Source: Nitrosophilus labii (lineage in GTDB: Bacteria; Campylobacterota; Campylobacteria; Campylobacterales; Nitratiruptoraceae). From it: a DNA stretch of 64,000 nucleotides. Position 1 is the first letter of the stretch. Each line of letters opens with the position of its first letter. The position numbers and the translations under genes are program-made. Of this stretch, positions 1 through 64,000 are shown piece by piece. The notes under the pieces were generated by a model. That model searched no databases and was not told the DNA's origin. It saw nothing but the letters and a program-made list of their open reading frames with translations. Location of the stretch: the NCBI RefSeq assembly GCF_014466985.1, contig NZ_AP022826.1, positions 1,302,001 to 1,366,000 on the forward strand. Direction: 5' to 3'.

Positions 1-931
1 TTTTATAATTGCAACTTATAACTAAAGATATATCGATAAGATCGTTTCCCCCTCCTAAAATCTCTTTCATCTCTCCTAGTCTCCAATAATCATAATGGCT
101 TCTTCCAACTGTATCTATTAAAACTATATCGATATTTGACATATTTGAAAGAGTTTTTCGCAAATTTTTTGAGTCTGTAACCGCAAAAAAAGGAATATTG
201 AGTATATTAGCATAAGCTCTAGCTTGTTGAATAGCTCCTACTTTAAAAGTATCTATACTTATAACCGCTACTTTTAGATTTTGATTTATTACAAGTTCGG
301 AGGCGATTTTAAATAGATTAGTAGTTTTCCCCACACCCGTAGGTCCAACAAAAGCTTTTACTTTCAATCCTCCCTTTTGAATCTTTAAAGGGCCGGTAAA
401 CTTTATTTTTTTCTGAACTCCCTTAATAATAGCTTCTTTAAAAAAAGAGGTGTTTAGATCAAACTTATTTGTATCTATATCCAAACCGCAAGCTTCTCTA
501 ACTAATGTTTTGGCAATTTTCGGCTCAACCTCTTTTTTTAATAGAGTATTGATAAGTTCTAATGCATCTCCGGTAAACTCTTCAAACTCCTCTGTTGAAG
601 CTATAACCTGTTCGTTATGAGGAGGAGTTGGAAATATTTCGGGCTGAGAAGTTTTAAGTGATGCTATTTTTTTATCTATCATAGCTTCAATCTTAGCTAG
701 AAATCGATCTATCTCCTCATTTTTTTCCTCTTTTGCCAACATATCCAAAAAACCTTCTTGAGGAGTTGGTACTTCTACAAAAAGTATATATTTTTTACGT
801 TTTTTAAAAGGAAATAGACTTTTTTCCTCTTCGACTTCATAACTCAAAATCTTTAAATCATTGCCCAACTCTCTTTTTGCTTCTTCTATCAAAGCGTCAA
901 GGTCATATCCTTCATATCTATTTATTTTCAT
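1..931 (-). CDS. flhF: Flagellar biosynthesis GTPase FlhF (C-terminus cut by window edge)
   Basis: SRP-family GTPase that places and numbers polar flagella and, in Campylobacterota, feeds into sigma-54 flagellar gene control. About 310 residues are visible from the ATG at 929-931. A Lys/Glu-rich N-terminal region is followed by the NG domain, with P-loop GPTGVGKTT near residue 195 and a DTVGR motif near residue 270. The reading frame is open to base 1, so the last part of the G domain lies outside the window. The start overlaps the flhA stop by 14 nt, as expected for a flhA-flhF pair. Identification is firm from the P-loop context and gene order. Confidence 0.93.
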   Translation of the reverse strand, partial: MKINRYEGYDLDALIEEAKRELGNDLKILSYEVEEEKSLFPFKKRKKYILFVEVPTPQEGFLDMLAKEEKNEEIDRFLAKIEAMIDKKIASLKTSQPEIFPTPPHNEQVIASTEEFEEFTGDALELINTLLKKEVEPKIAKTLVREACGLDIDTNKFDLNTSFFKEAIIKGVQKKIKFTGPLKIQKGGLKVKAFVGPTGVGKTTNLFKIASELVINQNLKVAVISIDTFKVGAIQQARAYANILNIPFFAVTDSKNLRKTLSNMSNIDIVLIDTVGRSHYDYWRLGEMKEILGGGNDLIDISLVISCNYK

Positions 932-3008
932 TAACCTCAACCTTACCTAAAATATTCAGTTTGGTATTAGGTTCTATCTCAGAATAAGATATAACCGCAA
1001 CATTACTTAAATATGGCTCTATTATCTTCTTTACAAATCTTCTAACACTAGCGGAAGATATCAGTACCGGAGTAGACTGATGCAATACAAACTTCTCAAT
1101 ATACCCGGAAATCTGTTTAACAATTTCTTGCATAATAAACGGATCTAACGGCGGAATAGCACCTTCAAACTCTTTTATTTTTTCTAATATATAGTTTTCA
1201 AGTTTAGTACCCAACGTAATAGCGTACAATTTACCCTCTTTTGCGTACAAAGAGGTAATCAATCTAGATAAAGATTGTCTTACCAATTCAGTTAAAATAT
1301 CTGGATCGGTAGTTTTGTTGACGTTATCAGATAACGACTCTATAATGGATAAAAGATCCTTTATAGGTATATTTTCTCTTAATAGATTTTGTAAAACTCT
1401 ATGAAGTATTGAGTATGAAACCTGTTCAGGTACTATCTCTTTTACAATAGGATATTTTTTCGCCAGTGCTTCGACTAACTCTTTTGTTTCGCTTCTTCCT
1501 AAAATCTCATATGCATGAGACTTTATAGTTTCCGAAATATGTGTAATAACAACCGTAGGAATATCGACAACGGTATATCCTAACATTTTGGCTTTGTCTT
1601 TTAGATTCTCATTTATCCAATACGCTTTAAGACCGAAGGTAGGTTCTTTTGTCTCCTTGCCCCCTATAGGACCTTTTGTAGAACCTGTATCGATAGCTAA
1701 AACTTTTCCGGTTTCAACTTCGCCTTTTGTGATTTCCACATCTTTTATCAAGATCCTATATCCTCCTGGCTTTAACTCCAAATTATCTTTAATATGGATA
1801 AGCGGAATTATGAGTCCAAGTTCTTTGCTTAACTGTTTTCTTAACGACTTTATTCTTTTAATTATCTCTCCATTTTGATTTTCATCCACAAAAGGTATCA
1901 AAGAGTAACCAATCTCTAAAGTTATAGTTTCAGGCTGAGAAATAAGATCTTCAGGAGCTTCTGTTTCCTTTGCCTCTTTTATAATCTCTTGAGCTTTCTT
2001 TTCTGCCTCTATCTTTTCTCTGTTTTGCATATCTAACTGCATCATATACCCCACTAAAGCGATCATAATCGCTAAAATCAAAAAAGGCAGAAAAGGCATC
2101 CCTGGTACGACTCCCATAGCAACTAAAGCAAAAGAGGCCATAAAAAGAGCTTTAGGATAACTAACAAGTTGAGTAAAAATCTCTTTCCCGAGATTTGCTT
2201 GTGATACGGCTCTTGTCACCATCAATCCCGCTGCAGTTGAAGTAATAAGCGCGGGAATTTGACTTACCAGCCCATCTCCCACTGTCAAAAGAGTAAAATT
2301 TGCAGCTGCCGTTGCAACATCCATTTTATGTTGTAAAACCCCTATTGCGATACCACCGACTATGTTTATTATAGTTATAATGATACCGGCAATGGCATCT
2401 CCTCTTATAAATTTACTAGCTCCATCCATAGCCCCGTAAAAATCCGCCTCTTTTGCGATTTCTTCTCTTCTTTTTTTAGCCTCTTGTTCGTCGATGATAC
2501 CGGCATTTAGATCGGCATCTATAGCCATCTGCTTCCCGGGCATCGCATCTAGTGTAAATCTTGCGCCTACTTCCGAAATTCTTTCGGTTCCTTTTGTAAT
2601 AACGATAAAGTTGATAGTAACTAAAACTATGAAAACAATTATTCCTACCACATAGTTGCCTCCTACAACAAACTGACCAAAACTCTCAATAACCTTCCCG
2701 GCTGCGTCTGGACCTTCGTGGCCGTGTAGAAGTATGGTTCTTGTCGTTGCAACATTCAAAGAGAGCCTAAAAAGGGTTGCCAAAAGCAATAAAGATGGAA
2801 ACGAAGATATCTGTAAAGGATTTCCTATATATACTGTAGTCATTAAAATAATCAAAGATAAAGTTATACTAGTAGTTAATAATATATCAAGTAAAAAAGT
2901 GGGTATTGGCAAAACCATTGAGGCTAAGATTGCCAAAATCAAAACTACTATGATAGCATCTGAATGTTCATGAACTTTATTGAAAAAAAGTGCTAAAGTA
3001 TCTGTCAT
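918..3008 (-). CDS. flhA: Flagellar type III export gate protein FlhA
   Basis: Inner-membrane component of the flagellar export apparatus; its cytosolic domain docks export chaperones and its membrane part couples export to the proton motive force. At 696 aa it has normal length. The N-terminal half holds about eight hydrophobic segments with the conserved FHIPEP-family stretch (ATRTILLHGHEGPDAAG near residue 90 and the cytoplasmic loop with ISEVGARFTLDAMPGKQMAID near residue 145). The C-terminal soluble domain begins near residue 330. It sits between the rod-binding protein gene and flhF in one minus-strand run. No unusual residue was noticed. Confidence 0.97.
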   Translation of the reverse strand: MTDTLALFFNKVHEHSDAIIVVLILAILASMVLPIPTFLLDILLTTSITLSLIILMTTVYIGNPLQISSFPSLLLLATLFRLSLNVATTRTILLHGHEGPDAAGKVIESFGQFVVGGNYVVGIIVFIVLVTINFIVITKGTERISEVGARFTLDAMPGKQMAIDADLNAGIIDEQEAKKRREEIAKEADFYGAMDGASKFIRGDAIAGIIITIINIVGGIAIGVLQHKMDVATAAANFTLLTVGDGLVSQIPALITSTAAGLMVTRAVSQANLGKEIFTQLVSYPKALFMASFALVAMGVVPGMPFLPFLILAIMIALVGYMMQLDMQNREKIEAEKKAQEIIKEAKETEAPEDLISQPETITLEIGYSLIPFVDENQNGEIIKRIKSLRKQLSKELGLIIPLIHIKDNLELKPGGYRILIKDVEITKGEVETGKVLAIDTGSTKGPIGGKETKEPTFGLKAYWINENLKDKAKMLGYTVVDIPTVVITHISETIKSHAYEILGRSETKELVEALAKKYPIVKEIVPEQVSYSILHRVLQNLLRENIPIKDLLSIIESLSDNVNKTTDPDILTELVRQSLSRLITSLYAKEGKLYAITLGTKLENYILEKIKEFEGAIPPLDPFIMQEIVKQISGYIEKFVLHQSTPVLISSASVRRFVKKIIEPYLSNVAVISYSEIEPNTKLNILGKVEVNENK

Positions 3009-3019
3009 AATCCCTCTAA

Positions 3020-3304
3020 TTATTTACTGTTTTTTTCATATGCTTTTATAGCATTTAAAAAATACTCTTTTATTCCTAGTTTGTCACTATCGCTGATAGC
3101 TTTTGCCATCTGCATATCAAACATATCAAGATACATTTTCGATGAAAAAGATGAACTTAGCATACCTTTTTCCATCCCTTTTCTAACCTCTTTTAGAAAG
3201 ATATGCACAAATTCCGTTTCAAAAGCCTTTGCAGCTTCATCAATACTTTTTATATTTGAGATATTTTTAACATCCCAATATGTTTTTATATCCGTTTTTA
3301 TCAT
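3020..3304 (-). CDS. flgJ: FlgJ-type rod-binding protein (N-terminal domain only)
   Basis: Small 94-aa protein matching the rod-binding domain of FlgJ (ETEFVHIFLKEVRKGM, then a YLDMFDMQMAKAIS segment). It would cap or scaffold rod assembly in the periplasm. It lacks the C-terminal muramidase domain of enterobacterial FlgJ, as is usual in Campylobacterota, so another hydrolase must open the peptidoglycan. It lies between flgI and flhA, 11 nt from flhA. No signal peptide is visible, which fits export through the flagellar apparatus. The symbol is by domain and context. Confidence 0.82.
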   Translation of the reverse strand: MIKTDIKTYWDVKNISNIKSIDEAAKAFETEFVHIFLKEVRKGMEKGMLSSSFSSKMYLDMFDMQMAKAISDSDKLGIKEYFLNAIKAYEKNSK

Positions 3305-3404
3305 ACTATTTCCTTCTTGAAGTTCGTAATTTTCGATATGTGATGAATAATATGTATCAAAAAACTAAAAATCAACAACTCTATACTCTATATCTACTTA
3401 AAAC

Positions 3405-4490
3405 TTACATAATAACAATTTTAGCATGAAGTTTCCCAGCATTTTTTATAGCTTGTATAATAGCTATAAGATCTCTAGGCGAGATCCCCAAATCGTTTAA
3501 AGCTTTAACCAAATCTTTAAGCGAAGGAGAATCTAAGGCAAATATTCTTCCATTCTCTTCAGTCACCTGAGTGGTAACTTTTTGGGTTTGCACGGTATCT
3601 CCTCCAGATAAAGGCTGAGGCTGTGAAACAATCGGTTCTTTTTGAATAGAAACATAAATATTTCCATGGGACACATAAACAGGCGTATCTATCTTGATAT
3701 CTCCGCTCATTATTACTGTACCGGTTCTTTCATATATCACTATAGTTGGTTCGTTGTATCTTTTTATTTTAAGATTTAAAACTTTTGCAACAAAATCAAC
3801 TTTTTTGATATGTTGTGGATAATTTACTTTAACCGTAGCAGAGTCCACCGCAAAAGCTATATCTTTTCCAAAAGCATCGTTAATAACTCTCGCGATTTCT
3901 CTGGCCTTAGCAAAATCAGGATGTTTTAATGTCAGTGTTAAGTTGCTAAGTTTGTCAAAATCAAAAGGTAAATCTCTTTCTATTATCCCACCATTCATTA
4001 CAACTCCAGTGGTCGTAAAATTTTTTTGTACTTTTCCACCTTTGTTTGACTCACTATAACCTCCTCCAGTAGAAACAGGGCCTTGGGCAAAAGCGTAAAC
4101 CTTTTTATCTGGTCCGTAAAGAGGAGTTCTTATCAACACTCCGTTACCTATGTCTTTTGCATCTCCTAAAGATGAGACCGTAACATCAAAAGTCATACCG
4201 CTCTTTGCAAAAGGGGGCATATTTGCAGTTACTATAACAGCAGCGGCATTTTTCGTTTTAACGTCTTTTGGATCTATATAGATTCCCATTTTTTTAAGCA
4301 TATTGGCAATACTTAAAAGAGTAAATTTGGTTGTAGTACCATCTCCGGTCTTATTAAGTCCAACAACTATTCCGTACCCAGTTAAATAATTGGTCCTAAC
4401 CCCTACTACGTTTACTTCATCACCTATTTTTATCTCATTTGCCAATAACAAAAATGGAAAAACAAAAATCAGATATATTTTTTTAAACAT
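3405..4490 (-). CDS. flgI: Flagellar P-ring protein FlgI
   Basis: Periplasmic ring protein forming the bushing around the rod at the peptidoglycan layer. At 361 aa it has standard length, with an N-terminal signal peptide (MFKKIYLIFVFPFLLLA) followed by the family signature NYLTGYGIVVGLNKTGDGT near residue 34. The C-terminal end ISPRDLIAIIQAIKNAGKLHAKIVIM is the conserved FlgI tail. It follows flgH in the same direction with a 68-bp gap and precedes the FlgJ-type gene by 100 bp. No anomaly was seen. Confidence 0.96.
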   Translation of the reverse strand: MFKKIYLIFVFPFLLLANEIKIGDEVNVVGVRTNYLTGYGIVVGLNKTGDGTTTKFTLLSIANMLKKMGIYIDPKDVKTKNAAAVIVTANMPPFAKSGMTFDVTVSSLGDAKDIGNGVLIRTPLYGPDKKVYAFAQGPVSTGGGYSESNKGGKVQKNFTTTGVVMNGGIIERDLPFDFDKLSNLTLTLKHPDFAKAREIARVINDAFGKDIAFAVDSATVKVNYPQHIKKVDFVAKVLNLKIKRYNEPTIVIYERTGTVIMSGDIKIDTPVYVSHGNIYVSIQKEPIVSQPQPLSGGDTVQTQKVTTQVTEENGRIFALDSPSLKDLVKALNDLGISPRDLIAIIQAIKNAGKLHAKIVIM

Positions 4491-4558
4491 TTACTTGTCC
4501 TTTTCACATAGTAATCAGTGATGAGTAATAAATTTACCGTTTACTACTAATAATTCTT

Positions 4559-5257
4559 TTAAAATGGCCATATCTTCATTAAAAATTTAGCAAGCCAACC
4601 AGGACTTTGGTTATCAGCCATAAACCCTTCACCGTTATACTCTACGTACATATCTGAAATTTTTGAAGAGTCAACATAGTTATCTTGCGTGATATCGTTT
4701 GGTTTTATAATACCTGAGATCCTTAAAATCTGAACATCATCATTTATCTTTATATACTTTTTTCCACTTATATATAGATTTCCATTAGGATATACTTTTA
4801 CAACCCTTGCCGTAATTGTTGCTACAAGATTGGCTTTTCTTCTCGTATCTCCCGAGCCTGAAAAGCTGTTAGTGGAAGATTGGTTAAGTCCGAAAACCGT
4901 AGTTTTATCCGGAACTCTTTTATCCATAATTGTAGCTGAAGGGAAATTTAGATTCATGTTGTTAGATCTGTTAGCTTGGGTATTTGCACTTCCTTGACCG
5001 GAAATGTTCTCATAAATTTTTATAGTAACGATATCACCCACGTTGTGTGCCTTATCATCGCTAAAAAGATTATCATAACCGTTGTACAGTGAACCTGGAG
5101 TATTTGAATTATCGGTTTGAGCTATTTTTGGAGGAGACTCTTTTATAGGATAATTAACAACCGTTTTTTTATTAGCGCAACCGCTTAAGAAAAAAAAAGT
5201 AAAAAATAGTACAACTATTTTGTATATTTTACAACGAATGGTGCGACCACTTTGCAT
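4559..5257 (-). CDS. flgH: Flagellar L-ring lipoprotein FlgH
   Basis: Outer-membrane ring lipoprotein of the flagellar basal body, 232 aa. A hydrophobic N-terminal segment leads to a lipobox ending LSGC near residue 27, and the family core GDIVTIKIYENISGQGSA and the C-terminal NYVDSSKISDMYVEYNGEG are present. The chosen ATG overlaps the end of flgA by 43 nt; an AAGG ribosome-binding site sits 7 nt upstream, which supports this start, and no other ATG precedes the signal peptide. It is co-transcribed with flgA and flgI. Confidence 0.95.
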   Translation of the reverse strand: MQSGRTIRCKIYKIVVLFFTFFFLSGCANKKTVVNYPIKESPPKIAQTDNSNTPGSLYNGYDNLFSDDKAHNVGDIVTIKIYENISGQGSANTQANRSNNMNLNFPSATIMDKRVPDKTTVFGLNQSSTNSFSGSGDTRRKANLVATITARVVKVYPNGNLYISGKKYIKINDDVQILRISGIIKPNDITQDNYVDSSKISDMYVEYNGEGFMADNQSPGWLAKFLMKIWPF

Positions 5258-6198
5258 TTAATAACCTTATTAGAAGATATATTTTTAACTCTTATTATAT
5301 CTCCTTTGCTCCCATTTTCGAGAGCCAAGCCCATCAACTCTATATTTATAGGACCGTTGGAGTATAAAATTTTTACGTTTTTTCCTTTTAAAACCAGATA
5401 ATCAGGTGACAAAAGATAGCTTTTTATTATACTATCTTTTTTAATATTTATTTTTGCAACCTTTCCTAAAATATCCTCTAACTTCACAGAGTTACGTAAT
5501 ACATTTGACACCGCTGATTTTTTTAAATAAACATCGTTAGGTTCTATCTTTTTACCTTTTGGTATATCTTTTTTAGCATAAGGTATCATTAAAAAATATT
5601 TGACTTTTACAGTTATTGGCAAAGAGGATCTTTTTTCACCGTTTATAAAAACATAATAACTTAAATAAATATTGTTTACTGTTTTAGATTTTATCCGTAT
5701 CTTTTTTTCTATTTTTCCAGATGGTAAAATCAACTCTTTTTTACTAACTGAAATAGAGACTATTTCTATTGCATCTTTAAAATTTTTCTCTAAAAATTTC
5801 TCTATATCTTTTAAAATTTGAGCTTGCGTTAATTTTATAGTTTCTCTTTTGACTATAACTCTATCGGCTCCGATAATGCTAATATTTTTAAGGTCAATAT
5901 AGTTTCTTTTTAAACTTCTTATTACATCTTCTTTATCTATTTTTTTAATACCTACGTCTATATTTGTTACAAAAATCTCTTCTATAAACTTTTTCAATCT
6001 ATCTTCCGTACTTTCACTTTTAATACTAGATATATCTCTTAAAAGCACGTTCTCTTTTTCCAAATTGACTATAGGATAAAGTTCTATCGTGATTTTAGCT
6101 TCTAATAAGTTTATAAAAATAAAAGTGAAAAGGAGTACTATAAAAAGTACTCTATTTCCCCTAAGCTTTGAGAGTAGAAACGGTTCTAAGCATTTCAT
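5215..6198 (-). CDS. flgA: Flagellar P-ring assembly chaperone FlgA
   Basis: Periplasmic chaperone for FlgI polymerisation, 327 aa. An N-terminal hydrophobic segment (LFIVLLFTFIFINLL) serves as signal peptide. The C-terminal SAF/FlgA domain is recognisable: AKKDIPKGKKIEPNDVYLKK, then LEDILGKVAKINIKKDSII and a final GDIIRVKNISSNKVIKCKVV. The open frame overlaps flgG upstream by 38 nt and flgH downstream by 43 nt. The overlap with flgG may be partly spurious if a later non-ATG start is used. The protein is longer than the enterobacterial one, as is common in this phylum. Confidence 0.9.
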   Translation of the reverse strand: MKCLEPFLLSKLRGNRVLFIVLLFTFIFINLLEAKITIELYPIVNLEKENVLLRDISSIKSESTEDRLKKFIEEIFVTNIDVGIKKIDKEDVIRSLKRNYIDLKNISIIGADRVIVKRETIKLTQAQILKDIEKFLEKNFKDAIEIVSISVSKKELILPSGKIEKKIRIKSKTVNNIYLSYYVFINGEKRSSLPITVKVKYFLMIPYAKKDIPKGKKIEPNDVYLKKSAVSNVLRNSVKLEDILGKVAKINIKKDSIIKSYLLSPDYLVLKGKNVKILYSNGPINIELMGLALENGSKGDIIRVKNISSNKVIKCKVVAPFVVKYTK

Positions 6199-6961
6199 CT
6201 GCGGTAGTTATACCTTTAGAGTTTATCTCATAAGCTCGTTGAGCTACGATTAAGTTAACCATCTCATCAACTATATTGACGTTGGAACTCTCCAAAAAAC
6301 CTTGTGCAAGCTTTCCAAAACCGTCACTATTTGGATTACCTTCTATCGCTTCACCAGATGCAACGGTCGGAACAAATAGATTTTGTCCTAAAGCTTTAAG
6401 ACCTGAAGGATTCATAAATCTATATAGTTTAATATCGGTAAGTTCTTCAGTAGTTTGGACACCGCCTTCATTCCTAACAGCTGTTACTTTTCCGTTGGGA
6501 CTTATAGCTATACTTATAAGTGTTTCAGGAGCGTTAACCTGGATATTGGGTGAAAGTTTATATCCTTCGGGGGTGACCAAATATCCCTCATTATCCAACT
6601 GAAAATTGCCGGCTCGGGTATATGCTTCTCCACCACCGGGAAAATCTATTTTAAAAAAACCTTCACCTTCAATAGCAACATCAAGTTCTCTTTCGGTCTG
6701 TTTTAGACTTCCTTGGGAAAAAATCTTACTAACATCTGAAAGCTTGACACCTAAGCCCACTTGTATGCCTGAAGGTACTATATTTTCATCTGAGCTTCTA
6801 ACTCCTGGATCTTTTATAGTTTGATATATTAAATCTTCAAAATTGGCTCTGCTTTGTTTAAAACCTACCGTATTTACATTTGCAATATTGTTGGATACAA
6901 CGTCAAGATTTGTCTGTTGCGCTTGCATTCCTGAAGCCGAAGTCCATAAAGCTCTAAACAT
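6161..6961 (-). CDS. flgG: Flagellar distal rod protein FlgG
   Basis: Main distal rod subunit, 266 aa, close to the 260-aa norm. The N-terminus MFRALWTSASGMQAQQTNLDVVSNNIANVNTVGFK is the rod-family signature with the SASGM motif. The C-terminus SSNVNIVDEMVNLIVAQRAYEINSKGI is the paired coiled-coil motif. It lies 52 bp downstream of its paralogue flgF in the same direction. The exact SASGM motif and the VAQRAYE tail separate it from flgF. Confidence 0.96.
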   Translation of the reverse strand: MFRALWTSASGMQAQQTNLDVVSNNIANVNTVGFKQSRANFEDLIYQTIKDPGVRSSDENIVPSGIQVGLGVKLSDVSKIFSQGSLKQTERELDVAIEGEGFFKIDFPGGGEAYTRAGNFQLDNEGYLVTPEGYKLSPNIQVNAPETLISIAISPNGKVTAVRNEGGVQTTEELTDIKLYRFMNPSGLKALGQNLFVPTVASGEAIEGNPNSDGFGKLAQGFLESSNVNIVDEMVNLIVAQRAYEINSKGITTADEMLRTVSTLKA

Positions 6962-7013
6962 TTCTCATCCTTTCTGTAGTCTCGCTATCTCAATTTCATA
7001 TTATTTAACACTT

Positions 7014-7730
7014 CTAAGCTTTTCCTATCTCATTAGTTTTTTGTTCAAGCGTATCTAAAGATTTTATCAAATTGCCGTATATCTCAAACCTTCTTTGGGT
7101 TACAATCATTTCCGTCATCTCTTTTATCGGATTTACGTTTGAACTCTCTACATATCCTTGCAAAACTTTATATTCGGCTTCTATCTCGTCACCCACCCCT
7201 TTGTAGTAGCTATCTCCTACGGCCTCGATTCTGTTATTCGCTACAATTTTTAGTTTTGCAACCTCTTGTTGTTCTTGAAAAATTACTCCATCCTCGCCTA
7301 CGCTTATACTTTTTTTATAATCTAAAAAGATTTTTTTATCGGCGCTATCTAAAACATAGTTTCCTTTCGAATCTACCAAATATCCCTCACTATCTATAAA
7401 AAAGTGTCCGTTTCTGGTTAGATACTGCTCCCCTTTCGATTCAATAACGAAGAACCCTTTCCCGTCTATTGCAAAGTCCAAAGGGTTCTCACTTATTTTT
7501 AAAGAGCCCTGAATATCTACAACCGGAGTATCTTCAAATCTAGGAAAAACGAACAGATGGTTTGAGTCTCCCCCGTTTTTTTCTATTCTTTGACTCATCT
7601 CTTTTAAAAGAAGTTTTTTAAAACCAGAGGTATTGACGTTAGTCAAATTGTTGCTTATTGTATCTAGCTGTTCCATAGCTCTAGAACTTCCGCTAGCTAA
7701 AACATATATCGATTGAAGATTTAATGCCAT
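7014..7730 (-). CDS. flgF: Flagellar proximal rod protein FlgF (FlgG paralogue)
   Basis: A 238-aa rod/hook-family protein related to flgG next to it. The N-terminal helix reads LASGSSRAMEQLDTISNNLTNVNTSGFK and the C-terminal helix SSNVNPIKEMTEMIVTQRRFEIY. These terminal helices pack into the rod, and the middle domain (roughly residues 80-180) faces outward. The assignment as FlgF rests on divergence from the canonical FlgG and its position before flgG. It begins 3 nt after the fliN stop, so it is coupled to the switch genes. Confidence 0.88.
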   Translation of the reverse strand: MALNLQSIYVLASGSSRAMEQLDTISNNLTNVNTSGFKKLLLKEMSQRIEKNGGDSNHLFVFPRFEDTPVVDIQGSLKISENPLDFAIDGKGFFVIESKGEQYLTRNGHFFIDSEGYLVDSKGNYVLDSADKKIFLDYKKSISVGEDGVIFQEQQEVAKLKIVANNRIEAVGDSYYKGVGDEIEAEYKVLQGYVESSNVNPIKEMTEMIVTQRRFEIYGNLIKSLDTLEQKTNEIGKA

Positions 7731-7732
7731 AT

Positions 7733-8227
7733 TTATTCCTCATCTAATATTTTCATTCGATCTTCAGGCGTAATAATATTTGTTATTTTGATTCCGAAAC
7801 TATTTTTTACGGTATATAACTCTCCTTTTGCTATCAGTTTGCCGTTTACTTTTAAATCAACCGGTTCACTAATAAGTTTATCAAGCTCTATAATACTGTT
7901 TGGATTTAGTTTTAAAATCTCCTCTATAGGAATTTCGGTTGAGCCAATCTCCACTGTAACTTCTAAAGGAATATCCATCAATATAGATAATTTAGAATTC
8001 TCACTTTTTTCATAATTATCAAAAGAAGGCAAACTCTCTTCAACCGAGCTTTTTTCCGAAGGTTCGGCCATAGCTTCTGCCTCCCACTGGGCTGCTAAGT
8101 TCTCTTGATCAACATCCTTTTTAGAGTCATCTTGAGAACTAGTAGTTTGCTCTGCCCATTGAGCGGCCAAATCTTCTTGATTTAAAATATCTTGCTGATT
8201 ATCCTCGTTTTTTATCTCTTCATTCAT
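7733..8227 (-). CDS. fliN: Flagellar motor switch protein FliN
   Basis: C-ring protein at the base of the motor that binds activated CheY together with FliM. 164 aa. The C-terminal SpoA domain is clear (LDIPLEVTVEIGSTEIPIEEILKL ... PVDLKVNGKLIAKGEL). The N-terminal 75 residues are acidic and contain two copies of an (E)-D/N-LAAQW motif, near residues 18-24 and 42-48. It overlaps fliM by 8 nt. It is shorter than the FliY of Campylobacter, which carries a CheC-like domain, so FliN is the better name. Confidence 0.9.
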   Translation of the reverse strand: MNEEIKNEDNQQDILNQEDLAAQWAEQTTSSQDDSKKDVDQENLAAQWEAEAMAEPSEKSSVEESLPSFDNYEKSENSKLSILMDIPLEVTVEIGSTEIPIEEILKLNPNSIIELDKLISEPVDLKVNGKLIAKGELYTVKNSFGIKITNIITPEDRMKILDEE

Positions 8228-9179
8228 CCTCAGCCTTTATTATGGGCCCTTTTATTAAAGCCGCATATTTATCTTTTACTTTACCTAATTTACATCTAAA
8301 CTTAGGTACTTTTTCGACTATAAGTGCCAAATCTCCGTCTTTATCTATATTTAAAACCAATTCGTCATTTACTTTCCAATTTAGTATATCTTTTAGAAAA
8401 AATTTCTCTTTACCAAGCTCTAATGTTACTTTTACATTTAATAAGTTTAATCTATTTTTTAATCTATTTTCCCAGTCTCCGTTTTCTTCACCTATAAACT
8501 CTGTATAAATTATATCTTTGATAGGTATAAACATACCGTGGGGAAAACAGAAAAATATCGGTGCTTCATATCCATCAACTTCCACGTTACACTCGACTAC
8601 CACAACTTTTTCATTACCCGAAGTTATTCTTGCAAGAGAGGGATTTAGTTCTATCGATTTTTTCTCGACATTTATAGGATAAAAATTTTGCCAAACGTTT
8701 TGAAAAGTTTTAAGAGCAGTGTCTATAAAATCTCCAATAATCTGCACTTCAAGTTTTGTAAACTCCCTTCCTTCCACTTTAAAAGGTTTAGCTGGACCAC
8801 CAAACAAAACACTAATGATCGTAAAAACCAGTCTTGAATCTACTACAAAAAGAGCACTCTCTTTCAAAGGTTTCATAGTTATAGTCGTATAGCTTGAAGG
8901 CAGCGGGATTTTTGACATAAAAGTATTAAATCTGGTTATGTAAATATTATCTTTGGAAACCATATTTATTTTAGGCATAATTTTTCTTATCTCTTCTCTG
9001 AAAGACTTTACCCATCTTTCATAAATGATCTCAAGACCGGGAAGCCCGCCTTTTTTTATACTCTCTATCTCGCTAAAATCGAAAGGATATTCGTCACTTT
9101 TTTCTTCGACACTCTCTTCTGTATCATTTCCTAACAGTGCGTCTATTTCATCTTGAGATAAGAAATCCTGCTCAGACAT
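8220..9179 (-). CDS. fliM: Flagellar motor switch protein FliM
   Basis: Middle component of the switch complex, 319 aa. The extreme N-terminus carries the CheY-P binding peptide (FLSQDEIDALLG), then a CheC-like middle domain from about residue 40 to 225, then a C-terminal SpoA domain that contacts FliN. It is first in the fliM-fliN-flgF run and separated from fliG by 167 bp that hold a sigma-70-like promoter. Standard length and motifs. Confidence 0.95.
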   Translation of the reverse strand: MSEQDFLSQDEIDALLGNDTEESVEEKSDEYPFDFSEIESIKKGGLPGLEIIYERWVKSFREEIRKIMPKINMVSKDNIYITRFNTFMSKIPLPSSYTTITMKPLKESALFVVDSRLVFTIISVLFGGPAKPFKVEGREFTKLEVQIIGDFIDTALKTFQNVWQNFYPINVEKKSIELNPSLARITSGNEKVVVVECNVEVDGYEAPIFFCFPHGMFIPIKDIIYTEFIGEENGDWENRLKNRLNLLNVKVTLELGKEKFFLKDILNWKVNDELVLNIDKDGDLALIVEKVPKFRCKLGKVKDKYAALIKGPIIKAEDE

Positions 9180-9211
9180 TTATTCCCTTGATTTTTTTGA
9201 AAATTAAAAAT

Positions 9212-9240
9212 ATTATAGCGATAAATCAGGGATTTTGCAA
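9212..9240 (-). promoter_or_regulatory. Sigma-70-like promoter in front of fliM
   Basis: Reading the minus strand, TTGCAA (9235-9240) and TATAAT (9212-9217) are separated by 17 bp, about 30 bp upstream of the fliM start. The -10 is a full consensus match and the -35 matches four of six. This implies fliM-fliN-flg genes can be transcribed separately from fliG. No sigma-54 or sigma-28 site was recognised here. Confidence 0.5.
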
Positions 9241-9346
9241 TATTTTTCACATTTTTTTCACATTTTTTCTTAAAAAAAACGAATACTATAAAAATTACAA
9301 AATATTTAGTATAAATTATAATAGGCTAATTCAAAGAAAAAAGAGA

Positions 9347-10369
9347 TTACACATACTCCTCTCCACTTCCATAATCTATAACACCTTTATTTATAAGAGC
9401 TTTTATCTCTTCTATAATTTTCTTTTGAGCTTTCTCCACCTCACTTTTTTTCATAGGTCCTAAAACTTCCATATCTTCTACAAACATCTCTGCGGCACGT
9501 TTAGACATATTTGCTAAAAATTTATTTAAAATCTCTTCAGATGCCCCTTTTAAAGCGACAAGAAGAACATTTTTATCGACATTTTTAAGTATTTCGATAA
9601 TAGCTTTATTATCAAGTTTAATAATATCTTCAAATTTAAACATTCTCTCTTCAATGTTAGTAGCAAGCACCTCATTCTCTTTCTTAATATCATCCAAAAT
9701 CTCTTGTTGAGTCTCTTTTGGAAGTGCGTTTACTATTTCAGCCGCTATGTCTATACCACTCAGTACCTCCTCTTTTCCAGCTCCCATCGATGATAGTTCT
9801 TCTTCTAACGTATTAGCAACTACTTTTAAGGTTTGATTTGAAATCTTTTCAATAGAGGCTATTCTTTGAATAACTTCTTCTTGTACATTAGTTACTCCTA
9901 CTCTTTTAGGGATAAACTGCAAAATCTCTGCAGCTTTTGAAGGTTTTATTTGCGAAAGAATCAATGCTATAACTTGAGGATGTTCATTTTTTATAATATT
10001 GGCTACCGCTTTAGAATCAAGTTTTTCAAGCTCTCTAAATATCTGTTTACCCTCTTGAGAACTAAAAGTCTCTTCGAGCAATCTCTCTAAAACATCTGGC
10101 GGTAAAGCCTGCTCTAAAATTTTCTTTAAATGATCAGGAGCAAGTTTTACAGGTGAGACTTGTCTAAGATATTCGTAAGCTTCATCTAAAACCGCTTTTA
10201 GTTGCTCTTTTGTAGGAGTTTCAACAGTTAAAAAGGCTTTGATAAGCTTTTCTATTTCGTGCTCTTTCAAATTTTTAAAAATCTTTACACTTTTTTCTTC
10301 AGGAAGTGCCGATAAAAATATAGCAGCTTTTTGAAGTCCCTTAATCTTACCGTTTTTTTTCTCTTCCAA
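9347..10369 (-). CDS. fliG: Flagellar motor switch protein FliG
   Basis: Rotor protein that links the MS-ring to the C-ring and takes torque from the stator. 340 aa, standard length. The N-terminal domain starts KAAIFLSALPEEKSVKIFKNL. The middle domain contains the EHPQVIALILSQIKPSKAAEIL segment near residue 130. The C-terminal domain has the torque helix with conserved charges (DNKAIIEILKNVD ... KRAAEMFVEDMEVLGPMKKSEVE). It is the most upstream gene of the flagellar cluster in this window and is divergent from the chemotaxis operon. Confidence 0.95.
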   Translation of the reverse strand: MEEKKNGKIKGLQKAAIFLSALPEEKSVKIFKNLKEHEIEKLIKAFLTVETPTKEQLKAVLDEAYEYLRQVSPVKLAPDHLKKILEQALPPDVLERLLEETFSSQEGKQIFRELEKLDSKAVANIIKNEHPQVIALILSQIKPSKAAEILQFIPKRVGVTNVQEEVIQRIASIEKISNQTLKVVANTLEEELSSMGAGKEEVLSGIDIAAEIVNALPKETQQEILDDIKKENEVLATNIEERMFKFEDIIKLDNKAIIEILKNVDKNVLLVALKGASEEILNKFLANMSKRAAEMFVEDMEVLGPMKKSEVEKAQKKIIEEIKALINKGVIDYGSGEEYV

Positions 10370-10951
10370 TTACTATCCTTCAAAGCTTGTTATAAGAAAA
10401 CCGACATTTATCAAACTAAAATTTGATTGGAAATTTTCTTAAAATATTTTATCTAAAACTTGCATTACTTTTACTTTAAACTTTATTAAAATAATATCTT
10501 TGCTGTAATATATTTAAAAAATAAAATTTTTGTGTATGAAAGTAATCAAAAAAATTACTGTTTATGTTTGTGATATAAATACAAAGTACCATTTATATAA
10601 ACTTTTTTTCAAGAAATTTAAAGCATATATATCAAGATTTTATAGCTTTATAACATTTTATAATAATCATCTATTTCAAATAAAAATTTTTCAAATAAAA
10701 ATTATAAAAATTTTTAATAAAGTAAAATGATTCTATACTAAATTTTACTATAGAATTATAGTTTTAAAAAAAAAATAGATAAAATGTTTCAATAAACTAC
10801 AGGTTATAAATAAATTAAATAAAGTAACTTTATATCTCTATGATAGTTTTAATTTAAAATTAAAATTAATTATACGATAATACTAAATATATGTTTTTTG
10901 CTTGAGCAAAGATTATCAAAACTAAACTAAAATAAAAAAGGAAATTTAACT
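10370..10951. promoter_or_regulatory. AT-rich divergent intergenic region between fliG and the che operon
   Basis: 582 bp with no convincing gene. It separates the minus-strand flagellar run from the plus-strand chemotaxis operon and must hold promoters for both. A 6-bp perfect inverted repeat, TTTGCT-TG-AGCAAA, lies at 10897-10910, about 40 bp before the first che gene. A GATAAT-like element sits just upstream at about 10876. A 66-codon open frame at 10530-10730 is very rich in Phe, Ile and Lys and is judged non-coding. Confidence 0.5.
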
Positions 10952-11320
10952 ATGTTTAAGAACAAAGATTATGAGATAGCTTATAGGCATTTAGAAAAAT
11001 CTAGAAAAGAAAGCGAAGAAGCAACAAAAAATATTTTACATTATATAAATGATTCTCTTGAAATCTTAAATACTATAGAAAATACAAATGCAAATGAGGC
11101 TCTTTTAAAAAAACTTCGTAAAAATCTTGAAAATTCTCTTATCTCTTTCCAATTTCAAGATATAATATCACAAAGATTAAAAAAAGTAGAGGGGTTTTTA
11201 TTGCAAGCCGATAAAACACAAGGTCCAGTCAAGGCAGGAAAAGAGTTAGAAGAGTTTGCGTGGGAAAATGAAGTTGAACAAGAACATATAGATGATATTT
11301 TAAAAAGTCACGGTTTGTAA
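10952..11320 (+). CDS. Small CheZ-like CheY-P phosphatase
   Basis: 122-aa helical protein at the head of the chemotaxis operon. Two features of CheZ are visible. The first is a helix reading SFQFQDIISQRLKKVEGFL with Asp70 and Gln74 spaced like the catalytic D-x-x-x-Q pair. The second is a C-terminal peptide HIDDILKSHGL resembling the CheY-docking tail of CheZ (DDLLxxxGF). It is about half the length of enterobacterial CheZ, with a shorter hairpin. A GGAAAT ribosome-binding site precedes it and cheA follows after 9 bp. The phosphatase role is inferred from the two motifs and the operon. Confidence 0.75.
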   Translation: MFKNKDYEIAYRHLEKSRKESEEATKNILHYINDSLEILNTIENTNANEALLKKLRKNLENSLISFQFQDIISQRLKKVEGFLLQADKTQGPVKAGKELEEFAWENEVEQEHIDDILKSHGL

Positions 11321-11329
11321 GGAATTGCC

Positions 11330-13357
11330 ATGAAAATTGAATTTAATGAAGATATGAGAGAAATTTTTGATGAATTTATGCTTGAGGCAGAAGAGATCTT
11401 AGAAAATCTGGATCAAGAGCTGGTAGAACTTGAAAATGATCCTTCAGATAAAGAACTTCTAAATAAAATTTTTAGAGGAATGCATACTCTAAAAGGTGGG
11501 GCGGGTTTTTTAGGTCTAGAGTCTATTATAGAATTAGCACATAAAGTAGAGAGCATTTTTGATAAGCTAAGAAATGATGAAATGAGTCTCGACTCAGATA
11601 AAATGGATATCATTTTAGAAGGGATTGATACTTTAAAAAATGCCATCGTTACGTTAAAAGAAGAACATGAAATCCCAGAAAAAGAGGATATTGCAGATAT
11701 TTTAAATAAGTTAGACAATCTTCTTGAAGGAAAAATACTTTCTTCAGAAAATCATAATAACGAAGAAACTTTCAATGAGCCCCAAACCCAGGAAAAGGAA
11801 GATTTAATAAGTAACGATTCAGATAATGAGTATGAAGTTGTGTTTAAAGAAAATGTTGACCCCACAGTACAAGAGATAATAAAAAAATATCCTAATATAA
11901 ATTTTAAAGAGATTCTTGATGAGCTTATTTTACAACCTCCAGAAGAAAGGGATATGGAACTAATAGAAAAAATAGACAAACTTATAGAAGAGGGTAAAGA
12001 CGTAAACGATTTAGTCTTAGAAATAAGAAAAAAAGAACCTATAGTTAATCAGGTAGTAAATGATAAAAATGAAGAGAAACAAGAAGAAAAGCGTGAAAAC
12101 CTAAAAAAAGATAAAGAGATGGAAAAAGAGAACTTTAAACCTAAAAAGAGTTTGAAAAAAGAGGAGACTGAAACAATAAGGGTAGATATCGATCGAGTAG
12201 AAGTTTTAATGAATCTAGTCGGAGAGCTGGTTTTAGATAGAAACCGTATAGTAAAACTAGCTTCAAGATTTTCTAATATCGATAAAGAGTCAGATGTTGC
12301 AGAAGAGTTAAATGAAGCGATAGCCGGAATGAGTAGATCTGTAAGCGATCTTCAAGAAGCCGTTATGAAACTTAGAATGCAACCTGTTAAAAGAATTTTT
12401 AGTAAATTCCCTAGAATCGTTAGAGATCTTGCAAAAAAACTTGGAAAAAAAATAAATCTCGAACTTGAAGGTGAAGATACTGAGATAGATAGATCTATTT
12501 TAAACAAACTTGAAGATCCTCTCATTCATCTTGTAAGAAACTCCATAGATCACGGAATAGAAATCCCTGACGTCAGAAAAGCAGCGGGAAAAAGTGAAAC
12601 CGGAACAATAAAATTGGCAGCATTCCAAGAAGGAGATAGAATCATTGTTTCTATAGAAGACGATGGGAAAGGTATAGATCCTGAAATTATAAAGAAAAAA
12701 GCTATTGAAAAAGGACTAATAAAACCAGAACAAGCAGAAAATATGAGTGATAAAGAGATTTATGAGTTAATATTTTTACCTGGTTTTTCCACGGCTGAAC
12801 AGCTTAGTGATGTTTCAGGAAGAGGGGTAGGTATGGATGTTGTGGCATCCACAATTCATGCTCTAAGAGGAACAATAGAAATCGATAGTGAACCTGGTAA
12901 AGGAACAAAAATAACGATGAAACTCCCTTTAACAGTAGCTATTATAAGAACATTAATGGTAGGCTCAAACGATAGAGTTTTTGCTATACCTATCTTTAGT
13001 GTAGCAGAAATAATACAATATAACCCAAATGACATAAAAGATGTAGGGCACTATAAATCTTTAATGTTAAGAGATAAAGTATATCTACTTTTTAATCTAA
13101 ACGAACTTTTTGAACTAGAACAAGATGGAGAAGAGAAGTTTGTTATAATCATCAATGTAGGAGAAAAAAGTATAGCTATAGCTGTAAATGAACTTTACGG
13201 AGAAGAGGAGATAGTGATCAAACCTCTTGGAAAACTTCTAAGCAATGTTCACGGAATTGCAGGAGCCACTATTACTGGAGATGGAAAAGTAGTACTAATA
13301 CTTGATATAAATTCATTAATAAATGATAAAAAAAGTGAACTTACAGGAGTTATATAA
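11330..13357 (+). CDS. cheA: Chemotaxis histidine kinase CheA (no receiver domain)
   Basis: Kinase that autophosphorylates from receptor signals and passes phosphate to CheY and CheV. 675 aa. P1/HPt domain with phosphorylatable His52 (MHTLKGGAGFLG). A long charged, Lys/Glu-rich linker (residues about 130-280) stands in place of a clear P2. P3 dimerisation follows from about 285. P4 ATPase has the N box (HLVRNSIDHGIE), G1 (DDGKGID) and G2 (GRGVGMDVV). The P5 CheW-like domain reaches the C-terminus. Campylobacter and Helicobacter CheA carry a C-terminal receiver; this one does not. The stop overlaps the cheW start. Confidence 0.96.
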   Translation: MKIEFNEDMREIFDEFMLEAEEILENLDQELVELENDPSDKELLNKIFRGMHTLKGGAGFLGLESIIELAHKVESIFDKLRNDEMSLDSDKMDIILEGIDTLKNAIVTLKEEHEIPEKEDIADILNKLDNLLEGKILSSENHNNEETFNEPQTQEKEDLISNDSDNEYEVVFKENVDPTVQEIIKKYPNINFKEILDELILQPPEERDMELIEKIDKLIEEGKDVNDLVLEIRKKEPIVNQVVNDKNEEKQEEKRENLKKDKEMEKENFKPKKSLKKEETETIRVDIDRVEVLMNLVGELVLDRNRIVKLASRFSNIDKESDVAEELNEAIAGMSRSVSDLQEAVMKLRMQPVKRIFSKFPRIVRDLAKKLGKKINLELEGEDTEIDRSILNKLEDPLIHLVRNSIDHGIEIPDVRKAAGKSETGTIKLAAFQEGDRIIVSIEDDGKGIDPEIIKKKAIEKGLIKPEQAENMSDKEIYELIFLPGFSTAEQLSDVSGRGVGMDVVASTIHALRGTIEIDSEPGKGTKITMKLPLTVAIIRTLMVGSNDRVFAIPIFSVAEIIQYNPNDIKDVGHYKSLMLRDKVYLLFNLNELFELEQDGEEKFVIIINVGEKSIAIAVNELYGEEEIVIKPLGKLLSNVHGIAGATITGDGKVVLILDINSLINDKKSELTGVI

Positions 13358-13872
13358 TGGCTGAAATGGAAGTATTGGGTATTAAAGAGTATTCTAACGA
13401 ATATTCAAAAAATGATGAGAGGGTTATCTCATTTAAGCTAAACGAAGAACTAATAGGTATAGATATAAAAAAAATAGTTAAAATCACCAAAAAACTGGAC
13501 ATAACTCCTGTACCTAAAACAAAAAAGTTTATCTTAGGCGTCATTAATCTAAGAGGAAACATTGTTCCAGTCGTAGATTTAAAAAAGATGTTAGACTTAT
13601 CGGACGAAAAAGAAGACGAACAAAAGTTTATTTTAGTTATCGATTCTGAATTAGGCAATATAGGTTTAATGGTTGATGAAATAGAAGGTGCAAATACTAT
13701 AGAGTTGAGCGATATTCAACCAGCCCCTATAAACGCAATAGGTATAGACTCCAAATATATTACCGGCGTTGTAATGGCAAAAGATGAAGAGAGCGATGAA
13801 AAAAGACTTCTTATACTGTTAGATATTGATAAACTTTTTTCAAACGAAGAAAAAAATTCTGAAGAGACATAA
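13357..13872 (+). CDS. cheW: Chemotaxis coupling protein CheW
   Basis: Adapter that ties CheA P5 to receptor tips in the polar array. 171 aa, one CheW domain: ISFKLNEELIGIDIKKIVKI, then VPKTKKFILGVINLRGNIVPVVDL, the family hallmark. A short N-terminal extension and an acidic C-terminal tail are the only additions. It overlaps cheA by one base and is followed 11 bp later by cheV. Confidence 0.95.
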   Translation: MAEMEVLGIKEYSNEYSKNDERVISFKLNEELIGIDIKKIVKITKKLDITPVPKTKKFILGVINLRGNIVPVVDLKKMLDLSDEKEDEQKFILVIDSELGNIGLMVDEIEGANTIELSDIQPAPINAIGIDSKYITGVVMAKDEESDEKRLLILLDIDKLFSNEEKNSEET

Positions 13873-13883
13873 AAAGGGCTACA

Positions 13884-14843
13884 ATGAATACTAAAGAGAT
13901 TTTGCCAAAAATCCTTGAAACCGGTGCAAACGAACTAGAGATAATAGACTTTAGAATGCATGAAAAACTAGAAGACGGCTCGGTTTATGAATGGATACTT
14001 GGAGTAAACGTTGCAAAAGTAAAAGAGGTAATCCAAAAACCTGAAAGTATTTTTAAAACTCCAGGGCTTCCTCCAGAAGTTGAAGGTGTTTCAAAAATAA
14101 GAGAAGACGTTGTACCTATAGTAAACCTTGCTAGATGGATGAATATAAAAGAGCCGGAAGATAAAAAAGGAAAATATGTAATCGTAATGGAGTTTTTAAG
14201 AGAAATTATTGGTATAGTCATTCACGATGCTAAACGTATCAGACGAATAAAATGGACTGACATTAACAAGCCACCGGCAAGTATAGACGAAAAACTAGGT
14301 GGAAAAGTTGTGGGAGTTATAGAAGTCGAAGGTGGAAAACTACTTTTACTTCTTGATTTTGAAGGTATTTTGGATGAACTAGGAATGATAAAAGTATTTC
14401 ATATTGATGAAGCTCAAGAGGAATCATCATCTGAAGAGAAATACAATATTTTGATATTAGATGATAGTCCAGTTGCTAGAAAAATCATAAGAGATATTCT
14501 AGAAAAAGATGGACATAAAGTTTTTGAAGTACAAAGTGGTATAGAAGGATTAAAATTTTTAGAAGATATGGAGCAAGAAGCAAAAGCAAAAGGTCTAGAC
14601 ATAACAGATAAAATTCAACTTATTATAAGCGATATAGAGATGCCCGGTATGGATGGTTTAACATTTACAAAAAAAGTTAAAGAACATCCTGTATTTTCCA
14701 AAATACCGATAGTTATAAATACATCTCTTTCTGATAAAGCTACTGTTGATAAAACAAAACTTGTTAAAGCAGACGCTCATTTAGTAAAATTTGACACAAA
14801 AGATTTACTGCATATTGTTCATCAATATGCTATAAAAAAATAG
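13884..14843 (+). CDS. cheV: Chemotaxis coupling/adaptation protein CheV
   Basis: CheW domain (about residues 20-170) fused to a receiver domain (about 187-319). The receiver has the acidic pair LDD (192-194), phosphoacceptor Asp250 in IISDIEMPGMDG, a conserved Thr/Ser in VINTSLS and Lys in HLVKFD. CheV takes phosphate from CheA and tunes receptor coupling, which may matter here because no cheR or cheB lies in this operon. It is preceded by a good ribosome-binding site (AAAAGGG) and followed 8 bp later by cheY. Confidence 0.95.
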   Translation: MNTKEILPKILETGANELEIIDFRMHEKLEDGSVYEWILGVNVAKVKEVIQKPESIFKTPGLPPEVEGVSKIREDVVPIVNLARWMNIKEPEDKKGKYVIVMEFLREIIGIVIHDAKRIRRIKWTDINKPPASIDEKLGGKVVGVIEVEGGKLLLLLDFEGILDELGMIKVFHIDEAQEESSSEEKYNILILDDSPVARKIIRDILEKDGHKVFEVQSGIEGLKFLEDMEQEAKAKGLDITDKIQLIISDIEMPGMDGLTFTKKVKEHPVFSKIPIVINTSLSDKATVDKTKLVKADAHLVKFDTKDLLHIVHQYAIKK

Positions 14844-14851
14844 GAGGAAAA

Positions 14852-15244
14852 ATGGCATTGCCAGATAGAAATATAAGAATTTTAGTTGTTGATGATATGG
14901 CTACGATGAGAAGAATCATAAAAAATCTTCTAAATCAACTTGGATATAAAAATATAGACGAAGCTGAAGATGGACTTGCAGGTCTTCAAAAACTTAGGAA
15001 TGGAAAATATGATTTTGTCATAACTGATTGGAATATGCCGAATATGACTGGTCTTGAAATGGTACAAGAGATAAGAAAAGACCCAAATCTTAAACACTTA
15101 CCTATACTGATGGTAACGGCAGAAGCAAAAAAAGAAAACGTTATCATGGCTATAAAAGCGGGAGTAAACAACTATATAGTTAAGCCTTTTCCAGCTGAAG
15201 TATTAAAAGAGAAAATGGAAAAGATATTTGCCGCAAGAAAATAA
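14852..15244 (+). CDS. cheY: Chemotaxis response regulator CheY
   Basis: Single-domain response regulator that binds FliM/FliN to reverse the motor. 130 aa. Residues Asp14, Asp15 and phosphoacceptor Asp59 (FVITDWNMPNMTG) are present, with Thr in LMVTAEAKKENV and Lys in YIVKPFPAEVLK. The TDWNMPNM stretch and the Tyr before VKPF are typical of true CheY. A GGAGG ribosome-binding site precedes the ATG. It sits between cheV and a chemoreceptor gene. Confidence 0.96.
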   Translation: MALPDRNIRILVVDDMATMRRIIKNLLNQLGYKNIDEAEDGLAGLQKLRNGKYDFVITDWNMPNMTGLEMVQEIRKDPNLKHLPILMVTAEAKKENVIMAIKAGVNNYIVKPFPAEVLKEKMEKIFAARK

Positions 15245-15257
15245 AAAGGAGTAAAAA

Positions 15258-16598
15258 ATGGGTAAAAAAAATCAGAACGAGTTTGAAGTAAAAGAAGAGT
15301 GTAAAAAGTATATTGAAAAGATAGAAGAATTAGAACAAAATAAAAAAGAGATAAAAAAGAGACTAGAGCTTGAATGGATAGAAGCTGCACCAGAAATAGT
15401 TCAAGCAACATTTAACGGTTCAATAGTCCAAACAGGTATTTTTAGATTTAAAAACCGATTTGTAGAACTTAAAGAAGGACTTGATAACATCACGATAAAA
15501 GGTGAAGAAAATCTACAATATGCACAAGAGCTGCTTAAATCCATAAATCAAGTAGAAGAGGCTCAAAAAATAACCAACGATTTTATTGAGAGCGGTGAAG
15601 AGACTCTTGAAAAAACCAACAAAGATATTATAGAGTCTGTTAAAGCTATGGATAATCTTACAAAAACCACAGAAGAGTTAAAAAGAAGAATCAGTGGAAT
15701 TGATCATGTTTTAAACGTTATACTAGAGATTACCGAGCAAACAAACTTACTAGCCCTTAACGCCGCTATAGAAGCCGCACGTGCCGGAGAAGTCGGCAGA
15801 GGCTTTGCCGTAGTTGCAGACGAAGTTAGAAAGCTTGCTGAGAAAACATCAAAAAGTGCCGGAGAGATTAGAGATGTAACTGTTTCAGTTATGGATGAGA
15901 TGGATAATACCTCAAAAGTTGTAAATCATGCAAAAAGCATAGTAGAAGATAGCGCGGAAGGCTCATCTAACGTTGCAAAAATCTTTAGAAAGATAAAAGA
16001 CAACAGTAATTCCGTTACAAACTTAATAAAAAAACAGGTTGATTTGACAAAAAAACAAGAAGACAATACAAGGAACTTATCTAAAGAGATAGAAGATATA
16101 AACGAAGAGTTAAATCAAGTTAGAGCTCTTGCTGAGAGCTTAAGCAAGCAGATAATAGACTCAGTTGAACACTCTAAAACCGGTTATGATATCCTTTCAA
16201 AAGAGTTTGATGCACCATATACTAAGATATTAAACGCGATAAACGATCATGCTGTATTTTTAACTGATATAACCAAAGTATTAGATGATGGTATCAGCAA
16301 AGAGTTCCAAGACTATACCTCATGCAATTTCGGTAAATGGTACTACTCTAATCAAGCTTTTAACGAATTGAGAAAATATGGTGACGAAGTTTTGTCGATA
16401 CTAAAAGATATAGAACCGCATCATAAAGAGGTACATAACCTAGCTCATGAAACTTTAAGACTTAAAAAAGAGAAAAAGAGCGACGAACTTTTTGATACAA
16501 TAAACAAACTGGCAAAATCTTCAAACAAGCTAATCTCCGAATTGATGAAGATATATATCATAATTACTTCAAAAGAGAGGGAAAGACTTAGCGAATAA
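15258..16598 (+). CDS. Soluble chemoreceptor with C-terminal CZB zinc-binding domain
   Basis: 446-aa methyl-accepting chemotaxis protein without any membrane segment. The signalling hairpin tip is canonical at residues 157-198 ([22 protein letters not shown] onward). The C-terminal CZB domain shows His331, Cys356 (in SCNFGKW), His389 and His393, the expected zinc ligands. The architecture resembles Helicobacter pylori TlpD, a cytosolic receptor linked to redox or hypochlorite/zinc state. The N-terminal 120 residues are helical with no recognised sensor. It is co-transcribed with cheY, so it may be a core receptor of the array. The ligand is unknown. Confidence 0.9.
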
Positions 16599-16608
16599 AG
16601 GTTGAAAA

Positions 16609-18039
16609 ATGTATAAAAATGTTTATAATAAAAGAGGAATTGAGCCTAAAAATATAGAATCAAAATTTGAAATAGATGAACTCTTCTTCTCTACAACAGA
16701 TCTTAAAGGGACTATCATTTCTGGAAATGATGTCTTTATTAGAGTTTCTAAATTTTCAAAAGAAGAGCTTATCGGTAAACCACACAATAAAATCCGTCAT
16801 CCAGATATGCCAAGAGCAGTTTTCAAAGCTGTTTGGGAAACTATTAAACAAGGAAAACCTTTTGTTGGTTATGTTAAAAATATGGCAAAAGACGGAAGTT
16901 ACTACTGGGTACTTGCATGTATATATCCTATGTTTGACGAAGAGAGAAATATAAAAAAATTTCTCTCCATAAGACTTAAGCCAACTTCAGATATTTTTAA
17001 AATTATTCCCGATCTTTATCAAGATGTATTAAAGTATGAACATAGAGAGGGAATTGATGCTGCTTTAGAATATCTGTTAAACAAAATAAAAAAGCTTGGA
17101 TTTGAAAATTATGAAGAATTCAGTAAAAAAGCCTTTTTGGAAGAGATGAGTAGCAGAGAAAAACTCCTAATCAAAAACATAGAGGTTTCCAACAAATTAA
17201 TTGTAGCTTTTGAAAGTCAAAATGACTATTTGTCAGATAGGCTATCCTCTTTGCAATCCACTTTCCTTAGATTAAACAGATATTATACTAACATTTACAA
17301 TAAAGTAAATATCTTTTTGGATATGAACCAAGAACTCAGCGAAAAATCTAGATTTGTTTTTCAACTTGCAGAAGAGATAAGACTGCTTTCTTTAAACGCC
17401 TCAATAGAAAGCTACAAAATTAAAAAAGAGGGAGTCTCTTTTTCAACGTTGTCTCAAGAGATGAGGAAAAACGCCGAGTACAGCGAAAGACAGATTATAA
17501 GACTCACCGAACTTATAAATGAAACAAATAAAGATATAGAAGAAACAAGTTTTAATATTCTCTCATGCAAATTGCAAATTGACATGATAGTATATTTCTT
17601 AAAAGAGATGCTCCAAAAACTATCCATTGAGTCTATTTCCGAAGAGGAGGAGAAAGAGATAAATGAAAATATGAGCGATCTATTTGAGCTTTTAAGATTT
17701 TACTCCGATAAACTATCTAAAAATGTTTACGATTCTAAAAGTAAACTAAGAAATATCTTCTATAACATAAAAGATTTGAACGTTCTTATAAATAGACTCG
17801 ATTTTATCCATATAAACGGTCTTATAGAATCGGCTCACAGTGGAAGCGATGGTGGAAGTTTTACTATAATATTTTCCCAAATGTTAAAACTAGTAGAAGC
17901 AGCAAAAAATCAAATAATAAATCTAGAAACAAATATAACAGCGGCTACTGAAGAAAATTTACATATTGATATTACAACCAATCTTATAGAGGAAAGACTT
18001 TTAAAACTTGAAAAAAAGTATGAAGATCTTTTTTCATAA
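16609..18039 (+). CDS. Aer-type PAS protein with two degenerate chemoreceptor-like hairpin motifs
   Basis: 476 aa, no membrane segment. Residues about 23-128 form an Aer-type PAS domain (KIRHPDMPRAVFKAVWETIK, then VKNMAKDGSYYWVLA), usually a flavin redox sensor. The rest is helical. Two stretches, 252-300 (LAEEIRLLSLNASIES...) and about 393-440 (INRLDFIHINGLIESAHSG...), each resemble the receptor tip consensus but have lost most invariant residues. It is last in the che operon and ends within a hairpin terminator. It may plug redox sensing into the array without normal kinase coupling; that role is inference. Confidence 0.75.
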   Translation: MYKNVYNKRGIEPKNIESKFEIDELFFSTTDLKGTIISGNDVFIRVSKFSKEELIGKPHNKIRHPDMPRAVFKAVWETIKQGKPFVGYVKNMAKDGSYYWVLACIYPMFDEERNIKKFLSIRLKPTSDIFKIIPDLYQDVLKYEHREGIDAALEYLLNKIKKLGFENYEEFSKKAFLEEMSSREKLLIKNIEVSNKLIVAFESQNDYLSDRLSSLQSTFLRLNRYYTNIYNKVNIFLDMNQELSEKSRFVFQLAEEIRLLSLNASIESYKIKKEGVSFSTLSQEMRKNAEYSERQIIRLTELINETNKDIEETSFNILSCKLQIDMIVYFLKEMLQKLSIESISEEEEKEINENMSDLFELLRFYSDKLSKNVYDSKSKLRNIFYNIKDLNVLINRLDFIHINGLIESAHSGSDGGSFTIIFSQMLKLVEAAKNQIINLETNITAATEENLHIDITTNLIEERLLKLEKKYEDLFS

Positions 18040-18061
18040 AGTATGCTTTTTGCATACTTTA
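18037..18061. terminator. Bidirectional hairpin terminator between convergent genes
   Basis: Perfect 10-bp stem TAAAGTATGC / GCATACTTTA with a TTTTT loop. It contains the stop codons of both the PAS gene (plus) and the ParA-like gene (minus), so it probably ends both transcripts. Confidence 0.7.
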
Positions 18062-18859
18062 TCCTAAAATATCGTCTAACTTTTTAAAAGCATTATTTAA
18101 AATTTTTTCGCTGTAGACTTCACAATCTTTCTTTAATGCTTTTTTAAAACTAAGTTTTTTTATCTCCTCTTTTGTTGCTCCGTTTTTAATTGCATTTTTA
18201 AGAAGTTCATCAATATTTTCTACTTGATTTGCCAATTCCCAAAGAGTTATTCCAAAACCTCTCGAATACTTTATAGCATCACTATCTGCTAAAACTATAT
18301 AGTTTCTATCTTTTTCCTCTATATAGTTTATAAGTCCTTTTGTATCAAAAAAACCGTACTTGTCTCCCAAAAAAAGATCAAACTGAGACTCAAGCTCTCT
18401 GTTTTCGTTCCATCTATTAAGTACGAAAACCGTTTTTAAATCGGGATTTGCCTCTTTAACTTTATGATAGACATTTATAGCACTTACAGCATCAAGTTCA
18501 CCATCCATCAAAGGTATAACAACTAAATCAAGAGCGTGTATCATACCACTATCTATTAAAGCATCCATCACATAAACCGTAGTTTTATTTGCACCTACAT
18601 CCATACAGATACTGTTTTCCAAAAGCAAAATATCTCGTAACTGCTCTCTTAAATCAACACCGGTTACATTAACCTTCTCTATCCAAATAAGTCTGCTCTT
18701 ATCAAAAGATATAGCATCTTCATTTTCATCATCAAACTCAAAATATGAGATAGGAAAACAGCTTTTTTTATATAAATAAGGAACAATCAACTGCATACTC
18801 GCAGTACTCTTGCCCACACCGCCTTTAGTATTGAGTATGGCAATTTTATATTTTTTCAT
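18059..18859 (-). CDS. ParA/MinD-family ATPase of unknown role
   Basis: 266-aa P-loop ATPase with a deviant Walker A (KGGVGKST, residues 13-20), as in ParA, MinD and relatives. No partner parB lies next to it, and the true chromosomal parB is elsewhere in this window. The C-terminal 60 residues are Lys-rich helix. It is convergent with the chemotaxis operon. ParA-like ATPases such as ParC and FlhG position polar chemotaxis arrays and flagella, so such a role is possible here but not shown. It has its own upstream TATAAT-like element near 18922. Confidence 0.7.
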   Translation of the reverse strand: MKKYKIAILNTKGGVGKSTASMQLIVPYLYKKSCFPISYFEFDDENEDAISFDKSRLIWIEKVNVTGVDLREQLRDILLLENSICMDVGANKTTVYVMDALIDSGMIHALDLVVIPLMDGELDAVSAINVYHKVKEANPDLKTVFVLNRWNENRELESQFDLFLGDKYGFFDTKGLINYIEEKDRNYIVLADSDAIKYSRGFGITLWELANQVENIDELLKNAIKNGATKEEIKKLSFKKALKKDCEVYSEKILNNAFKKLDDILG

Positions 18860-18953
18860 TTTACCTTCTTTATGCGGATAAAGTGCCGTTTTTAAAAAAT
18901 CGTAAAATTTAATATTTATTATAGATTATGTGAGCTAAATGAAGGATTAAAAG

Positions 18954-18982
18954 CTAAAGAGAAGAGAATCTCTTCTCTTTAG
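18954..18982. terminator. Strong hairpin downstream of mrp
   Basis: A 13-bp perfect stem, CTAAAGAGAAGAG / CTCTTCTCTTTAG, with an AAT loop, 22 bp past the mrp stop. T-rich sequence follows on both sides, consistent with an intrinsic terminator for the thiC-mrp run. Confidence 0.75.
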
Positions 18983-19003
18983 TTACACTTTTTTGCGTTA
19001 ATA

Positions 19004-20128
19004 TCAGGTATGCGAACCACCTGTAGAACAAGCGCTTACGCCTGGAGGAGTGGTGGGTTGTATAGCTTCGTTACTTACTCCACCCTCTTCATTAATTTTT
19101 TCGATAAACTTCCAAAGATTATCTGCCGCAATATGAAACCTTTTAGCCGTTTCACTCTCAGGATGATGATATACTACCGGTTTTCCTGCATCTCCTCCCT
19201 CTCTAATAGCAGGCTCAATCGGAATCTGCCCAAGAACACTTGTACCATATTCTAATGCCACATCTACAGCCGTGCCTTTTCCAAAAATATCACTTTCAGT
19301 ACTACAATTTGGACATATAAAACCACTCATATTTTCAACAATTCCTGCAATTGGAATATGTAATTTTTTAAACATATCCAAACTTCTTCTACTATCATCC
19401 AAACTTACCATCTGCGGAGTTGTTACTGTCACCCCAGCCGTAACTGGAACACTTTGAGCCAAAGTTAGCTGTGCGTCTCCGGTTCCTGGAGGCATATCTA
19501 TAAAAAGAACATCAAGATCACTCCAAAGGATATCTCTTAAAAACTGCTCTATAGCTTTCATTATCATAGCGCCTCTCCAGATAAGAGACTGCCCCTCTTC
19601 CATCAAAACTCCCATACTCATAACTTCAACACCATAAGCCATAATAGGCTTTACTTTATTTCCGACAACTTCTGGTTGAACACCTACTATTCCCATCATT
19701 CTAGGAACATTGGGACCATAAATATCCGCATCCAAAATACCGACTTTTTTACCTTGCATAGCAGTAGCAATTGCCAGATTAACTGTTGTTGTGGATTTAC
19801 CAACACCGCCCTTACCACTACTAACCATAACAAAGTTTTTGATCTGCGGTGCAATATTTTTACCTCTACTAGATGTCTCTCTTGGCATTTGAGGCTGTTT
19901 TATAGATACTATAACCTCTTTTGCGCCCTGTATTTCAAGCTTTTTCGTTATCTCATCTCTTAGCTGTTGTGCAACTTCGGGCGCGCTTGAGGTAATATCA
20001 AGCTCTACAAAAACTCTATCGCCATCTAACTCTACTTTTTTTACAAAACCAAAGGTTACTATATCTTTCGTAAATCCCGGATATGTAACCGTACTTAATA
20101 CCTCATTTACTTTTTGCTCGTTTAGCAT
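19004..20128 (-). CDS. mrp: Mrp/ApbC-type iron-sulfur cluster carrier ATPase
   Basis: 374-aa cytosolic P-loop protein that carries and transfers Fe-S clusters. An N-terminal DUF59/MIP18-like domain occupies about residues 1-90. The ATPase domain has deviant Walker A SSGKGGVGKSTTTVNLA near residue 108 and the Fe-S binding CxxC (FICPNC) near residue 272. The Gly/Thr/Pro-rich C-terminal tail is usual. It lies 75 bp downstream of thiC. ThiC is an Fe-S enzyme and ApbC was first found through thiamine phenotypes, so the pairing makes functional sense. Confidence 0.93.
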   Translation of the reverse strand: MLNEQKVNEVLSTVTYPGFTKDIVTFGFVKKVELDGDRVFVELDITSSAPEVAQQLRDEITKKLEIQGAKEVIVSIKQPQMPRETSSRGKNIAPQIKNFVMVSSGKGGVGKSTTTVNLAIATAMQGKKVGILDADIYGPNVPRMMGIVGVQPEVVGNKVKPIMAYGVEVMSMGVLMEEGQSLIWRGAMIMKAIEQFLRDILWSDLDVLFIDMPPGTGDAQLTLAQSVPVTAGVTVTTPQMVSLDDSRRSLDMFKKLHIPIAGIVENMSGFICPNCSTESDIFGKGTAVDVALEYGTSVLGQIPIEPAIREGGDAGKPVVYHHPESETAKRFHIAADNLWKFIEKINEEGGVSNEAIQPTTPPGVSACSTGGSHT

Positions 20129-20203
20129 ATCTTATGCTCCTTAACTAATTAATTCGGAGTAATTTTATCTCATTTTCTTTTAAACTTTATTGATTTTAAT
20201 CAA

Positions 20204-21538
20204 TTACGCTCCATGTTCTTCCATTATATTTTGAGTTATTTTGTAACTGCAAAATTTTGGCCCGCACATAGAACAAAACTCCGCTTCTTTAAATACATCT
20301 TGAGGCAATGTTTCGTCATGATACTCTTTGGCACGATCTGGATCTAGTGCCAACTCAAACTGTTTTTTCCAGTCAAAATTGTATCTTGCATCACTCATTG
20401 CATCATCAATATCTTGTGCTCCTTTTCTTCCTCTAGCAATGTCAGCTGCATGTGCGGCTATCTTGTAGGCAATAATCCCTTCTCTAACATCTTTTGCGTT
20501 CGGAAGTCCCAAGTGCTCTTTAGGTGTAACGTAACAAAGCATACTAGCACCATACCATCCTGCCATCGCAGCGCCTATAGCACTAGAGATGTGATCATAC
20601 CCGGCCGCTATATCGGTTACTAAAGGCCCTAGAACATAAAAAGGAGCTTCATGACAATAGTCTCTTTCTATTTTTATGTTCCTCTCTATCTGGTTCATAG
20701 GAACGTGTCCCGGACCTTCTATCATAACCTGAACATCTTTCTCCCACGCTCTTAGTGTCAACTCACCCAATACTTTTAGCTCGTTTAACTGCGCATCATC
20801 ACTTGCATCATAGAGACATCCCGGTCTTAGACTATCACCTAACGATAAGGAGACATCATACTTTCTACAGATTTCCAAAATATCATCATACGCTTCGTAA
20901 AAAGGATTTTCTCTGTGATAATGCATCATCCAAGCAGCCATCAAACTTCCACCGCGGCTAACGATACCCATCTTTCTTTTTGCCACTAACGGCATAAACT
21001 TTAGCAAAAATCCAGCATGTATAGTAAAGTAACTCACTCCCTGCTTTGCCTGACGCTCTATAACTTCGAGCATTTTATCTATGGTTAAATCTTCGATTTT
21101 ATTGTTGCAATCATGAAGTATTTGATAAATAGGTACCGTTCCTATAGGAACTTGAGCCTCTTTTATAACCTCTTCTCTTATAGCATCCAAATCACCGCCA
21201 GTTGAAAGATCCATTATTGTATCGGCACCATATTTTTGACAAACTTTAACCTTTTCTACTTCCCCTTCTATATCACTTGCAAGCGCAGAAGAACCGATAT
21301 TGGCATTGATTTTACATTTTGCCGCTATTCCAATAGCCATAGGCTTTTGATGAATATGATTTACATTTGCGGGGATAATCATCCTTCCTCTTGCAACTTC
21401 TCTTCTAACAGTCTCAGGCTCTAATCCTTCAACTTCGGCAACATATCTCATCTCTTCAGTAACAATACCTTGCCTTGCATAATACATCTGAGTTCTAACA
21501 TTATCGTTTTTTCTCTTTTCAACCCATTCTCTTCTCAT
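20204..21538 (-). CDS. thiC: Phosphomethylpyrimidine synthase ThiC
   Basis: Radical SAM enzyme converting aminoimidazole ribotide to HMP phosphate in thiamine synthesis. 444 aa, the short form without the N-terminal extension of the E. coli enzyme. The C-terminal Fe-S motif CSMCGPKFC is intact near residue 423. Conserved segments MIEGPGHVP and [15 protein letters not shown] are present. It is transcribed toward mrp. The leader of about 180 bp holds a long inverted repeat but no TPP riboswitch that could be recognised. Confidence 0.97.
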
Positions 21539-21567
21539 AGTATATCCTTTTATATAAAAAAGTTAAC

Positions 21568-21625
21568 GGTTAAGTCGTCATATAGAACATATCATCTAAC
21601 CTACATGCTATCCGACCACTTAACC
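21568..21625 (-). promoter_or_regulatory. Long-loop inverted repeat in the thiC leader
   Basis: GGTTAAGTCGTC (21568-21579) and GACCACTTAACC (21614-21625) pair over 12 bp with one mismatch and a loop of 34 nt, 30-87 bp upstream of the thiC start. It could be a structured RNA leader or a protein operator. No THI-box motif was recognised, so control by thiamine is unproven. Confidence 0.35.
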
Positions 21626-21720
21626 ATTCATTCAACTATCTCCATTATGTTACATAAAAAAGTTAAAAAAAAGCTTTTGTGATGTATAATTTTGTAACAC
21701 ATTAAGAAAAAGGATAAACT

Positions 21721-22857
21721 TTGTCTGATTTAACCCTTGTGTTACTTGGTGCAGGAGAATCTTCGAGATTTAGTCTTAAATGTAAAAAACAGTGGTTAAG
21801 AATCGAAAATAAGCCACTTTGGCTATATGTTACAAAACGTTTTGAAAGTTTTTATAAATTTAAAAAAATAGTTATTACATCTCATAAAGATGAAATCGGG
21901 CTTATGAAAAAGTTTGCAGACTATGAATTTGTAGAGGGTGGTGACACTAGACAAGAGTCTCTTTTAAACGCTATTAATAAAGTAAATACCAATTATGTCT
22001 TGGTAAGCGATATAGCTAGAGCGTGTATAAAAAAAGAGTTTATTGAAAAAATAGTCTCTTTTTTAAATAAAGTGGACTGCGTAGCCCCTTATATAAATGT
22101 AAGCGATACAGTAGTGTATAAAAATGAAACAATTGATAGAGAAAAGGTTAAACTTATTCAAACTCCTCAATTATCCAAAACGTCGTTACTAAAAAAAGCA
22201 CTATCACAAAACAGAGTTTTTACCGATGAAAGTAGTGCAATCAAACACTTTGGAGGAAAAGTAATTTATATAGAGGGCGAAAAAGGGCATCATAAACTGA
22301 CATTTAAAGAAGATCTAAAATATATTGAGTGTTTAAAACCGCCCTCAAAAGAGATTTTAACAGGTATTGGCTTTGATATACACCCTTTTGACAAAGATAG
22401 AACTATGTTTCTAGGTGGAGTGAAAATAACCGATAAATTTGGGTTTAAAGGGCACTCTGATGCGGATGTAGCCATACACTCTTTAATAGATGCTCTTTTA
22501 GGCGCTGCAGGACTTGGCGATATAGGAGAGCTTTTTCCAGATAATGATGAAAAATATAAAAATATCGACTCAAAACTCCTTTTGCAAAGTGTAAAAAAAT
22601 TATTAAACGTTACAGGATACGAAATAATAAATATAGATTTGACTATAATTGCCCAGAAACCGAAAATTTTACCTTTTAAAAATGAAATGAAAAAAGTTTT
22701 ATGCGAAATTCTTGATATCGATAAAAATAAAATAAACATAAAAGCTACTACAGCAGAAAAACTTGGCTTTATTGGTAGAGAAGAAGGAGTGGCTGTACAA
22801 AGTATAGCCAATTTAAAATATTTTGACTGGGTCAAAGCTACAGGGGGCTTTAGATGA
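21721..22857 (+). CDS. ispDF: Bifunctional IspD/IspF isoprenoid enzyme
   Basis: Fused 2-C-methyl-D-erythritol 4-phosphate cytidylyltransferase (IspD, about 1-205) and 2,4-cyclodiphosphate synthase (IspF, about 215-378) of the non-mevalonate pathway. IspD starts VLLGAGESSRFSLKCKKQW. IspF has metal-binding DIHPF and KGHSDADV motifs and the final GFIGREEG. The start is TTG with no nearby ATG in a sensible place; AAAGGA lies 7 nt upstream and TATAAT at 21685-21690. The fusion is typical of Campylobacterota. The stop overlaps the next gene by 4 nt. Confidence 0.95.
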   Translation: MSDLTLVLLGAGESSRFSLKCKKQWLRIENKPLWLYVTKRFESFYKFKKIVITSHKDEIGLMKKFADYEFVEGGDTRQESLLNAINKVNTNYVLVSDIARACIKKEFIEKIVSFLNKVDCVAPYINVSDTVVYKNETIDREKVKLIQTPQLSKTSLLKKALSQNRVFTDESSAIKHFGGKVIYIEGEKGHHKLTFKEDLKYIECLKPPSKEILTGIGFDIHPFDKDRTMFLGGVKITDKFGFKGHSDADVAIHSLIDALLGAAGLGDIGELFPDNDEKYKNIDSKLLLQSVKKLLNVTGYEIINIDLTIIAQKPKILPFKNEMKKVLCEILDIDKNKINIKATTAEKLGFIGREEGVAVQSIANLKYFDWVKATGGFR

Positions 22858-23744
22858 AAATATTAATAGTAGAAAACGAAATTTATCTTGCTCAAAGTAT
22901 TGCCGCAAAACTATCTGAAATCGGACATAATTGTGAAGTTGCGGCAACCATAAAAGATGCGATAAAAGAGGAGCATTTCGACGCTGTTTTGCTATCAACA
23001 AATATAAACGGACAAGATTTTTATCCCGTAATTGAGCATTATAAAGACTCTATTATCATTTTACTAGTATCTTACATTAGCAACGATACCGTATCAAACC
23101 CTTTAAAAGCCGGAGCTAAAGATTATATATTAAAACCTTTTATGATGGAGGAGCTTATAAGAAAAATCAACCATTTCAAAGAATTTGAACTTATAAAAAA
23201 AGAGAATGAAACATTTAAAAAATATCTCTCCTTTTCTTTAAAAGGTATAAATGTAGAAGGGATAAATACAAAAACAAAACTTCCCTTGATTATTAAAACA
23301 AACTATCAAAAGTATGCCGATTTTTTTGCTTTTGAATTTTCAAAACTTTATGGAGAGCCTTTTAAGTTTTATACTCTTAGTGAAACGGGGGCTTTAAATA
23401 AGATAAAGAGTGAAAAAGATACACAACTACTTTATATTACCGACTTTCAAGTACTTAAAAAGAGTGAAAAAAAGATTTTTTTTGAGATAATAGAAAACAA
23501 AAACGCCCTAATATCAACAACAGATTCGATAGAGGAAGATTTACCGATAAACTATACCGAAATAAAAAGTGATAACAAGATTTTTGATAGAAACGACATA
23601 CTGTCAATAGATGATTATGTTAAATATATCATTTTAAATTATCAAAACAAATTTCCGGATACTTCCCTTGCTAAAAAATTAGGGATTTCTAGAAAAAGTT
23701 TGTGGGAGAAGAGGAAAAAGTATGAAATCTTCAAGAAAAAATGA
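22854..23744 (+). CDS. HP1021-type atypical orphan response regulator
   Basis: 296 aa, matching the roughly 298 aa of H. pylori HP1021 and sitting in the same place after ispDF as Cj1608. The N-terminal receiver fold (KILIVENEIYLAQSIAAKL ... YILKPFMMEEL) has Ser48 where the phosphoacceptor Asp belongs (AVLLSTNING), as in HP1021. The middle domain is unassigned. The C-terminus is a Fis-type helix-turn-helix (SLAKKLGISRKSLWEKRKKY). HP1021 controls DnaA access to oriC and redox genes independently of phosphorylation; the same job is inferred here. Confidence 0.85.
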   Translation: MKILIVENEIYLAQSIAAKLSEIGHNCEVAATIKDAIKEEHFDAVLLSTNINGQDFYPVIEHYKDSIIILLVSYISNDTVSNPLKAGAKDYILKPFMMEELIRKINHFKEFELIKKENETFKKYLSFSLKGINVEGINTKTKLPLIIKTNYQKYADFFAFEFSKLYGEPFKFYTLSETGALNKIKSEKDTQLLYITDFQVLKKSEKKIFFEIIENKNALISTTDSIEEDLPINYTEIKSDNKIFDRNDILSIDDYVKYIILNYQNKFPDTSLAKKLGISRKSLWEKRKKYEIFKKK

Positions 23745-24915
23745 AAAAGCACTTTATATAGACAAAGAAGCATTAGCTACTTTAGCCCTTGCGAAAGAGG
23801 GACTTTTAAATCCTGTTACACATCTAATGGCTGAAAAAGAGGCAAAAGAGGTTGATGAAAAAAAGATATACAAAGGCAAAACTTTTCCATTCTCTTTTAT
23901 TTTAGCTCCTAGTGGAAAAAGGAATGAAAAAGTTTTAAAAAATGCAAAACCCAATGAGATTTTAGATCTTGTTGTTGAGGGTAAAAAAGTAGGAGAAATA
24001 AGCGTAAAAGAAGTTTTCAAAATAGATCCAAAAAAGAGAGTTAAAAATATATACGGTACAGATGATCTGTCCCATCCCGGGGTTCAAGATACATTTAAAA
24101 GACTTGGAAACTACGCTATAAGCGGAGGATATTGGGTAGATTTTAGCGAAGTAAAAAAGACCAAAGATATGATAAAAAAAGCCAAAAAAACTATTGGAGC
24201 CAAGAGTGTAGCTGCAATTATGATGGCTGCAAAACCTCTTCATAGAGCTCATGAAAGACTTATAAGATTAAGCCTTGAAAATAGTGAACTAATAGTTATA
24301 TTTTTACTTAAACCATACTCAAAAGACGAGTTTACTTACGAGTTAAGATTCAAGGCGCTTAACTATTTTGTAAAAAACTATCTTCCCAAAAACAGAGTCT
24401 TGATAGTTCCCTTGGAAAATACTTACATCTTTGCAGGCTTCAACGAGGTGATTTTGGATGCTATAGTAGCCCAAAATTTTGGATGTAACAAATTAATTAT
24501 CGGTAAAAACCACGCAGGCGTAGGGCTTTATTACGATAAAAACTCTATAAAAAGTGTATTCGACACTATAAAAGGAGTCAATATAGAGATAGAAACCATT
24601 AGCGAGTTTGTGTACTGCAACGAATGCAAAACGCTTGTTAGTACAAACACTTGTCCCCATGGAAGTCATCACCATATCTCATACAATAGCGAATCGATTC
24701 TCGAACTTCTAAAGCTAGGCATACTGCCGCCGGCCGTTTTAGTAAGAAAAGAGATAAGCGCCATCATGCTAAGCGAGCTTTTTCCAAATAGATTTAAAAA
24801 CCTTGAAAAGCTATATTATAACTTTATACCTTTTTCGGGTATTATGGAAGAGCACAGTGAAAAGGATTTCTATATAGAGCTTATGAAACTTTATCAAACC
24901 ACATCCTTAACGTAA
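23722..24915 (+). CDS. Sulfate adenylyltransferase-like protein with altered active site
   Basis: 397 aa, related to ATP sulfurylase and equivalent by position to Cj1609. Present: a PUA-like N-terminal domain, HRAH (residues 174-177, the HxxH of the nucleotidyl transferase), GKNHAGVG (261-268) and a Cys/His cluster C299, C302, C311, H313 that looks zinc-binding. Altered: the substrate motif normally QxRN before HxxH reads MMAAKP, and the usual SGTxxR near the C-terminus reads ISYNSES. These losses make normal sulfate activation doubtful. It overlaps the previous gene by 23 nt. Confidence 0.75.
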   Translation: MKSSRKNEKALYIDKEALATLALAKEGLLNPVTHLMAEKEAKEVDEKKIYKGKTFPFSFILAPSGKRNEKVLKNAKPNEILDLVVEGKKVGEISVKEVFKIDPKKRVKNIYGTDDLSHPGVQDTFKRLGNYAISGGYWVDFSEVKKTKDMIKKAKKTIGAKSVAAIMMAAKPLHRAHERLIRLSLENSELIVIFLLKPYSKDEFTYELRFKALNYFVKNYLPKNRVLIVPLENTYIFAGFNEVILDAIVAQNFGCNKLIIGKNHAGVGLYYDKNSIKSVFDTIKGVNIEIETISEFVYCNECKTLVSTNTCPHGSHHHISYNSESILELLKLGILPPAVLVRKEISAIMLSELFPNRFKNLEKLYYNFIPFSGIMEEHSEKDFYIELMKLYQTTSLT

Positions 24916-24940
24916 TCAAGATAGAGGAAAAAGGGAAAAG

Positions 24941-25405
24941 ATGGAACTTAGAAAATGTTTTTTAACAGGCTGCTACAGCGGACTATTACCTGAAGCTCCC
25001 GGAACATGGGGAACACTTTTTGGTGCTTTTATCGCCCTCTTGATACTACAAGTTTTTCCCCAATCGACTCTTTTTTTGTTGGCTATTTTAATAACGGTAA
25101 TAGCCGTTAGAGAGATTAACAAATATGAAAAAGAGCACAAAACCCATGATGATAGTATTATAGTTATAGATGAAATAGCAGGAATATGGATAGCAATAAG
25201 CCTTCTTCCTAAAACATCTTTGGTCTGGATAACCTTAGCTTTTATTTTTTTTAGAGTTTTAGATATCTCAAAACCGTCATACATAGGTAAAGCGGAAAAA
25301 AAATTTAAAGGCGGCCTAGCGGTAATGGCCGACGATCTACTTGCTGGAATCTTTGCCGGACTTTTAACGGGAGTAGTTTACGTACTATGGAGTAATTTGG
25401 TGTGA
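24941..25405 (+). CDS. pgpA: Phosphatidylglycerophosphatase A
   Basis: Membrane phosphatase that makes phosphatidylglycerol. 154 aa, standard length. The N-terminus has the family signature TGCYSGLLPEAPGTWGT. Residues IVIDEIAGIW contain the conserved acidic DE pair, and FRVLDISKPSYIG is the conserved FRxxDxxKP motif. Several hydrophobic helices are visible. It completes the ispDF-HP1021-sat-pgpA block and ends in a GTGA overlap with the VWA gene, so it leads into the Bat operon. Confidence 0.93.
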   Translation: MELRKCFLTGCYSGLLPEAPGTWGTLFGAFIALLILQVFPQSTLFLLAILITVIAVREINKYEKEHKTHDDSIIVIDEIAGIWIAISLLPKTSLVWITLAFIFFRVLDISKPSYIGKAEKKFKGGLAVMADDLLAGIFAGLLTGVVYVLWSNLV

Positions 25406-26280
25406 ATATAGGATTTGATTATCCTCTCTTTTTTCTACTTTTACTATTGATTCCATGTTTTTTTAGATGCAAAAGAGAAAATATAAAAATATACTTTTCA
25501 AAAACAGATTTTTTGCCAAAGTTTTGGCTGCCCAAAAAAGATTTTTTAATAGTTTCGATATTTATTCTTCTTGTCGCTTCACTAACTTCGCCTTTTTTAT
25601 ACTCCTTTATTCAAACCAATCAAAAAAAAGGAAGAGATCTGGTTTTAGCCATTGATGCTAGCGGTTCAATGGGCTTTGATATGGACGGCAAAAGCAAATT
25701 TCAAAGAGTTTTAGAACTTTCAAAAGATTTTTTAAAAAAGAGATTTGATGATAATATCGGAGTTGTGGTATTTGGCTCTTTTGCCTATATCGCTTCTCCC
25801 GTTACTTACGATTTAAAAGCGCTCAATTTTATACTTGATTATCTTGATACGTCCATTGCGGGAAATAGCACGGCAATAGGAGAAGCTATATATCAGTCCA
25901 TTAAAGCACTTGAAAAGTCAAATGCAAAAAACAAAGTCTTAATTCTTTTAACTGACGGATATCACAATAGCGGACAGATTTCTCCCAAAGAAGCTATAAA
26001 ACTGGCAAAAGAGAAAAATATAAAAATATATGCCATAGGGATAGGAGATGAGTTTGATAAAAAACTTTTGCAAAAGATAGCCTCCAAGACAAAAGGCAAA
26101 ATGTTTACCGCCAAAAATAGTGAAGATTTAAAAAATATATTTGATGAACTAAACACCCTAGAAAAGAGTCCTATAAGAAGCGGCAATTATATAAATAAAA
26201 GGGAACTGTTTATTTTTCCGTTATCGATTGCGCTTTTTTTAATATTTTACTACATAATTAAAAATAGAAGGTTAACATGA
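25402..26280 (+). CDS. BatA-like membrane VWA protein
   Basis: 292 aa with a GTG start overlapping the pgpA stop. Two N-terminal hydrophobic segments (about 8-22 and 48-68) are followed by a von Willebrand A domain whose metal site DASGSM lies at residues 85-90, with the later TDGYHNSG motif. One more membrane segment lies near the C-terminus. Bat proteins form a periplasmic or membrane complex with MoxR ATPases; the substrate is usually unknown and the link to oxidative stress is from other phyla. The role here is inferred from the operon. Confidence 0.85.
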   Translation: MNIGFDYPLFFLLLLLIPCFFRCKRENIKIYFSKTDFLPKFWLPKKDFLIVSIFILLVASLTSPFLYSFIQTNQKKGRDLVLAIDASGSMGFDMDGKSKFQRVLELSKDFLKKRFDDNIGVVVFGSFAYIASPVTYDLKALNFILDYLDTSIAGNSTAIGEAIYQSIKALEKSNAKNKVLILLTDGYHNSGQISPKEAIKLAKEKNIKIYAIGIGDEFDKKLLQKIASKTKGKMFTAKNSEDLKNIFDELNTLEKSPIRSGNYINKRELFIFPLSIALFLIFYYIIKNRRLT

Positions 26281-27806
26281 GTTTTCTTTATCCATGGTTT
26301 TTGGCCTTTACACTGCCTTCACTATTACTCTTTTTTTATATTAAGAAAAAGCAAGCTAAAATATATTTCAATGAAAAGATTATTATTGAAAAAAGTGATT
26401 CAAAATTTAAACTTTTACCCATTGTTGTCGTACTTATCTTTATATCTTTAGCCAGACCAGTTATAGAAAAAAGTGTTACGGACAATAAATCTCTAAATAC
26501 TATTTTTATCGCGCTTGATGTCTCTAACTCAATGCTCGCAAGAGATTTCAAACCAAACAGATTAGCGCAAGCAAAAAAGATGATAAAACAGTTTATAAGT
26601 ATGTCAGATCTTAAAACCTCTCTTATAATTTTCACAACTAACCCTTTGATCATCACTCCTCCAACAAACGACAAAGAGATATCAAAAATCGCTCTAGATA
26701 GTATAGATACAAGATATATTCTCTCAAAAGGAACAGATTTTGAAAATCTTTTAAAATTTGTCGCAAATTTTGAAGGTGAAAAAAATCTTGTAATTTTCAG
26801 TGACGGAGGAGAGTTTAAAAATAGCGAAGAGCTAATACAACTTGCAAAAAGAAACAAAATCAAAATATTCGGTGTTAAAGTTGCTACAAAAGAGGGAGAA
26901 CTTATACCAACTGATGAAGGCTTTTTAAAGGATTCTGACAATAGATTGGTAGTGAGTAGATTAAACCCAGATTTTATCAAGTTATCTAAGCTTAGCAGCA
27001 ATGAGTTTTATGATGAAACAAATTATCTAGATATTTTAGATGGTATTAAAAAAATAGACTCTAAAGATAAAGAAAAAATCTATATAGAGTTATTTTTTAT
27101 CCCTCTTTTTATAGCCACAATGATCTATCTTTACATTTTTACTACTATCTTTTCAAAAATAAAATTTATAAAAAATCTCCTGCCTCTACTTCTCATAGTT
27201 TCACTAAACGCATCGGTTTTAGATGAGTATAAAATAAAAAAAGGTTATGAAAAATTTTACGAAAAAGATTATAAAGAGGCTGAAAAAATTTTTGAAAACC
27301 TTAACTATCTAGAGGCAAAATTCGCTCTTGGCATCACCAAAATAAAAGAGGGAAAATTTCCTAAAGCTATAAAAATATTAAAATCCATAAAAACAAAAGA
27401 TAAAAAGATAAAATCAAAAATATATTTTAATATCGCATACGCTTATGAAAAGATGAGAAATTATGATAAAGCTAAAAAGTTTTATATAAAATCGATGCAG
27501 CTTTTTCCAAAAAAGAGTACTTTTAAAAAAATAGAGAATCTTGTTTTTAAAACAAATCAAAAAAAACCGCTTTTACCCTTTTCTAAACAAAAAATCGTCC
27601 CAAAAAAAAGTGAAAACTCAAAACAAAAAAGCAAAAATGCCGGCTCGGCTAATATGAACCTTGCTATAAAAAGTTCTAGCGACAAAGGTGGTAAAAAAGC
27701 AAAAAATAGTTCCATCTCCTTTAAAAAAACGAAATCTATTCCCGTTAGTTCAAAAGTGTATGAACTTATAAATAAAGGTTACGTAAATGAAAAAAATCCT
27801 TGGTAG
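26277..27806 (+). CDS. BatB/BatC-like VWA-TPR fusion protein
   Basis: 509 aa. Two N-terminal membrane segments, a VWA domain with metal site DVSNSM at residues 81-86, a further pair of hydrophobic segments near 270-320, then TPR-like repeats (about 330-430, e.g. GYEKFYEKDYKEAEKIF and IAYAYEKMRNYDKAKKFY). The C-terminal 80 residues are Lys/Ser-rich and probably disordered. BatB and BatC are separate genes in Bacteroides-type operons; here they look fused. It overlaps the upstream gene by 4 nt and the downstream one by 20 nt. Confidence 0.85.
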   Translation: MSFLYPWFLAFTLPSLLLFFYIKKKQAKIYFNEKIIIEKSDSKFKLLPIVVVLIFISLARPVIEKSVTDNKSLNTIFIALDVSNSMLARDFKPNRLAQAKKMIKQFISMSDLKTSLIIFTTNPLIITPPTNDKEISKIALDSIDTRYILSKGTDFENLLKFVANFEGEKNLVIFSDGGEFKNSEELIQLAKRNKIKIFGVKVATKEGELIPTDEGFLKDSDNRLVVSRLNPDFIKLSKLSSNEFYDETNYLDILDGIKKIDSKDKEKIYIELFFIPLFIATMIYLYIFTTIFSKIKFIKNLLPLLLIVSLNASVLDEYKIKKGYEKFYEKDYKEAEKIFENLNYLEAKFALGITKIKEGKFPKAIKILKSIKTKDKKIKSKIYFNIAYAYEKMRNYDKAKKFYIKSMQLFPKKSTFKKIENLVFKTNQKKPLLPFSKQKIVPKKSENSKQKSKNAGSANMNLAIKSSSDKGGKKAKNSSISFKKTKSIPVSSKVYELINKGYVNEKNPW

Positions 27807-28878
27807 TATTTTAATTGTTTTAAAAATCTTCGCAGCAAACTATCAGATCGAAATCTCAAAAGAAGATCCATATATCAAAGAGCCGATAACAATCAATCTG
27901 AAATTTTTTGAAAAAAAGAAAGAAGAGGTGGACTGGATCAATTTTGAGCCAATAAAAAGTAAAAACTACGATGTAGTTTTATTAAATAAAAAGAGCAGAG
28001 ATTTCGGATATGAGTTTTTATACCTTGTTTTTCCTCTAAAAGAGGGAGAGATCAAAATAGATTATAAACTTCGCGTAAAAAAAGCGCCTTTCGAAGAGAT
28101 ACAAAACAAAATACTAGGAACAGGCTACGAGCAAACAACTCCCATTGAAGGAACAATTTATACCATAAAGGTTGAACCATCGATTTTAAAGGTAAAACCG
28201 GTAAAAAAAGTTGAACTTTACGGCAATTTCCGTATAAAAACTTTCACCGATAAAAAAACGGCCCAAGAGTATGAACCTATATATTATACTTTTAATATAA
28301 CAGGAACCGGATACCCTCCCCAGATAAAAGATATTTTTCCAAACAAAGACAATCTAAAAATATTAAAAGATAAACCCCTCAAAAAGATAAAATATACCAA
28401 AAACGGCGCCCAAATAGACTACACCTTTCAATATGCGATAATATCTGATAAAAGTTTTACAATTCCATCCGTAAAATTTAAAGAGTTCGATTATAAAGAG
28501 TATTTAGTTCTAAAGACAAAACCTATTTCTATAGAAATTAAAAAAAGCCAAATCAAAGCAGATAAAATAGACGATCCACCCAAAATAGAGCCATTTTATA
28601 AAAGTTTAGTTTCGATTTTAAAATATTTTGCTATCTTTTTTGCAGGCTCTGTTAGTGGGATACTGGTTTATCTGCTTCTTAGAAAAGAAGAGTTTGAAAA
28701 AATAATGAAGGCAAAAGATGAAAAAGAGCTTTTAGCTTTTATAACCGTAAAATATCCAAAATGTTTAGAAAATATAAAAAACAGATTAGACGAGGCTATC
28801 GTAAATAAAACAGATATAAATCTTTTAAAGATAAAAAAAGAGATAATTAAAGAGATTAGGAAAAAGGGTTGCAAATGA
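27787..28878 (+). CDS. BatD-like membrane-anchored protein
   Basis: 363 aa with an N-terminal signal peptide (ILGSILIVLKIFAAN) and a single membrane segment near residues 277-300. The periplasmic part is beta-rich with Ig-like BatD-type stretches (ISKEDPYIKEPITINLKFFE). The C-terminal cytosolic tail is about 65 residues. Sequence conservation in BatD is weak, so the assignment leans on topology and on its place between the VWA and MoxR genes. Confidence 0.75.
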   Translation: MKKILGSILIVLKIFAANYQIEISKEDPYIKEPITINLKFFEKKKEEVDWINFEPIKSKNYDVVLLNKKSRDFGYEFLYLVFPLKEGEIKIDYKLRVKKAPFEEIQNKILGTGYEQTTPIEGTIYTIKVEPSILKVKPVKKVELYGNFRIKTFTDKKTAQEYEPIYYTFNITGTGYPPQIKDIFPNKDNLKILKDKPLKKIKYTKNGAQIDYTFQYAIISDKSFTIPSVKFKEFDYKEYLVLKTKPISIEIKKSQIKADKIDDPPKIEPFYKSLVSILKYFAIFFAGSVSGILVYLLLRKEEFEKIMKAKDEKELLAFITVKYPKCLENIKNRLDEAIVNKTDINLLKIKKEIIKEIRKKGCK

Positions 28879-29789
28879 TTTTTCAAGATATAAAAAAAGA
28901 GATTTCAAAAATTATTGTGGGACAAAATGAGATGATAGAATCGATTCTCATTGCACTCTTGACCCAAGGGCATCTACTTTTAGAAGGGCTCCCGGGACTT
29001 GCAAAAACCACAACCGTCAATATCTTAGCAAAAACACTAGGTATCGATTTTAAAAGAGTACAGTTCACTCCCGATCTTCTTCCAAGCGATATAATCGGAG
29101 CCCAAATTTATGATATGTCAAAGAATAGTTTTTATATAAAACAGGGACCCGTTTTTACAAACTTACTGCTAGCAGACGAGATCAACAGAGCGCCTGCTAA
29201 AGTTCAAAGCGCTCTGCTTGAAGCTATGCAAGAGAGGCAAGTAACAATTGCTGAAAATTGTTATAAACTTCCAACTCCTTTTATCGTTATGGCTACGCAA
29301 AACCCCATTGAGCAAGAAGGTACCTACTCTTTGCCTGAAGCTCAGCTTGATAGGTTTATGATGAAAATATTATTAGACTATCCGGATATTAGTGATGAGT
29401 TTGAGATCCTAAACAGAGCCGAAAAAAATTTCAACATAGAAATAAAGCAGGTAGCCGACGCAAAGACGATAGAAAATGCAAAAAATGAGGTTGAAAATGT
29501 TCATATAGATGATGAACTTAAAAAATATATACTAAATATAGTCTTTTCAACAAGAAAACATCAAAACTTGATGTATGGAAGCAGTCCGAGAGGAAGTATC
29601 GATCTCTTAAAAACTTCAAAAGCCAAAGCCTATCTAAAGGGAAAAGATTTCGTTACACCTAAAGATATACTAGAAGTTGTAAAACCTACTCTGCGCCATA
29701 GAGTCATTCTAACGTATGAAGCAAGAGCAAAAAATATCACACCAGATTATATTTTAGATGAGATAATAAAAGAGCTGCCGATACCATAG
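28875..29789 (+). CDS. MoxR-family AAA+ ATPase
   Basis: 304-aa cytosolic chaperone-type ATPase paired with VWA proteins. Walker A GLPGLAKTT near residue 37, Walker B LLLADEINRAPAKVQSALLEAMQE, sensor 1 ATQNPIEQEGTY, arginine-finger region EAQLDRFMM, all intact. I choose the ATG at 28875 over an in-frame TTG at 28869, because it forms an ATGA overlap with the previous stop and has AAAGGG six bases upstream. The DUF58 gene follows after 17 bp. Confidence 0.93.
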   Translation: MIFQDIKKEISKIIVGQNEMIESILIALLTQGHLLLEGLPGLAKTTTVNILAKTLGIDFKRVQFTPDLLPSDIIGAQIYDMSKNSFYIKQGPVFTNLLLADEINRAPAKVQSALLEAMQERQVTIAENCYKLPTPFIVMATQNPIEQEGTYSLPEAQLDRFMMKILLDYPDISDEFEILNRAEKNFNIEIKQVADAKTIENAKNEVENVHIDDELKKYILNIVFSTRKHQNLMYGSSPRGSIDLLKTSKAKAYLKGKDFVTPKDILEVVKPTLRHRVILTYEARAKNITPDYILDEIIKELPIP

Positions 29790-29806
29790 GATTAAGGGCA
29801 CTTATA

Positions 29807-30631
29807 ATGGATATAGAAACACTTATAATAAAAACTAAAAAAGAGGTTTTTTCAAACTCGGTAGGAGTTTACAGTACAAATGTTAGCGGTGAAGGATACG
29901 ACTTTTTAGAGCTAAAAGAGTATGATTTTGAGAGTGACGCTAAAAAGATCGACTGGTTAATTTCGGCCAAAATGCAAAAACCCTACGTTCGTGTAAATCA
30001 GGAAGAAAAAAGAAGAAATATAGTAGCAGTTTTTCTGTTATCAGGTTCTCTCTTTTTTGGCTCAAAAAGATTAAAAATAGAGACTCTTCTTGAGGCTTTT
30101 GCCATTTTAGGCTTTTCATCGATAAAATCAGGAGATATTTTTAGAAGCGGATATATTTTACAAAACAGTATAAAACTATCTTTACCTTATAAAAACATTT
30201 TTAATGTGGAAGAAGAGTTATATAACATAGATTCAATAGAGTTAGTAGGTTTAAAGCCTGCCTTTAACTCTATAAACGAACTCTTTTATGCAATAAAAGA
30301 GAAATCTTTTGTTATATTTTTAGGAGATTTTCTATATGATATAGATTTAACGCTTTTTAGCCAAAAACATGAAATATTAGCCATTGTAGCAAGAGACAGT
30401 ATAGAAAAAGGCATCAACAGGGGCGATGAAGCTGAACTTGTGGATAACGAAAACTTTAAAAACATAAGCTATATGCTAAATAGTAAAAATTTAAAAAAAT
30501 ATGGTAAAAATATCGAAAAAGAGCTACAAAAAAATTATATAAAGTTTAGAGAAAACGGGATAGGTTTTATTGAAATTTTTGATAATGATGAAATTTTTAT
30601 AAAACTTCAACACTATTTTTTAGGAAAATAA
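29807..30631 (+). CDS. DUF58 protein of the Bat operon
   Basis: 274 aa. The hallmark DUF58 stretch is near the N-terminus: GEGYDFLELKEYDFESDAKKIDW (GxDFxExReYxxGDDxRxIDW in the family), followed by a VWA-like fold. It is shorter than many DUF58 proteins because the N-terminal membrane pair is absent. It partners with MoxR in most genomes. Ribosome-binding site AAGGG lies 8 nt upstream. The stop overlaps the start of the next gene. Confidence 0.85.
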   Translation: MDIETLIIKTKKEVFSNSVGVYSTNVSGEGYDFLELKEYDFESDAKKIDWLISAKMQKPYVRVNQEEKRRNIVAVFLLSGSLFFGSKRLKIETLLEAFAILGFSSIKSGDIFRSGYILQNSIKLSLPYKNIFNVEEELYNIDSIELVGLKPAFNSINELFYAIKEKSFVIFLGDFLYDIDLTLFSQKHEILAIVARDSIEKGINRGDEAELVDNENFKNISYMLNSKNLKKYGKNIEKELQKNYIKFRENGIGFIEIFDNDEIFIKLQHYFLGK

Positions 30632-30960
30632 TGGAACTTTTACCTTTACCTAACTTTTATCACAATTATTTATTGGTACTATTTTTTGGTTTTATTTTCA
30701 TATTTATTATTGTTATTTCAAAATCTAAAAGACAAAAAAACCTCTACAAGCCAAAACTTAAAAATAAAGAGGATTTGTACAAATTTTCTATAGTTTTACA
30801 AAAAATAGCCCCAAACGATAAGGAGGTAAAAAAGTTTTTAAAAAAGATAGAGTTCTACAAATATCAAAAAGAATCCAAAAAAATACCGCATAATATCAAA
30901 AAAGAGGCATTAGAGCTATATAAAAGAAAGAAAAAACATCAAGTTAAAATAATAGATTAA
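30631..30960 (+). CDS. Small membrane protein at the end of the Bat operon
   Basis: 109 aa. The N-terminus LLPLPNFYHNYLLVLFFGF leads into one membrane helix, followed by a basic Lys-rich cytosolic helical region. The position and the 'L-PLP-x-x-x-W/Y' start followed by a single membrane helix resemble the DUF4381 proteins of Bat operons, but the similarity is weak. It overlaps the DUF58 gene by one base. Function is not known. Confidence 0.6.
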   Translation: MELLPLPNFYHNYLLVLFFGFIFIFIIVISKSKRQKNLYKPKLKNKEDLYKFSIVLQKIAPNDKEVKKFLKKIEFYKYQKESKKIPHNIKKEALELYKRKKKHQVKIID

Positions 30961-31426
30961 TTTTTTTAGTATATATCTTTTGTGTAATCTATCTTTAGTC
31001 TAACTGTAGAAGATCGTTCATAATTCCGTATCAGCACCAAATAGTTCTTAAAATTGTATCATAACTCAAGAGCACTTTCTAATCTTCCTTCAAAGAATAT
31101 AGCCAGCTGTGAAAGTATCAGTTACCAGTTTTTGATTGGCATTGTCCATTTTTTCTGAGCATTCTGTATTCCCATATAGAGCAACTTTAATAGTGAATTT
31201 TCATTTGGGAATACTCCTTTTGTTTTTGTCAGTTTTCTGAATTGCCGATGTACCGATTCGATGATGTTTGTGGTGTAAATGATCTTTCGTATAGGTTCTG
31301 GATATTTGAAATAGTTTGATAGATTCTCCCACTTATTTTTCCAGGAGTTGATGACGATGAGATATTTTTTGCCCCATTTCTCTTCAAGTCTTTCAAGCTG
31401 TTCCTCGGCTGCCTCTTTTATCCTCA

Positions 31427-31458
31427 CTTCGTTGCGGGGTTGTCGCTTCGCTCGGACG
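31427..31458. repeat. GC-rich short repeat, copy 1 (inverted relative to copy 2)
   Basis: GC-rich stretch inside otherwise AT-rich DNA containing GCGGGGTTGTC and GCTCGGACG. It interrupts the IS256 transposase between the IYQAIS and EEQLERLEEKW segments and shifts the frame. Its reverse complement recurs at 31680-31710 with a few differences. Confidence 0.65.
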
Positions 31459-31679
31459 AGATAGCTTGATATATAAGTTTGAGATCTTTCATAAACTCTT
31501 TCTGGTCTTTTGAGGCAACATAGCGTATTGAGTTTCTAATTTGATGAACCACGCATAGCTGTACTTCTGTTTTTGGAAATATTGCATTGATAGCTTCTGG
31601 AAATCCTTTAAGCCCATCAACTGAAACTATTAGGATATCTTGAACTCCTCGATTGTTTAAATCTGTTAAAACTTGTAAC

Positions 31680-31710
31680 CGTCCGAGCGTAGTGACAACC
31701 CCGCACGAAG
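31680..31710. repeat. GC-rich short repeat, copy 2 (inverted relative to copy 1)
   Basis: Contains CGTCCGAGCG and GACAACCCCGC, the reverse complement of copy 1 with differences in the centre. It lies at the junction where about 150 residues of the transposase have been lost. No further copies were noticed in this window. Confidence 0.65.
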
Positions 31711-31902
31711 GAGGACTATACTCCGTCTTTACCGCTTATCTTCTTCCCTGATAGCAATTCTTTTACTGCTTTTTCAAAATTAAACTTCTCTTCCATGTCA
31801 GTCCTTTCTCTTCCTTATTTTATCTAACTATCAGACTAACACGAAATTTCTAACGCTCTCGTTGAATCTTTCTATGTTTAAAGATACAAAATTTATCTAT
31901 CT

Positions 31903-34900
31903 ATTTCAATACATCATATGTATCGGTTGAACTTCACCGCTTGGCTCGATATCAAAGCTTATTTAAAATTTCAATACATCATATGTATCGGTTGAACGTT
32001 TTGCTATGTTGCTTATAATAGAGCCGTCTCTTTATTTCAATACATCATATGTATCGGTTGAACGTCTATATTTACAACCTCTTTGCCGTCTATCTCTTCC
32101 ATTTCAATACATCATATGTATCGGTTGAACTGAACCTGAACTGATACTAAAAGGCAGTTTTAAAAAATTTCAATACATCATATGTATCGGTTGAACTTTA
32201 CGACGAGGTCTTGAAAGCCAATATCCATATAGCATTTCAATACATCATATGTATCGGTTGAACTTTAGCGTAGGGTTACAGTCTATATATTCACTTAATA
32301 TTTCAATACATCATATGTATCGGTTGAACCAATTAAAAGAGGCGATATAAAAGAGTTTGTGGATAATTTCAATACATCATATGTATCGGTTGAACAAATT
32401 CGCTCTTCCATCACCTGCCCTTTTCTATTTTATTTCAATACATCATATGTATCGGTTGAACCATATCAATTAAGGCTATCTTGATATTTTCAGGCATATT
32501 TCAATACATCATATGTATCGGTTGAACGAGCCGTAAGCGGCATTTGATAAGGATGTCATTCCGATTTCAATACATCATATGTATCGGTTGAACTTTCATA
32601 AAACGACAAGCGTGTAGGTTGTTTTTGTAAATTTCAATACATCATATGTATCGGTTGAACTTGTTACAATTCCACCTTCTGCATAAGGGGTTATTATTTC
32701 AATACATCATATGTATCGGTTGAACAATTTCATAAAAAAGCAAAAAAAGAGTAAAAATGGAATTTCAATACATCATATGTATCGGTTGAACTATGTTGGA
32801 GGCTATCCATATTGATAACAAGATCAAATTTCAATACATCATATGTATCGGTTGAACATTGGGTAATTTCACTTTGCAATTGTGCATCAAGCATTTCAAT
32901 ACATCATATGTATCGGTTGAACTTGGAAGCTTTAAATAATTTTGATGAAGATATATTATTTCAATACATCATATGTATCGGTTGAACCCAAGTTTTTTCC
33001 TGCTTGCAATAGACAATCCAAGCATTTCAATACATCATATGTATCGGTTGAACCTCTTTGGAGTTTAGAAACTTTAGCACAGGACCTGAATTTCAATACA
33101 TCATATGTATCGGTTGAACATAATAAACTATTTTAATAACTCAAATAATTTTAATTATTTCAATACATCATATGTATCGGTTGAACATTAAAGATGTCCA
33201 GTCATTATTACCTAAAATCAAATTTCAATACATCATATGTATCGGTTGAACACTATACATAGAGAGTTTCTAACTTTTTTTAAAGAATTTCAATACATCA
33301 TATGTATCGGTTGAACATAGAAAGTTTGCCATTGCTTACCCTTTCCACATCTATTTCAATACATCATATGTATCGGTTGAACGTTTCTTAAGTCCACCAA
33401 TACTTGCGCCATATCGACATTTCAATACATCATATGTATCGGTTGAACAAACCTATTCCGATAGTTTTACTGCTGTAAAGACGGATTTCAATACATCATA
33501 TGTATCGGTTGAACGTAACAAGCAGTACTCCACCAGATAATTATAAAGTATTTCAATACATCATATGTATCGGTTGAACCGTTGGAGACACTCTTGATAA
33601 GCTGTTTACTTCAGAATTTCAATACATCATATGTATCGGTTGAACAGTTTTCTTTTTTTCTTTTGTTTTTGTGTAGATGTATTTCAATACATCATATGTA
33701 TCGGTTGAACCCAAAATTACCTGAAGCTCTCCAGCCTATATAAAACATTTCAATACATCATATGTATCGGTTGAACGGTAACCCTGTCCAAGAAGTAGAG
33801 CCAGGTGTGTTATTTCAATACATCATATGTATCGGTTGAACCAGCTTAACAAGTTTAACTGTTTTAGGGATTTATGAATTTCAATACATCATATGTATCG
33901 GTTGAACATTAAACGGTGCGCCGTTGCTTTTCAACCATAACCGATTTCAATACATCATATGTATCGGTTGAACGAGTCAGACGATACAACCAATCAACAT
34001 TTTACAAATATTTCAATACATCATATGTATCGGTTGAACGCACAAACCTCAAAAGAGAAACTTCACCCCAGCATCATTTCAATACATCATATGTATCGGT
34101 TGAACTATCACCCCATGCAGCAGCCGGTCATTATTAAAAGTATTTCAATACATCATATGTATCGGTTGAACTTTCTACCACCCCGATAACTTCATCACGG
34201 TTATGGTATTTCAATACATCATATGTATCGGTTGAACATTGAGTGGTTAATTGCCAAAGGCTTTATGAAGGTATTTCAATACATCATATGTATCGGTTGA
34301 ACGAGCCTATTGCAGAGGCTAATCCAGCCGTAACGCTATTTCAATACATCATATGTATCGGTTGAACTTTGGCACAAATGATCATCGTCAAGTGCCATTA
34401 TGCCCATTTCAATACATCATATGTATCGGTTGAACCTAAGAATACTTAATCCTAATTACAAGAAAATAGCATTTCAATACATCATATGTATCGGTTGAAC
34501 CCGTACTCTCCGAATTGTTCGGTGGCTAACATAATTATTTCAATACATCATATGTATCGGTTGAACTATAGAGATGAAAATAAAAGGCGGGACCATAAGC
34601 AAATTTCAATACATCATATGTATCGGTTGAACCTAAATACCAATGTGAAAAGTGCGGTAGCTTATGGAGATTTCAATACATCATATGTATCGGTTGAACG
34701 AGGGGATAGCTTCTAATTAGAGATTAGAAGTTACCTATTTCAATACATCATATGTATCGGTTGAACTGTATCGGTGGGATATACGATACATGAAATGGTT
34801 ATATTTCAATACATCATATGTATCGGTTGAACCAAATAACACATATTTTTAGACTAACAAGAGACCCATTTCAATACATCATATGTATCGGTTGAACTGA

Positions 34901-36612
34901 ACTGGGCAAAGTTTGTCAAACCGCCTAAAAAAAATTTCAATACATCATATGTATCGGTTGAACTTTCTATATCGCAAGTTATAGGAGCTTCGGTAGGAAA
35001 TTTCAATACATCATATGTATCGGTTGAACAAGTATCTTTATAAAGACTACATAAAGGATTGGCTAATTTCAATACATCATATGTATCGGTTGAACAAGCA
35101 GAATTTAAAGGCGTTGCTGGTTTTTGGTTAAAATTTCAATACATCATATGTATCGGTTGAACAGAATCACAACACAAAAGACCGCCTGCGTTTAAACCAT
35201 TTCAATACATCATATGTATCGGTTGAACCAGATTTAATTGTTGGTATGTGGGGCGGACTTGATCATTTCAATACATCATATGTATCGGTTGAACACAAAG
35301 CTGCTATAAATGGCGCTGGTGCAAACGGATTTCAATACATCATATGTATCGGTTGAACTCAAATATTTTATAGAAGATAGCGAAAAAATACCATATTTCA
35401 ATACATCATATGTATCGGTTGAACACTAAAAGCAAGAAGAGAATCTATCGAGTTTGAATAATTTCAATACATCATATGTATCGGTTGAACTTATGGATAG
35501 CTGGTATAGTAGTGGATATTCTGCTGAATTTCAATACATCATATGTATCGGTTGAACGCAATTGTTCAAGTTGTAGGCGAAAAACTTAAACATATTTCAA
35601 TACATCATATGTATCGGTTGAACTAATGGGCGGCGATATAGACACAACCTATATCACAAATTTCAATACATCATATGTATCGGTTGAACGGAGATAATTA
35701 TAGATATATGTATTTGTATGTAAAATTTCAATACATCATATGTATCGGTTGAACTTAAAAAAACCAGCGCTGTAACATCTATAATCGCTCATTTCAATAC
35801 ATCATATGTATCGGTTGAACGTGCAGACAAGCATATTTAAATATCTAAATGACGGAATTTCAATACATCATATGTATCGGTTGAACAGTTACTGATAAAG
35901 CAGCTTCGCAAGTCAAAAAACTATTTCAATACATCATATGTATCGGTTGAACAAAAAGGCAAGCAAGAAAAAAAACAGGAGCAAAAGAATTTCAATACAT
36001 CATATGTATCGGTTGAACACCATAGCGCTATGTAACCAGGGCACGCCTCTTGTTATTTCAATACATCATATGTATCGGTTGAACCCGTTGATTTTACAAA
36101 CGATACTTACATAGAAACATATTTCAATACATCATATGTATCGGTTGAACAGAATGCTGTCTGAATGTTTGCAAGGCGACAGCGAACATTTCAATACATC
36201 ATATGTATCGGTTGAACACGCAAAGATAGTCATAAGAGCCAAAACGGACGAGGATTTCAATACATCATATGTATCGGTTGAACGATAAAATCTGTGTGCT
36301 GTCTTGCTAAACACATCTATTTCAATACATCATATGTATCGGTTGAACCTTGCACCCCTGCTTCTTCCATCTTTGCCTGAATGAATTTCAATACATCATA
36401 TGTATCGGTTGAACGATTTTCGATACTGCTGTTCCAGTCGCTGTTTTGTTATTTCAATACATCATATGTATCGGTTGAACGCAGAAGCAAGAAAAGCCGA
36501 AAGAGAAAGAGTTAGAATTTCAATACATCATATGTATCGGTTGAACATCAACAATTGTTAATATAGGCGAATAATCAAGGATATTTCAATACATCATATG
36601 TATCGGTTGAAC
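31903..36612 (-). CRISPR. CRISPR array, 72 repeats and 71 spacers
   Basis: A 30-bp repeat recurs 72 times from 31903 to 36583 (starts counted one by one), every 64-68 bp, so spacers are 34-38 nt. On the plus strand it starts ATTTCAATACATC and ends ATGTATCGGTTGAAC. The inner ATACAT-CAT-ATGTAT forms a 6-bp hairpin. Read on the minus strand the repeat ends in ATTGAAAT, the usual type I-B 5' tag, so the array is transcribed like the cas genes with its leader at 36613-36788. The newest spacers are expected near 36550 and the oldest near 31950. No changed repeat was noticed, even at the distal end. Confidence 0.99.
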
Positions 36613-36650
36613 GAAAATAATTTAGGTATTTTGCTATTATTCATTTTCAA

Positions 36651-36675
36651 AAAAAGTCCTAGTCTAGGCCTTTTT
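36651..36675 (-). terminator. Terminator-like hairpin inside the CRISPR leader
   Basis: Minus strand AAAAAGGCCTA-GAC-TAGGACTTTTT, an 11-bp stem with one G/A mismatch and a 3-nt loop, continuing into a run of seven T. It lies after the array promoter and 38 bp before the first repeat. It could end the cas mRNA, or act as an attenuator or structural element in the pre-crRNA leader. Confidence 0.55.
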
Positions 36676-36740
36676 AAAATATTTTTTCCAATCATAAAGA
36701 AACTTGACAATAAATTGACAAAGAACTTCATCTACAGTCT

Positions 36741-36770
36741 ATTATACCGATAGTTTTTTCAAATTGTCAA
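36741..36770 (-). promoter_or_regulatory. Consensus sigma-70 promoter of the CRISPR array
   Basis: On the minus strand, TTGACA (36765-36770) and TATAAT (36741-36746) are both perfect consensus, with an 18-bp spacer. Transcription would start near 36734, giving an untranslated leader of about 120 nt before the first repeat. This is the best promoter sequence noticed in the window and suggests strong constitutive pre-crRNA synthesis. Confidence 0.8.
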
Positions 36771-36788
36771 AAAAAATCGATTGGAAAT

Positions 36789-38082
<1,294 letters not shown>

Positions 38083-38086
<4 letters not shown>

Positions 38087-38622
38087 TCACCATCTCCACC
38101 AAAAATAAACCATCCAAGTCCAAAACCTGCTAGAAAACTAAGTAATGTCGTATCTGTATTATGTAGCTTTTCTCTTAACTCATCTATCTCTTTAGATATA
38201 TCTAACTCAAGCTGTAAACTTCCCTCGCCCCCTTTTAAAACAATATTTTCAAGCTTGATCAAAAATATGTCGATCTGATTAAGGATTTTGGCAACGATTT
38301 TTTTATAGATTTTTAATACCTCATCATAAGGCTCATATTTTTTCAAACTTTTATAGACACCTTTAAGTTTCTTAACTTCTTGCATAAATTCTTGCAATAC
38401 CTGCTCAATCTCACCAAGAATCTCTTTATCACTGTTATAGGTTTGCATAAATTTTCCAGCAAATTTAGTATTTATAAAATCTTTAATACCTGATAAAATC
38501 TTCTCAAAGTCCATACTTAGTTGCACATAATCTATGTAGTAGTAGCTCTCATAATCACTCAAATCCGCAATCTTTACTCTATACTCTTCAATGAGCTCTG
38601 CCAACTCTATGAAATCATCCAT
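38083..38622 (-). CDS. Coiled-coil protein with C-terminal membrane anchor, inside the cas operon
   Basis: 179 aa, no family recognised. Residues 1-155 are acidic and helical with heptad-like Leu/Ile spacing (EIEQVLQEFMQEVKKLKGVYKSL; ISKEIDELREKLH). Residues about 158-175 form one hydrophobic segment (LLSFLAGFGLGWFIF) with a Gly-rich face, followed by GGDGE. This is a tail-anchor layout with the body in the cytosol. It starts 12 bp after cas4 and ends in an ATGA overlap with cas1, so it is translated with the adaptation genes. It may tether or scaffold the Cas4-Cas1-Cas2 complex at the membrane; that is inference. Confidence 0.75.
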
Positions 38623-38634
38623 TTTAAACCTCTT

Positions 38635-39123
38635 CTAAACGAAACAATACTCATAATAAGCACACTTTTTACACTTTTTATTAAACTCGGGCTTCGGAGG
38701 CGAAGACTTTGCTATAAGCTTTTCTAGATTGTTTATAACTTCAAGGAGCTTTGCTTCGCTCTTTTCGTTCAAAATCACTTCAAAGCGCTTTTTTTCCTGC
38801 CTACTTTTCTCAAAAATCTCCAATCGTCCCTTTTTGACAATCCCCTTTTGCTTGAGTTTATAGAGATAGTAGAGCAATTGCCACTTTGCAGCTTCTAAGT
38901 CGCTATCGCTCTTTTTTACCTCGATAACATAATCTTTTGTTATTTTGTCAAGTTTTATACTTTCAAAACTAACCTCATCGACTCTTGTTTCATTGATCTC
39001 GTGTAAAACTTTTCCGATTCTTACATCTTCGCTATTGTCTTCAAGGTTTATGCGATTTGCGTGAAGCCAGGCTTGCGTCTTGCAGTGAAAGTAGTAGTTA
39101 ATGAGAGTACCGGTGATGTTCAT
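38635..39123 (-). CDS. cas4: CRISPR adaptation nuclease Cas4
   Basis: 162-aa RecB-family exonuclease that trims prespacers and reads the PAM. Four cysteines for a 4Fe-4S cluster: Cys14, then Cys151, Cys154 and Cys160. Nuclease residues His41 (GKVLHEI), Asp59, Glu68-x-Lys70 (VIEVKKS) and Gln82 (KWQLLYYLY) are intact. The ATG overlaps the toxin gene stop by 4 nt, so its translation is coupled to the toxin-antitoxin pair. Confidence 0.95.
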   Translation of the reverse strand: MNITGTLINYYFHCKTQAWLHANRINLEDNSEDVRIGKVLHEINETRVDEVSFESIKLDKITKDYVIEVKKSDSDLEAAKWQLLYYLYKLKQKGIVKKGRLEIFEKSRQEKKRFEVILNEKSEAKLLEVINNLEKLIAKSSPPKPEFNKKCKKCAYYEYCFV

Positions 39124-39506
39124 GGTCTAAAAACTAAAATATCAAGATCATTTAAAAATTTATAGTGTTTATCATTTGCCGCAACAAGTGTTAGTCCATG
39201 TTTGGTACATGTAGCACCTATGAGGCTATCTGCCAACTCCAATGAATGGCTCAAAAAATACTCTTCCATATAATGTGTAGCCTTTGCTGAAATCTCCTCA
39301 TCTATATAGACCACTTTGATATTCCAAGAAGTGATCATCTTTTGAAACTGCTTCAATTCATGCTTGTTTCGCATATCTTGCAAAAGCTCCATATATGTCA
39401 CACAAGAGATAGCAAAATCGATTTTATGAAGCATTTCTCTAGCATTTTCATTTCCACGAAAATACCATATCATTACATCCGTATCAACAAGATAATCATA
39501 TATCAA
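39120..39506 (-). CDS. PIN-domain toxin (VapC-like) inside the cas operon
   Basis: 128-aa PIN ribonuclease. The acidic site is complete: Asp8 (LVDTDVMIW), Glu40 (VTYMELLQ), Asp93 (LELADSLIGATC) and Asp112 (AANDKHY). It pairs with the upstream antitoxin gene, overlapping it by 11 nt. Its stop overlaps cas4 by 4 nt. VapC-type toxins usually cut tRNA or rRNA. Here it could act as an addiction module for the locus or as a fail-safe if the operon is damaged; the context supports but does not prove this. Confidence 0.88.
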   Translation of the reverse strand: MIYDYLVDTDVMIWYFRGNENAREMLHKIDFAISCVTYMELLQDMRNKHELKQFQKMITSWNIKVVYIDEEISAKATHYMEEYFLSHSLELADSLIGATCTKHGLTLVAANDKHYKFLNDLDILVFRP

Positions 39507-39726
39507 ATCTTCTACCTTTTCTCATCTTTCGTACTATCTCATTTACCTCTTCACTCTGATCACGCCACATTCCAAATGCAATATCCTCTTTCTTTTTTTG
39601 CTTATTGAGGCCTATCAACTTCGCTTTAGCTTTACCTCTGTAGGTAATGATAATATCCTCTCCTTTACTTAAAACGTCAAAAATCTCCGCGGTATTAAAT
39701 CGTAAATCTTTCGCTGTTATTTCCAT
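39496..39726 (-). CDS. Phd/YefM-type antitoxin
   Basis: 76 aa. The N-terminal Phd/YefM fold is clear (EITAKDLRFNTAEIFDVLSKGEDIIITYRGKAKAKLI), which binds operator DNA. The C-terminal half (about 45-76) is Lys/Arg/Glu-rich and would wrap the PIN toxin. A GGAGA ribosome-binding site precedes the ATG, unlike most genes in this operon, and a separate promoter with palindromic operator lies just upstream (39739-39780). It is 57 bp downstream of cas3. Confidence 0.88.
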   Translation of the reverse strand: MEITAKDLRFNTAEIFDVLSKGEDIIITYRGKAKAKLIGLNKQKKKEDIAFGMWRDQSEEVNEIVRKMRKGRRFDI

Positions 39727-39738
39727 TTCATCTCCTAA

Positions 39739-39780
39739 AGTTTATATTTTAAGTATAAACTAATTCCACTCGAGTGTCAA
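39739..39780 (-). promoter_or_regulatory. Promoter and palindromic operator of the toxin-antitoxin pair
   Basis: On the minus strand, TTGACA (39775-39780) and TATACT (39752-39757) are 17 bp apart. The -10 lies inside an 8-bp perfect inverted repeat, AGTTTATA / TATAAACT (39739-39761), and the spacer contains the palindrome CACTCGAGTG (39767-39776). This is the layout of a self-repressed antitoxin promoter. Its transcript would continue into cas4, the membrane-protein gene, cas1 and cas2. Confidence 0.75.
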
Positions 39781-39783
39781 ATA

Positions 39784-42105
39784 TCACAAGAAGCCAAACT
39801 TTTTATTTTGTTCTTCCATAAACTTATCTCTATCAAACTTATAATCCTCATCGATATACTCCTCAAAATCAGCAAAAAGATATATCCCGCAGCACTCATC
39901 ACTGAATCTATCGAGCTTTTTGACAAATGGAAGATTAAAAGTAAAAAACTGCATATAAAACCAAAGCTTCGATTTTTCTATCTCCTTTTGCGCGTAATTT
40001 TCTATAGCGCTTAGTTCTTTGAGTCTTTGCCAGATCATCTCACCATCCAAATAGCCATCCTCGATATACTCTCTTTCAAAATATCCTCTAAACTCCTCAT
40101 CAATCTTTAAGCGATATGGGAAAAAGATTGTAATACCACTTGAGCGAATGAGTTGCATTTTCTCATAAATCTCTTTATACTCCAATCTTTGCAAGAGTTT
40201 TATAAATTTATCTTTTATAGTTTGCAGCCCGCTATATTTGTTCTTTTTCTCATCAAGTCTTTTAAGCACCACTTCATAACATTTGCCAAAATCTTTTTGC
40301 AAAAAATAGTCTCTAACTTCTTTATTTTGCAAATTTACATCGAGTCTATTGTCTCCTCTATAGATATCTTCAGTTTTGTCATAATTGAAAAAATAGGCTC
40401 TGCCTTTTCTAAGAGCATTTCTATTTATCCTGCCCAAAAACTGTTCATCGCTATCAAAAGTAGATATATCTTTTAGCCCCAGTTCCATATCGATATCCAC
40501 ACCAGCCTCTATCACTTGCGTGGCTACGATGACGATTTTTTCAGCCATCCTTGTACGCTCAATGACCTTTTGTCGAAAGAGTTTATTGTCATCACCGCTT
40601 AGCTCATATACCTCATAGCCATCCAAATCTTTGATATACTCATAAAACTCTCTCGCGCTTCTTTTTTTGATAAACTCCACCAAAACCTTGTTGGCTTCTA
40701 AAACTTTTTCTTTAAGTATCTCAAAATCGATTTTACGATCAAGCAGAGAAAAATCTACTTCCACTCTATCTTTAAAAAGAGGATGTATGAAGTATTTACG
40801 GCTATCAAGCAGCTCTACAAACTCATCTTTTTTCTCAAGAAGTCTATCGATTTTTGGCAGTGTAGCGCTCATTATGATGATCTTGAGATCCAAAACCTTC
40901 GCATAGGCGTTTAAAAACTCCACCATATACCACCAAAGGTTGTTGTCATAACTTTGGATCTCATCGAGGATAATTACGCTTCCATAGAGCTGCCAAAGTG
41001 GAAAGTTCGCCTCTTTGCCTATGCCAAAGAGTATCTCAAAGAGATTGACGTGCGTCGTCAAAATCAGCTCATAATGATAAAAGAGGCGCTGTAGATAGGT
41101 TTTTTCATAGAGATTAGGATCATTCTCTTCATCCAAAGCAATAGGAGTAATAGAGTTGATAACCGCAAAATCAAGAGAACTAAAAATCTCTTCTATCTTC
41201 TCTTTTGTCTGCTCTACTAAAGTATTAAACGGGAAAATATAAAAGATCTTTTTTGGCTCAAGTTTTAGAGCGAGATTGAGTGACATAAGAGTTTTACCTG
41301 CCCCTGTAGGCGCTTGGAGATAAAATATGTTTTTGGATTTATCGAGACTCTTTTGGGACTCCAAAAACATCAGGCTTCTTAGCTTATCGATCTCTTTTTC
41401 ATAGTCTCCTGCTCTGATGTTTCGCACGATCGCAAAATCTTCAAACTCCTCTTTGGCTTTTTTTATATCAAGGAGGCCGAAACTCTCCGTTTTAATATCC
41501 GTCATATACTCCAATGTAGCGTAATAATCGGCACTAATAAGCAGCGAATAGATAAGCTTAATAGCTATGAAAGTCTCGATATCAAAGTAGGAAAAATCAA
41601 GCTCAAACTCTACATACGCACTTCCCTCTTCTTGAAGTTTGCTTTTTAGCTTTTGCACAAACTTTTCAAAATCATCGAGCTTTGCGTGGTGCTTTGATAT
41701 GATGAAGCAAAGAGTCGTAAGCAAAAAAAGCTTTTTGTAAAACTCCTCATCCTCCACCTCGCTTGCCACCTCATCTATATATTTTTCAAAAAACATCTTC
41801 GCACCCAAAAACGAGTGTTTGGAACTCTTTACATCCATCTTTTCATAGGCTTCTTTAAAATCTTTGTTTCCCATCTTTAGATACTGAAAAGCGGGATTTC
41901 TCTTCCCCTCATCATGGGAGACAATAGCATCAAAAATGAGCTTTTTAGCAAACTCCCTATCTTGCAGTTTGAAACTTTCGATGATTTTTTCTAAATCTAT
42001 CTCTTTTTCTTGGAAGATTTTTTGGAGGTATTTTTTGACTAAGGCTTTGTGCTCTTCAAGCTTTTCTGGTGGTTTGGTTGGGTGGGTGTGGGAGAGGATA
42101 TTCAT
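39784..42105 (-). CDS. cas3: CRISPR helicase-nuclease Cas3
   Basis: Target-degrading enzyme of the type I effector. N-terminal HD nuclease with SHDEGKRNPAFQ (His64, Asp65), His97 and His139-His140. Superfamily 2 helicase with QAPTGAGKT (about 264-272), DEIQ box (VIILDEIQSYD), SATLP and the C-terminal QFLGRINR motif. I start at the ATG 42103-42105 rather than an in-frame ATG at 42138: it forms an ATGA overlap with the reverse transcriptase stop and gives 773 aa beginning just before the HD domain (MNILSHTHPTKPPEKLEEH). HD and helicase are fused in one chain. Confidence 0.95.
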   Translation of the reverse strand: MNILSHTHPTKPPEKLEEHKALVKKYLQKIFQEKEIDLEKIIESFKLQDREFAKKLIFDAIVSHDEGKRNPAFQYLKMGNKDFKEAYEKMDVKSSKHSFLGAKMFFEKYIDEVASEVEDEEFYKKLFLLTTLCFIISKHHAKLDDFEKFVQKLKSKLQEEGSAYVEFELDFSYFDIETFIAIKLIYSLLISADYYATLEYMTDIKTESFGLLDIKKAKEEFEDFAIVRNIRAGDYEKEIDKLRSLMFLESQKSLDKSKNIFYLQAPTGAGKTLMSLNLALKLEPKKIFYIFPFNTLVEQTKEKIEEIFSSLDFAVINSITPIALDEENDPNLYEKTYLQRLFYHYELILTTHVNLFEILFGIGKEANFPLWQLYGSVIILDEIQSYDNNLWWYMVEFLNAYAKVLDLKIIIMSATLPKIDRLLEKKDEFVELLDSRKYFIHPLFKDRVEVDFSLLDRKIDFEILKEKVLEANKVLVEFIKKRSAREFYEYIKDLDGYEVYELSGDDNKLFRQKVIERTRMAEKIVIVATQVIEAGVDIDMELGLKDISTFDSDEQFLGRINRNALRKGRAYFFNYDKTEDIYRGDNRLDVNLQNKEVRDYFLQKDFGKCYEVVLKRLDEKKNKYSGLQTIKDKFIKLLQRLEYKEIYEKMQLIRSSGITIFFPYRLKIDEEFRGYFEREYIEDGYLDGEMIWQRLKELSAIENYAQKEIEKSKLWFYMQFFTFNLPFVKKLDRFSDECCGIYLFADFEEYIDEDYKFDRDKFMEEQNKKFGFL

Positions 42106-43901
42106 TTTTCTAATTTCATAATATGATAAAGATACCATTCATCAGAAATATAATTTTTTATTTTTTCAATTAATTGATCTTTATTCGGATTATTACTAAT
42201 CATTGCCATAAATATAAGAAACTTATAAAATGGGTATTGTTTTCCATTTTTATAAACTTCATTAAATAAATAAGAATTAATCTTTTTATCTAAAGATATT
42301 CTTAATATAAGATTTTTAATATTTTTTGCAACAAAAGCACTATTAGGAAATCCATTAGCTATTTGTTCTTCTAATAGATTATCTACATAATCCTTTTTGA
42401 AAAAATAAACTCTAGGTAAAGTAGCTATAACTTGCCTAGATAGAAAAGAATCTTTAATCCATATGTCTCTATTATTTTCTATTAAAGTTAATAATTCATT
42501 ATCTTCACCATATTTCCCATAAAACCATAAATTACAATAAAAACCAAATTTATTTGTTTGTTCATTAATATATCTTCCTTTGAGACTATTAATGAATATT
42601 TGCCCTTTATTATTGTTTGGTATTTTATAATCAACAAGAAACTTTGTTAATATAAATAATGTTAAATCATCATAAAACTCCACATTATGATATAGTGAAT
42701 ATATTGTATCTATTATCTTTTTCGTAAAATTAAAATTGCTTAAAAAATATAATATATGTTGTCGAAAATTAGGCCTACTAATAAAAAGCTCTTTGGCATA
42801 TTTTATAAAATTTTCCGCTTTAATTTTTCCTGCAATTGTAAAAAAACGTTTTGTAACTTTGTCCCAATTTTGGGAAGATACATTTTTTAAATGTTTTCTA
42901 AATAAAATATTAATTTGTTGTCTATCATTTTTCGTTAATGAATTATTTTTTATCTTTTTTTCTATTTCATTAATAAATAAATTTTCATCAACCAAAAAAT
43001 GATATTTAACTTCATCTTGAGAATAAATATTTGTTTTTGCTAAATTAAGTGCCAAACCTCTACTTTTTAAAATATCATTCATACTACCTAAAAATTTTTT
43101 AGCCTCCATTTTATCATTACATCCAATATTTATATCATCCATCCATCGCACAAAATTATCATTTGCATCTTTTTTTAAATACTCATCTAATTCAAAAAGC
43201 ATAATATGTGCCAAAAAACGAATAGCTTCTAAATTAATAGTAGGTAATCCTTTATAAGAATATGGAAGATAATCGGGTTTCCAAGAAAGTTCTTCAATCA
43301 TTTTAAATAATAAATCTAGAATAACTTCTTCTACTCTAACATATCCTGACACAATATGACGCAATTCTTTCAATCCAATGTTATCAAAATAATTTGTTAC
43401 ATCCGTTACAACAAGATATGGATAAGTTTCAGAAAATTTAAAAATCTGTTTTTGAAAACTCTTCCATTTTTCTCTCCATGTGTAATCAGATGTATCATGT
43501 TGGTGTGGTAATTTTAAATCATGTCTATCTCTTGAAAAAAAAGCTTTTTTACTTGGCTGTTCTAATCCTTGTTCAATTATATAATCAATTAAAACTTGAA
43601 AAACTAATGCATCTTTAGGAGTTGGAATCATTAAATGCCGACAAATTCCAAATTTTTTCTCTAATTTATATATTAAAGGTTTATCAGTTTGAAATCTTCC
43701 TTCAATAATTTCATATTTTATATGTTCAGCAATTGTTTCAATGTTATAATTAAAATCATAGTAATCATGGATATCATTAATATCTAAACTTCGCATTTGT
43801 TTTTTTACTATTTTTCTCCAAGTATCAATAAGCCTTTTCTTAGTAAAGACTTTTTCTAAAACTTTTTTTCTTTGTAATTCAAATCTTTTTGTTATATTCA
43901 T
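42102..43901 (-). CDS. Reverse transcriptase embedded in the type I-B cas operon
   Basis: 599 aa. The RT core occupies about residues 60-300: motif 2/3 area MIPTPKDALVFQVLIDYIIE, motif A VVTDVTNYFDNI with Asp167 and Asp173, motif B-like KGLPTINLEAIRFLAHIMLF, and motif C FVRWMDDINIG with Asp255-Asp256 (WMDD instead of YADD). Residues 300-599 are helical without maturase, integrase or Cas1 domains, like the helical extensions of Abi/DRT-type RTs. The ATG overlaps the cas5 stop by 4 nt and the stop overlaps cas3 by 4 nt. The gene looks more AT-rich than cas3. RTs known with CRISPR are mostly tied to cas1 in type III, so this placement is unusual. Confidence 0.93.
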   Translation of the reverse strand: MNITKRFELQRKKVLEKVFTKKRLIDTWRKIVKKQMRSLDINDIHDYYDFNYNIETIAEHIKYEIIEGRFQTDKPLIYKLEKKFGICRHLMIPTPKDALVFQVLIDYIIEQGLEQPSKKAFFSRDRHDLKLPHQHDTSDYTWREKWKSFQKQIFKFSETYPYLVVTDVTNYFDNIGLKELRHIVSGYVRVEEVILDLLFKMIEELSWKPDYLPYSYKGLPTINLEAIRFLAHIMLFELDEYLKKDANDNFVRWMDDINIGCNDKMEAKKFLGSMNDILKSRGLALNLAKTNIYSQDEVKYHFLVDENLFINEIEKKIKNNSLTKNDRQQINILFRKHLKNVSSQNWDKVTKRFFTIAGKIKAENFIKYAKELFISRPNFRQHILYFLSNFNFTKKIIDTIYSLYHNVEFYDDLTLFILTKFLVDYKIPNNNKGQIFINSLKGRYINEQTNKFGFYCNLWFYGKYGEDNELLTLIENNRDIWIKDSFLSRQVIATLPRVYFFKKDYVDNLLEEQIANGFPNSAFVAKNIKNLILRISLDKKINSYLFNEVYKNGKQYPFYKFLIFMAMISNNPNKDQLIEKIKNYISDEWYLYHIMKLEK

Positions 43902-44608
43902 ATTATAAAGATTACCCCTTTCCCCTCATACTCAAAAAACTTTTCACTTCTCCCCTCAACAACCCAACTACTCAAAATCATCTTTTCATATTCATATATC
44001 AAAAACTTATCTTTAAGCCTTACAGGCAGATACTCTTCATAAAAGAAGTTTGCACCAAATCGTGGGGCTTTTTTTAAAACCAAATCATCTTTTTTTGCTA
44101 AAGAGATGCAAACTAAACCGGTCGTTGCCTCTTTTAGCTCTATTTCTTTAACTTCATCGATATTTGCAAAGTGGTCATTTTTTCCAAGATATGGCACATA
44201 GGCAAACTCTTTTTTAAAAAGTCTCTCTTTTAGCTCCCTAAACTCATCACTCTCATTATCCAAAACCAATATCTCCCAAGCGGGATTTTCAAGCCACTGC
44301 TCTCTCACGATCAGATTGCCGCCTTGCTCCTCACTTGCATAGCCTACAGAGTTATTAAAAGTGACGATCTTTTTGGTAAAGTATGGCTTTTGAGGGATGA
44401 TAGAGACTTTGAACTCTTTTAGTTTTTCATAAAACTCCGGTAAATCTCCCTTGCTATTTCCATATCCTTTAAGTCCCAAAATAGAGCCTAAAATACCTAA
44501 TAGCGCCACTTTATGGATATGAGAATAGGTGAAATAGGTATGGCTATTGACATCAGGCTTTTTGAAGTGTGCGAATCTACCGCTTAAATTAAAACTAATT
44601 GCTTTCAT
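43898..44608 (-). CDS. cas5: Cascade subunit Cas5 (type I-B)
   Basis: 236-aa RAMP-fold protein that binds the crRNA 5' tag in the effector. The N-terminus KAISFNLSGRFAHFKKPDVNSHTYFTYSHIHKVALLGILGSILGL matches the Cas5 Hmari/I-B form, with the aromatic-rich loop and the following Gly-rich helix. Its ATG lies 14 nt inside the DUF1016 nuclease gene, and its stop overlaps the reverse transcriptase start by 4 nt. Confidence 0.93.
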   Translation of the reverse strand: MKAISFNLSGRFAHFKKPDVNSHTYFTYSHIHKVALLGILGSILGLKGYGNSKGDLPEFYEKLKEFKVSIIPQKPYFTKKIVTFNNSVGYASEEQGGNLIVREQWLENPAWEILVLDNESDEFRELKERLFKKEFAYVPYLGKNDHFANIDEVKEIELKEATTGLVCISLAKKDDLVLKKAPRFGANFFYEEYLPVRLKDKFLIYEYEKMILSSWVVEGRSEKFFEYEGKGVIFII

Positions 44609-45626
44609 TTTTTGCCTCTATTTTTTGCAACTGGCTTTCTATCTCTTCAATTGATGGCAAAGTATTTTTTAGCTCTTTTGGAAGCTCTTTAAAAAGTTTA
44701 TATTCACTAACTCCTATTGGTTTTTCTATACTGTTTAAAGCATACTCTACAATGGTATTATTTTTTGATTTACAAATGAGTATGCCTATAGTTGGATTGT
44801 CATCATCGCTTTTTATCTCTTTATCAACTGCTGTTATGTAAAAGTTTAATTTTCCTGCATATTCAGGCTTAAACTTTGTAGTTTTTAACTCAATCACTAC
44901 AAAACACTTTATTAGTTTTATGTGATAAAAAAGCAAATCTATAAAAAACTCCTCTCCTGCAATTTCTAGCCTGTATTGTCTGCCTACAAAAGCAAAACCG
45001 CTACCAAGTTCTAAAAGAAAATTGGTTAGATGATCCATCAAAGCATTTTCAAGCTCTTTTTCATTATATTTTTCATTCAAACTTAAAAAATCAAAACAAT
45101 ACGGATCTTTTGTAATCTCTTTTGCCAAATCGGACTGAGGAGCAGGTAGCTTTTTGTCAAAATTGTTTATTGCTTTTTTGCTTCTACTGTATAAATCACT
45201 TTCTATTTGATGCACTAAAACTGCTCTTGAGTATCCATTTTCAATAGTTTTTTTTACATAAAAGAGTGCTTCTTCAATAGTTTTACACTTTGTAATTATT
45301 ACAATATTATGACCCCAAGGTATCTGAAAAATTTGGGCAACAACTTGTTGCCCTTTTACCCAGAACAAATACCATTGCTTCATATACTTTAAGTTTCTAA
45401 CTGAAAACCCCTTTAAATTTGGAAACTCTTGCTTTAAATCTCTACTTATTTGCTCAATTATCCCATCACCCCAAGAAGAGCTTTTTTGTTTATCTACAAT
45501 CATTTTTGCAATATCCCAATAAAGCCGTAAAAGTTCCTCATTTACTTTTATAGCTGCTTTAATTTGAGCTTGTCTGATCTTGATTTTTATATCACTAATA
45601 AATGATATATACTCTTTATCTAACAT
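44595..45626 (-). CDS. DUF1016 / PDDEXK nuclease-like protein between cas7 and cas5
   Basis: 343 aa, YhcG family. The N-terminal DUF1016 domain (KAAIKVNEELLRLYWDIAKMI, then SWGDGIIEQISRDLKQEFP and FSVRNLKYMKQWYLFW) precedes a PDDEXK nuclease domain with Asp230 (FFIDLLFYH) and Glu246-x-Lys248 (VVIELKTTKFKPEYAG). The catalytic triad is intact. Such proteins occur as solitary genes near restriction systems and mobile elements. Here the gene starts 9 bp after cas7 and overlaps cas5 by 14 nt, so it splits the Cascade genes yet stays in the operon. It may be a prespacer or target nuclease, or a passenger. Confidence 0.88.
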   Translation of the reverse strand: MLDKEYISFISDIKIKIRQAQIKAAIKVNEELLRLYWDIAKMIVDKQKSSSWGDGIIEQISRDLKQEFPNLKGFSVRNLKYMKQWYLFWVKGQQVVAQIFQIPWGHNIVIITKCKTIEEALFYVKKTIENGYSRAVLVHQIESDLYSRSKKAINNFDKKLPAPQSDLAKEITKDPYCFDFLSLNEKYNEKELENALMDHLTNFLLELGSGFAFVGRQYRLEIAGEEFFIDLLFYHIKLIKCFVVIELKTTKFKPEYAGKLNFYITAVDKEIKSDDDNPTIGILICKSKNNTIVEYALNSIEKPIGVSEYKLFKELPKELKNTLPSIEEIESQLQKIEAKNESN

Positions 45627-45635
45627 CTTTTAGCC

Positions 45636-48140
<2,505 letters not shown>

Positions 48141-48148
<8 letters not shown>

Positions 48149-48854
48149 CCCTCGCCCTTACTACCATTCCAAAACCTAAAGGATTTTTCTCTAATATTCC
48201 TACACCGAAACTAAGTCTTGCCAATTTTTGACTAACTTCATCACTATTAAAACCGATTTGAAATCTATTGGCAAAGATCTTTCCGCCTTTATAGTTAAAA
48301 ACTAGCGGCTTTTGGTTCACTACCTTAAAAAAGCCGACCATATCACTAGGGGCTTTTACGCTTTTTTTAAAAAACTCGATATACTTCTTTTCAAGGTTAT
48401 CCACAATTCGTTTTTGAAGTAAAAGCGGGTCATCCTCAATAGTCCAGTATCTAATCTTTCCATTTTGATCCGTTATGGTTAAAACAGCCGGGGTGATTGT
48501 ATATATTTTATCGATATAGCTTAGTTTTAACTCTCTAGATTTAAAACCTTCAATATCAAAATCAAGATTTGTAGTTTTTTTAGAAGCTTTATAAAACTCG
48601 CCAACTACCGCCTCTTCTATAGTTCTAAGCGTTAGAGTGTAGATAGCATCTTGTTTATAAACTTTCTCTTTTTTATTTACCGGATATAAACTACCTACAA
48701 CGTAAGGTTTAAAACCTCTCTTTTCGTGTAGGGCTCTTAATATAGTGGAGTTGTAAAATATATAATTTACATTTTTAGAAACAAAGTTTATATAATCTTT
48801 AAAGGGGAGATCTTTTTTCAGGCGAATTTTTATTTTCAGCTCATGTATTTGCAT
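48141..48854 (-). CDS. cas6: Pre-crRNA endonuclease Cas6
   Basis: 237-aa processing nuclease and first gene of the cas operon. The C-terminal Gly-rich loop SFGVGILEKNPLGFGMV is the family hallmark. A candidate catalytic His44 is in RALHEKRG. It should cut at the base of the 6-bp repeat hairpin, leaving the ATTGAAAT 5' tag. The ATG is preceded by a weak ribosome-binding site. The 177 bp upstream are AT-rich and have no clear consensus promoter. Confidence 0.92.
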
Positions 48855-49031
48855 ATTTTCTACCGTTATATAGAGATAATTTATTTTAATAATTAGACTT
48901 TTAAAGATATATTAAACTAATAACAAAAATAAAAATATTTGAAGATATGAAACGTGATAGGATTTTTTAATATTTAGTCAAACTTACATTTATGGAAGAG
49001 CACATAGTGGTAGAAGATTTAAAAAGTTTTT

Positions 49032-49796
49032 TTAGAGTTTAAATCTTGTTTTGTCAAAAAACGTATCGTCGTGAATGTGTCTAAAGGAAGCTTTGATATA
49101 TTTCATAACGTCGGGAAATCTCTTTTCCAAATCTGCCACAAACTCTTTCATATTTTCCCTAACATAAGGCTCTTTTATATCAAACCTCATCGCAGGGCAC
49201 ATCTCGTCTCCGATCGCGAAAAAGTTATTTCTCTCCACAAAACCTCTTAGCTGTCGCTCTCTAACTTCTATCAATGGCCTTATAACATACAATCCTCTTT
49301 CCGTTTTGTAAATAGGCGGCATACTTCTCATCGCACCGTTATAAAACATATTCATAAAAAAACTCTCTACGGCATCGTCAAGATGATGTCCAAGAGCCAA
49401 CTTGTTAAAACCGTTGTTTAGAGCGTACGTATAAAGAGCGCCTCTTCTCATCCTTGAAAAAAAGCTGCAGTACGAAGAGTTTTTTCTTATTTTCTCTTTT
49501 GCTATATCAAAAATCTCAGTCTCGTAAACCTCATAATCTATACCAAACTCTTCGCAATGCTTTTTTAAATGTTCATAATTTTCCCCCATACCGTAACTGA
49601 CGGTAACCGCTTTAAAGTAGAAGTTATAAGGAGCTACTCTTTGTATATGTTTTAACGCATGTATTAACGTTAGAGAATCTTTTCCGCCGCTTAAACCGAC
49701 TAAGACTCTATCTCCATCTTTTAAAAGTTCAAACTCAAAGTTTGTTTTTGCTATCTGTTTGATTAACTTTTTAGTAAATTCCGCTCTTTTCATCAT
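49032..49796 (-). CDS. TtcA-like tRNA thiolation ATPase
   Basis: 254-aa PP-loop ATPase with SGGKDS at residues 36-41. TtcA makes 2-thiocytidine in tRNA using a 4Fe-4S cluster held by three cysteines. Here Cys110 (SYCSFFSRMRRG) and Cys200 (GDEMCPAMRFD) match two of them, but the second cysteine of the usual CxxC is Phe113. It sits where Cj0118 sits, after mtn, with a 4-nt overlap. The fold is certain; whether it is a true TtcA is less so. Confidence 0.8.
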   Translation of the reverse strand: MMKRAEFTKKLIKQIAKTNFEFELLKDGDRVLVGLSGGKDSLTLIHALKHIQRVAPYNFYFKAVTVSYGMGENYEHLKKHCEEFGIDYEVYETEIFDIAKEKIRKNSSYCSFFSRMRRGALYTYALNNGFNKLALGHHLDDAVESFFMNMFYNGAMRSMPPIYKTERGLYVIRPLIEVRERQLRGFVERNNFFAIGDEMCPAMRFDIKEPYVRENMKEFVADLEKRFPDVMKYIKASFRHIHDDTFFDKTRFKL

Positions 49797-50482
49797 ACCA
49801 TTTTATCAAGCATAGAGATTATAAAATCTGCACTTATTTTTGAAGAACTCTCTAAAAACTTATCAAAATCAAACCCTGCATCCATATCAGCCGCATCACT
49901 AATTGCTCTAAGTATAAAAAATGGAACGTCAAAGGCATCGCAAACAACGGCAACAGCTGCTCCTTCCATCTCCAAAGCGTCGGCACCGAAGGTTTTTTTG
50001 ATCCACTCTTTTCTCTCTAAGTTCGCTATAAACTGATCTCCTGTAGCTATAACTCCCTCTTTTAACAAGATATTTTTCTCTTTTGCCACCTCTTTAGCCA
50101 AAAAGAGAAGCTCGGCATCACTCTGGATAAAAACTTTACCCTCAGGTACAAAACCGTATGGATGGCCAAAAGCGGTTATGTCGAGGTCGTGCTGACAAAG
50201 CTTGGTTGCCGCTATTAGATCTCCTATTTTTAGCTCATCGTTAATAGCTCCTGCAACTCCACTAAAAAGAAGCTTTTGAGCTTTGAAATGCTGGATCATA
50301 ACCGAAGCGGTTAAAGAGGCAAAAACTTTCCCTATTTTACTATAGGCGATAACAACTTCCAATCCTTTATATTTTGCCTCATAATATCTATTGTTTGCCA
50401 CTTCAAAAGATTTTATATCTTTCATATAGGATAGTAACGGTTCTATCTCTTCCGGCATTGCTCCCATAATAGCTATTTTCAT
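49793..50482 (-). CDS. mtn: MTA/SAH nucleosidase (aminodeoxyfutalosine hydrolase type)
   Basis: Cleaves methylthioadenosine and S-adenosylhomocysteine; in Campylobacterota the same enzyme serves the futalosine menaquinone pathway. I start at the second ATG (50480-50482), giving 229 aa that begin MKIAIMGAMPEEIEPLLSYM, with GGGAG seven bases upstream; an extra in-frame ATG lies 12 nt earlier. Purine and ribose site motifs LFSGVAGA and ALEMEGAAVAVVC and catalytic Asp in RAISDAAD are present. It lies between fabD and the ttcA-like gene. Confidence 0.93.
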   Translation of the reverse strand: MKIAIMGAMPEEIEPLLSYMKDIKSFEVANNRYYEAKYKGLEVVIAYSKIGKVFASLTASVMIQHFKAQKLLFSGVAGAINDELKIGDLIAATKLCQHDLDITAFGHPYGFVPEGKVFIQSDAELLFLAKEVAKEKNILLKEGVIATGDQFIANLERKEWIKKTFGADALEMEGAAVAVVCDAFDVPFFILRAISDAADMDAGFDFDKFLESSSKISADFIISMLDKMV

Positions 50483-50516
50483 CTTAACTCCCAATCTTAA
50501 TCGATATCGATATTAA

Positions 50517-51446
50517 TTATCCTTCAAGCTCTTTTATAGCCTTTTCCATACTCTTCATATCAGTTACGCTTAGGGTAGGAACTTTAGTTAACCTTCTATT
50601 TAGCCCTTTTAAAACCGTGCCGCCAAACTCTAAAAAAGTGTCTGCTTCACTCTCTACATTTTTGATAGATTGTTTATATAAAACAGGTTCTACAAGTTGT
50701 CTATCAAGCAAAGAAAGAGCTTCATCTTTACTAGAGTACGGTTTTGCGGTTACGTTTGAGACGACGGGGGATATGAAGTTATCTTTTAAAAATCTATCCA
50801 AATATTCTTTTAAAGGCGCTCTTGCACTATCTAACAACGGACAGTGGCTAGCTACCGACATATTTAAAAGAACTGTTTTTCTAGAGCCGGCTTCTTTAAG
50901 TTTAGGCTCTATTGAAACTATATCCTCTTTTATACCGGCTAATACTATCTGACCTTCACTATTATAATTTGCCGGCCATACCTTTTTTCCCTCTTCCCTT
51001 GCCTCTTTGCAAATCTCTTCAACTTTTTCGTCATCTAGACCCAAAACCGCCAACATTGCAGCCTCTACTCCTTTTGAAGCCTGCTGCATAAATTTCCCTC
51101 TATTGTGAACGAGCTCAACCGCGTCTAAAACATCAAGTGCATCGACACTTGCTAATGCGCTAAACTCTCCCAAAGAGTGACCTAAAGAGTATTTAGGCTT
51201 TATCTCTACGGAAGAAGAGAAAATCTTTTGAGCAATCAAACTAACAAGCAGTATTGCCGGCTGAGTAAAATCGGTTTGAGATAGTTTATCATTCTCTTCA
51301 AACATCAACTTTTTAAAATCTATTTTTAGTCTATCGCTTGACTCTTCAATCAAATCTTTTGCTAGTTTACTATTTTCGTAAAAATCTTTTCCCATTCCGA
51401 AACTTTGGCTTCCTTGTCCCGGAAAAAGAAAAATAACGTTTTTCAT
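50517..51446 (-). CDS. fabD: Malonyl-CoA:ACP transacylase FabD
   Basis: Loads malonyl groups on acyl carrier protein for fatty acid synthesis. 309 aa, standard. The N-terminal FLFPGQGSQSFGMG and the nucleophile elbow GHSLGEFSAL with Ser91 are intact, and the catalytic His is in SVASHCPLL. Gene order mtn-fabD matches Campylobacter (Cj0117-Cj0116). The ATG overlaps the stop of the upstream regulator gene by 4 nt. Confidence 0.97.
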   Translation of the reverse strand: MKNVIFLFPGQGSQSFGMGKDFYENSKLAKDLIEESSDRLKIDFKKLMFEENDKLSQTDFTQPAILLVSLIAQKIFSSSVEIKPKYSLGHSLGEFSALASVDALDVLDAVELVHNRGKFMQQASKGVEAAMLAVLGLDDEKVEEICKEAREEGKKVWPANYNSEGQIVLAGIKEDIVSIEPKLKEAGSRKTVLLNMSVASHCPLLDSARAPLKEYLDRFLKDNFISPVVSNVTAKPYSSKDEALSLLDRQLVEPVLYKQSIKNVESEADTFLEFGGTVLKGLNRRLTKVPTLSVTDMKSMEKAIKELEG

Positions 51447-52219
51447 AACTTCTCCTCATAATCTTTAATCTTTTTTCTAAGAGTATTTCTGTTTAGCCCG
51501 AACATTTGAGCCATTTTAAGCTGACTTTTAAATTTTTTAAAACCGGCTTTGATCAAAGGAAGCTCATAAAGATATAAAAACTCTTTATAGTCGTTTTTCG
51601 TACCGATCTTTTCGAAAAGAAATTTTTCTATACACTCCATGATCTGATTATCTTCGATATTTTTAATAAAATAGTTGAAAAAAATAGATTTCTTAATCGA
51701 ATCTCCGTTTTCACTCAAATCAAACTCAATAGATGTTAAATCCATTTCTATTTCTTCAGAAAACACCTCTTGAGCCTCTTGCAAAAACTTTTTTGCCAAA
51801 GGCAAAATATCCTCTTTTCTTTCACTCAAAGGCGGCAGATAGATTTTTATAGGAAAAATTCGATCAATAATTTCACTTTTTGTCGTTTGATTTGATGTAG
51901 CGATAATTTTACTTTTTTTTGAGATAGAATCTAAAAAATGGAGATTTTTACACTGATCGATATTTAATATTATTACGTCGCTACTTTTTTCACTTATTTT
52001 ATCGATTTCATTTAAATCTTTTTTGATTATTGAAGCTTTTGGAGAGATATATCTGGCTAATGTCTCTTTACCTGAGCCTTTAGGCCCTTCTATCAAGACA
52101 TTGATATTTAAACTTTTTAATATATTTGCAGATTTGAGAGCCTCTTTTGAGGCCCTCGAATAAGCTATAAAATTAGCAACAGCCACCTGTACCACATCCG
52201 CAAGACTCATTAGGATCAA
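51443..52219 (-). CDS. NtrC-like AAA+/Fis protein lacking GAFTGA
   Basis: 258 aa. An AAA+ core with Walker A EGPKGSGKETLARYI (44-58), a Walker B-like VIILNIDQC and a sensor region IIATSNQTTKSEI is visible, but the GAFTGA loop needed to contact sigma-54 is absent and the domain is short. The C-terminus is a Fis helix-turn-helix (KMAQMFGLNRNTLRKKIKDYE). It probably binds DNA without activating sigma-54. It is inserted between slyD and fabD, which are adjacent in Campylobacter. The start is uncertain because the frame overlaps slyD by 47 nt. Confidence 0.75.
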   Translation of the reverse strand: MILMSLADVVQVAVANFIAYSRASKEALKSANILKSLNINVLIEGPKGSGKETLARYISPKASIIKKDLNEIDKISEKSSDVIILNIDQCKNLHFLDSISKKSKIIATSNQTTKSEIIDRIFPIKIYLPPLSERKEDILPLAKKFLQEAQEVFSEEIEMDLTSIEFDLSENGDSIKKSIFFNYFIKNIEDNQIMECIEKFLFEKIGTKNDYKEFLYLYELPLIKAGFKKFKSQLKMAQMFGLNRNTLRKKIKDYEEKL

Positions 52220-52679
52220 TAACCTGTCCAGTCATCGCCTCTTCCGGAGTCGCTTCTCTTATACCGATAATTTTTACTGTAAAAAGAAGATCTTTTCCGG
52301 CTAATGGATGGTTAAAATCTATCACAACCTCTTTATCATTGAAAGATTTTACTGTAACTTGAACTGTTTCACCATTTTCGCCCTGACCATAAAGAGTCAT
52401 TCCTTCTTGCAAATCTATCCCTGCAAACTGCTCTATTGGAAGAGTTTGTACCGCATTTTCATCTTTTTGTCCATAAGCCTCTTCCGCTTTAACTAATACA
52501 TCAGCCTCTTCATTTTCGTTCATCTCTTTGATCTTACTCTCAAGACCTGGAATGATTTGTCCCTTTCCAGTAATGAACTGTAAAGGTTTTTGCCCTCTGT
52601 TTGAGTCTATTATCTCGTTCGTAGTCGCATCTCTTACTTCATATTCCATAGATACAACTTTGTTATCTGCAATTGCCAT
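52173..52679 (-). CDS. slyD: FKBP-type peptidyl-prolyl isomerase SlyD
   Basis: 168-aa cytosolic prolyl isomerase and metallochaperone. The FKBP domain has GQIIPGLESKIKEM, the inserted IF domain spans about 70-130 and the FNHPLAGKDLLFTV segment is characteristic of SlyD. The C-terminal tail ESCGCGTGGCC is a cysteine-rich metal site, often for nickel delivery to hydrogenase or urease; hydrogenase would suit a vent chemolithotroph. It corresponds to Cj0115 by position. Confidence 0.93.
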   Translation of the reverse strand: MAIADNKVVSMEYEVRDATTNEIIDSNRGQKPLQFITGKGQIIPGLESKIKEMNENEEADVLVKAEEAYGQKDENAVQTLPIEQFAGIDLQEGMTLYGQGENGETVQVTVKSFNDKEVVIDFNHPLAGKDLLFTVKIIGIREATPEEAMTGQVIDPNESCGCGTGGCC

Positions 52680-52730
52680 TCGTAACCTTTCTTTTCTTTA
52701 GTTTAGACTTTTGATTTTATCAAAAATTTC

Positions 52731-52771
52731 TTGCAATAAAATTAATTTAATATTTTAGACTTTTATTGCAA
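52731..52771. terminator. Inverted repeat at the end of the tol-pal run
   Basis: 11-bp perfect arms TTGCAATAAAA (52731-52741) and TTTTATTGCAA (52761-52771) with a 19-nt loop. It overlaps the last codons of cpoB and is followed by T-rich sequence, so it may end the tol-pal-cpoB transcript before slyD. Confidence 0.4.
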
Positions 52772-53680
52772 TTTTTTTAAATTATTTTTCGCTATTTTTG
52801 CAGCTTTAGTTTTAGGAAACTTTTTAATCAAATTTTCATAAAAGATTTTAGCTTGCTTTTTTTCTCCCAACTTTTCTAAAGATACTGCTGTATGTAGCAT
52901 CAAAGTAGGCATAAACGAAGATTTTGAATAAAGCGAAGCACTTTTTTTATAATACTTCACAGCGCAATCATACCTCTTTTGATAAAAACAAATCTCGCCG
53001 ATATAGTAAGAAGAGGTAGCAGGTTTATAATGTTTTTTGATAGAAACCTCAAAATACTCTTTAGCTAAGTCATACTTTTTTTCCCTAAAAAGCCTCTTTG
53101 CTTCTTTAAATACGTAGGCTCCACTTTTGGACATCAAAGAGTTTTTTTGTTGCAATTTTTTTATAGAGGTTATTTTTTTATCTATATATGAGTATATACC
53201 ATCCATCTCTTTTTTAAACTCTTCTTTGCTAATATATGAGTTATTGATGTTGTCTATTAAAGAGGTTAACTCTTTTAAGACACTCTTTATCTGCTCATAA
53301 TTCTCTTTTTGCAAAGTCACTGTTTTGTTTAAATCCTCACTTAAACTCTTTATCTCGTTTTGAAGTTCATCTTTATCGGACTCTTTATCTTTAAGAAACT
53401 TTTCAAACTTCAATCTTAAATTGTTTAGATTCGTATCGACGCCTTCAACTATACTTCTTAATCCTTCAACTTTCTCTTCTAATTCTTGTATCTTTGAAGA
53501 ATTTACAATGCTCTCTTTTTTAAGTCTCTCTATCTCTTTTTTGTTTTGAAGTATATATTTTTCAGTAGTAGTTAGACCATAGGGAGTTGGGCTATCTAAA
53601 TTTCCAGCTTCAAAAGCGGATGGTTCATTCGCAAACAGAGAGAGGGAAAAAAGAAGAGATATAATGATATTTTTTTTCAT
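52763..53680 (-). CDS. cpoB: Cell division coordinator CpoB/YbgF-like TPR protein
   Basis: 305 aa, periplasmic. A signal peptide (KKNIIISLLFSLSLFA) is followed by a long coiled coil (about 40-170) and C-terminal TPR repeats (about 190-300: AYVFKEAKRLFREKKYDLAKEYF, SSYYIGEICFYQKRYDCAVKYY). It links Tol-Pal function to septal peptidoglycan synthesis. It follows pal with a 19-bp gap, as in Campylobacter (Cj0114). Confidence 0.88.
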   Translation of the reverse strand: MKKNIIISLLFSLSLFANEPSAFEAGNLDSPTPYGLTTTEKYILQNKKEIERLKKESIVNSSKIQELEEKVEGLRSIVEGVDTNLNNLRLKFEKFLKDKESDKDELQNEIKSLSEDLNKTVTLQKENYEQIKSVLKELTSLIDNINNSYISKEEFKKEMDGIYSYIDKKITSIKKLQQKNSLMSKSGAYVFKEAKRLFREKKYDLAKEYFEVSIKKHYKPATSSYYIGEICFYQKRYDCAVKYYKKSASLYSKSSFMPTLMLHTAVSLEKLGEKKQAKIFYENLIKKFPKTKAAKIAKNNLKKLQ

Positions 53681-53699
53681 TTTCTTCCCTCATTCACAA

Positions 53700-54269
53700 T
53701 TAAGGCAAAAGCGTAAATTCAACTCTTCTGTTTTTTTGCCAGCAAGCTCTGTTATGTTCCGTACATACAGGATTGCTTTCTCCGTAACTAATCAATGTCA
53801 TTCTATCTTTCTCAATACCTCTAGCAGCAAGCGCATCTCTTACGGTTTTTGCTCTTTTAAGACCTAAAGCATAATTGTATTCGTCGGTTCCCCACTCGTC
53901 ACAGTTTCCTTCAATTCTTATTTTAAACTCTTTGGCATCCTCACGACTAAAAAGCTTTGCATCAAAATCAACGTTTTCAACCTGATCAGCTCTTATATTG
54001 TATTTATCAAAATCAAAATAGATCTTTTTAGCTTCAGACTCTACAGCTTTCATCTTTTGTATTTTTATCTCTTGTTCACTCAAAGTCTCTAACGTTCCGC
54101 TCTCTGGAGACACTTCTGAAATACCTTCTCCTTCAGTCACAGTAGTTGCCTGCTCTTCTTGAACCTGCTGAGTCTGCTCTGTTGGCGTTTCTATCTCTAC
54201 ACTTTTTTTTGCACAACCTCCAAAAATCAAAGCAGCCGCAAATAAACCGATCATTAAACTATTTCTCAT
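53700..54269 (-). CDS. pal: Peptidoglycan-associated lipoprotein Pal
   Basis: 189-aa outer-membrane lipoprotein with an OmpA-like peptidoglycan-binding domain. The lipobox is LIFGGC with Cys19. A Glu/Thr/Gln-rich linker covers about 25-75. The OmpA domain carries FKIRIEGNCDEWGTDEYNYALGLKRA, with an Asn-Cys variant of the usual GHTDxxGT. This variant is known from Campylobacterota Pal proteins. It tethers the outer membrane to the wall together with TolB. Confidence 0.95.
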   Translation of the reverse strand: MRNSLMIGLFAAALIFGGCAKKSVEIETPTEQTQQVQEEQATTVTEGEGISEVSPESGTLETLSEQEIKIQKMKAVESEAKKIYFDFDKYNIRADQVENVDFDAKLFSREDAKEFKIRIEGNCDEWGTDEYNYALGLKRAKTVRDALAARGIEKDRMTLISYGESNPVCTEHNRACWQKNRRVEFTLLP

Positions 54270-54339
54270 TATTTCTCCTTCTCAAAAAACTTTTTTTTAT
54301 TTTACCACTATTTTTCTTAAGTACACCTCTACCTCATCC

Positions 54340-55596
54340 TTACCAATCTATAGATTGGATTTTACCCACTTTTAAAGGATATAGATAACTTTTATTATAG
54401 TTTAGTCTAATTATACCGAGAGCACTTTGATTTTTTAGATGTTTTATGTAAAGTATCGTTTCTCCATCTACGGAAAATCTAGGAAACTGATTGACTCCGG
54501 TAGCCGTTAACCTTCTTATATAATCGCTTTTAGTCGAAATCAAATATAGATTGAAAATATTTTTTCCAAACTCATTGTCCGTTTCCCTACTTGAATATAC
54601 GATATAGTGTCCATATGCCGAACAAGAACTGTTATTTTTTCCGTGATACACAAGTCTTTCAACGGCGCTTCCCTCTATCGATTTTGCAAAAATGTTTGGA
54701 TATCCCAACCTATCAGATATAAAAACAACTCTTTTGTCGTTTTCTATAAAGTTTCCATTAACATCAATCCCAGGATATCTTGTCACTCTTTTTAATCTTT
54801 TCGTTCTCAAATCGTAAATATAAATATCCGGTTGATAGCTAGGCGCCATAGTAACAAGAAGTTTTTTCCCGTCTTTACTAACATCGGAACATACTATCAT
54901 ACCTTCACTAGAGAGAATCTTTTTTCTCTCGCCTGTATATAGATTTACTCTGTATAGAGTCGGTTTTCTCTCGTAAGCCGTATAATAAAAAGTTCTTTGG
55001 TTTTTATCACCCCATTTAGGAAAGACATTTAGTCCACCCTTAATAATCGTTTTTTGATACGTTAAAGTATAGTCGCTCACAACAATTTCTGCATTTTTAG
55101 CGGAAGTATATTTTGAAAAGATCACAAATCTTCTCATCCAATCGACTGGTGGAGCGCCTATGTAATCATTGATATCACATGCTATTTTATGTGCTAAAAA
55201 GGGATATCTTTTGATATCGTTAATTTTATATGTTTTCTGAAAGGCTATCTCTGAAGTTTTAATATTAAAAAGTTTAACTCTAGACAATAAACTTCCATAA
55301 TCATCAAAAGTAAGTTCAAATCTAACTATCAAATCGTTATTTGGATATTTAGAAAAATCAAAAGATGTATCAAATATAGCTGTTCTATAACTCTCATCCA
55401 CATTAAAATGAGAAGTTACCTTCAAATCGGCTACTAAAAGTTTGAAAAACTTTTTGTTAATAGAATCGCTAAAAATCGCTGAAGCGTCTTCAACACTAAT
55501 TAGAGGTTTTTTTTCTACCTCTTTGATTATTTCCATTGTTAAATCTTTTGAAAAAAGAGCGATAGAAAAAAATATCAGTAGTAAGATTCTTACCAT
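54340..55596 (-). CDS. tolB: Tol-Pal translocation protein TolB
   Basis: Periplasmic beta-propeller protein that binds Pal. I start at the ATG 55594-55596 (AAAGG ribosome-binding site six bases upstream), which puts the signal peptide MVRILLLIFFSIALFSKD at the N-terminus; an in-frame ATG 39 nt earlier adds an unlikely hydrophilic extension. 418 aa. Propeller repeats are recognisable (SKDGKKLLVTMAPSYQPDIYIYD, ENDKRVVFISDRLGYPNIF). It is followed by pal after 70 bp. Confidence 0.93.
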   Translation of the reverse strand: MVRILLLIFFSIALFSKDLTMEIIKEVEKKPLISVEDASAIFSDSINKKFFKLLVADLKVTSHFNVDESYRTAIFDTSFDFSKYPNNDLIVRFELTFDDYGSLLSRVKLFNIKTSEIAFQKTYKINDIKRYPFLAHKIACDINDYIGAPPVDWMRRFVIFSKYTSAKNAEIVVSDYTLTYQKTIIKGGLNVFPKWGDKNQRTFYYTAYERKPTLYRVNLYTGERKKILSSEGMIVCSDVSKDGKKLLVTMAPSYQPDIYIYDLRTKRLKRVTRYPGIDVNGNFIENDKRVVFISDRLGYPNIFAKSIEGSAVERLVYHGKNNSSCSAYGHYIVYSSRETDNEFGKNIFNLYLISTKSDYIRRLTATGVNQFPRFSVDGETILYIKHLKNQSALGIIRLNYNKSYLYPLKVGKIQSIDW

Positions 55597-55679
55597 TTCG
55601 TACCTTTCTTTATGGTTGATGGAGATTAAGTTCAAAAAAAATATATTAACAAATCAAGTAAAAGTATTATATATTAATT

Positions 55680-56435
55680 TTACTCTTTTGCTTCAAAAAA
55701 TACCGTTATCTCTTTTTTTCCCTCTTTTGGTTGAGGAAATTTTTTAGTTTTTAAATATTCTAGATATTCTACCAATTCTTTGTTAAAAGTTTCACTACTT
55801 GAAAAAAATATAATATTATAATCAAAATTGCCATTAAAATCGATTTTTATCATTACTTTGGCTCTATTGCCGGCGCTCTCTTGCGAAGGAAGCCAATATT
55901 TATATAATATTTCATATATTTTAGATAGATAAGGATCATCTTCGCCATTCACAGCTTCTATATTGGACTTTGCTAAAACACGGCTAACGTCTTTTATGTT
56001 CATTTTTTTCAAGATCTCTTGCGCTGATTCAGTTCTTCTGATATTTTGACCTTTAAACCTGCTAGGCGGAGTAGAACTTTTTTTGGTAGATTTTACTATC
56101 TTTTTTTTACTCTTCTTTGGTGTTTTAATCGTGGAAAAAAGTTTTGCAATATCCACTTCATCTTTAGGACTTTTAGAACCAACTCTTTTTTTTACTTTTT
56201 GTTTTTTATTTTTTACCGGTTTTTCACTCTTTTTTATCTTATCTTTTTTCTGTTCTATAATCTTTTTAAATTTTGGCGCCTCTACAAGTGATACCTCTAC
56301 ACTTTTTTGTTTAATAGTAAATTTCTTTAACGTTTCTTGAGTTTTAAGAAAATATAACAAAACAGCTAAAAAAACAGCAATATAAATAGCAATAGATACG
56401 GCACCTGAAATTAAAAAAAGCTTTTTGTTATCCAT
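55680..56435 (-). CDS. TolA/TonB-like periplasm-spanning protein
   Basis: 251 aa. One N-terminal membrane helix (about 9-30), a long Lys-rich linker (about 55-130) and a small C-terminal TonB/TolA-type domain (ILYKYWLPSQESAGNRAKVMIKIDFNGNF). It conveys energy from TolQ-TolR across the periplasm to TolB-Pal. The C-terminal domain looks TonB-like, as in Cj0111; the tolQR-tolB-pal context argues for TolA function. It overlaps tolR by 8 nt. Confidence 0.85.
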   Translation of the reverse strand: MDNKKLFLISGAVSIAIYIAVFLAVLLYFLKTQETLKKFTIKQKSVEVSLVEAPKFKKIIEQKKDKIKKSEKPVKNKKQKVKKRVGSKSPKDEVDIAKLFSTIKTPKKSKKKIVKSTKKSSTPPSRFKGQNIRRTESAQEILKKMNIKDVSRVLAKSNIEAVNGEDDPYLSKIYEILYKYWLPSQESAGNRAKVMIKIDFNGNFDYNIIFFSSSETFNKELVEYLEYLKTKKFPQPKEGKKEITVFFEAKE

Positions 56436-56817
56436 CTGTTACCAAAGACACCTTAGCAAAGCCGGCTTCTTTCACGGTTTTTAAAACAAACATAACATCA
56501 CCGTAAGACAAAGATTTGTCTGCTCTGATATAAACGGGAGATTTTTTATCATATTTTGAAGCTATTAATATAAAATTATCTGCAAAATTGTTAAAATTGA
56601 ATCTATCTTTCTTAAGATAAATAATCTTTTTTTTATCTACTCTGATCTCTAAGGACTCACTTTTTTGAAGAACCTTAGTTTTTGAGCCTTTAGGAAGCTC
56701 TATAAGTTCTTCATAAATTAACGCAGGAGTAGTAACCATCAGTATAGCAAGCATTACTAGCATCACATCAACTAAAGGAGTAATATTTAAATCCGGTTTT
56801 TCTTCCCAGTTAAACAT
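56428..56817 (-). CDS. tolR: TolR/ExbD-type proton channel protein
   Basis: 129-aa inner-membrane protein with one N-terminal helix holding the essential Asp in NITPLVDVMLVMLAILMV, followed by a periplasmic domain ending SYGDVMFVLKTVKEAGFAKVSLVTDG. With TolQ it turns proton flow into movement of the TolA-like protein. It begins 5 bp after tolQ. ExbD is the alternative name, since the two families are close. Confidence 0.92.
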   Translation of the reverse strand: MFNWEEKPDLNITPLVDVMLVMLAILMVTTPALIYEELIELPKGSKTKVLQKSESLEIRVDKKKIIYLKKDRFNFNNFADNFILIASKYDKKSPVYIRADKSLSYGDVMFVLKTVKEAGFAKVSLVTDG

Positions 56818-56822
56818 ATTAC

Positions 56823-57389
56823 CTACTTTGAAAGTAACAGATCACTTTGCATCTGTATATAAGAGATTAGTTCGAAACCTTTTCTTTTTAAAAATAGATG
56901 ATATGAATAAGCAAATATTGCTACAAATATACCTGCCGCCGTAGCAACTAAAGCTTCACCTATCGCGGGTGCGATTACACCAATAGATGCCTTTGAAGTA
57001 CCAAGCATGGAAAAAGCTTCCAAAATAGATATAACCGTACCAAATAATCCTATAAAAGGAGAGGTTGATGCAGCTACTGATAGAAAAGTCAATCCTTTAG
57101 TAGCCTCTTTTGTAGCGGCAAATTTACAAAAATCGGCAAGTTCTTTACCCTCTTTGCCTATCTCTTTAAAACATTTTGAGAGAACTGAATCGGGAGAGGG
57201 TTTCTTTGCACCCATCATTAACGATTTTAGTGATATATCCTCGTGCTTAATCCATTTTTTTAATGAAAAATATCTATATATAAAGACCCAGTTAATAATG
57301 ATAAAATACAACGATAGCAGAACTAGTACTGCTATCGTGATAGAGCTACTTCTAGAGAGATAATCTAAAAAAACATCTATAGTATTCAT
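56823..57389 (-). CDS. tolQ: TolQ/ExbB-type proton channel protein
   Basis: 188-aa inner-membrane protein with three membrane helices: about 15-38, 98-122 and 140-165. The pair TFLSVAASTSPFIGLFGTVISILEAF and APAIGEALVATAAGIFVAIFAY is the MotA/TolQ/ExbB signature. It forms the pentameric channel with TolR. Its ATG overlaps the atpC stop by one base, so the tol genes are linked to the ATP synthase operon, as in Campylobacter. Confidence 0.92.
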   Translation of the reverse strand: MNTIDVFLDYLSRSSSITIAVLVLLSLYFIIINWVFIYRYFSLKKWIKHEDISLKSLMMGAKKPSPDSVLSKCFKEIGKEGKELADFCKFAATKEATKGLTFLSVAASTSPFIGLFGTVISILEAFSMLGTSKASIGVIAPAIGEALVATAAGIFVAIFAYSYHLFLKRKGFELISYIQMQSDLLLSK

Positions 57390-57778
57390 TAAAGATTCTT
57401 AGCTGCTTTTTCAATTCTCGCTTCTACAGTAGCTAAAGCTGCTTTATTTTCGCTAGCTTTTTCAACTAATTCTTTGGCCTCTTGTATCGCTTTTGCGATT
57501 TCACTTTCAGTATCGCCCGCTAACGCTACGGCGCTATCAACTAACACTGTAGCTTTATTTTCGTCAACTTTTACATGACCCCAGTTTATAACAATAGACT
57601 CTTTTTTCCCGTCTGCTTTTTCAAACTCGATAACTCCGGGCTTTAAAAGAGAAAGTAGTGAAGCATGTTTTGGCAATACTCCAAATTCACCCTCTTCACC
57701 TGGAAAAGTAACATTTTTTACGTCCCCGTCAAAGATTTGTCCTTGAGGAGTGACGATTTCTAATTTTAATGTTTCCAT
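57389..57778 (-). CDS. atpC: ATP synthase epsilon subunit
   Basis: 129-aa central-stalk subunit that regulates F1. The N-terminal beta sandwich starts LKLEIVTPQGQIFDGDVKNVTFPGEEGEFGVLPKH; the C-terminal helical pair begins near residue 90. Last atp gene of the run. A hairpin lies in the 35-bp gap after atpD. Confidence 0.96.
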   Translation of the reverse strand: METLKLEIVTPQGQIFDGDVKNVTFPGEEGEFGVLPKHASLLSLLKPGVIEFEKADGKKESIVINWGHVKVDENKATVLVDSAVALAGDTESEIAKAIQEAKELVEKASENKAALATVEARIEKAAKNL

Positions 57779-57793
57779 TAAAATCCTTTATAA

Positions 57794-57813
57794 AAGCAAA
57801 GCAGGAGCTTTGC

Positions 57814-57815
<2 letters not shown>
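57794..57815 (-). promoter_or_regulatory. Hairpin between atpD and atpC
   Basis: 9-bp perfect stem AAGCAAAGC / GCTTTGCTT with a 4-nt loop, touching the atpD stop codon. It could lower downstream transcript or slow ribosomes so that atpC, needed at one copy per complex, is made less than atpD. This is inference. Confidence 0.4.
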
Positions 57816-59226
<1,411 letters not shown>

Positions 59227-59245
59227 TCATATCTCCTTAGATTTC

Positions 59246-60130
59246 TTATTTCATTGCTTCCATACCGCTGATTATCTCTATCAGCTCGGTAGTAATCGAT
59301 TCTTGTCTTGCTTTATTGTATGAAATTGTCAACTGTTCGACCATCTCTTTAGCGTTATTGGTTGCAGCATCCATTGCCTGCATTCTAGCGCTGTGCTCAG
59401 CTGCTAAAGAGTCAATCAAAGAGTAATACATGTTATACTCTAGATATTTTTTGATTAAAGAATCAAGAACTTTTTCACCATCTTCTGGTTCAAGCTCCAT
59501 CATAGAGTTTGACTCTTTCATCTCTATTTTTGAGATGTCTATAGGCAGGATGTGATCAACTTTCAACTCTTGTACAATCATTGTTTTATATCCGTTATGA
59601 ACCAGGATAATACCGTCTGTTTCACCCTTTAAATATGCGTCAACCGAAACAGAGATAAATTCGGCTGCCTGCTTATAGTCTGGTGAAGCACTGAGCCCGA
59701 CTACTTTGTCGTGAAGTTCTATTCCTTGAAATTGGAAATATTCTATACCTTTTTTCCCAATAGCTCTTAGTCTTATCTTTACTTTTTTGTTTTCATACTC
59801 TTCGATCAAATTTTTAACTGCTTTTATAGTCTGATAGTTAAATCCGCCACATAAACCTTTGTCAGCGGTTATAAAAATAATATCAATTACCGCAGGCAGT
59901 TCTATCTCTTCAAAATATCTTCCCTGTATGCCGCCTACTTTATATTTATGTATAGAATAACTTATCTCCGCTAAAGTATCATTTATGGCGTTAGCAAAGG
60001 CTCTAGAGCGTTTTGCTAGTTCCTCTGTTCTTCTAAGCTTTGCAGTGGAGACTAGCTTCATTGCTCTAGTTGTTTTTTGAGTATTTTTAACACTCGTAAT
60101 TTTTCTTTTTATATCTTTTAAGTTTGCCAT
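59246..60130 (-). CDS. atpG: ATP synthase gamma subunit
   Basis: 294-aa rotor shaft. The N-terminal helix (LKDIKRKITSVKNTQKTTRAMKLVSTAKLRR) and the C-terminal helix (SARMQAMDAATNNAKEMVEQLTISYNKARQESITTELIEI) that form the coiled coil are both canonical. The middle has ITADKGLCGGFN. It lies between atpA and atpD with short gaps. Confidence 0.97.
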   Translation of the reverse strand: MANLKDIKRKITSVKNTQKTTRAMKLVSTAKLRRTEELAKRSRAFANAINDTLAEISYSIHKYKVGGIQGRYFEEIELPAVIDIIFITADKGLCGGFNYQTIKAVKNLIEEYENKKVKIRLRAIGKKGIEYFQFQGIELHDKVVGLSASPDYKQAAEFISVSVDAYLKGETDGIILVHNGYKTMIVQELKVDHILPIDISKIEMKESNSMMELEPEDGEKVLDSLIKKYLEYNMYYSLIDSLAAEHSARMQAMDAATNNAKEMVEQLTISYNKARQESITTELIEIISGMEAMK

Positions 60131-60139
60131 TTGGTATCC

Positions 60140-61657
60140 TTATTCGGCGCTGAATGTTGCCTTGAACTCTACTATTGCCTTATTCATTAACTCTTTTAGC
60201 TCATCATCAAGAGCTTTTTTTGTTCTTATCTGTTCAAAAATCTGTGGATATTTAGCCTCTACAAAAGGATACAATTCAGATTCAAATTTGGTTACTTTTT
60301 CTACAGGAATATCATCTAAATAACCGTTAGCGCCAGCATATATGATAAGTATCTGTTTTTCAACCGCAAGTGGCGAATAAGGTGGCTGCTTAAGTACTTC
60401 AACCATTCTTTGTCCACGCTCAAGCTGCTTTCTACTTGCTTCATCCAAATCTGAAGCAAACTGAGCAAAGGCTTGAAGTTCTCTGTACTGTGCAAGGTCT
60501 AATCTTAGAGTTCCAGACACTTGTTTCATAGCTTTTATCTGAGCGGCACCACCAACTCTTGATACCGATATACCAACGTTAATAGCTGGTCTAATACCCG
60601 CATTGAACAGATCAGACTCCAAGAAAATCTGACCATCCGTGATTGAAATAACGTTAGTAGGAATATATGCTGAAACGTCTCCAGCTTGAGTTTCGATTAT
60701 AGGTAGAGCCGTCAAACTACCAGCACCTAAATCATCACTTAGTTTAGCGGCTCTCTCAAGAAGTCTAGAGTGAATATAGAAAACATCTCCAGGATATGCT
60801 TCCCTACCAGGAGGTCTTCTTAAAATCAAACTCATCTCTCTGTATGCAACAGCATGTTTTGATAGATCATCATAAATAATCAAAGCGTGTCTTCCGTTAT
60901 CTCTAAAATACTCACCGATTGTTACTCCGGTATATGGCGCCAAAAATTGTAAAGTTGATGAATCGGAAGCAGAAGCGTTAACAACTATTGTGTAATCCAT
61001 TGCGCCATGTTCTTCAAGTTTTCTAACAACTTGGGCTACAGTTGACTGCTTTTGGCCTATTGCTACATAGATACAGATAACATCTTGCCCTTTTTGGTTA
61101 ATAATAGTATCTATAGCAACAGTAGTTTTACCGGTTTGTCTGTCACCGATAATAAGCTCCCTTTGACCTCTACCGATTGGAACTAGTGCATCGATTGCTT
61201 TGATACCAGTTTGCAACGGCTCATGAACAGATTTTCTTGCCATAATGCCAGGAGCTTTTTCTTCAACAAATCTAAACTCTGTAGCTTCTATCGGACCTTT
61301 TCCGTCAATAGGCTCTCCAAGAGGGTTAATAACTCTTCCTATCAACGAATCACCTACTGGAGTTCTAAGAAGTTTACCTAACCTCTTAACGCTCATCCCT
61401 TCTCTAATACCTTCACCCTTACCAAGGACAACCACACCTACTGATGACTCCTCTAAGTTAGCAGCCATACCTTTTTCGCCATTTTCAAACTCAAGCATTT
61501 CACCTGCCATTACGTTGTTCAGGCCGTAAACTTTTGCTATTCCGTCGGCGAAAGAGATAACTTTTCCAGTCTCTTCAATGTCGATTTTTATCTCAAAATC
61601 TTCAATTCTCTCTTTAATGATAGAGCTAATCTCATCCGCTTGCAATTTATGTGCCAC
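60140..61657 (-). CDS. atpA: ATP synthase alpha subunit
   Basis: 505-aa non-catalytic nucleotide-binding subunit of F1. Walker [10 protein letters not shown] near residue 170, the arginine finger context ([15 protein letters not shown]) and the N-terminal segment [16 protein letters not shown] are intact. Standard length. Confidence 0.98.
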
Positions 61658-61669
61658 TTTTTCTCCTTT

Positions 61670-62200
61670 CTATATTGCTTTTAGTATATGTTCTATTATC
61701 TGATTTTTAATCCTAGATCTTGAAAAACTTATCTCTATACCTAGGCTCTCAACCTCTACTTTTATACCATCAAATTTATGAGGTACTTTGTGTAAAACAA
61801 TTTTTGAGCCTACTCTTTTACTTAAAGTGTTTTCAATCTCTTTTAACTCTTTGTCACTTAAGTCAAACTCCGAATAAACCTTTCCTTCAAATTTGTTTTC
61901 AACAAAATAGAGTTGTTTTGTTAACTCATCAGAAATTTGAGGAATTAAGTAGACTCTTTTTTTCTCAGCAAGAAGTTTTAAAAAATTTACAAATTTTTTA
62001 TCTGCATCTTTTAAAGAGTCTATTAGAAGTTCGCCTTTTTTTGTTTCATCAATTTCGGGTGAGAGTAGTATTTTTCTTACATCTTTATCTGCAAAGGCCT
62101 TACTTAACTGTTCAAGATATTTACTATATTTTTCCAATTCCTTTTTAGAGGAACTCTCAACTAATGCTTTTACATATCTTTTCGATACCAACTCTACCAT
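61670..62200 (-). CDS. atpH: ATP synthase delta subunit
   Basis: 176-aa peripheral-stalk protein that caps F1. The N-terminal helical domain begins VSKRYVKALVESSSKKELEKYS; the C-terminal part GIKVEVESLGIEISFSRSRIKNQI is typical of OSCP/delta. It starts one base after the atpF stop. Confidence 0.95.
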   Translation of the reverse strand: MVELVSKRYVKALVESSSKKELEKYSKYLEQLSKAFADKDVRKILLSPEIDETKKGELLIDSLKDADKKFVNFLKLLAEKKRVYLIPQISDELTKQLYFVENKFEGKVYSEFDLSDKELKEIENTLSKRVGSKIVLHKVPHKFDGIKVEVESLGIEISFSRSRIKNQIIEHILKAI

Positions 62201-62716
62201 TTATGCAACCTTTTTCACTATAAGATTAACGAACTCTTTTTCGTTGATAACAATATTTTTATCTTCAAATGTCTCTTCAAGAATCTTTTGCACAACTTCT
62301 CTCACCATTTTTCTCTCTTCAAGTTCGCAGTTTTCATTGAAGATTTTCTCAAGTAGTTTTAGCTCTTCTTCAAGATCGTTTTTAATCTTTTCGCTTAAAA
62401 GCATACTCTCTTTTTTAGCGGTTTCTACGATCTCTGCAGCTAATTTCTTAGCATTTTCAAGCTCTTTTTCAGCTCTCTCTTTTTCCTCTTTAGTCTCTTT
62501 GAGCTGTGCTTGAACACTCTCTAGTTTCGCTGCTATAGATTCACTTCTGTCTTTGAAGAAGTTTTTAACTCTATCAGCCAAGAGATAATAGATAATAGCA
62601 ACAAAAATCAAAAAGTTTACGGTTCTCGGCAATATATCCGTAGCACCGCCGCCACTTTCACTTGCAAAAGCGATTGTCCCAAGAGCTAGCACTAAAAACA
62701 GTAATTTTGCTTTCAC
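62201..62716 (-). CDS. atpF: ATP synthase b subunit
   Basis: 171-aa peripheral-stalk subunit. A hydrophobic N-terminus resembling a signal sequence (KAKLLFLVLALGTIAFA) precedes a membrane helix (NFLIFVAIIYYLLADRVKNFF) and a long charged helix. The extra N-terminal hydrophobic stretch is common in this phylum. Paired with b' upstream. Confidence 0.93.
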   Translation of the reverse strand: MKAKLLFLVLALGTIAFASESGGGATDILPRTVNFLIFVAIIYYLLADRVKNFFKDRSESIAAKLESVQAQLKETKEEKERAEKELENAKKLAAEIVETAKKESMLLSEKIKNDLEEELKLLEKIFNENCELEERKMVREVVQKILEETFEDKNIVINEKEFVNLIVKKVA

Positions 62717-62725
62717 CTTTACTCC

Positions 62726-63151
62726 TTATTGTAATTTACTAAATTTTGCCTTTAGAGCCTCTCTGAATAGCGGCGCTTGTGAAAGAAGAACTCCTTTAAG
62801 CTCCTCCTCTTCACTTTTTAACTTCTCTTTAAACTTTTCATACTCAGAAGCTAGTTGAGCTTTTTTCTCATCTAGTTTCTTTTGAGCAAATTCCTTTGCT
62901 TCGTTTACAGCTTCCGCTTTAATCGTAGCTGCTTCAACTTTAGCTTTTGCTATAATCTCTTGAGCCTCTTTTAAAAGCTCTTCTGAACCGCTGCTATTCT
63001 CTTTGGCCTTTTCCATGTCTCTTCTTATGCTCTCATCTCTTGCCGTCATAAAACCAAGAAGAGGTTTGTATAGCCATCTGTTTAAGACTGCAATGAGAAT
63101 AAAAAAGACAACAGCAGTAAAAACCACCAGCCCAAAACTAATATTTAGCAT
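62726..63151 (-). CDS. atpF': ATP synthase b' subunit
   Basis: 141-aa second peripheral-stalk subunit. One N-terminal membrane helix (about 6-26) followed by NRWLYKPLLGFMTARDESIRRDMEKAKE, then a long helix. Two different b-type subunits (b and b') are normal in Campylobacterota. It is 67 bp downstream of parB, as in Cj0102-Cj0101. Confidence 0.92.
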   Translation of the reverse strand: MLNISFGLVVFTAVVFFILIAVLNRWLYKPLLGFMTARDESIRRDMEKAKENSSGSEELLKEAQEIIAKAKVEAATIKAEAVNEAKEFAQKKLDEKKAQLASEYEKFKEKLKSEEEELKGVLLSQAPLFREALKAKFSKLQ

Positions 63152-63218
63152 ATATTCTCCTTTGTCCCTTTCAAATTGATTGAAATTTTATCATATTAAA
63201 TTATATATTTTTATTAAA

Positions 63219-64000
63219 CTAATAGTTTTTTCTTAAAAAACTTTGCAAAAAGTAACTTATTTGGTCACTATTTTTAAACACAATTGTTAATTTATTATCT
63301 TTGATTTTGTATGAAAGTCCACTGTTTTTCATAGCTTTAGAAATTTCACTTAAGTCTAATCTATCGTTTTTTTCTATTCTATTTTCTCTTCTTTTCTCTT
63401 TTCTAACAATATTTTCAACTTCTCTAACGCTTAGTTTTTGGCCGATGATTGAGTCTACTAAAATTTTTTGTTTTTCCTCATCAAGATTTACTAGAACTTT
63501 AGCATGTCCCGTAGTAATTTTCTTATCTTTTAAAGCATTCTGAGCATATTTAGACAATGAAAGAAGTCTTAAAGTGTTAGTTATATGTGTCCTACTTTTG
63601 TGAACAATATTTGAAAGCTCTTCATGAGTAATTCCATAATCTTCAATTAGCGCTTTATATGAGAGTGCTAAATCGATTGGATCTAAATCCTCTCTTTGAA
63701 TATTTTCTATAAGCGCTAATTCTCTATATTTATCCTCTTCTATATCGACAATAACAGCTCTAATTTTCTCTAAACCAGCTATTTTTGAGGCTCTGAGTCT
63801 TCTTTCACCGGCAATTAGCATAAAACCGTCTATATCTTCTATAACTACAATAGGTTGCAAAAGACCATGTTTTTTGATAGATTCTGCTAACTCTTTTAAA
63901 CTCTTTTCATCAAATGTTTTTCTTGGCTGATAAGGATTAACTCTTATGGTATCTATGTCTAATTCTAATATCTTATTTTCATCAATATCAATCTCTTTTT
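63219..64000 (-). CDS. parB: Chromosome partitioning protein ParB (N-terminus outside window)
   Basis: Binds parS sites and spreads on DNA as a CTP switch with ParA. The frame is open to the window edge. The visible part starts [31 protein letters not shown], then has the ParB box GLLQPIVV and [13 protein letters not shown], the [14 protein letters not shown] segment, a helix-turn-helix ([25 protein letters not shown]) and a C-terminal dimerisation region. About 260 residues are visible, so only a short N-terminus is missing. The position upstream of atpF' matches Campylobacter, where parA lies next. Confidence 0.95.

Follow-up and report, generated by a model that had tools for sequence, protein, structure and literature searches.

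Does an unrecognised gene between cas4 and cas1 of a type I-B CRISPR operon belong to the adaptation machinery, or is it an accessory that has settled there? The question is raised by gene X (38083..38622, minus strand) of Nitrosophilus labii, which encodes a 179-aa predicted helical bundle with a hydrophobic Gly-rich C-terminal tail and lies in a stretch of 64,000 nucleotides that was analysed as a whole, hereafter the window. X starts with an ATG codon with AAGAGG upstream, 12 bp after the end of cas4 at 38635, and its stop codon overlaps the start of cas1 by the 4 nt of ATGA; these coordinates confirmed the placement given in a preliminary description of the locus. The gene is present in a single copy in the genome and is considered to be real because full-length homologues exist and dN/dS among four close copies is 0.17–0.29.

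The host operon is of type I-B and is encoded on the minus strand. It opens with cas6b (48141..48854; PADLOC Cas6b, 201 bits), cas8b (46514..48148; PADLOC Cas8b, 402 bits), and cas7b (45636..46517; PADLOC Cas7b, 122 bits), followed by a YhcG/DUF1016 PD-(D/E)XK protein as cargo between cas7 and cas5 (44595..45626; PADLOC PDC-S02), cas5b (43898..44608; TIGR02592, 157 bits), a group UG13a reverse transcriptase as cargo between cas5 and cas3 (42102..43901; PADLOC RT_UG13a, 688 bits), and cas3 (39784..42138; TIGR01587, 128 bits). A toxin-antitoxin-like pair then separates cas3 from cas4, consisting of a Phd/YefM-like gene (39496-39726; PF02604, 5.6e-07, just under the cut-off) and a PIN gene (39120-39506; PF01850, 5e-14). 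The adaptation half comprises cas4 (38635..39123; PF01930, 1.9e-48), X, cas1 (37091..38086; PF01867, 1.4e-76), which is the sole cas1 found in the genome, and cas2 (36789..37094; PF09827, 1.7e-18). The operon is followed by a CRISPR array (31903..36612) whose 72 identical 30-nt repeats, free of mismatches, and 71 distinct spacers suggest recent activity. RT_UG13a is a defence-type reverse transcriptase inside a type I-B operon and overlaps cas5 and cas3 on either side; a literature search on UG13 and on Nitratiruptor CRISPR returned nothing relevant. Just past the array, an open reading frame at 31122-31427 (minus strand) is, judging from its translation, presumably an IS256-like transposase fragment.

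X had been called an unrecognised protein with a helical, acidic body, and both statements hold: the protein carries a net charge of -12, is helical in its AlphaFold2 model, and falls into no Pfam, NCBIfam or PADLOC family. PADLOC gave no match at all, and the matches in NCBIfam and Pfam were sub-threshold, none of them to a Cas protein. Several such candidates were rejected as driven by composition, including Pfam DUF5617 and RAQPRD (sub-threshold and not common to homologues), NCBIfam VirB4 (5.6e-4; 18 bits, with the cut-off at 643 bits; not common to homologues), and phrog_21576 (6e-4; sub-threshold and not common to homologues). The AlphaFold2 model of X, built on a shallow alignment of 7 sequences, is a four-helix bundle of moderate confidence (pLDDT 71.6, pTM 0.67), with four packed helices of 18-35 residues each, and a homologue (locus L015) used as the query gave the same architecture (pLDDT 76.0, pTM 0.76). 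For what was earlier termed a coiled coil, predicted four-helix bundle (pLDDT 72-76, pTM 0.67-0.76) is the better name. The most conserved block, KLEN..L..GG (residues 123-138; 38209..38256, minus strand), lies where predicted helix 4 ends, and K123, L124, E125, N126, L129 and G132 are invariant across all eight homologues. The top PDB sequence matches of X were designed helical proteins. Talin rod domains ranked first in the fold search, as they do with many helix bundles, and Foldseek of the X models against PDB and BFVD gave no match with E < 0.1.

The C-terminal tail (residues about 154-179; 38086..38163, minus strand) is kept in all full-length cas-linked copies of X and is a borderline membrane segment, predicted at low confidence in the AlphaFold2 models. 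In X it reads TTLLSFLAGFGLGWFIF, with a mean Kyte-Doolittle value of 1.67 over 17 residues, and the 17-residue means across X tails range from 1.45 to 1.82. On the usual 19-residue window, for which the membrane-span cut-off is 1.6, the best value of X is 1.45, and the other full-length cas-linked homologues reach 1.22-1.54. Wimley-White octanol values favour insertion of the tail (-8.9 to -11.4), three homologues carry a Glu inside it, and the tails of the non-cas homologues are weaker as membrane segments. The single membrane segment proposed earlier therefore stands as a conserved hydrophobic tail favoured by the octanol scale, and is called into question by the 19-residue Kyte-Doolittle values below 1.6 and by the Glu residues. 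With a tail that is short and borderline though conserved, tail anchoring of X in the membrane is a plausible reading of the sequence. ElaB, YqjD and YgaM are tail-anchored inner-membrane proteins, and they share with X a helical body and a short Gly-rich hydrophobic C-terminal tail. X differs from them in its genomic setting and in having no Pfam or NCBIfam family match.

The distribution of the family is narrow. About 85,000 species genomes (GTDB 220) were scanned with short peptide patterns, a method liable to miss divergent copies, and yielded six loci, all from Campylobacterota: five cas-linked (L014, L015, L016, L017 and L018) and one non-cas (L019). A search of the phylum added another non-cas homologue (L013), and a profile search placed the family in 3 of 392 sampled Campylobacterota genomes after the exclusion of three short matches with internal stops. 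No relatives were found in plasmids, phages or viral contigs. Matches of 62 residues in one genus (L025-L028) were spurious, with stops inside, and those at L005-L010 were too short and were left out of the homologue count. In all six cas-linked loci, namely the window and the five homologues of at least 40% identity, X lies directly 3' of cas4. Close homologues therefore always adjoin cas4, and the eight known loci divide into six directly after cas4 and two distant non-cas ones (about 22-36% identical), rather than lying mostly away from cas genes. The two non-cas proteins share 36-39% identity with one another and about 22-34% with cas-linked X. One sits between dapF and rarA (L013). The other (L019) is followed by what, from the translations, we take to be a penicillin-binding protein gene (pbp), and is preceded by genes read in the same way as methylase, TcmP-like and Gp37/68-like; neither has a cas gene within the stretch examined. 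Among the cas-linked copies, the one in L018 is truncated, with unrelated sequence taking over beyond about residue 158, and a Nitratiruptor MAG (L014:7420-9825) carries cas4-X-cas1-cas2 with no effector genes within the stretch examined. In this MAG, X is open, and cas4 and cas1 are frameshifted, possibly through assembly errors.

The linkage to cas4 outlasts exchange of the effector genes. Among L015, L016 and L017, identity is 91-95% for cas4 and 89-92% for X, but only 27-36% for Cas3, so that, judged from these identities, three effector modules are joined to one cas4-X unit. In the set of close copies, the dN/dS of X exceeds that of cas4 (0.07-0.12), which indicates purifying selection on X that is looser than on cas4. 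On the Cas1 tree, one change accounts for the three X-bearing rows, and on the Cas4 tree, two are needed for the five X-bearing rows, in an unresolved region of the tree; a single gain of X is possible on these trees. The gene was rightly flagged, given its genuine linkage to cas4 and the selection acting on it. Linkage of this kind cannot separate cargo from a partner, because any gene between cas4 and cas1 travels with them.

The junction itself was surveyed in the 30 top-ranking cas4 loci from the sampled genomes of the phylum. In 24 of them cas1 follows cas4 directly, at 6-62 nt and without X; X is present in two, the window and L036 (L036 and L015 being one locus); and three carry other genes at the junction, which are RhuM-Fic (L035), Bro-N (L055), and a pair (L034:186-1434, minus strand) made up of an 88-aa membrane protein and a 331-aa protein without a family match. 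A standard component of type I adaptation would be present in most cas4-cas1-cas2 modules, and X is not. RhuM also lies between X and cas1 in L015, follows X up to the contig end in L017, and has its start visible at the end of L016. X resembles RhuM-Fic, Bro-N, YhcG and toxin-antitoxin cargo as an optional gene at cas junctions in the same group of loci, but lies outside all these families. Because different genes occupy the same junction, the junction takes up varied cargo, of which X is one kind. Several neighbouring arrangements were observed in addition. Bro-N-like genes recur as cargo next to cas4, before it in L043, L051 and L053 and after it in L055 (only the last was tested with Pfam); a YhcG-like gene lies between cas3 and cas4 in L017 as well; and in L058 (reverse complement 2005-3214), the one remaining locus of the 30, what read as type III-B cmr genes come after a type I-like cas4, in the place of cas1.

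Considering that X is optional, that its junction is shared by other cargo and that its distant homologues are non-cas, X is best explained as a new, lineage-restricted accessory at a cargo site, with a function of its own that is possibly membrane-associated, and not as a subunit needed by Cas1-Cas2-Cas4; we give this reading a probability of about one half. The extra cargo at other junctions of the same operon (YhcG, RT_UG13a and PIN/Phd) counts in its favour. Contrarily, all close homologues lie at cas4 loci and none is solo, as a specific partner would also look, and X overlaps cas1 directly in the window and in L014. As an accessory, X would have entered the cas4-cas1 junction, perhaps in a single event, in one lineage of the Campylobacterota type I adaptation cassette, would be co-translated with both genes, and would be inherited with them whenever the cassette joins new effector modules. 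The protein would have a cytoplasmic body, folded into an acidic four-helix bundle, and a Gly-rich tail on or in the inner membrane, where it would perform an accessory or defence-related function under the cas promoter.

Another explanation is that X is a membrane tether, whose helical body binds Cas4 and/or Cas1 and whose tail keeps the adaptation complex at the inner membrane, the entry point of phage DNA. The strict position after cas4 with the overlap into cas1, the survival of the cas4-X pair through effector exchange, and a tail conserved in cas-linked copies and favoured by the octanol scale all fit a tether, as does the 88-aa protein of L034, which sits at the same junction and has a tail matching those of cas-linked X. 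However, most sister cas4-cas1 modules do without X, RhuM splits X from cas1 in L015 and follows X in L017 as far as the contig runs, and the tail makes a short, borderline membrane segment. Moreover, the divergence of X far outpaces that of its supposed partners (44% identity between the window and L015, compared with 74% for Cas4 and 84% for Cas1). A tether is hence unlikely, and the general role of holding Cas1-Cas2-Cas4 at the membrane, put forward in the preliminary description, was not sustained in view of the 24 of 30 loci without X, the unrelated junction cargo, the non-cas homologues and the borderline segment.

An alternative function by analogy is that of a membrane-acting immunity effector, which might oligomerise through the Gly-rich tail and disturb the inner membrane during infection. 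Such a role would suit the small size and helical character of X, the GxGxG pattern of its hydrophobic tail and the many putative defence genes carried as cargo in its cas operon, and precedents exist in Csx28, a membrane pore in type VI-B (PMC12669027), and in Cam1, a pore-forming-type accessory in type III (PMC10808066). Csx28 and X are alike, by analogy only, as small CRISPR accessories with possible action at the membrane, but they belong to different CRISPR types and show no sequence or fold match. In addition, no sensor domain such as CARF was found in X with Pfam, PADLOC or NCBIfam, the X models have no fold match, and the non-cas homologues lie in ordinary gene contexts. Type I systems are not known to make the cyclic messengers that drive Cam1. 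An effector role is accordingly quite unlikely.

The 88-aa protein of L034, which comes from another genus, deserves separate consideration, as it ends in SGLLAGILIGLGIGWIIGSDDE. Compared with the tails of cas-linked X (window, L014 and L015), this end scored above all 910 other C-termini of the loci examined and outscored 2000 shuffled versions of its own sequence; with the tails of the two non-cas homologues as reference it did not clearly stand out. A matching tail on a second protein at the cas4-cas1 junction hints at a site-specific role. The likeness is a lead and not a result, because it concerns one protein, involves Gly-rich hydrophobic segments, and was tested after being noticed. 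Searches of plasmids, viral contigs and three other genomes gave no convincing copy of the 88-aa protein. It is very doubtful that X and the 88-aa protein, unrelated as they are, represent a recurring inner-membrane docking element for type I adaptation complexes, formed by proteins with GLGxGW-like tails encoded at the cas4-cas1 junction. We know of no membrane-docking component of CRISPR adaptation.

It is highly improbable that X is a near-neutral or selfish passenger without a defence role, kept because its loss would disturb cas1 translation: its narrow and sporadic distribution, fast evolution and truncated copy in L018 would suit a passenger, but X is under purifying selection (dN/dS 0.17-0.29), the KLEN block and the tail are conserved at about 42% identity, and X is open in L014 despite the frameshifts in cas4 and cas1, possible assembly errors.

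Uncharacterised, partly membrane-bound genes linked to CRISPR are already known as a kind and are many (PMC6967390), and gene-neighbourhood surveys have reported accessory membrane proteins of this sort, as cited in later papers (Shmakov et al. 2018, via PMC6967390 and PMC12737573). The surveyed proteins are like X in being uncharacterised, possibly membrane-associated, and located inside cas operons; their well-studied members come from effector modules of type III or VI, whereas X lies within a type I adaptation module, between cas4 and cas1, in a narrow lineage. The literature search found no description of X or of a membrane accessory between cas4 and cas1, and an earlier listing in neighbourhood surveys is possible. 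X is a new example, in an unusual place, of a known kind of CRISPR-linked gene.

These results present the cas4-cas1 junction of Campylobacterota as a cargo site for varied accessory genes, and the adaptation half brings X along when the effector half is swapped. As an unannotated family with few relatives that is tied to the genes of spacer acquisition, X lends itself to a direct test of any effect on adaptation. Should its tail prove to serve in docking, this would bear on the cellular site at which new spacers are captured.

Follow-up and report, generated by a model that had tools for sequence, protein, structure and literature searches.

Reverse transcriptases (RTs) associated with CRISPR systems, among them the RT-Cas1 enzymes, are known from types III and VI, mostly type III, are group-II-like and are fused to or adjoin cas1 (PMC5541045, PMC6753606). 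Other RTs occur with type I systems: Haemophilus haemolyticus reportedly carries an Abi-P2-like RT at a type I-C locus, and in Streptomyces RTs accompany type I-E genes (cited in PMC8934634). In these cases, too, a non-group-II RT is found close to cas genes of type I, but the RT families and the subtypes differ from those of the locus described here. In addition, recurrent gene acquisition by immune systems has been described (PMC12799240). As the gene neighbourhood is the main argument for calling proteins CRISPR-associated, an RT that is seemingly built into a cas operon but proves exchangeable once relatives are compared calls for caution in claims on RT-CRISPR links.

The window, i.e., the whole stretch of 64,000 nucleotides from Nitrosophilus labii that was analysed, contains genes in the order cas6-cas8b-cas7-yhcG-cas5b-RT-cas3-(phd-pin)-cas4-orf179-cas1-cas2-array (Table 1). 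By its gene content, the host operon classifies as a type I-B CRISPR-Cas system, with cas6-cas8b-cas7-cas5b-cas3, cas4-cas1-cas2 and an array. A sigma-70-like promoter (12/12) was located at 36770-36741, on the cas2 side of the array, which makes the minus strand the probable template direction for reading the array, as entered in Table 1. The RT resembles the RT-Cas1 systems in being encoded within a CRISPR-cas locus but differs from them in that it is a UG/Abi enzyme in a type I-B system, adjoins cas3 and lacks any sign of a role in adaptation.

Table 1. Features of the type I-B locus and their positions in the window.
Feature	Position	Strand	Basis or remark
cas6	48141..48854	-	PDLC01784 E=6e-60
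cas8b	46514..48148	-	PDLC01507 E=1.2e-120
cas7b	45636..46517	-	PF05107 E=7.7e-33
YhcG/DUF1016 PDDEXK nuclease (PDC-S02), defence cargo between cas7 and cas5	44595..45626	-	family profiles
cas5b	43898..44608	-	TIGR02592 E=5e-46
ATGA, cas5b stop / RT start overlap	43898..43901	-	sequence
UG13a (UG/Abi family) reverse transcriptase, 599 aa	42102..43901	-	ORF; PADLOC; tree; AF2 model
ATGA, RT stop / cas3 start overlap	42102..42105	-	Cas3 N-terminus homologous to relatives from that ATG
cas3 (HD + helicase)	39784..42105	-	PDLC01758 Cas3b E=1.5e-223
Phd/YefM-type antitoxin, cargo between cas3 and cas4	39496..39726	-	PF02604 E=5.6e-7, just below Pfam cut-off
PIN-domain toxin	39120..39506	-	PF01850 E=5e-14
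cas4	38635..39123	-	TIGR00372 above cut-off
179-aa protein between cas4 and cas1	38083..38622	-	no convincing family match
cas1 (type I-B), without RT fusion	37091..38086	-	TIGR03641 389.6 bits
cas2	36789..37094	-	TIGR01573 above cut-off
CRISPR array	31903..36612	- (inferred)	72 identical 30-nt repeats, 71 unique spacers (34-38 nt)

The RT is encoded by an ORF of 599 codons, for which the minus strand was established, and consists of an RT core (residues ~1-295) and a helical domain (~295-599). Its catalytic aspartates, D167 in VVTDVTNYFD and D255-D256 in RWMDDI, are invariant across 48 UG13a sequences, and the catalytic triad is intact. Pfam recognized RVT_1 as the sole domain, and cas1 is a separate, unfused gene. 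In these respects the ORF agreed with a preliminary description of the locus, which had reported an Abi/DRT-like RT with intact catalytic residues, a helical C-terminus and no maturase, integrase or Cas1 domain.

The family could be assigned more closely. The PADLOC model RT_UG13a matched residues 4-595 of 599 (E=3.5e-207) with 688 bits, compared to 138 bits for the next UG/Abi family. In a phylogenetic tree the RT fell inside a 51-member UG13a clade (SH-aLRT 99), apart from the RT-Cas1 enzymes, and within an inner clade (support 100) that it shares with 22 other UG13a RTs from many phyla, 23 members altogether; its identity to 47 UG13a members was 25-44%. Mestre et al. 2022 reportedly place UG13a in the UG/Abi family. 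Judged by profile and tree, the RT is a full-length UG13a (UG/Abi) enzyme and not an intron, retron or RT-Cas1 enzyme, with the RT core and the helical C-terminus common to it and the family. A group II RT/maturase was rejected, as the NCBIfam model reached 64 bits against a cut-off of 300 and a maturase domain is lacking. Similarly, neither a group II intron nor a retron is consistent with the absence of an Rfam match and of intergenic room between the 4-nt overlaps at both ends; the tree did not include retron RTs, and the exclusion of a retron rests on the UG13a model score. An adaptation RT of the RT-Cas1 type was also rejected, since the enzyme is not group-II-like and is neither fused to nor adjoins cas1.

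The ATGA overlaps of the RT gene with cas5 and cas3, which had been noted earlier, were confirmed. The chosen cas3 start at MNILSHTHPTKPPEKL agrees with the Cas3 N-termini of relatives (MFSHIHPTKSPEKL, MNQFDIFSHLHPSKPPELL), while the start of an alternative 784-aa cas3 ORF had no match to these N-termini and was rejected. No strong promoter-like site was found directly 5' of the RT on its own strand. The gene order and overlaps support an arrangement in which the RT would be transcribed together with Cascade and cas3 and coupled to them in translation. The RT gene has a GC content of 23%, compared to ~36% in the flanking cas genes. However, almost every UG13a gene is GC-poor relative to its own locus, so that this value alone gives no insertion date, and a very recent arrival argued from low GC was rejected.

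Comparison with related operons demonstrated that the position of the RT turns over. A genome of the same genus (G406) is 91.5% identical to window positions 43914-49589, spanning cas6-cas8-cas7-yhcG-cas5 (YhcG, 93% aa identity), but identity ceases 13 bp short of the cas5 end, where a GmrSD_N protein (PF03235, 1.8e-23; type IV restriction) follows instead. As the G406 contig terminates within GmrSD and cas3 is absent from the assembly, this slot is visible from one side only. Between cas5 and cas3, further relatives carry HsdM-HsdS-orf-OLD-like ATPase, i.e., a type I restriction-modification (RM) system and an OLD-like ATPase (G006), a NERD/SEC-C protein (G004), a SIR2-nSTAND3 protein (G040) or no gene at all (G056). 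These five operons and that of the window were united at 100/100 in a Cas8-7-5 tree, and cargo at this junction occurred in 5/6 operons of the clade versus 1/11 more distant operons (Fisher p=0.005). The cas5-RT-cas3 order was found in no other genome, and the gene behaves as a lone insertion, which counts against the preliminary reading by its own standard; its place in the tree, on the other hand, is not with intron-like or RT-Cas1 enzymes. As far as these operons tell, unrelated defence genes replace one another at the cas5-cas3 junction in this lineage, which makes it an exchangeable slot with the RT as one interchangeable occupant that is expected to be co-expressed with Cascade. This slot is a more interesting finding than the RT itself, and no description of it was found in the searchable literature. 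Of the preliminary view that the RT is wired into CRISPR, the coupled gene arrangement holds, whereas the reading as a whole does not: the RT is absent from the 91.5%-identical sister operon, the slot turns over, and UG13a RTs elsewhere lack detectable cas genes nearby.

UG13a relatives were identified by an alignment-based search of genome contigs, while a single-protein scan of genome contigs had yielded none. At the 61 loci surveyed (0.98 Mb, many phyla), 34 of them with flanks of 5 kb or more in each direction, neither a homologue of the window's Cas proteins nor a CRISPR array was detected, in contrast to the location of the present RT within a cas operon. Flanking genes at many of these loci are on the opposite strand, and no neighbour recurs besides promiscuous ATPases and near-identical pairs. 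Thus, judging from this survey, UG13a RTs normally stand alone as single genes. Phage records contained no homologue of the RT, and three distant homologues were found on viral contigs. Experimental defence results for UG13a were not found in the literature searched.

The AlphaFold2 model of the RT (mean pLDDT 89.4, pTM 0.89) was all helices over residues ~295-598, and contains an RT core and a helical (HEAT-like) C-terminal domain as in class 1 Abi polymerases. In a Foldseek search against the PDB, AbiA and AbiK were the best matches, near full length, followed by DRT4, Abi-P2, UG15 and DRT6, all of which share the two-lobed plan. Whole-chain TM-scores of just ~0.4-0.5, at 12-15% identity, identify the fold class clearly, but not the chemistry. 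Class 1 UG/Abi RTs perform protein-primed, template-free synthesis (PMC13275509, PMC9508834), and AbiK and Abi-P2 prime in the alpha2-alpha3 loop. Y47, Y48 and Y52 are present in the RT, but none of them is conserved across UG13a (Y48 is Tyr in 23/47 members), and no tyrosine is invariant in this loop, the known place of priming. The 4-nt overlaps leave no space for a flanking ncRNA, the Rfam search identified none at the RT locus, and the flanks of stand-alone relatives displayed no family-wide conserved stretch, similarity being restricted to near pairs and the start region. A class 2 DRT with an ncRNA template appears unlikely, as no ncRNA gene was found next to the RT, although an RNA encoded within an ORF or elsewhere is conceivable. 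The RT is most likely an autonomous Abi-type DNA polymerase that constitutes a second defence arm.

We consider it likely that an autonomous UG13a RT was captured at the cas5-cas3 slot and serves as a separate defence arm with Abi-like chemistry rather than as a CRISPR component. The insertion of the single gene is precise and scarless, with start and stop both coupled, and read-through of the Cascade transcript, combined with translational coupling at the ATGA overlaps, would provide its expression. Based on fold and domain plan, its action most likely resembles that of AbiA, AbiK, Abi-P2 and DRT4/DRT6/UG15: upon infection the RT may synthesize DNA without a separately encoded RNA template, presumably in the cleft that separates the RT core from the helical domain, the product probably being attached to the enzyme, which would result in arrest of the infected cell. 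The preliminary description had also proposed a second defence arm regulated with CRISPR, which is consistent with the coupled gene arrangement and the UG13a identity. The translational coupling could still reflect some functional dependence between RT and Cascade/Cas3.

Two further roles proposed there would make the RT a user of the CRISPR system, and the stand-alone UG13a loci, the sister operon without RT and the other slot occupants argue against both. Spacer acquisition from RNA, with transcripts copied to cDNA for Cas1-Cas2 integration as in RT-Cas1 type III systems, could draw on a catalytically intact RT that shares its locus with cas1, cas2 and a 72-repeat array. It appears highly unlikely, as the RT is not group-II-like, is encoded in the interference half of the operon away from cas1, and is missing from the sister genome despite 97% identity between the two cas1 genes. 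The array spacers had no match in phage records and two in family genomes, a prophage-like gene and an integrase gene; these targets are DNA mobile elements, but two matches decide nothing. Cas3 generates single-stranded DNA and 3' ends, and since the RT adjoins and couples with cas5b and cas3, it might instead synthesize DNA at Cascade/Cas3 targets, repairing, tailing or amplifying degraded invader DNA. With a restriction enzyme, an RM system or a SIR2-STAND protein filling the same junction in clade relatives, and UG13a lacking cas genes at all other loci found, this is equally improbable.

Neutral hitch-hiking, by which the RT would be selfish or accidental cargo gaining nothing from its position, could account for the foreign composition of the gene and the wide mobility of UG13a genes between phyla. 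It is nevertheless quite unlikely, given that catalytic and C-terminal residues are conserved in an intact ORF, that both neighbours were unharmed with coupling kept, and that defence-type genes have repeatedly taken this junction, which is unlikely to be accidental. A back-up weapon deserves slightly more consideration although it, too, is unlikely: the cas operon would be autorepressed by Cascade, and an anti-CRISPR that disables Cascade would derepress the operon with its RT/YhcG cargo, which would then kill the infected cell. Cascade-dependent autorepression (CreR) and Acr-triggered back-up suicide (CrePA) provide precedents in other CRISPR systems (PMC12737573), and several slot occupants are from families with known or predicted toxic, abortive or restricting activity. 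However, no repeat-like element with <11/30 mismatches was found in the window outside the array, which argues against an obvious CreR RNA, although a degenerate copy could escape the search. More generally, albeit as a rather doubtful possibility, the slot itself may be a functional design by which type I-B operons in this lineage hold a rotating, translationally coupled defence gene, released or derepressed once CRISPR interference is blocked, e.g., by an anti-CRISPR. If so, CRISPR would be the first stage of a two-stage defence and an abortive system the swappable second one, a place taken here by the UG13a RT.

Under the preferred reading, that of a captured autonomous RT, the CRISPR operon resembles a plug-in board onto which extra defences are fitted and does not look like a user of the RT itself, and cas operons can serve as expression platforms on which further defence systems collect at one fixed, coupled site. 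Nested accessory genes in cas operons, for which the PADLOC models ATPase_I-A, HNH_I-A and ATPase-Toprim_I-B were matched here, likewise represent unrelated defence genes joining an existing defence operon, but here it is one exact junction that is occupied by five unrelated systems among close relatives. Slot turnover may also explain the RTs in Haemophilus haemolyticus and Streptomyces. The slot raises a concrete question, namely, whether co-expression with Cascade provides synergy or an anti-CRISPR-triggered back-up, for which the UG13a RT, GmrSD, the NERD-domain protein, SIR2-STAND and the RM system with the OLD-like ATPase are candidates. Two further cargo loci of the operon, yhcG between cas7 and cas5 and the Phd/PIN pair between cas3 and cas4, were absent from the preliminary description and also bear on the interpretation.

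The 599-codon reading frame, its coordinates and the ATGA overlaps joining the RT to cas5b on one side and cas3 on the other were correct in the preliminary description, as was its choice of the cas3 ATG, from which the Cas3 N-termini of relatives align; the frame runs on the minus strand (see table). The catalytic residues named there (D167, D255-D256) are all intact, and none of them varies among 48 UG13a sequences. PADLOC identified the whole protein, end to end, as RT_UG13a, with E=3.5e-207 and 688 bits against 138 bits for the second-best family. A tree that included further UG families and RT-Cas1 proteins from other Campylobacterota placed it inside UG13a (SH-aLRT 99), in line with the Abi/DRT-like class suggested earlier, as the first branch of a 23-member clade (support 100). 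The hosts of this clade are mixed (Bacteroidota, a Bacillus, a Leptospira plasmid, Chlorobiota, Nitratifractor and others), which points to horizontal spread.

The RT is housed in a complete type I-B locus, cas6-cas8b-cas7-cas5b-cas3-cas4-cas1-cas2 plus an array of 72 repeats; the operon contains four non-cas genes besides the RT (YhcG/DUF1016, Phd, PIN and a 179-aa protein). The operon of G406, a genome of the same genus, is 91.5% identical at the DNA level from an upstream PP-loop ATPase gene (49589) through cas6-cas8-cas7-yhcG-cas5, including a 93% identical yhcG that is absent from the remaining relatives. This identity ends 13 bp short of the cas5 end, after which a GmrSD_N gene (PF03235, E=1.8e-23) replaces the RT, as viewed from the cas5 side only, with cas3 outside the assembly; the rest of the G406 assembly yielded no copy of the RT. 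The next relatives, G006, G004, G040 and G056 (Cas8 62-65% identical), differ again at this junction (see table), and no similarity was found among the cargo proteins of the slot. Throughout the comparison Cas5 keeps its C-terminus and Cas3 its N-terminus, indicating that the insertions are scarless.

Non-cas genes in the window operon and content of the cas5-cas3 junction in related genomes
Genome	Feature	Position	Strand	Junction
Window	RT, 599 codons	42102-43901	minus	cas5-cas3
Window	YhcG/DUF1016 PDDEXK nuclease gene	44595-45626		cas7-cas5
Window	Phd-PIN toxin-antitoxin pair	39120-39780		cas3-cas4
Window	179-aa uncharacterised protein	38083-38622		cas4-cas1
G006	HsdM-HsdS-orf347-OLD-like ATPase			cas5-cas3
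G004	778-aa NERD/SEC-C protein			cas5-cas3
G040	795-aa SIR2-nSTAND3 protein			cas5-cas3
G056	empty; cas5 adjoins cas3			cas5-cas3

The window, G406 and the four relatives in the table grouped together in a Cas8-7-5 tree (100/100). Within a survey of 18 operons from one phylum, the window among them, plus G406, with some operons truncated at contig ends, cas5-cas3 cargo occurred in 5/6 operons of this clade versus 1/11 more distant ones (Fisher p=0.005), the sole distant case being a ParE-like pair in G302. No earlier description of the slot was found in the searchable literature, our sole yardstick for novelty. Other junctions are also occupied: in more distant Campylobacterota type I-B operons (L125, L127, L128), cas8-cas7 holds a Septu-like PtuAB in G302 and related pairs in G202 and G044; G044 has a Fic gene between cas7 and cas5, the cas3-cas4 interval holds GNAT or Bro-N genes in G393 and G234, and G004 encodes a metallo-beta-lactamase-fold protein at a junction other than cas5-cas3. 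Seen against this varied cargo, the RT is one tenant among many.

UG13a RTs were surveyed at 61 loci (0.98 Mb in total; 34 of them extend 5 kb or more to either side of the RT). Homologues of the window's Cas proteins were found at none of the 61, although distant Cas variants could escape these queries; CRISPR arrays were likewise absent from all 61, which backs the negative answer despite the narrow search. The loci share no common neighbour gene, and the RTs often adjoin genes on the opposite strand. Only one other full-scoring UG13a RT occurred among 397 Campylobacterota genomes, its visible side being without a cas gene. We regard the RT as very probably cargo within the cas operon.

Among the three earlier proposals, RNA-derived spacer acquisition by the RT and DNA synthesis at Cas3 targets found no support in the analysis, and the data favour the third, a further arm of defence that is co-expressed with CRISPR. 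On the strand that encodes the RT, no strong promoter-like site immediately precedes the gene, so that production from the Cascade transcript and through ATGA coupling would be expected. The operon position may add regulation of the RT, e.g., derepression by anti-CRISPRs as in CreR/CrePA systems (PMC12737573); no CreR-like repeat was found in the window.

An AlphaFold2 model of the RT built from 48 sequences was of good quality (pLDDT 89.4, pTM 0.89). Its best near-full-length PDB matches were AbiA and AbiK, followed by DRT4, Abi-P2, UG15 and DRT6; group II RTs matched the RT core. The ncRNA-templated mode of class 2 DRTs is disfavoured, as there is zero intergenic space for a flanking ncRNA and an Rfam search gave no match. 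In the Abi mode, DNA is made without an external template and the enzyme itself serves as primer (PMC9508834, PMC13275509). Judged from its fold, the RT would act by such self-primed, template-free synthesis, a best guess with about even chances of being right, since no conserved priming tyrosine was located in UG13a. No wet-lab evidence on UG13a was met within the searchable literature.

UG13a RT genes had a lower GC content than their own surrounding loci in almost all of L032-L101 (loci 31%-67% GC), with one near-equal case (L039). A stretch of ~130 bp lies directly upstream of two Flavobacteria UG13a RTs and again 650-795 bp upstream of a third (L039, L044, L048). In the G006 operon, cas1 is broken by several stops (L121 14255-15086); the effector genes and the large RM/OLD-like cargo look intact. 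The G040 cas4-cas1 junction holds different uncharacterised genes (88 and 331 aa). In the window, an 11/12 sigma-70-like promoter (39780-39752) lies directly after cas3, by the Phd-PIN pair; the adaptation genes may be transcribed separately. Far from the presumed leader, the spacers at 31933-31967 and 32330-32365 match a prophage-like early gene (G257, same genus) and an integrase gene (G401, same family).
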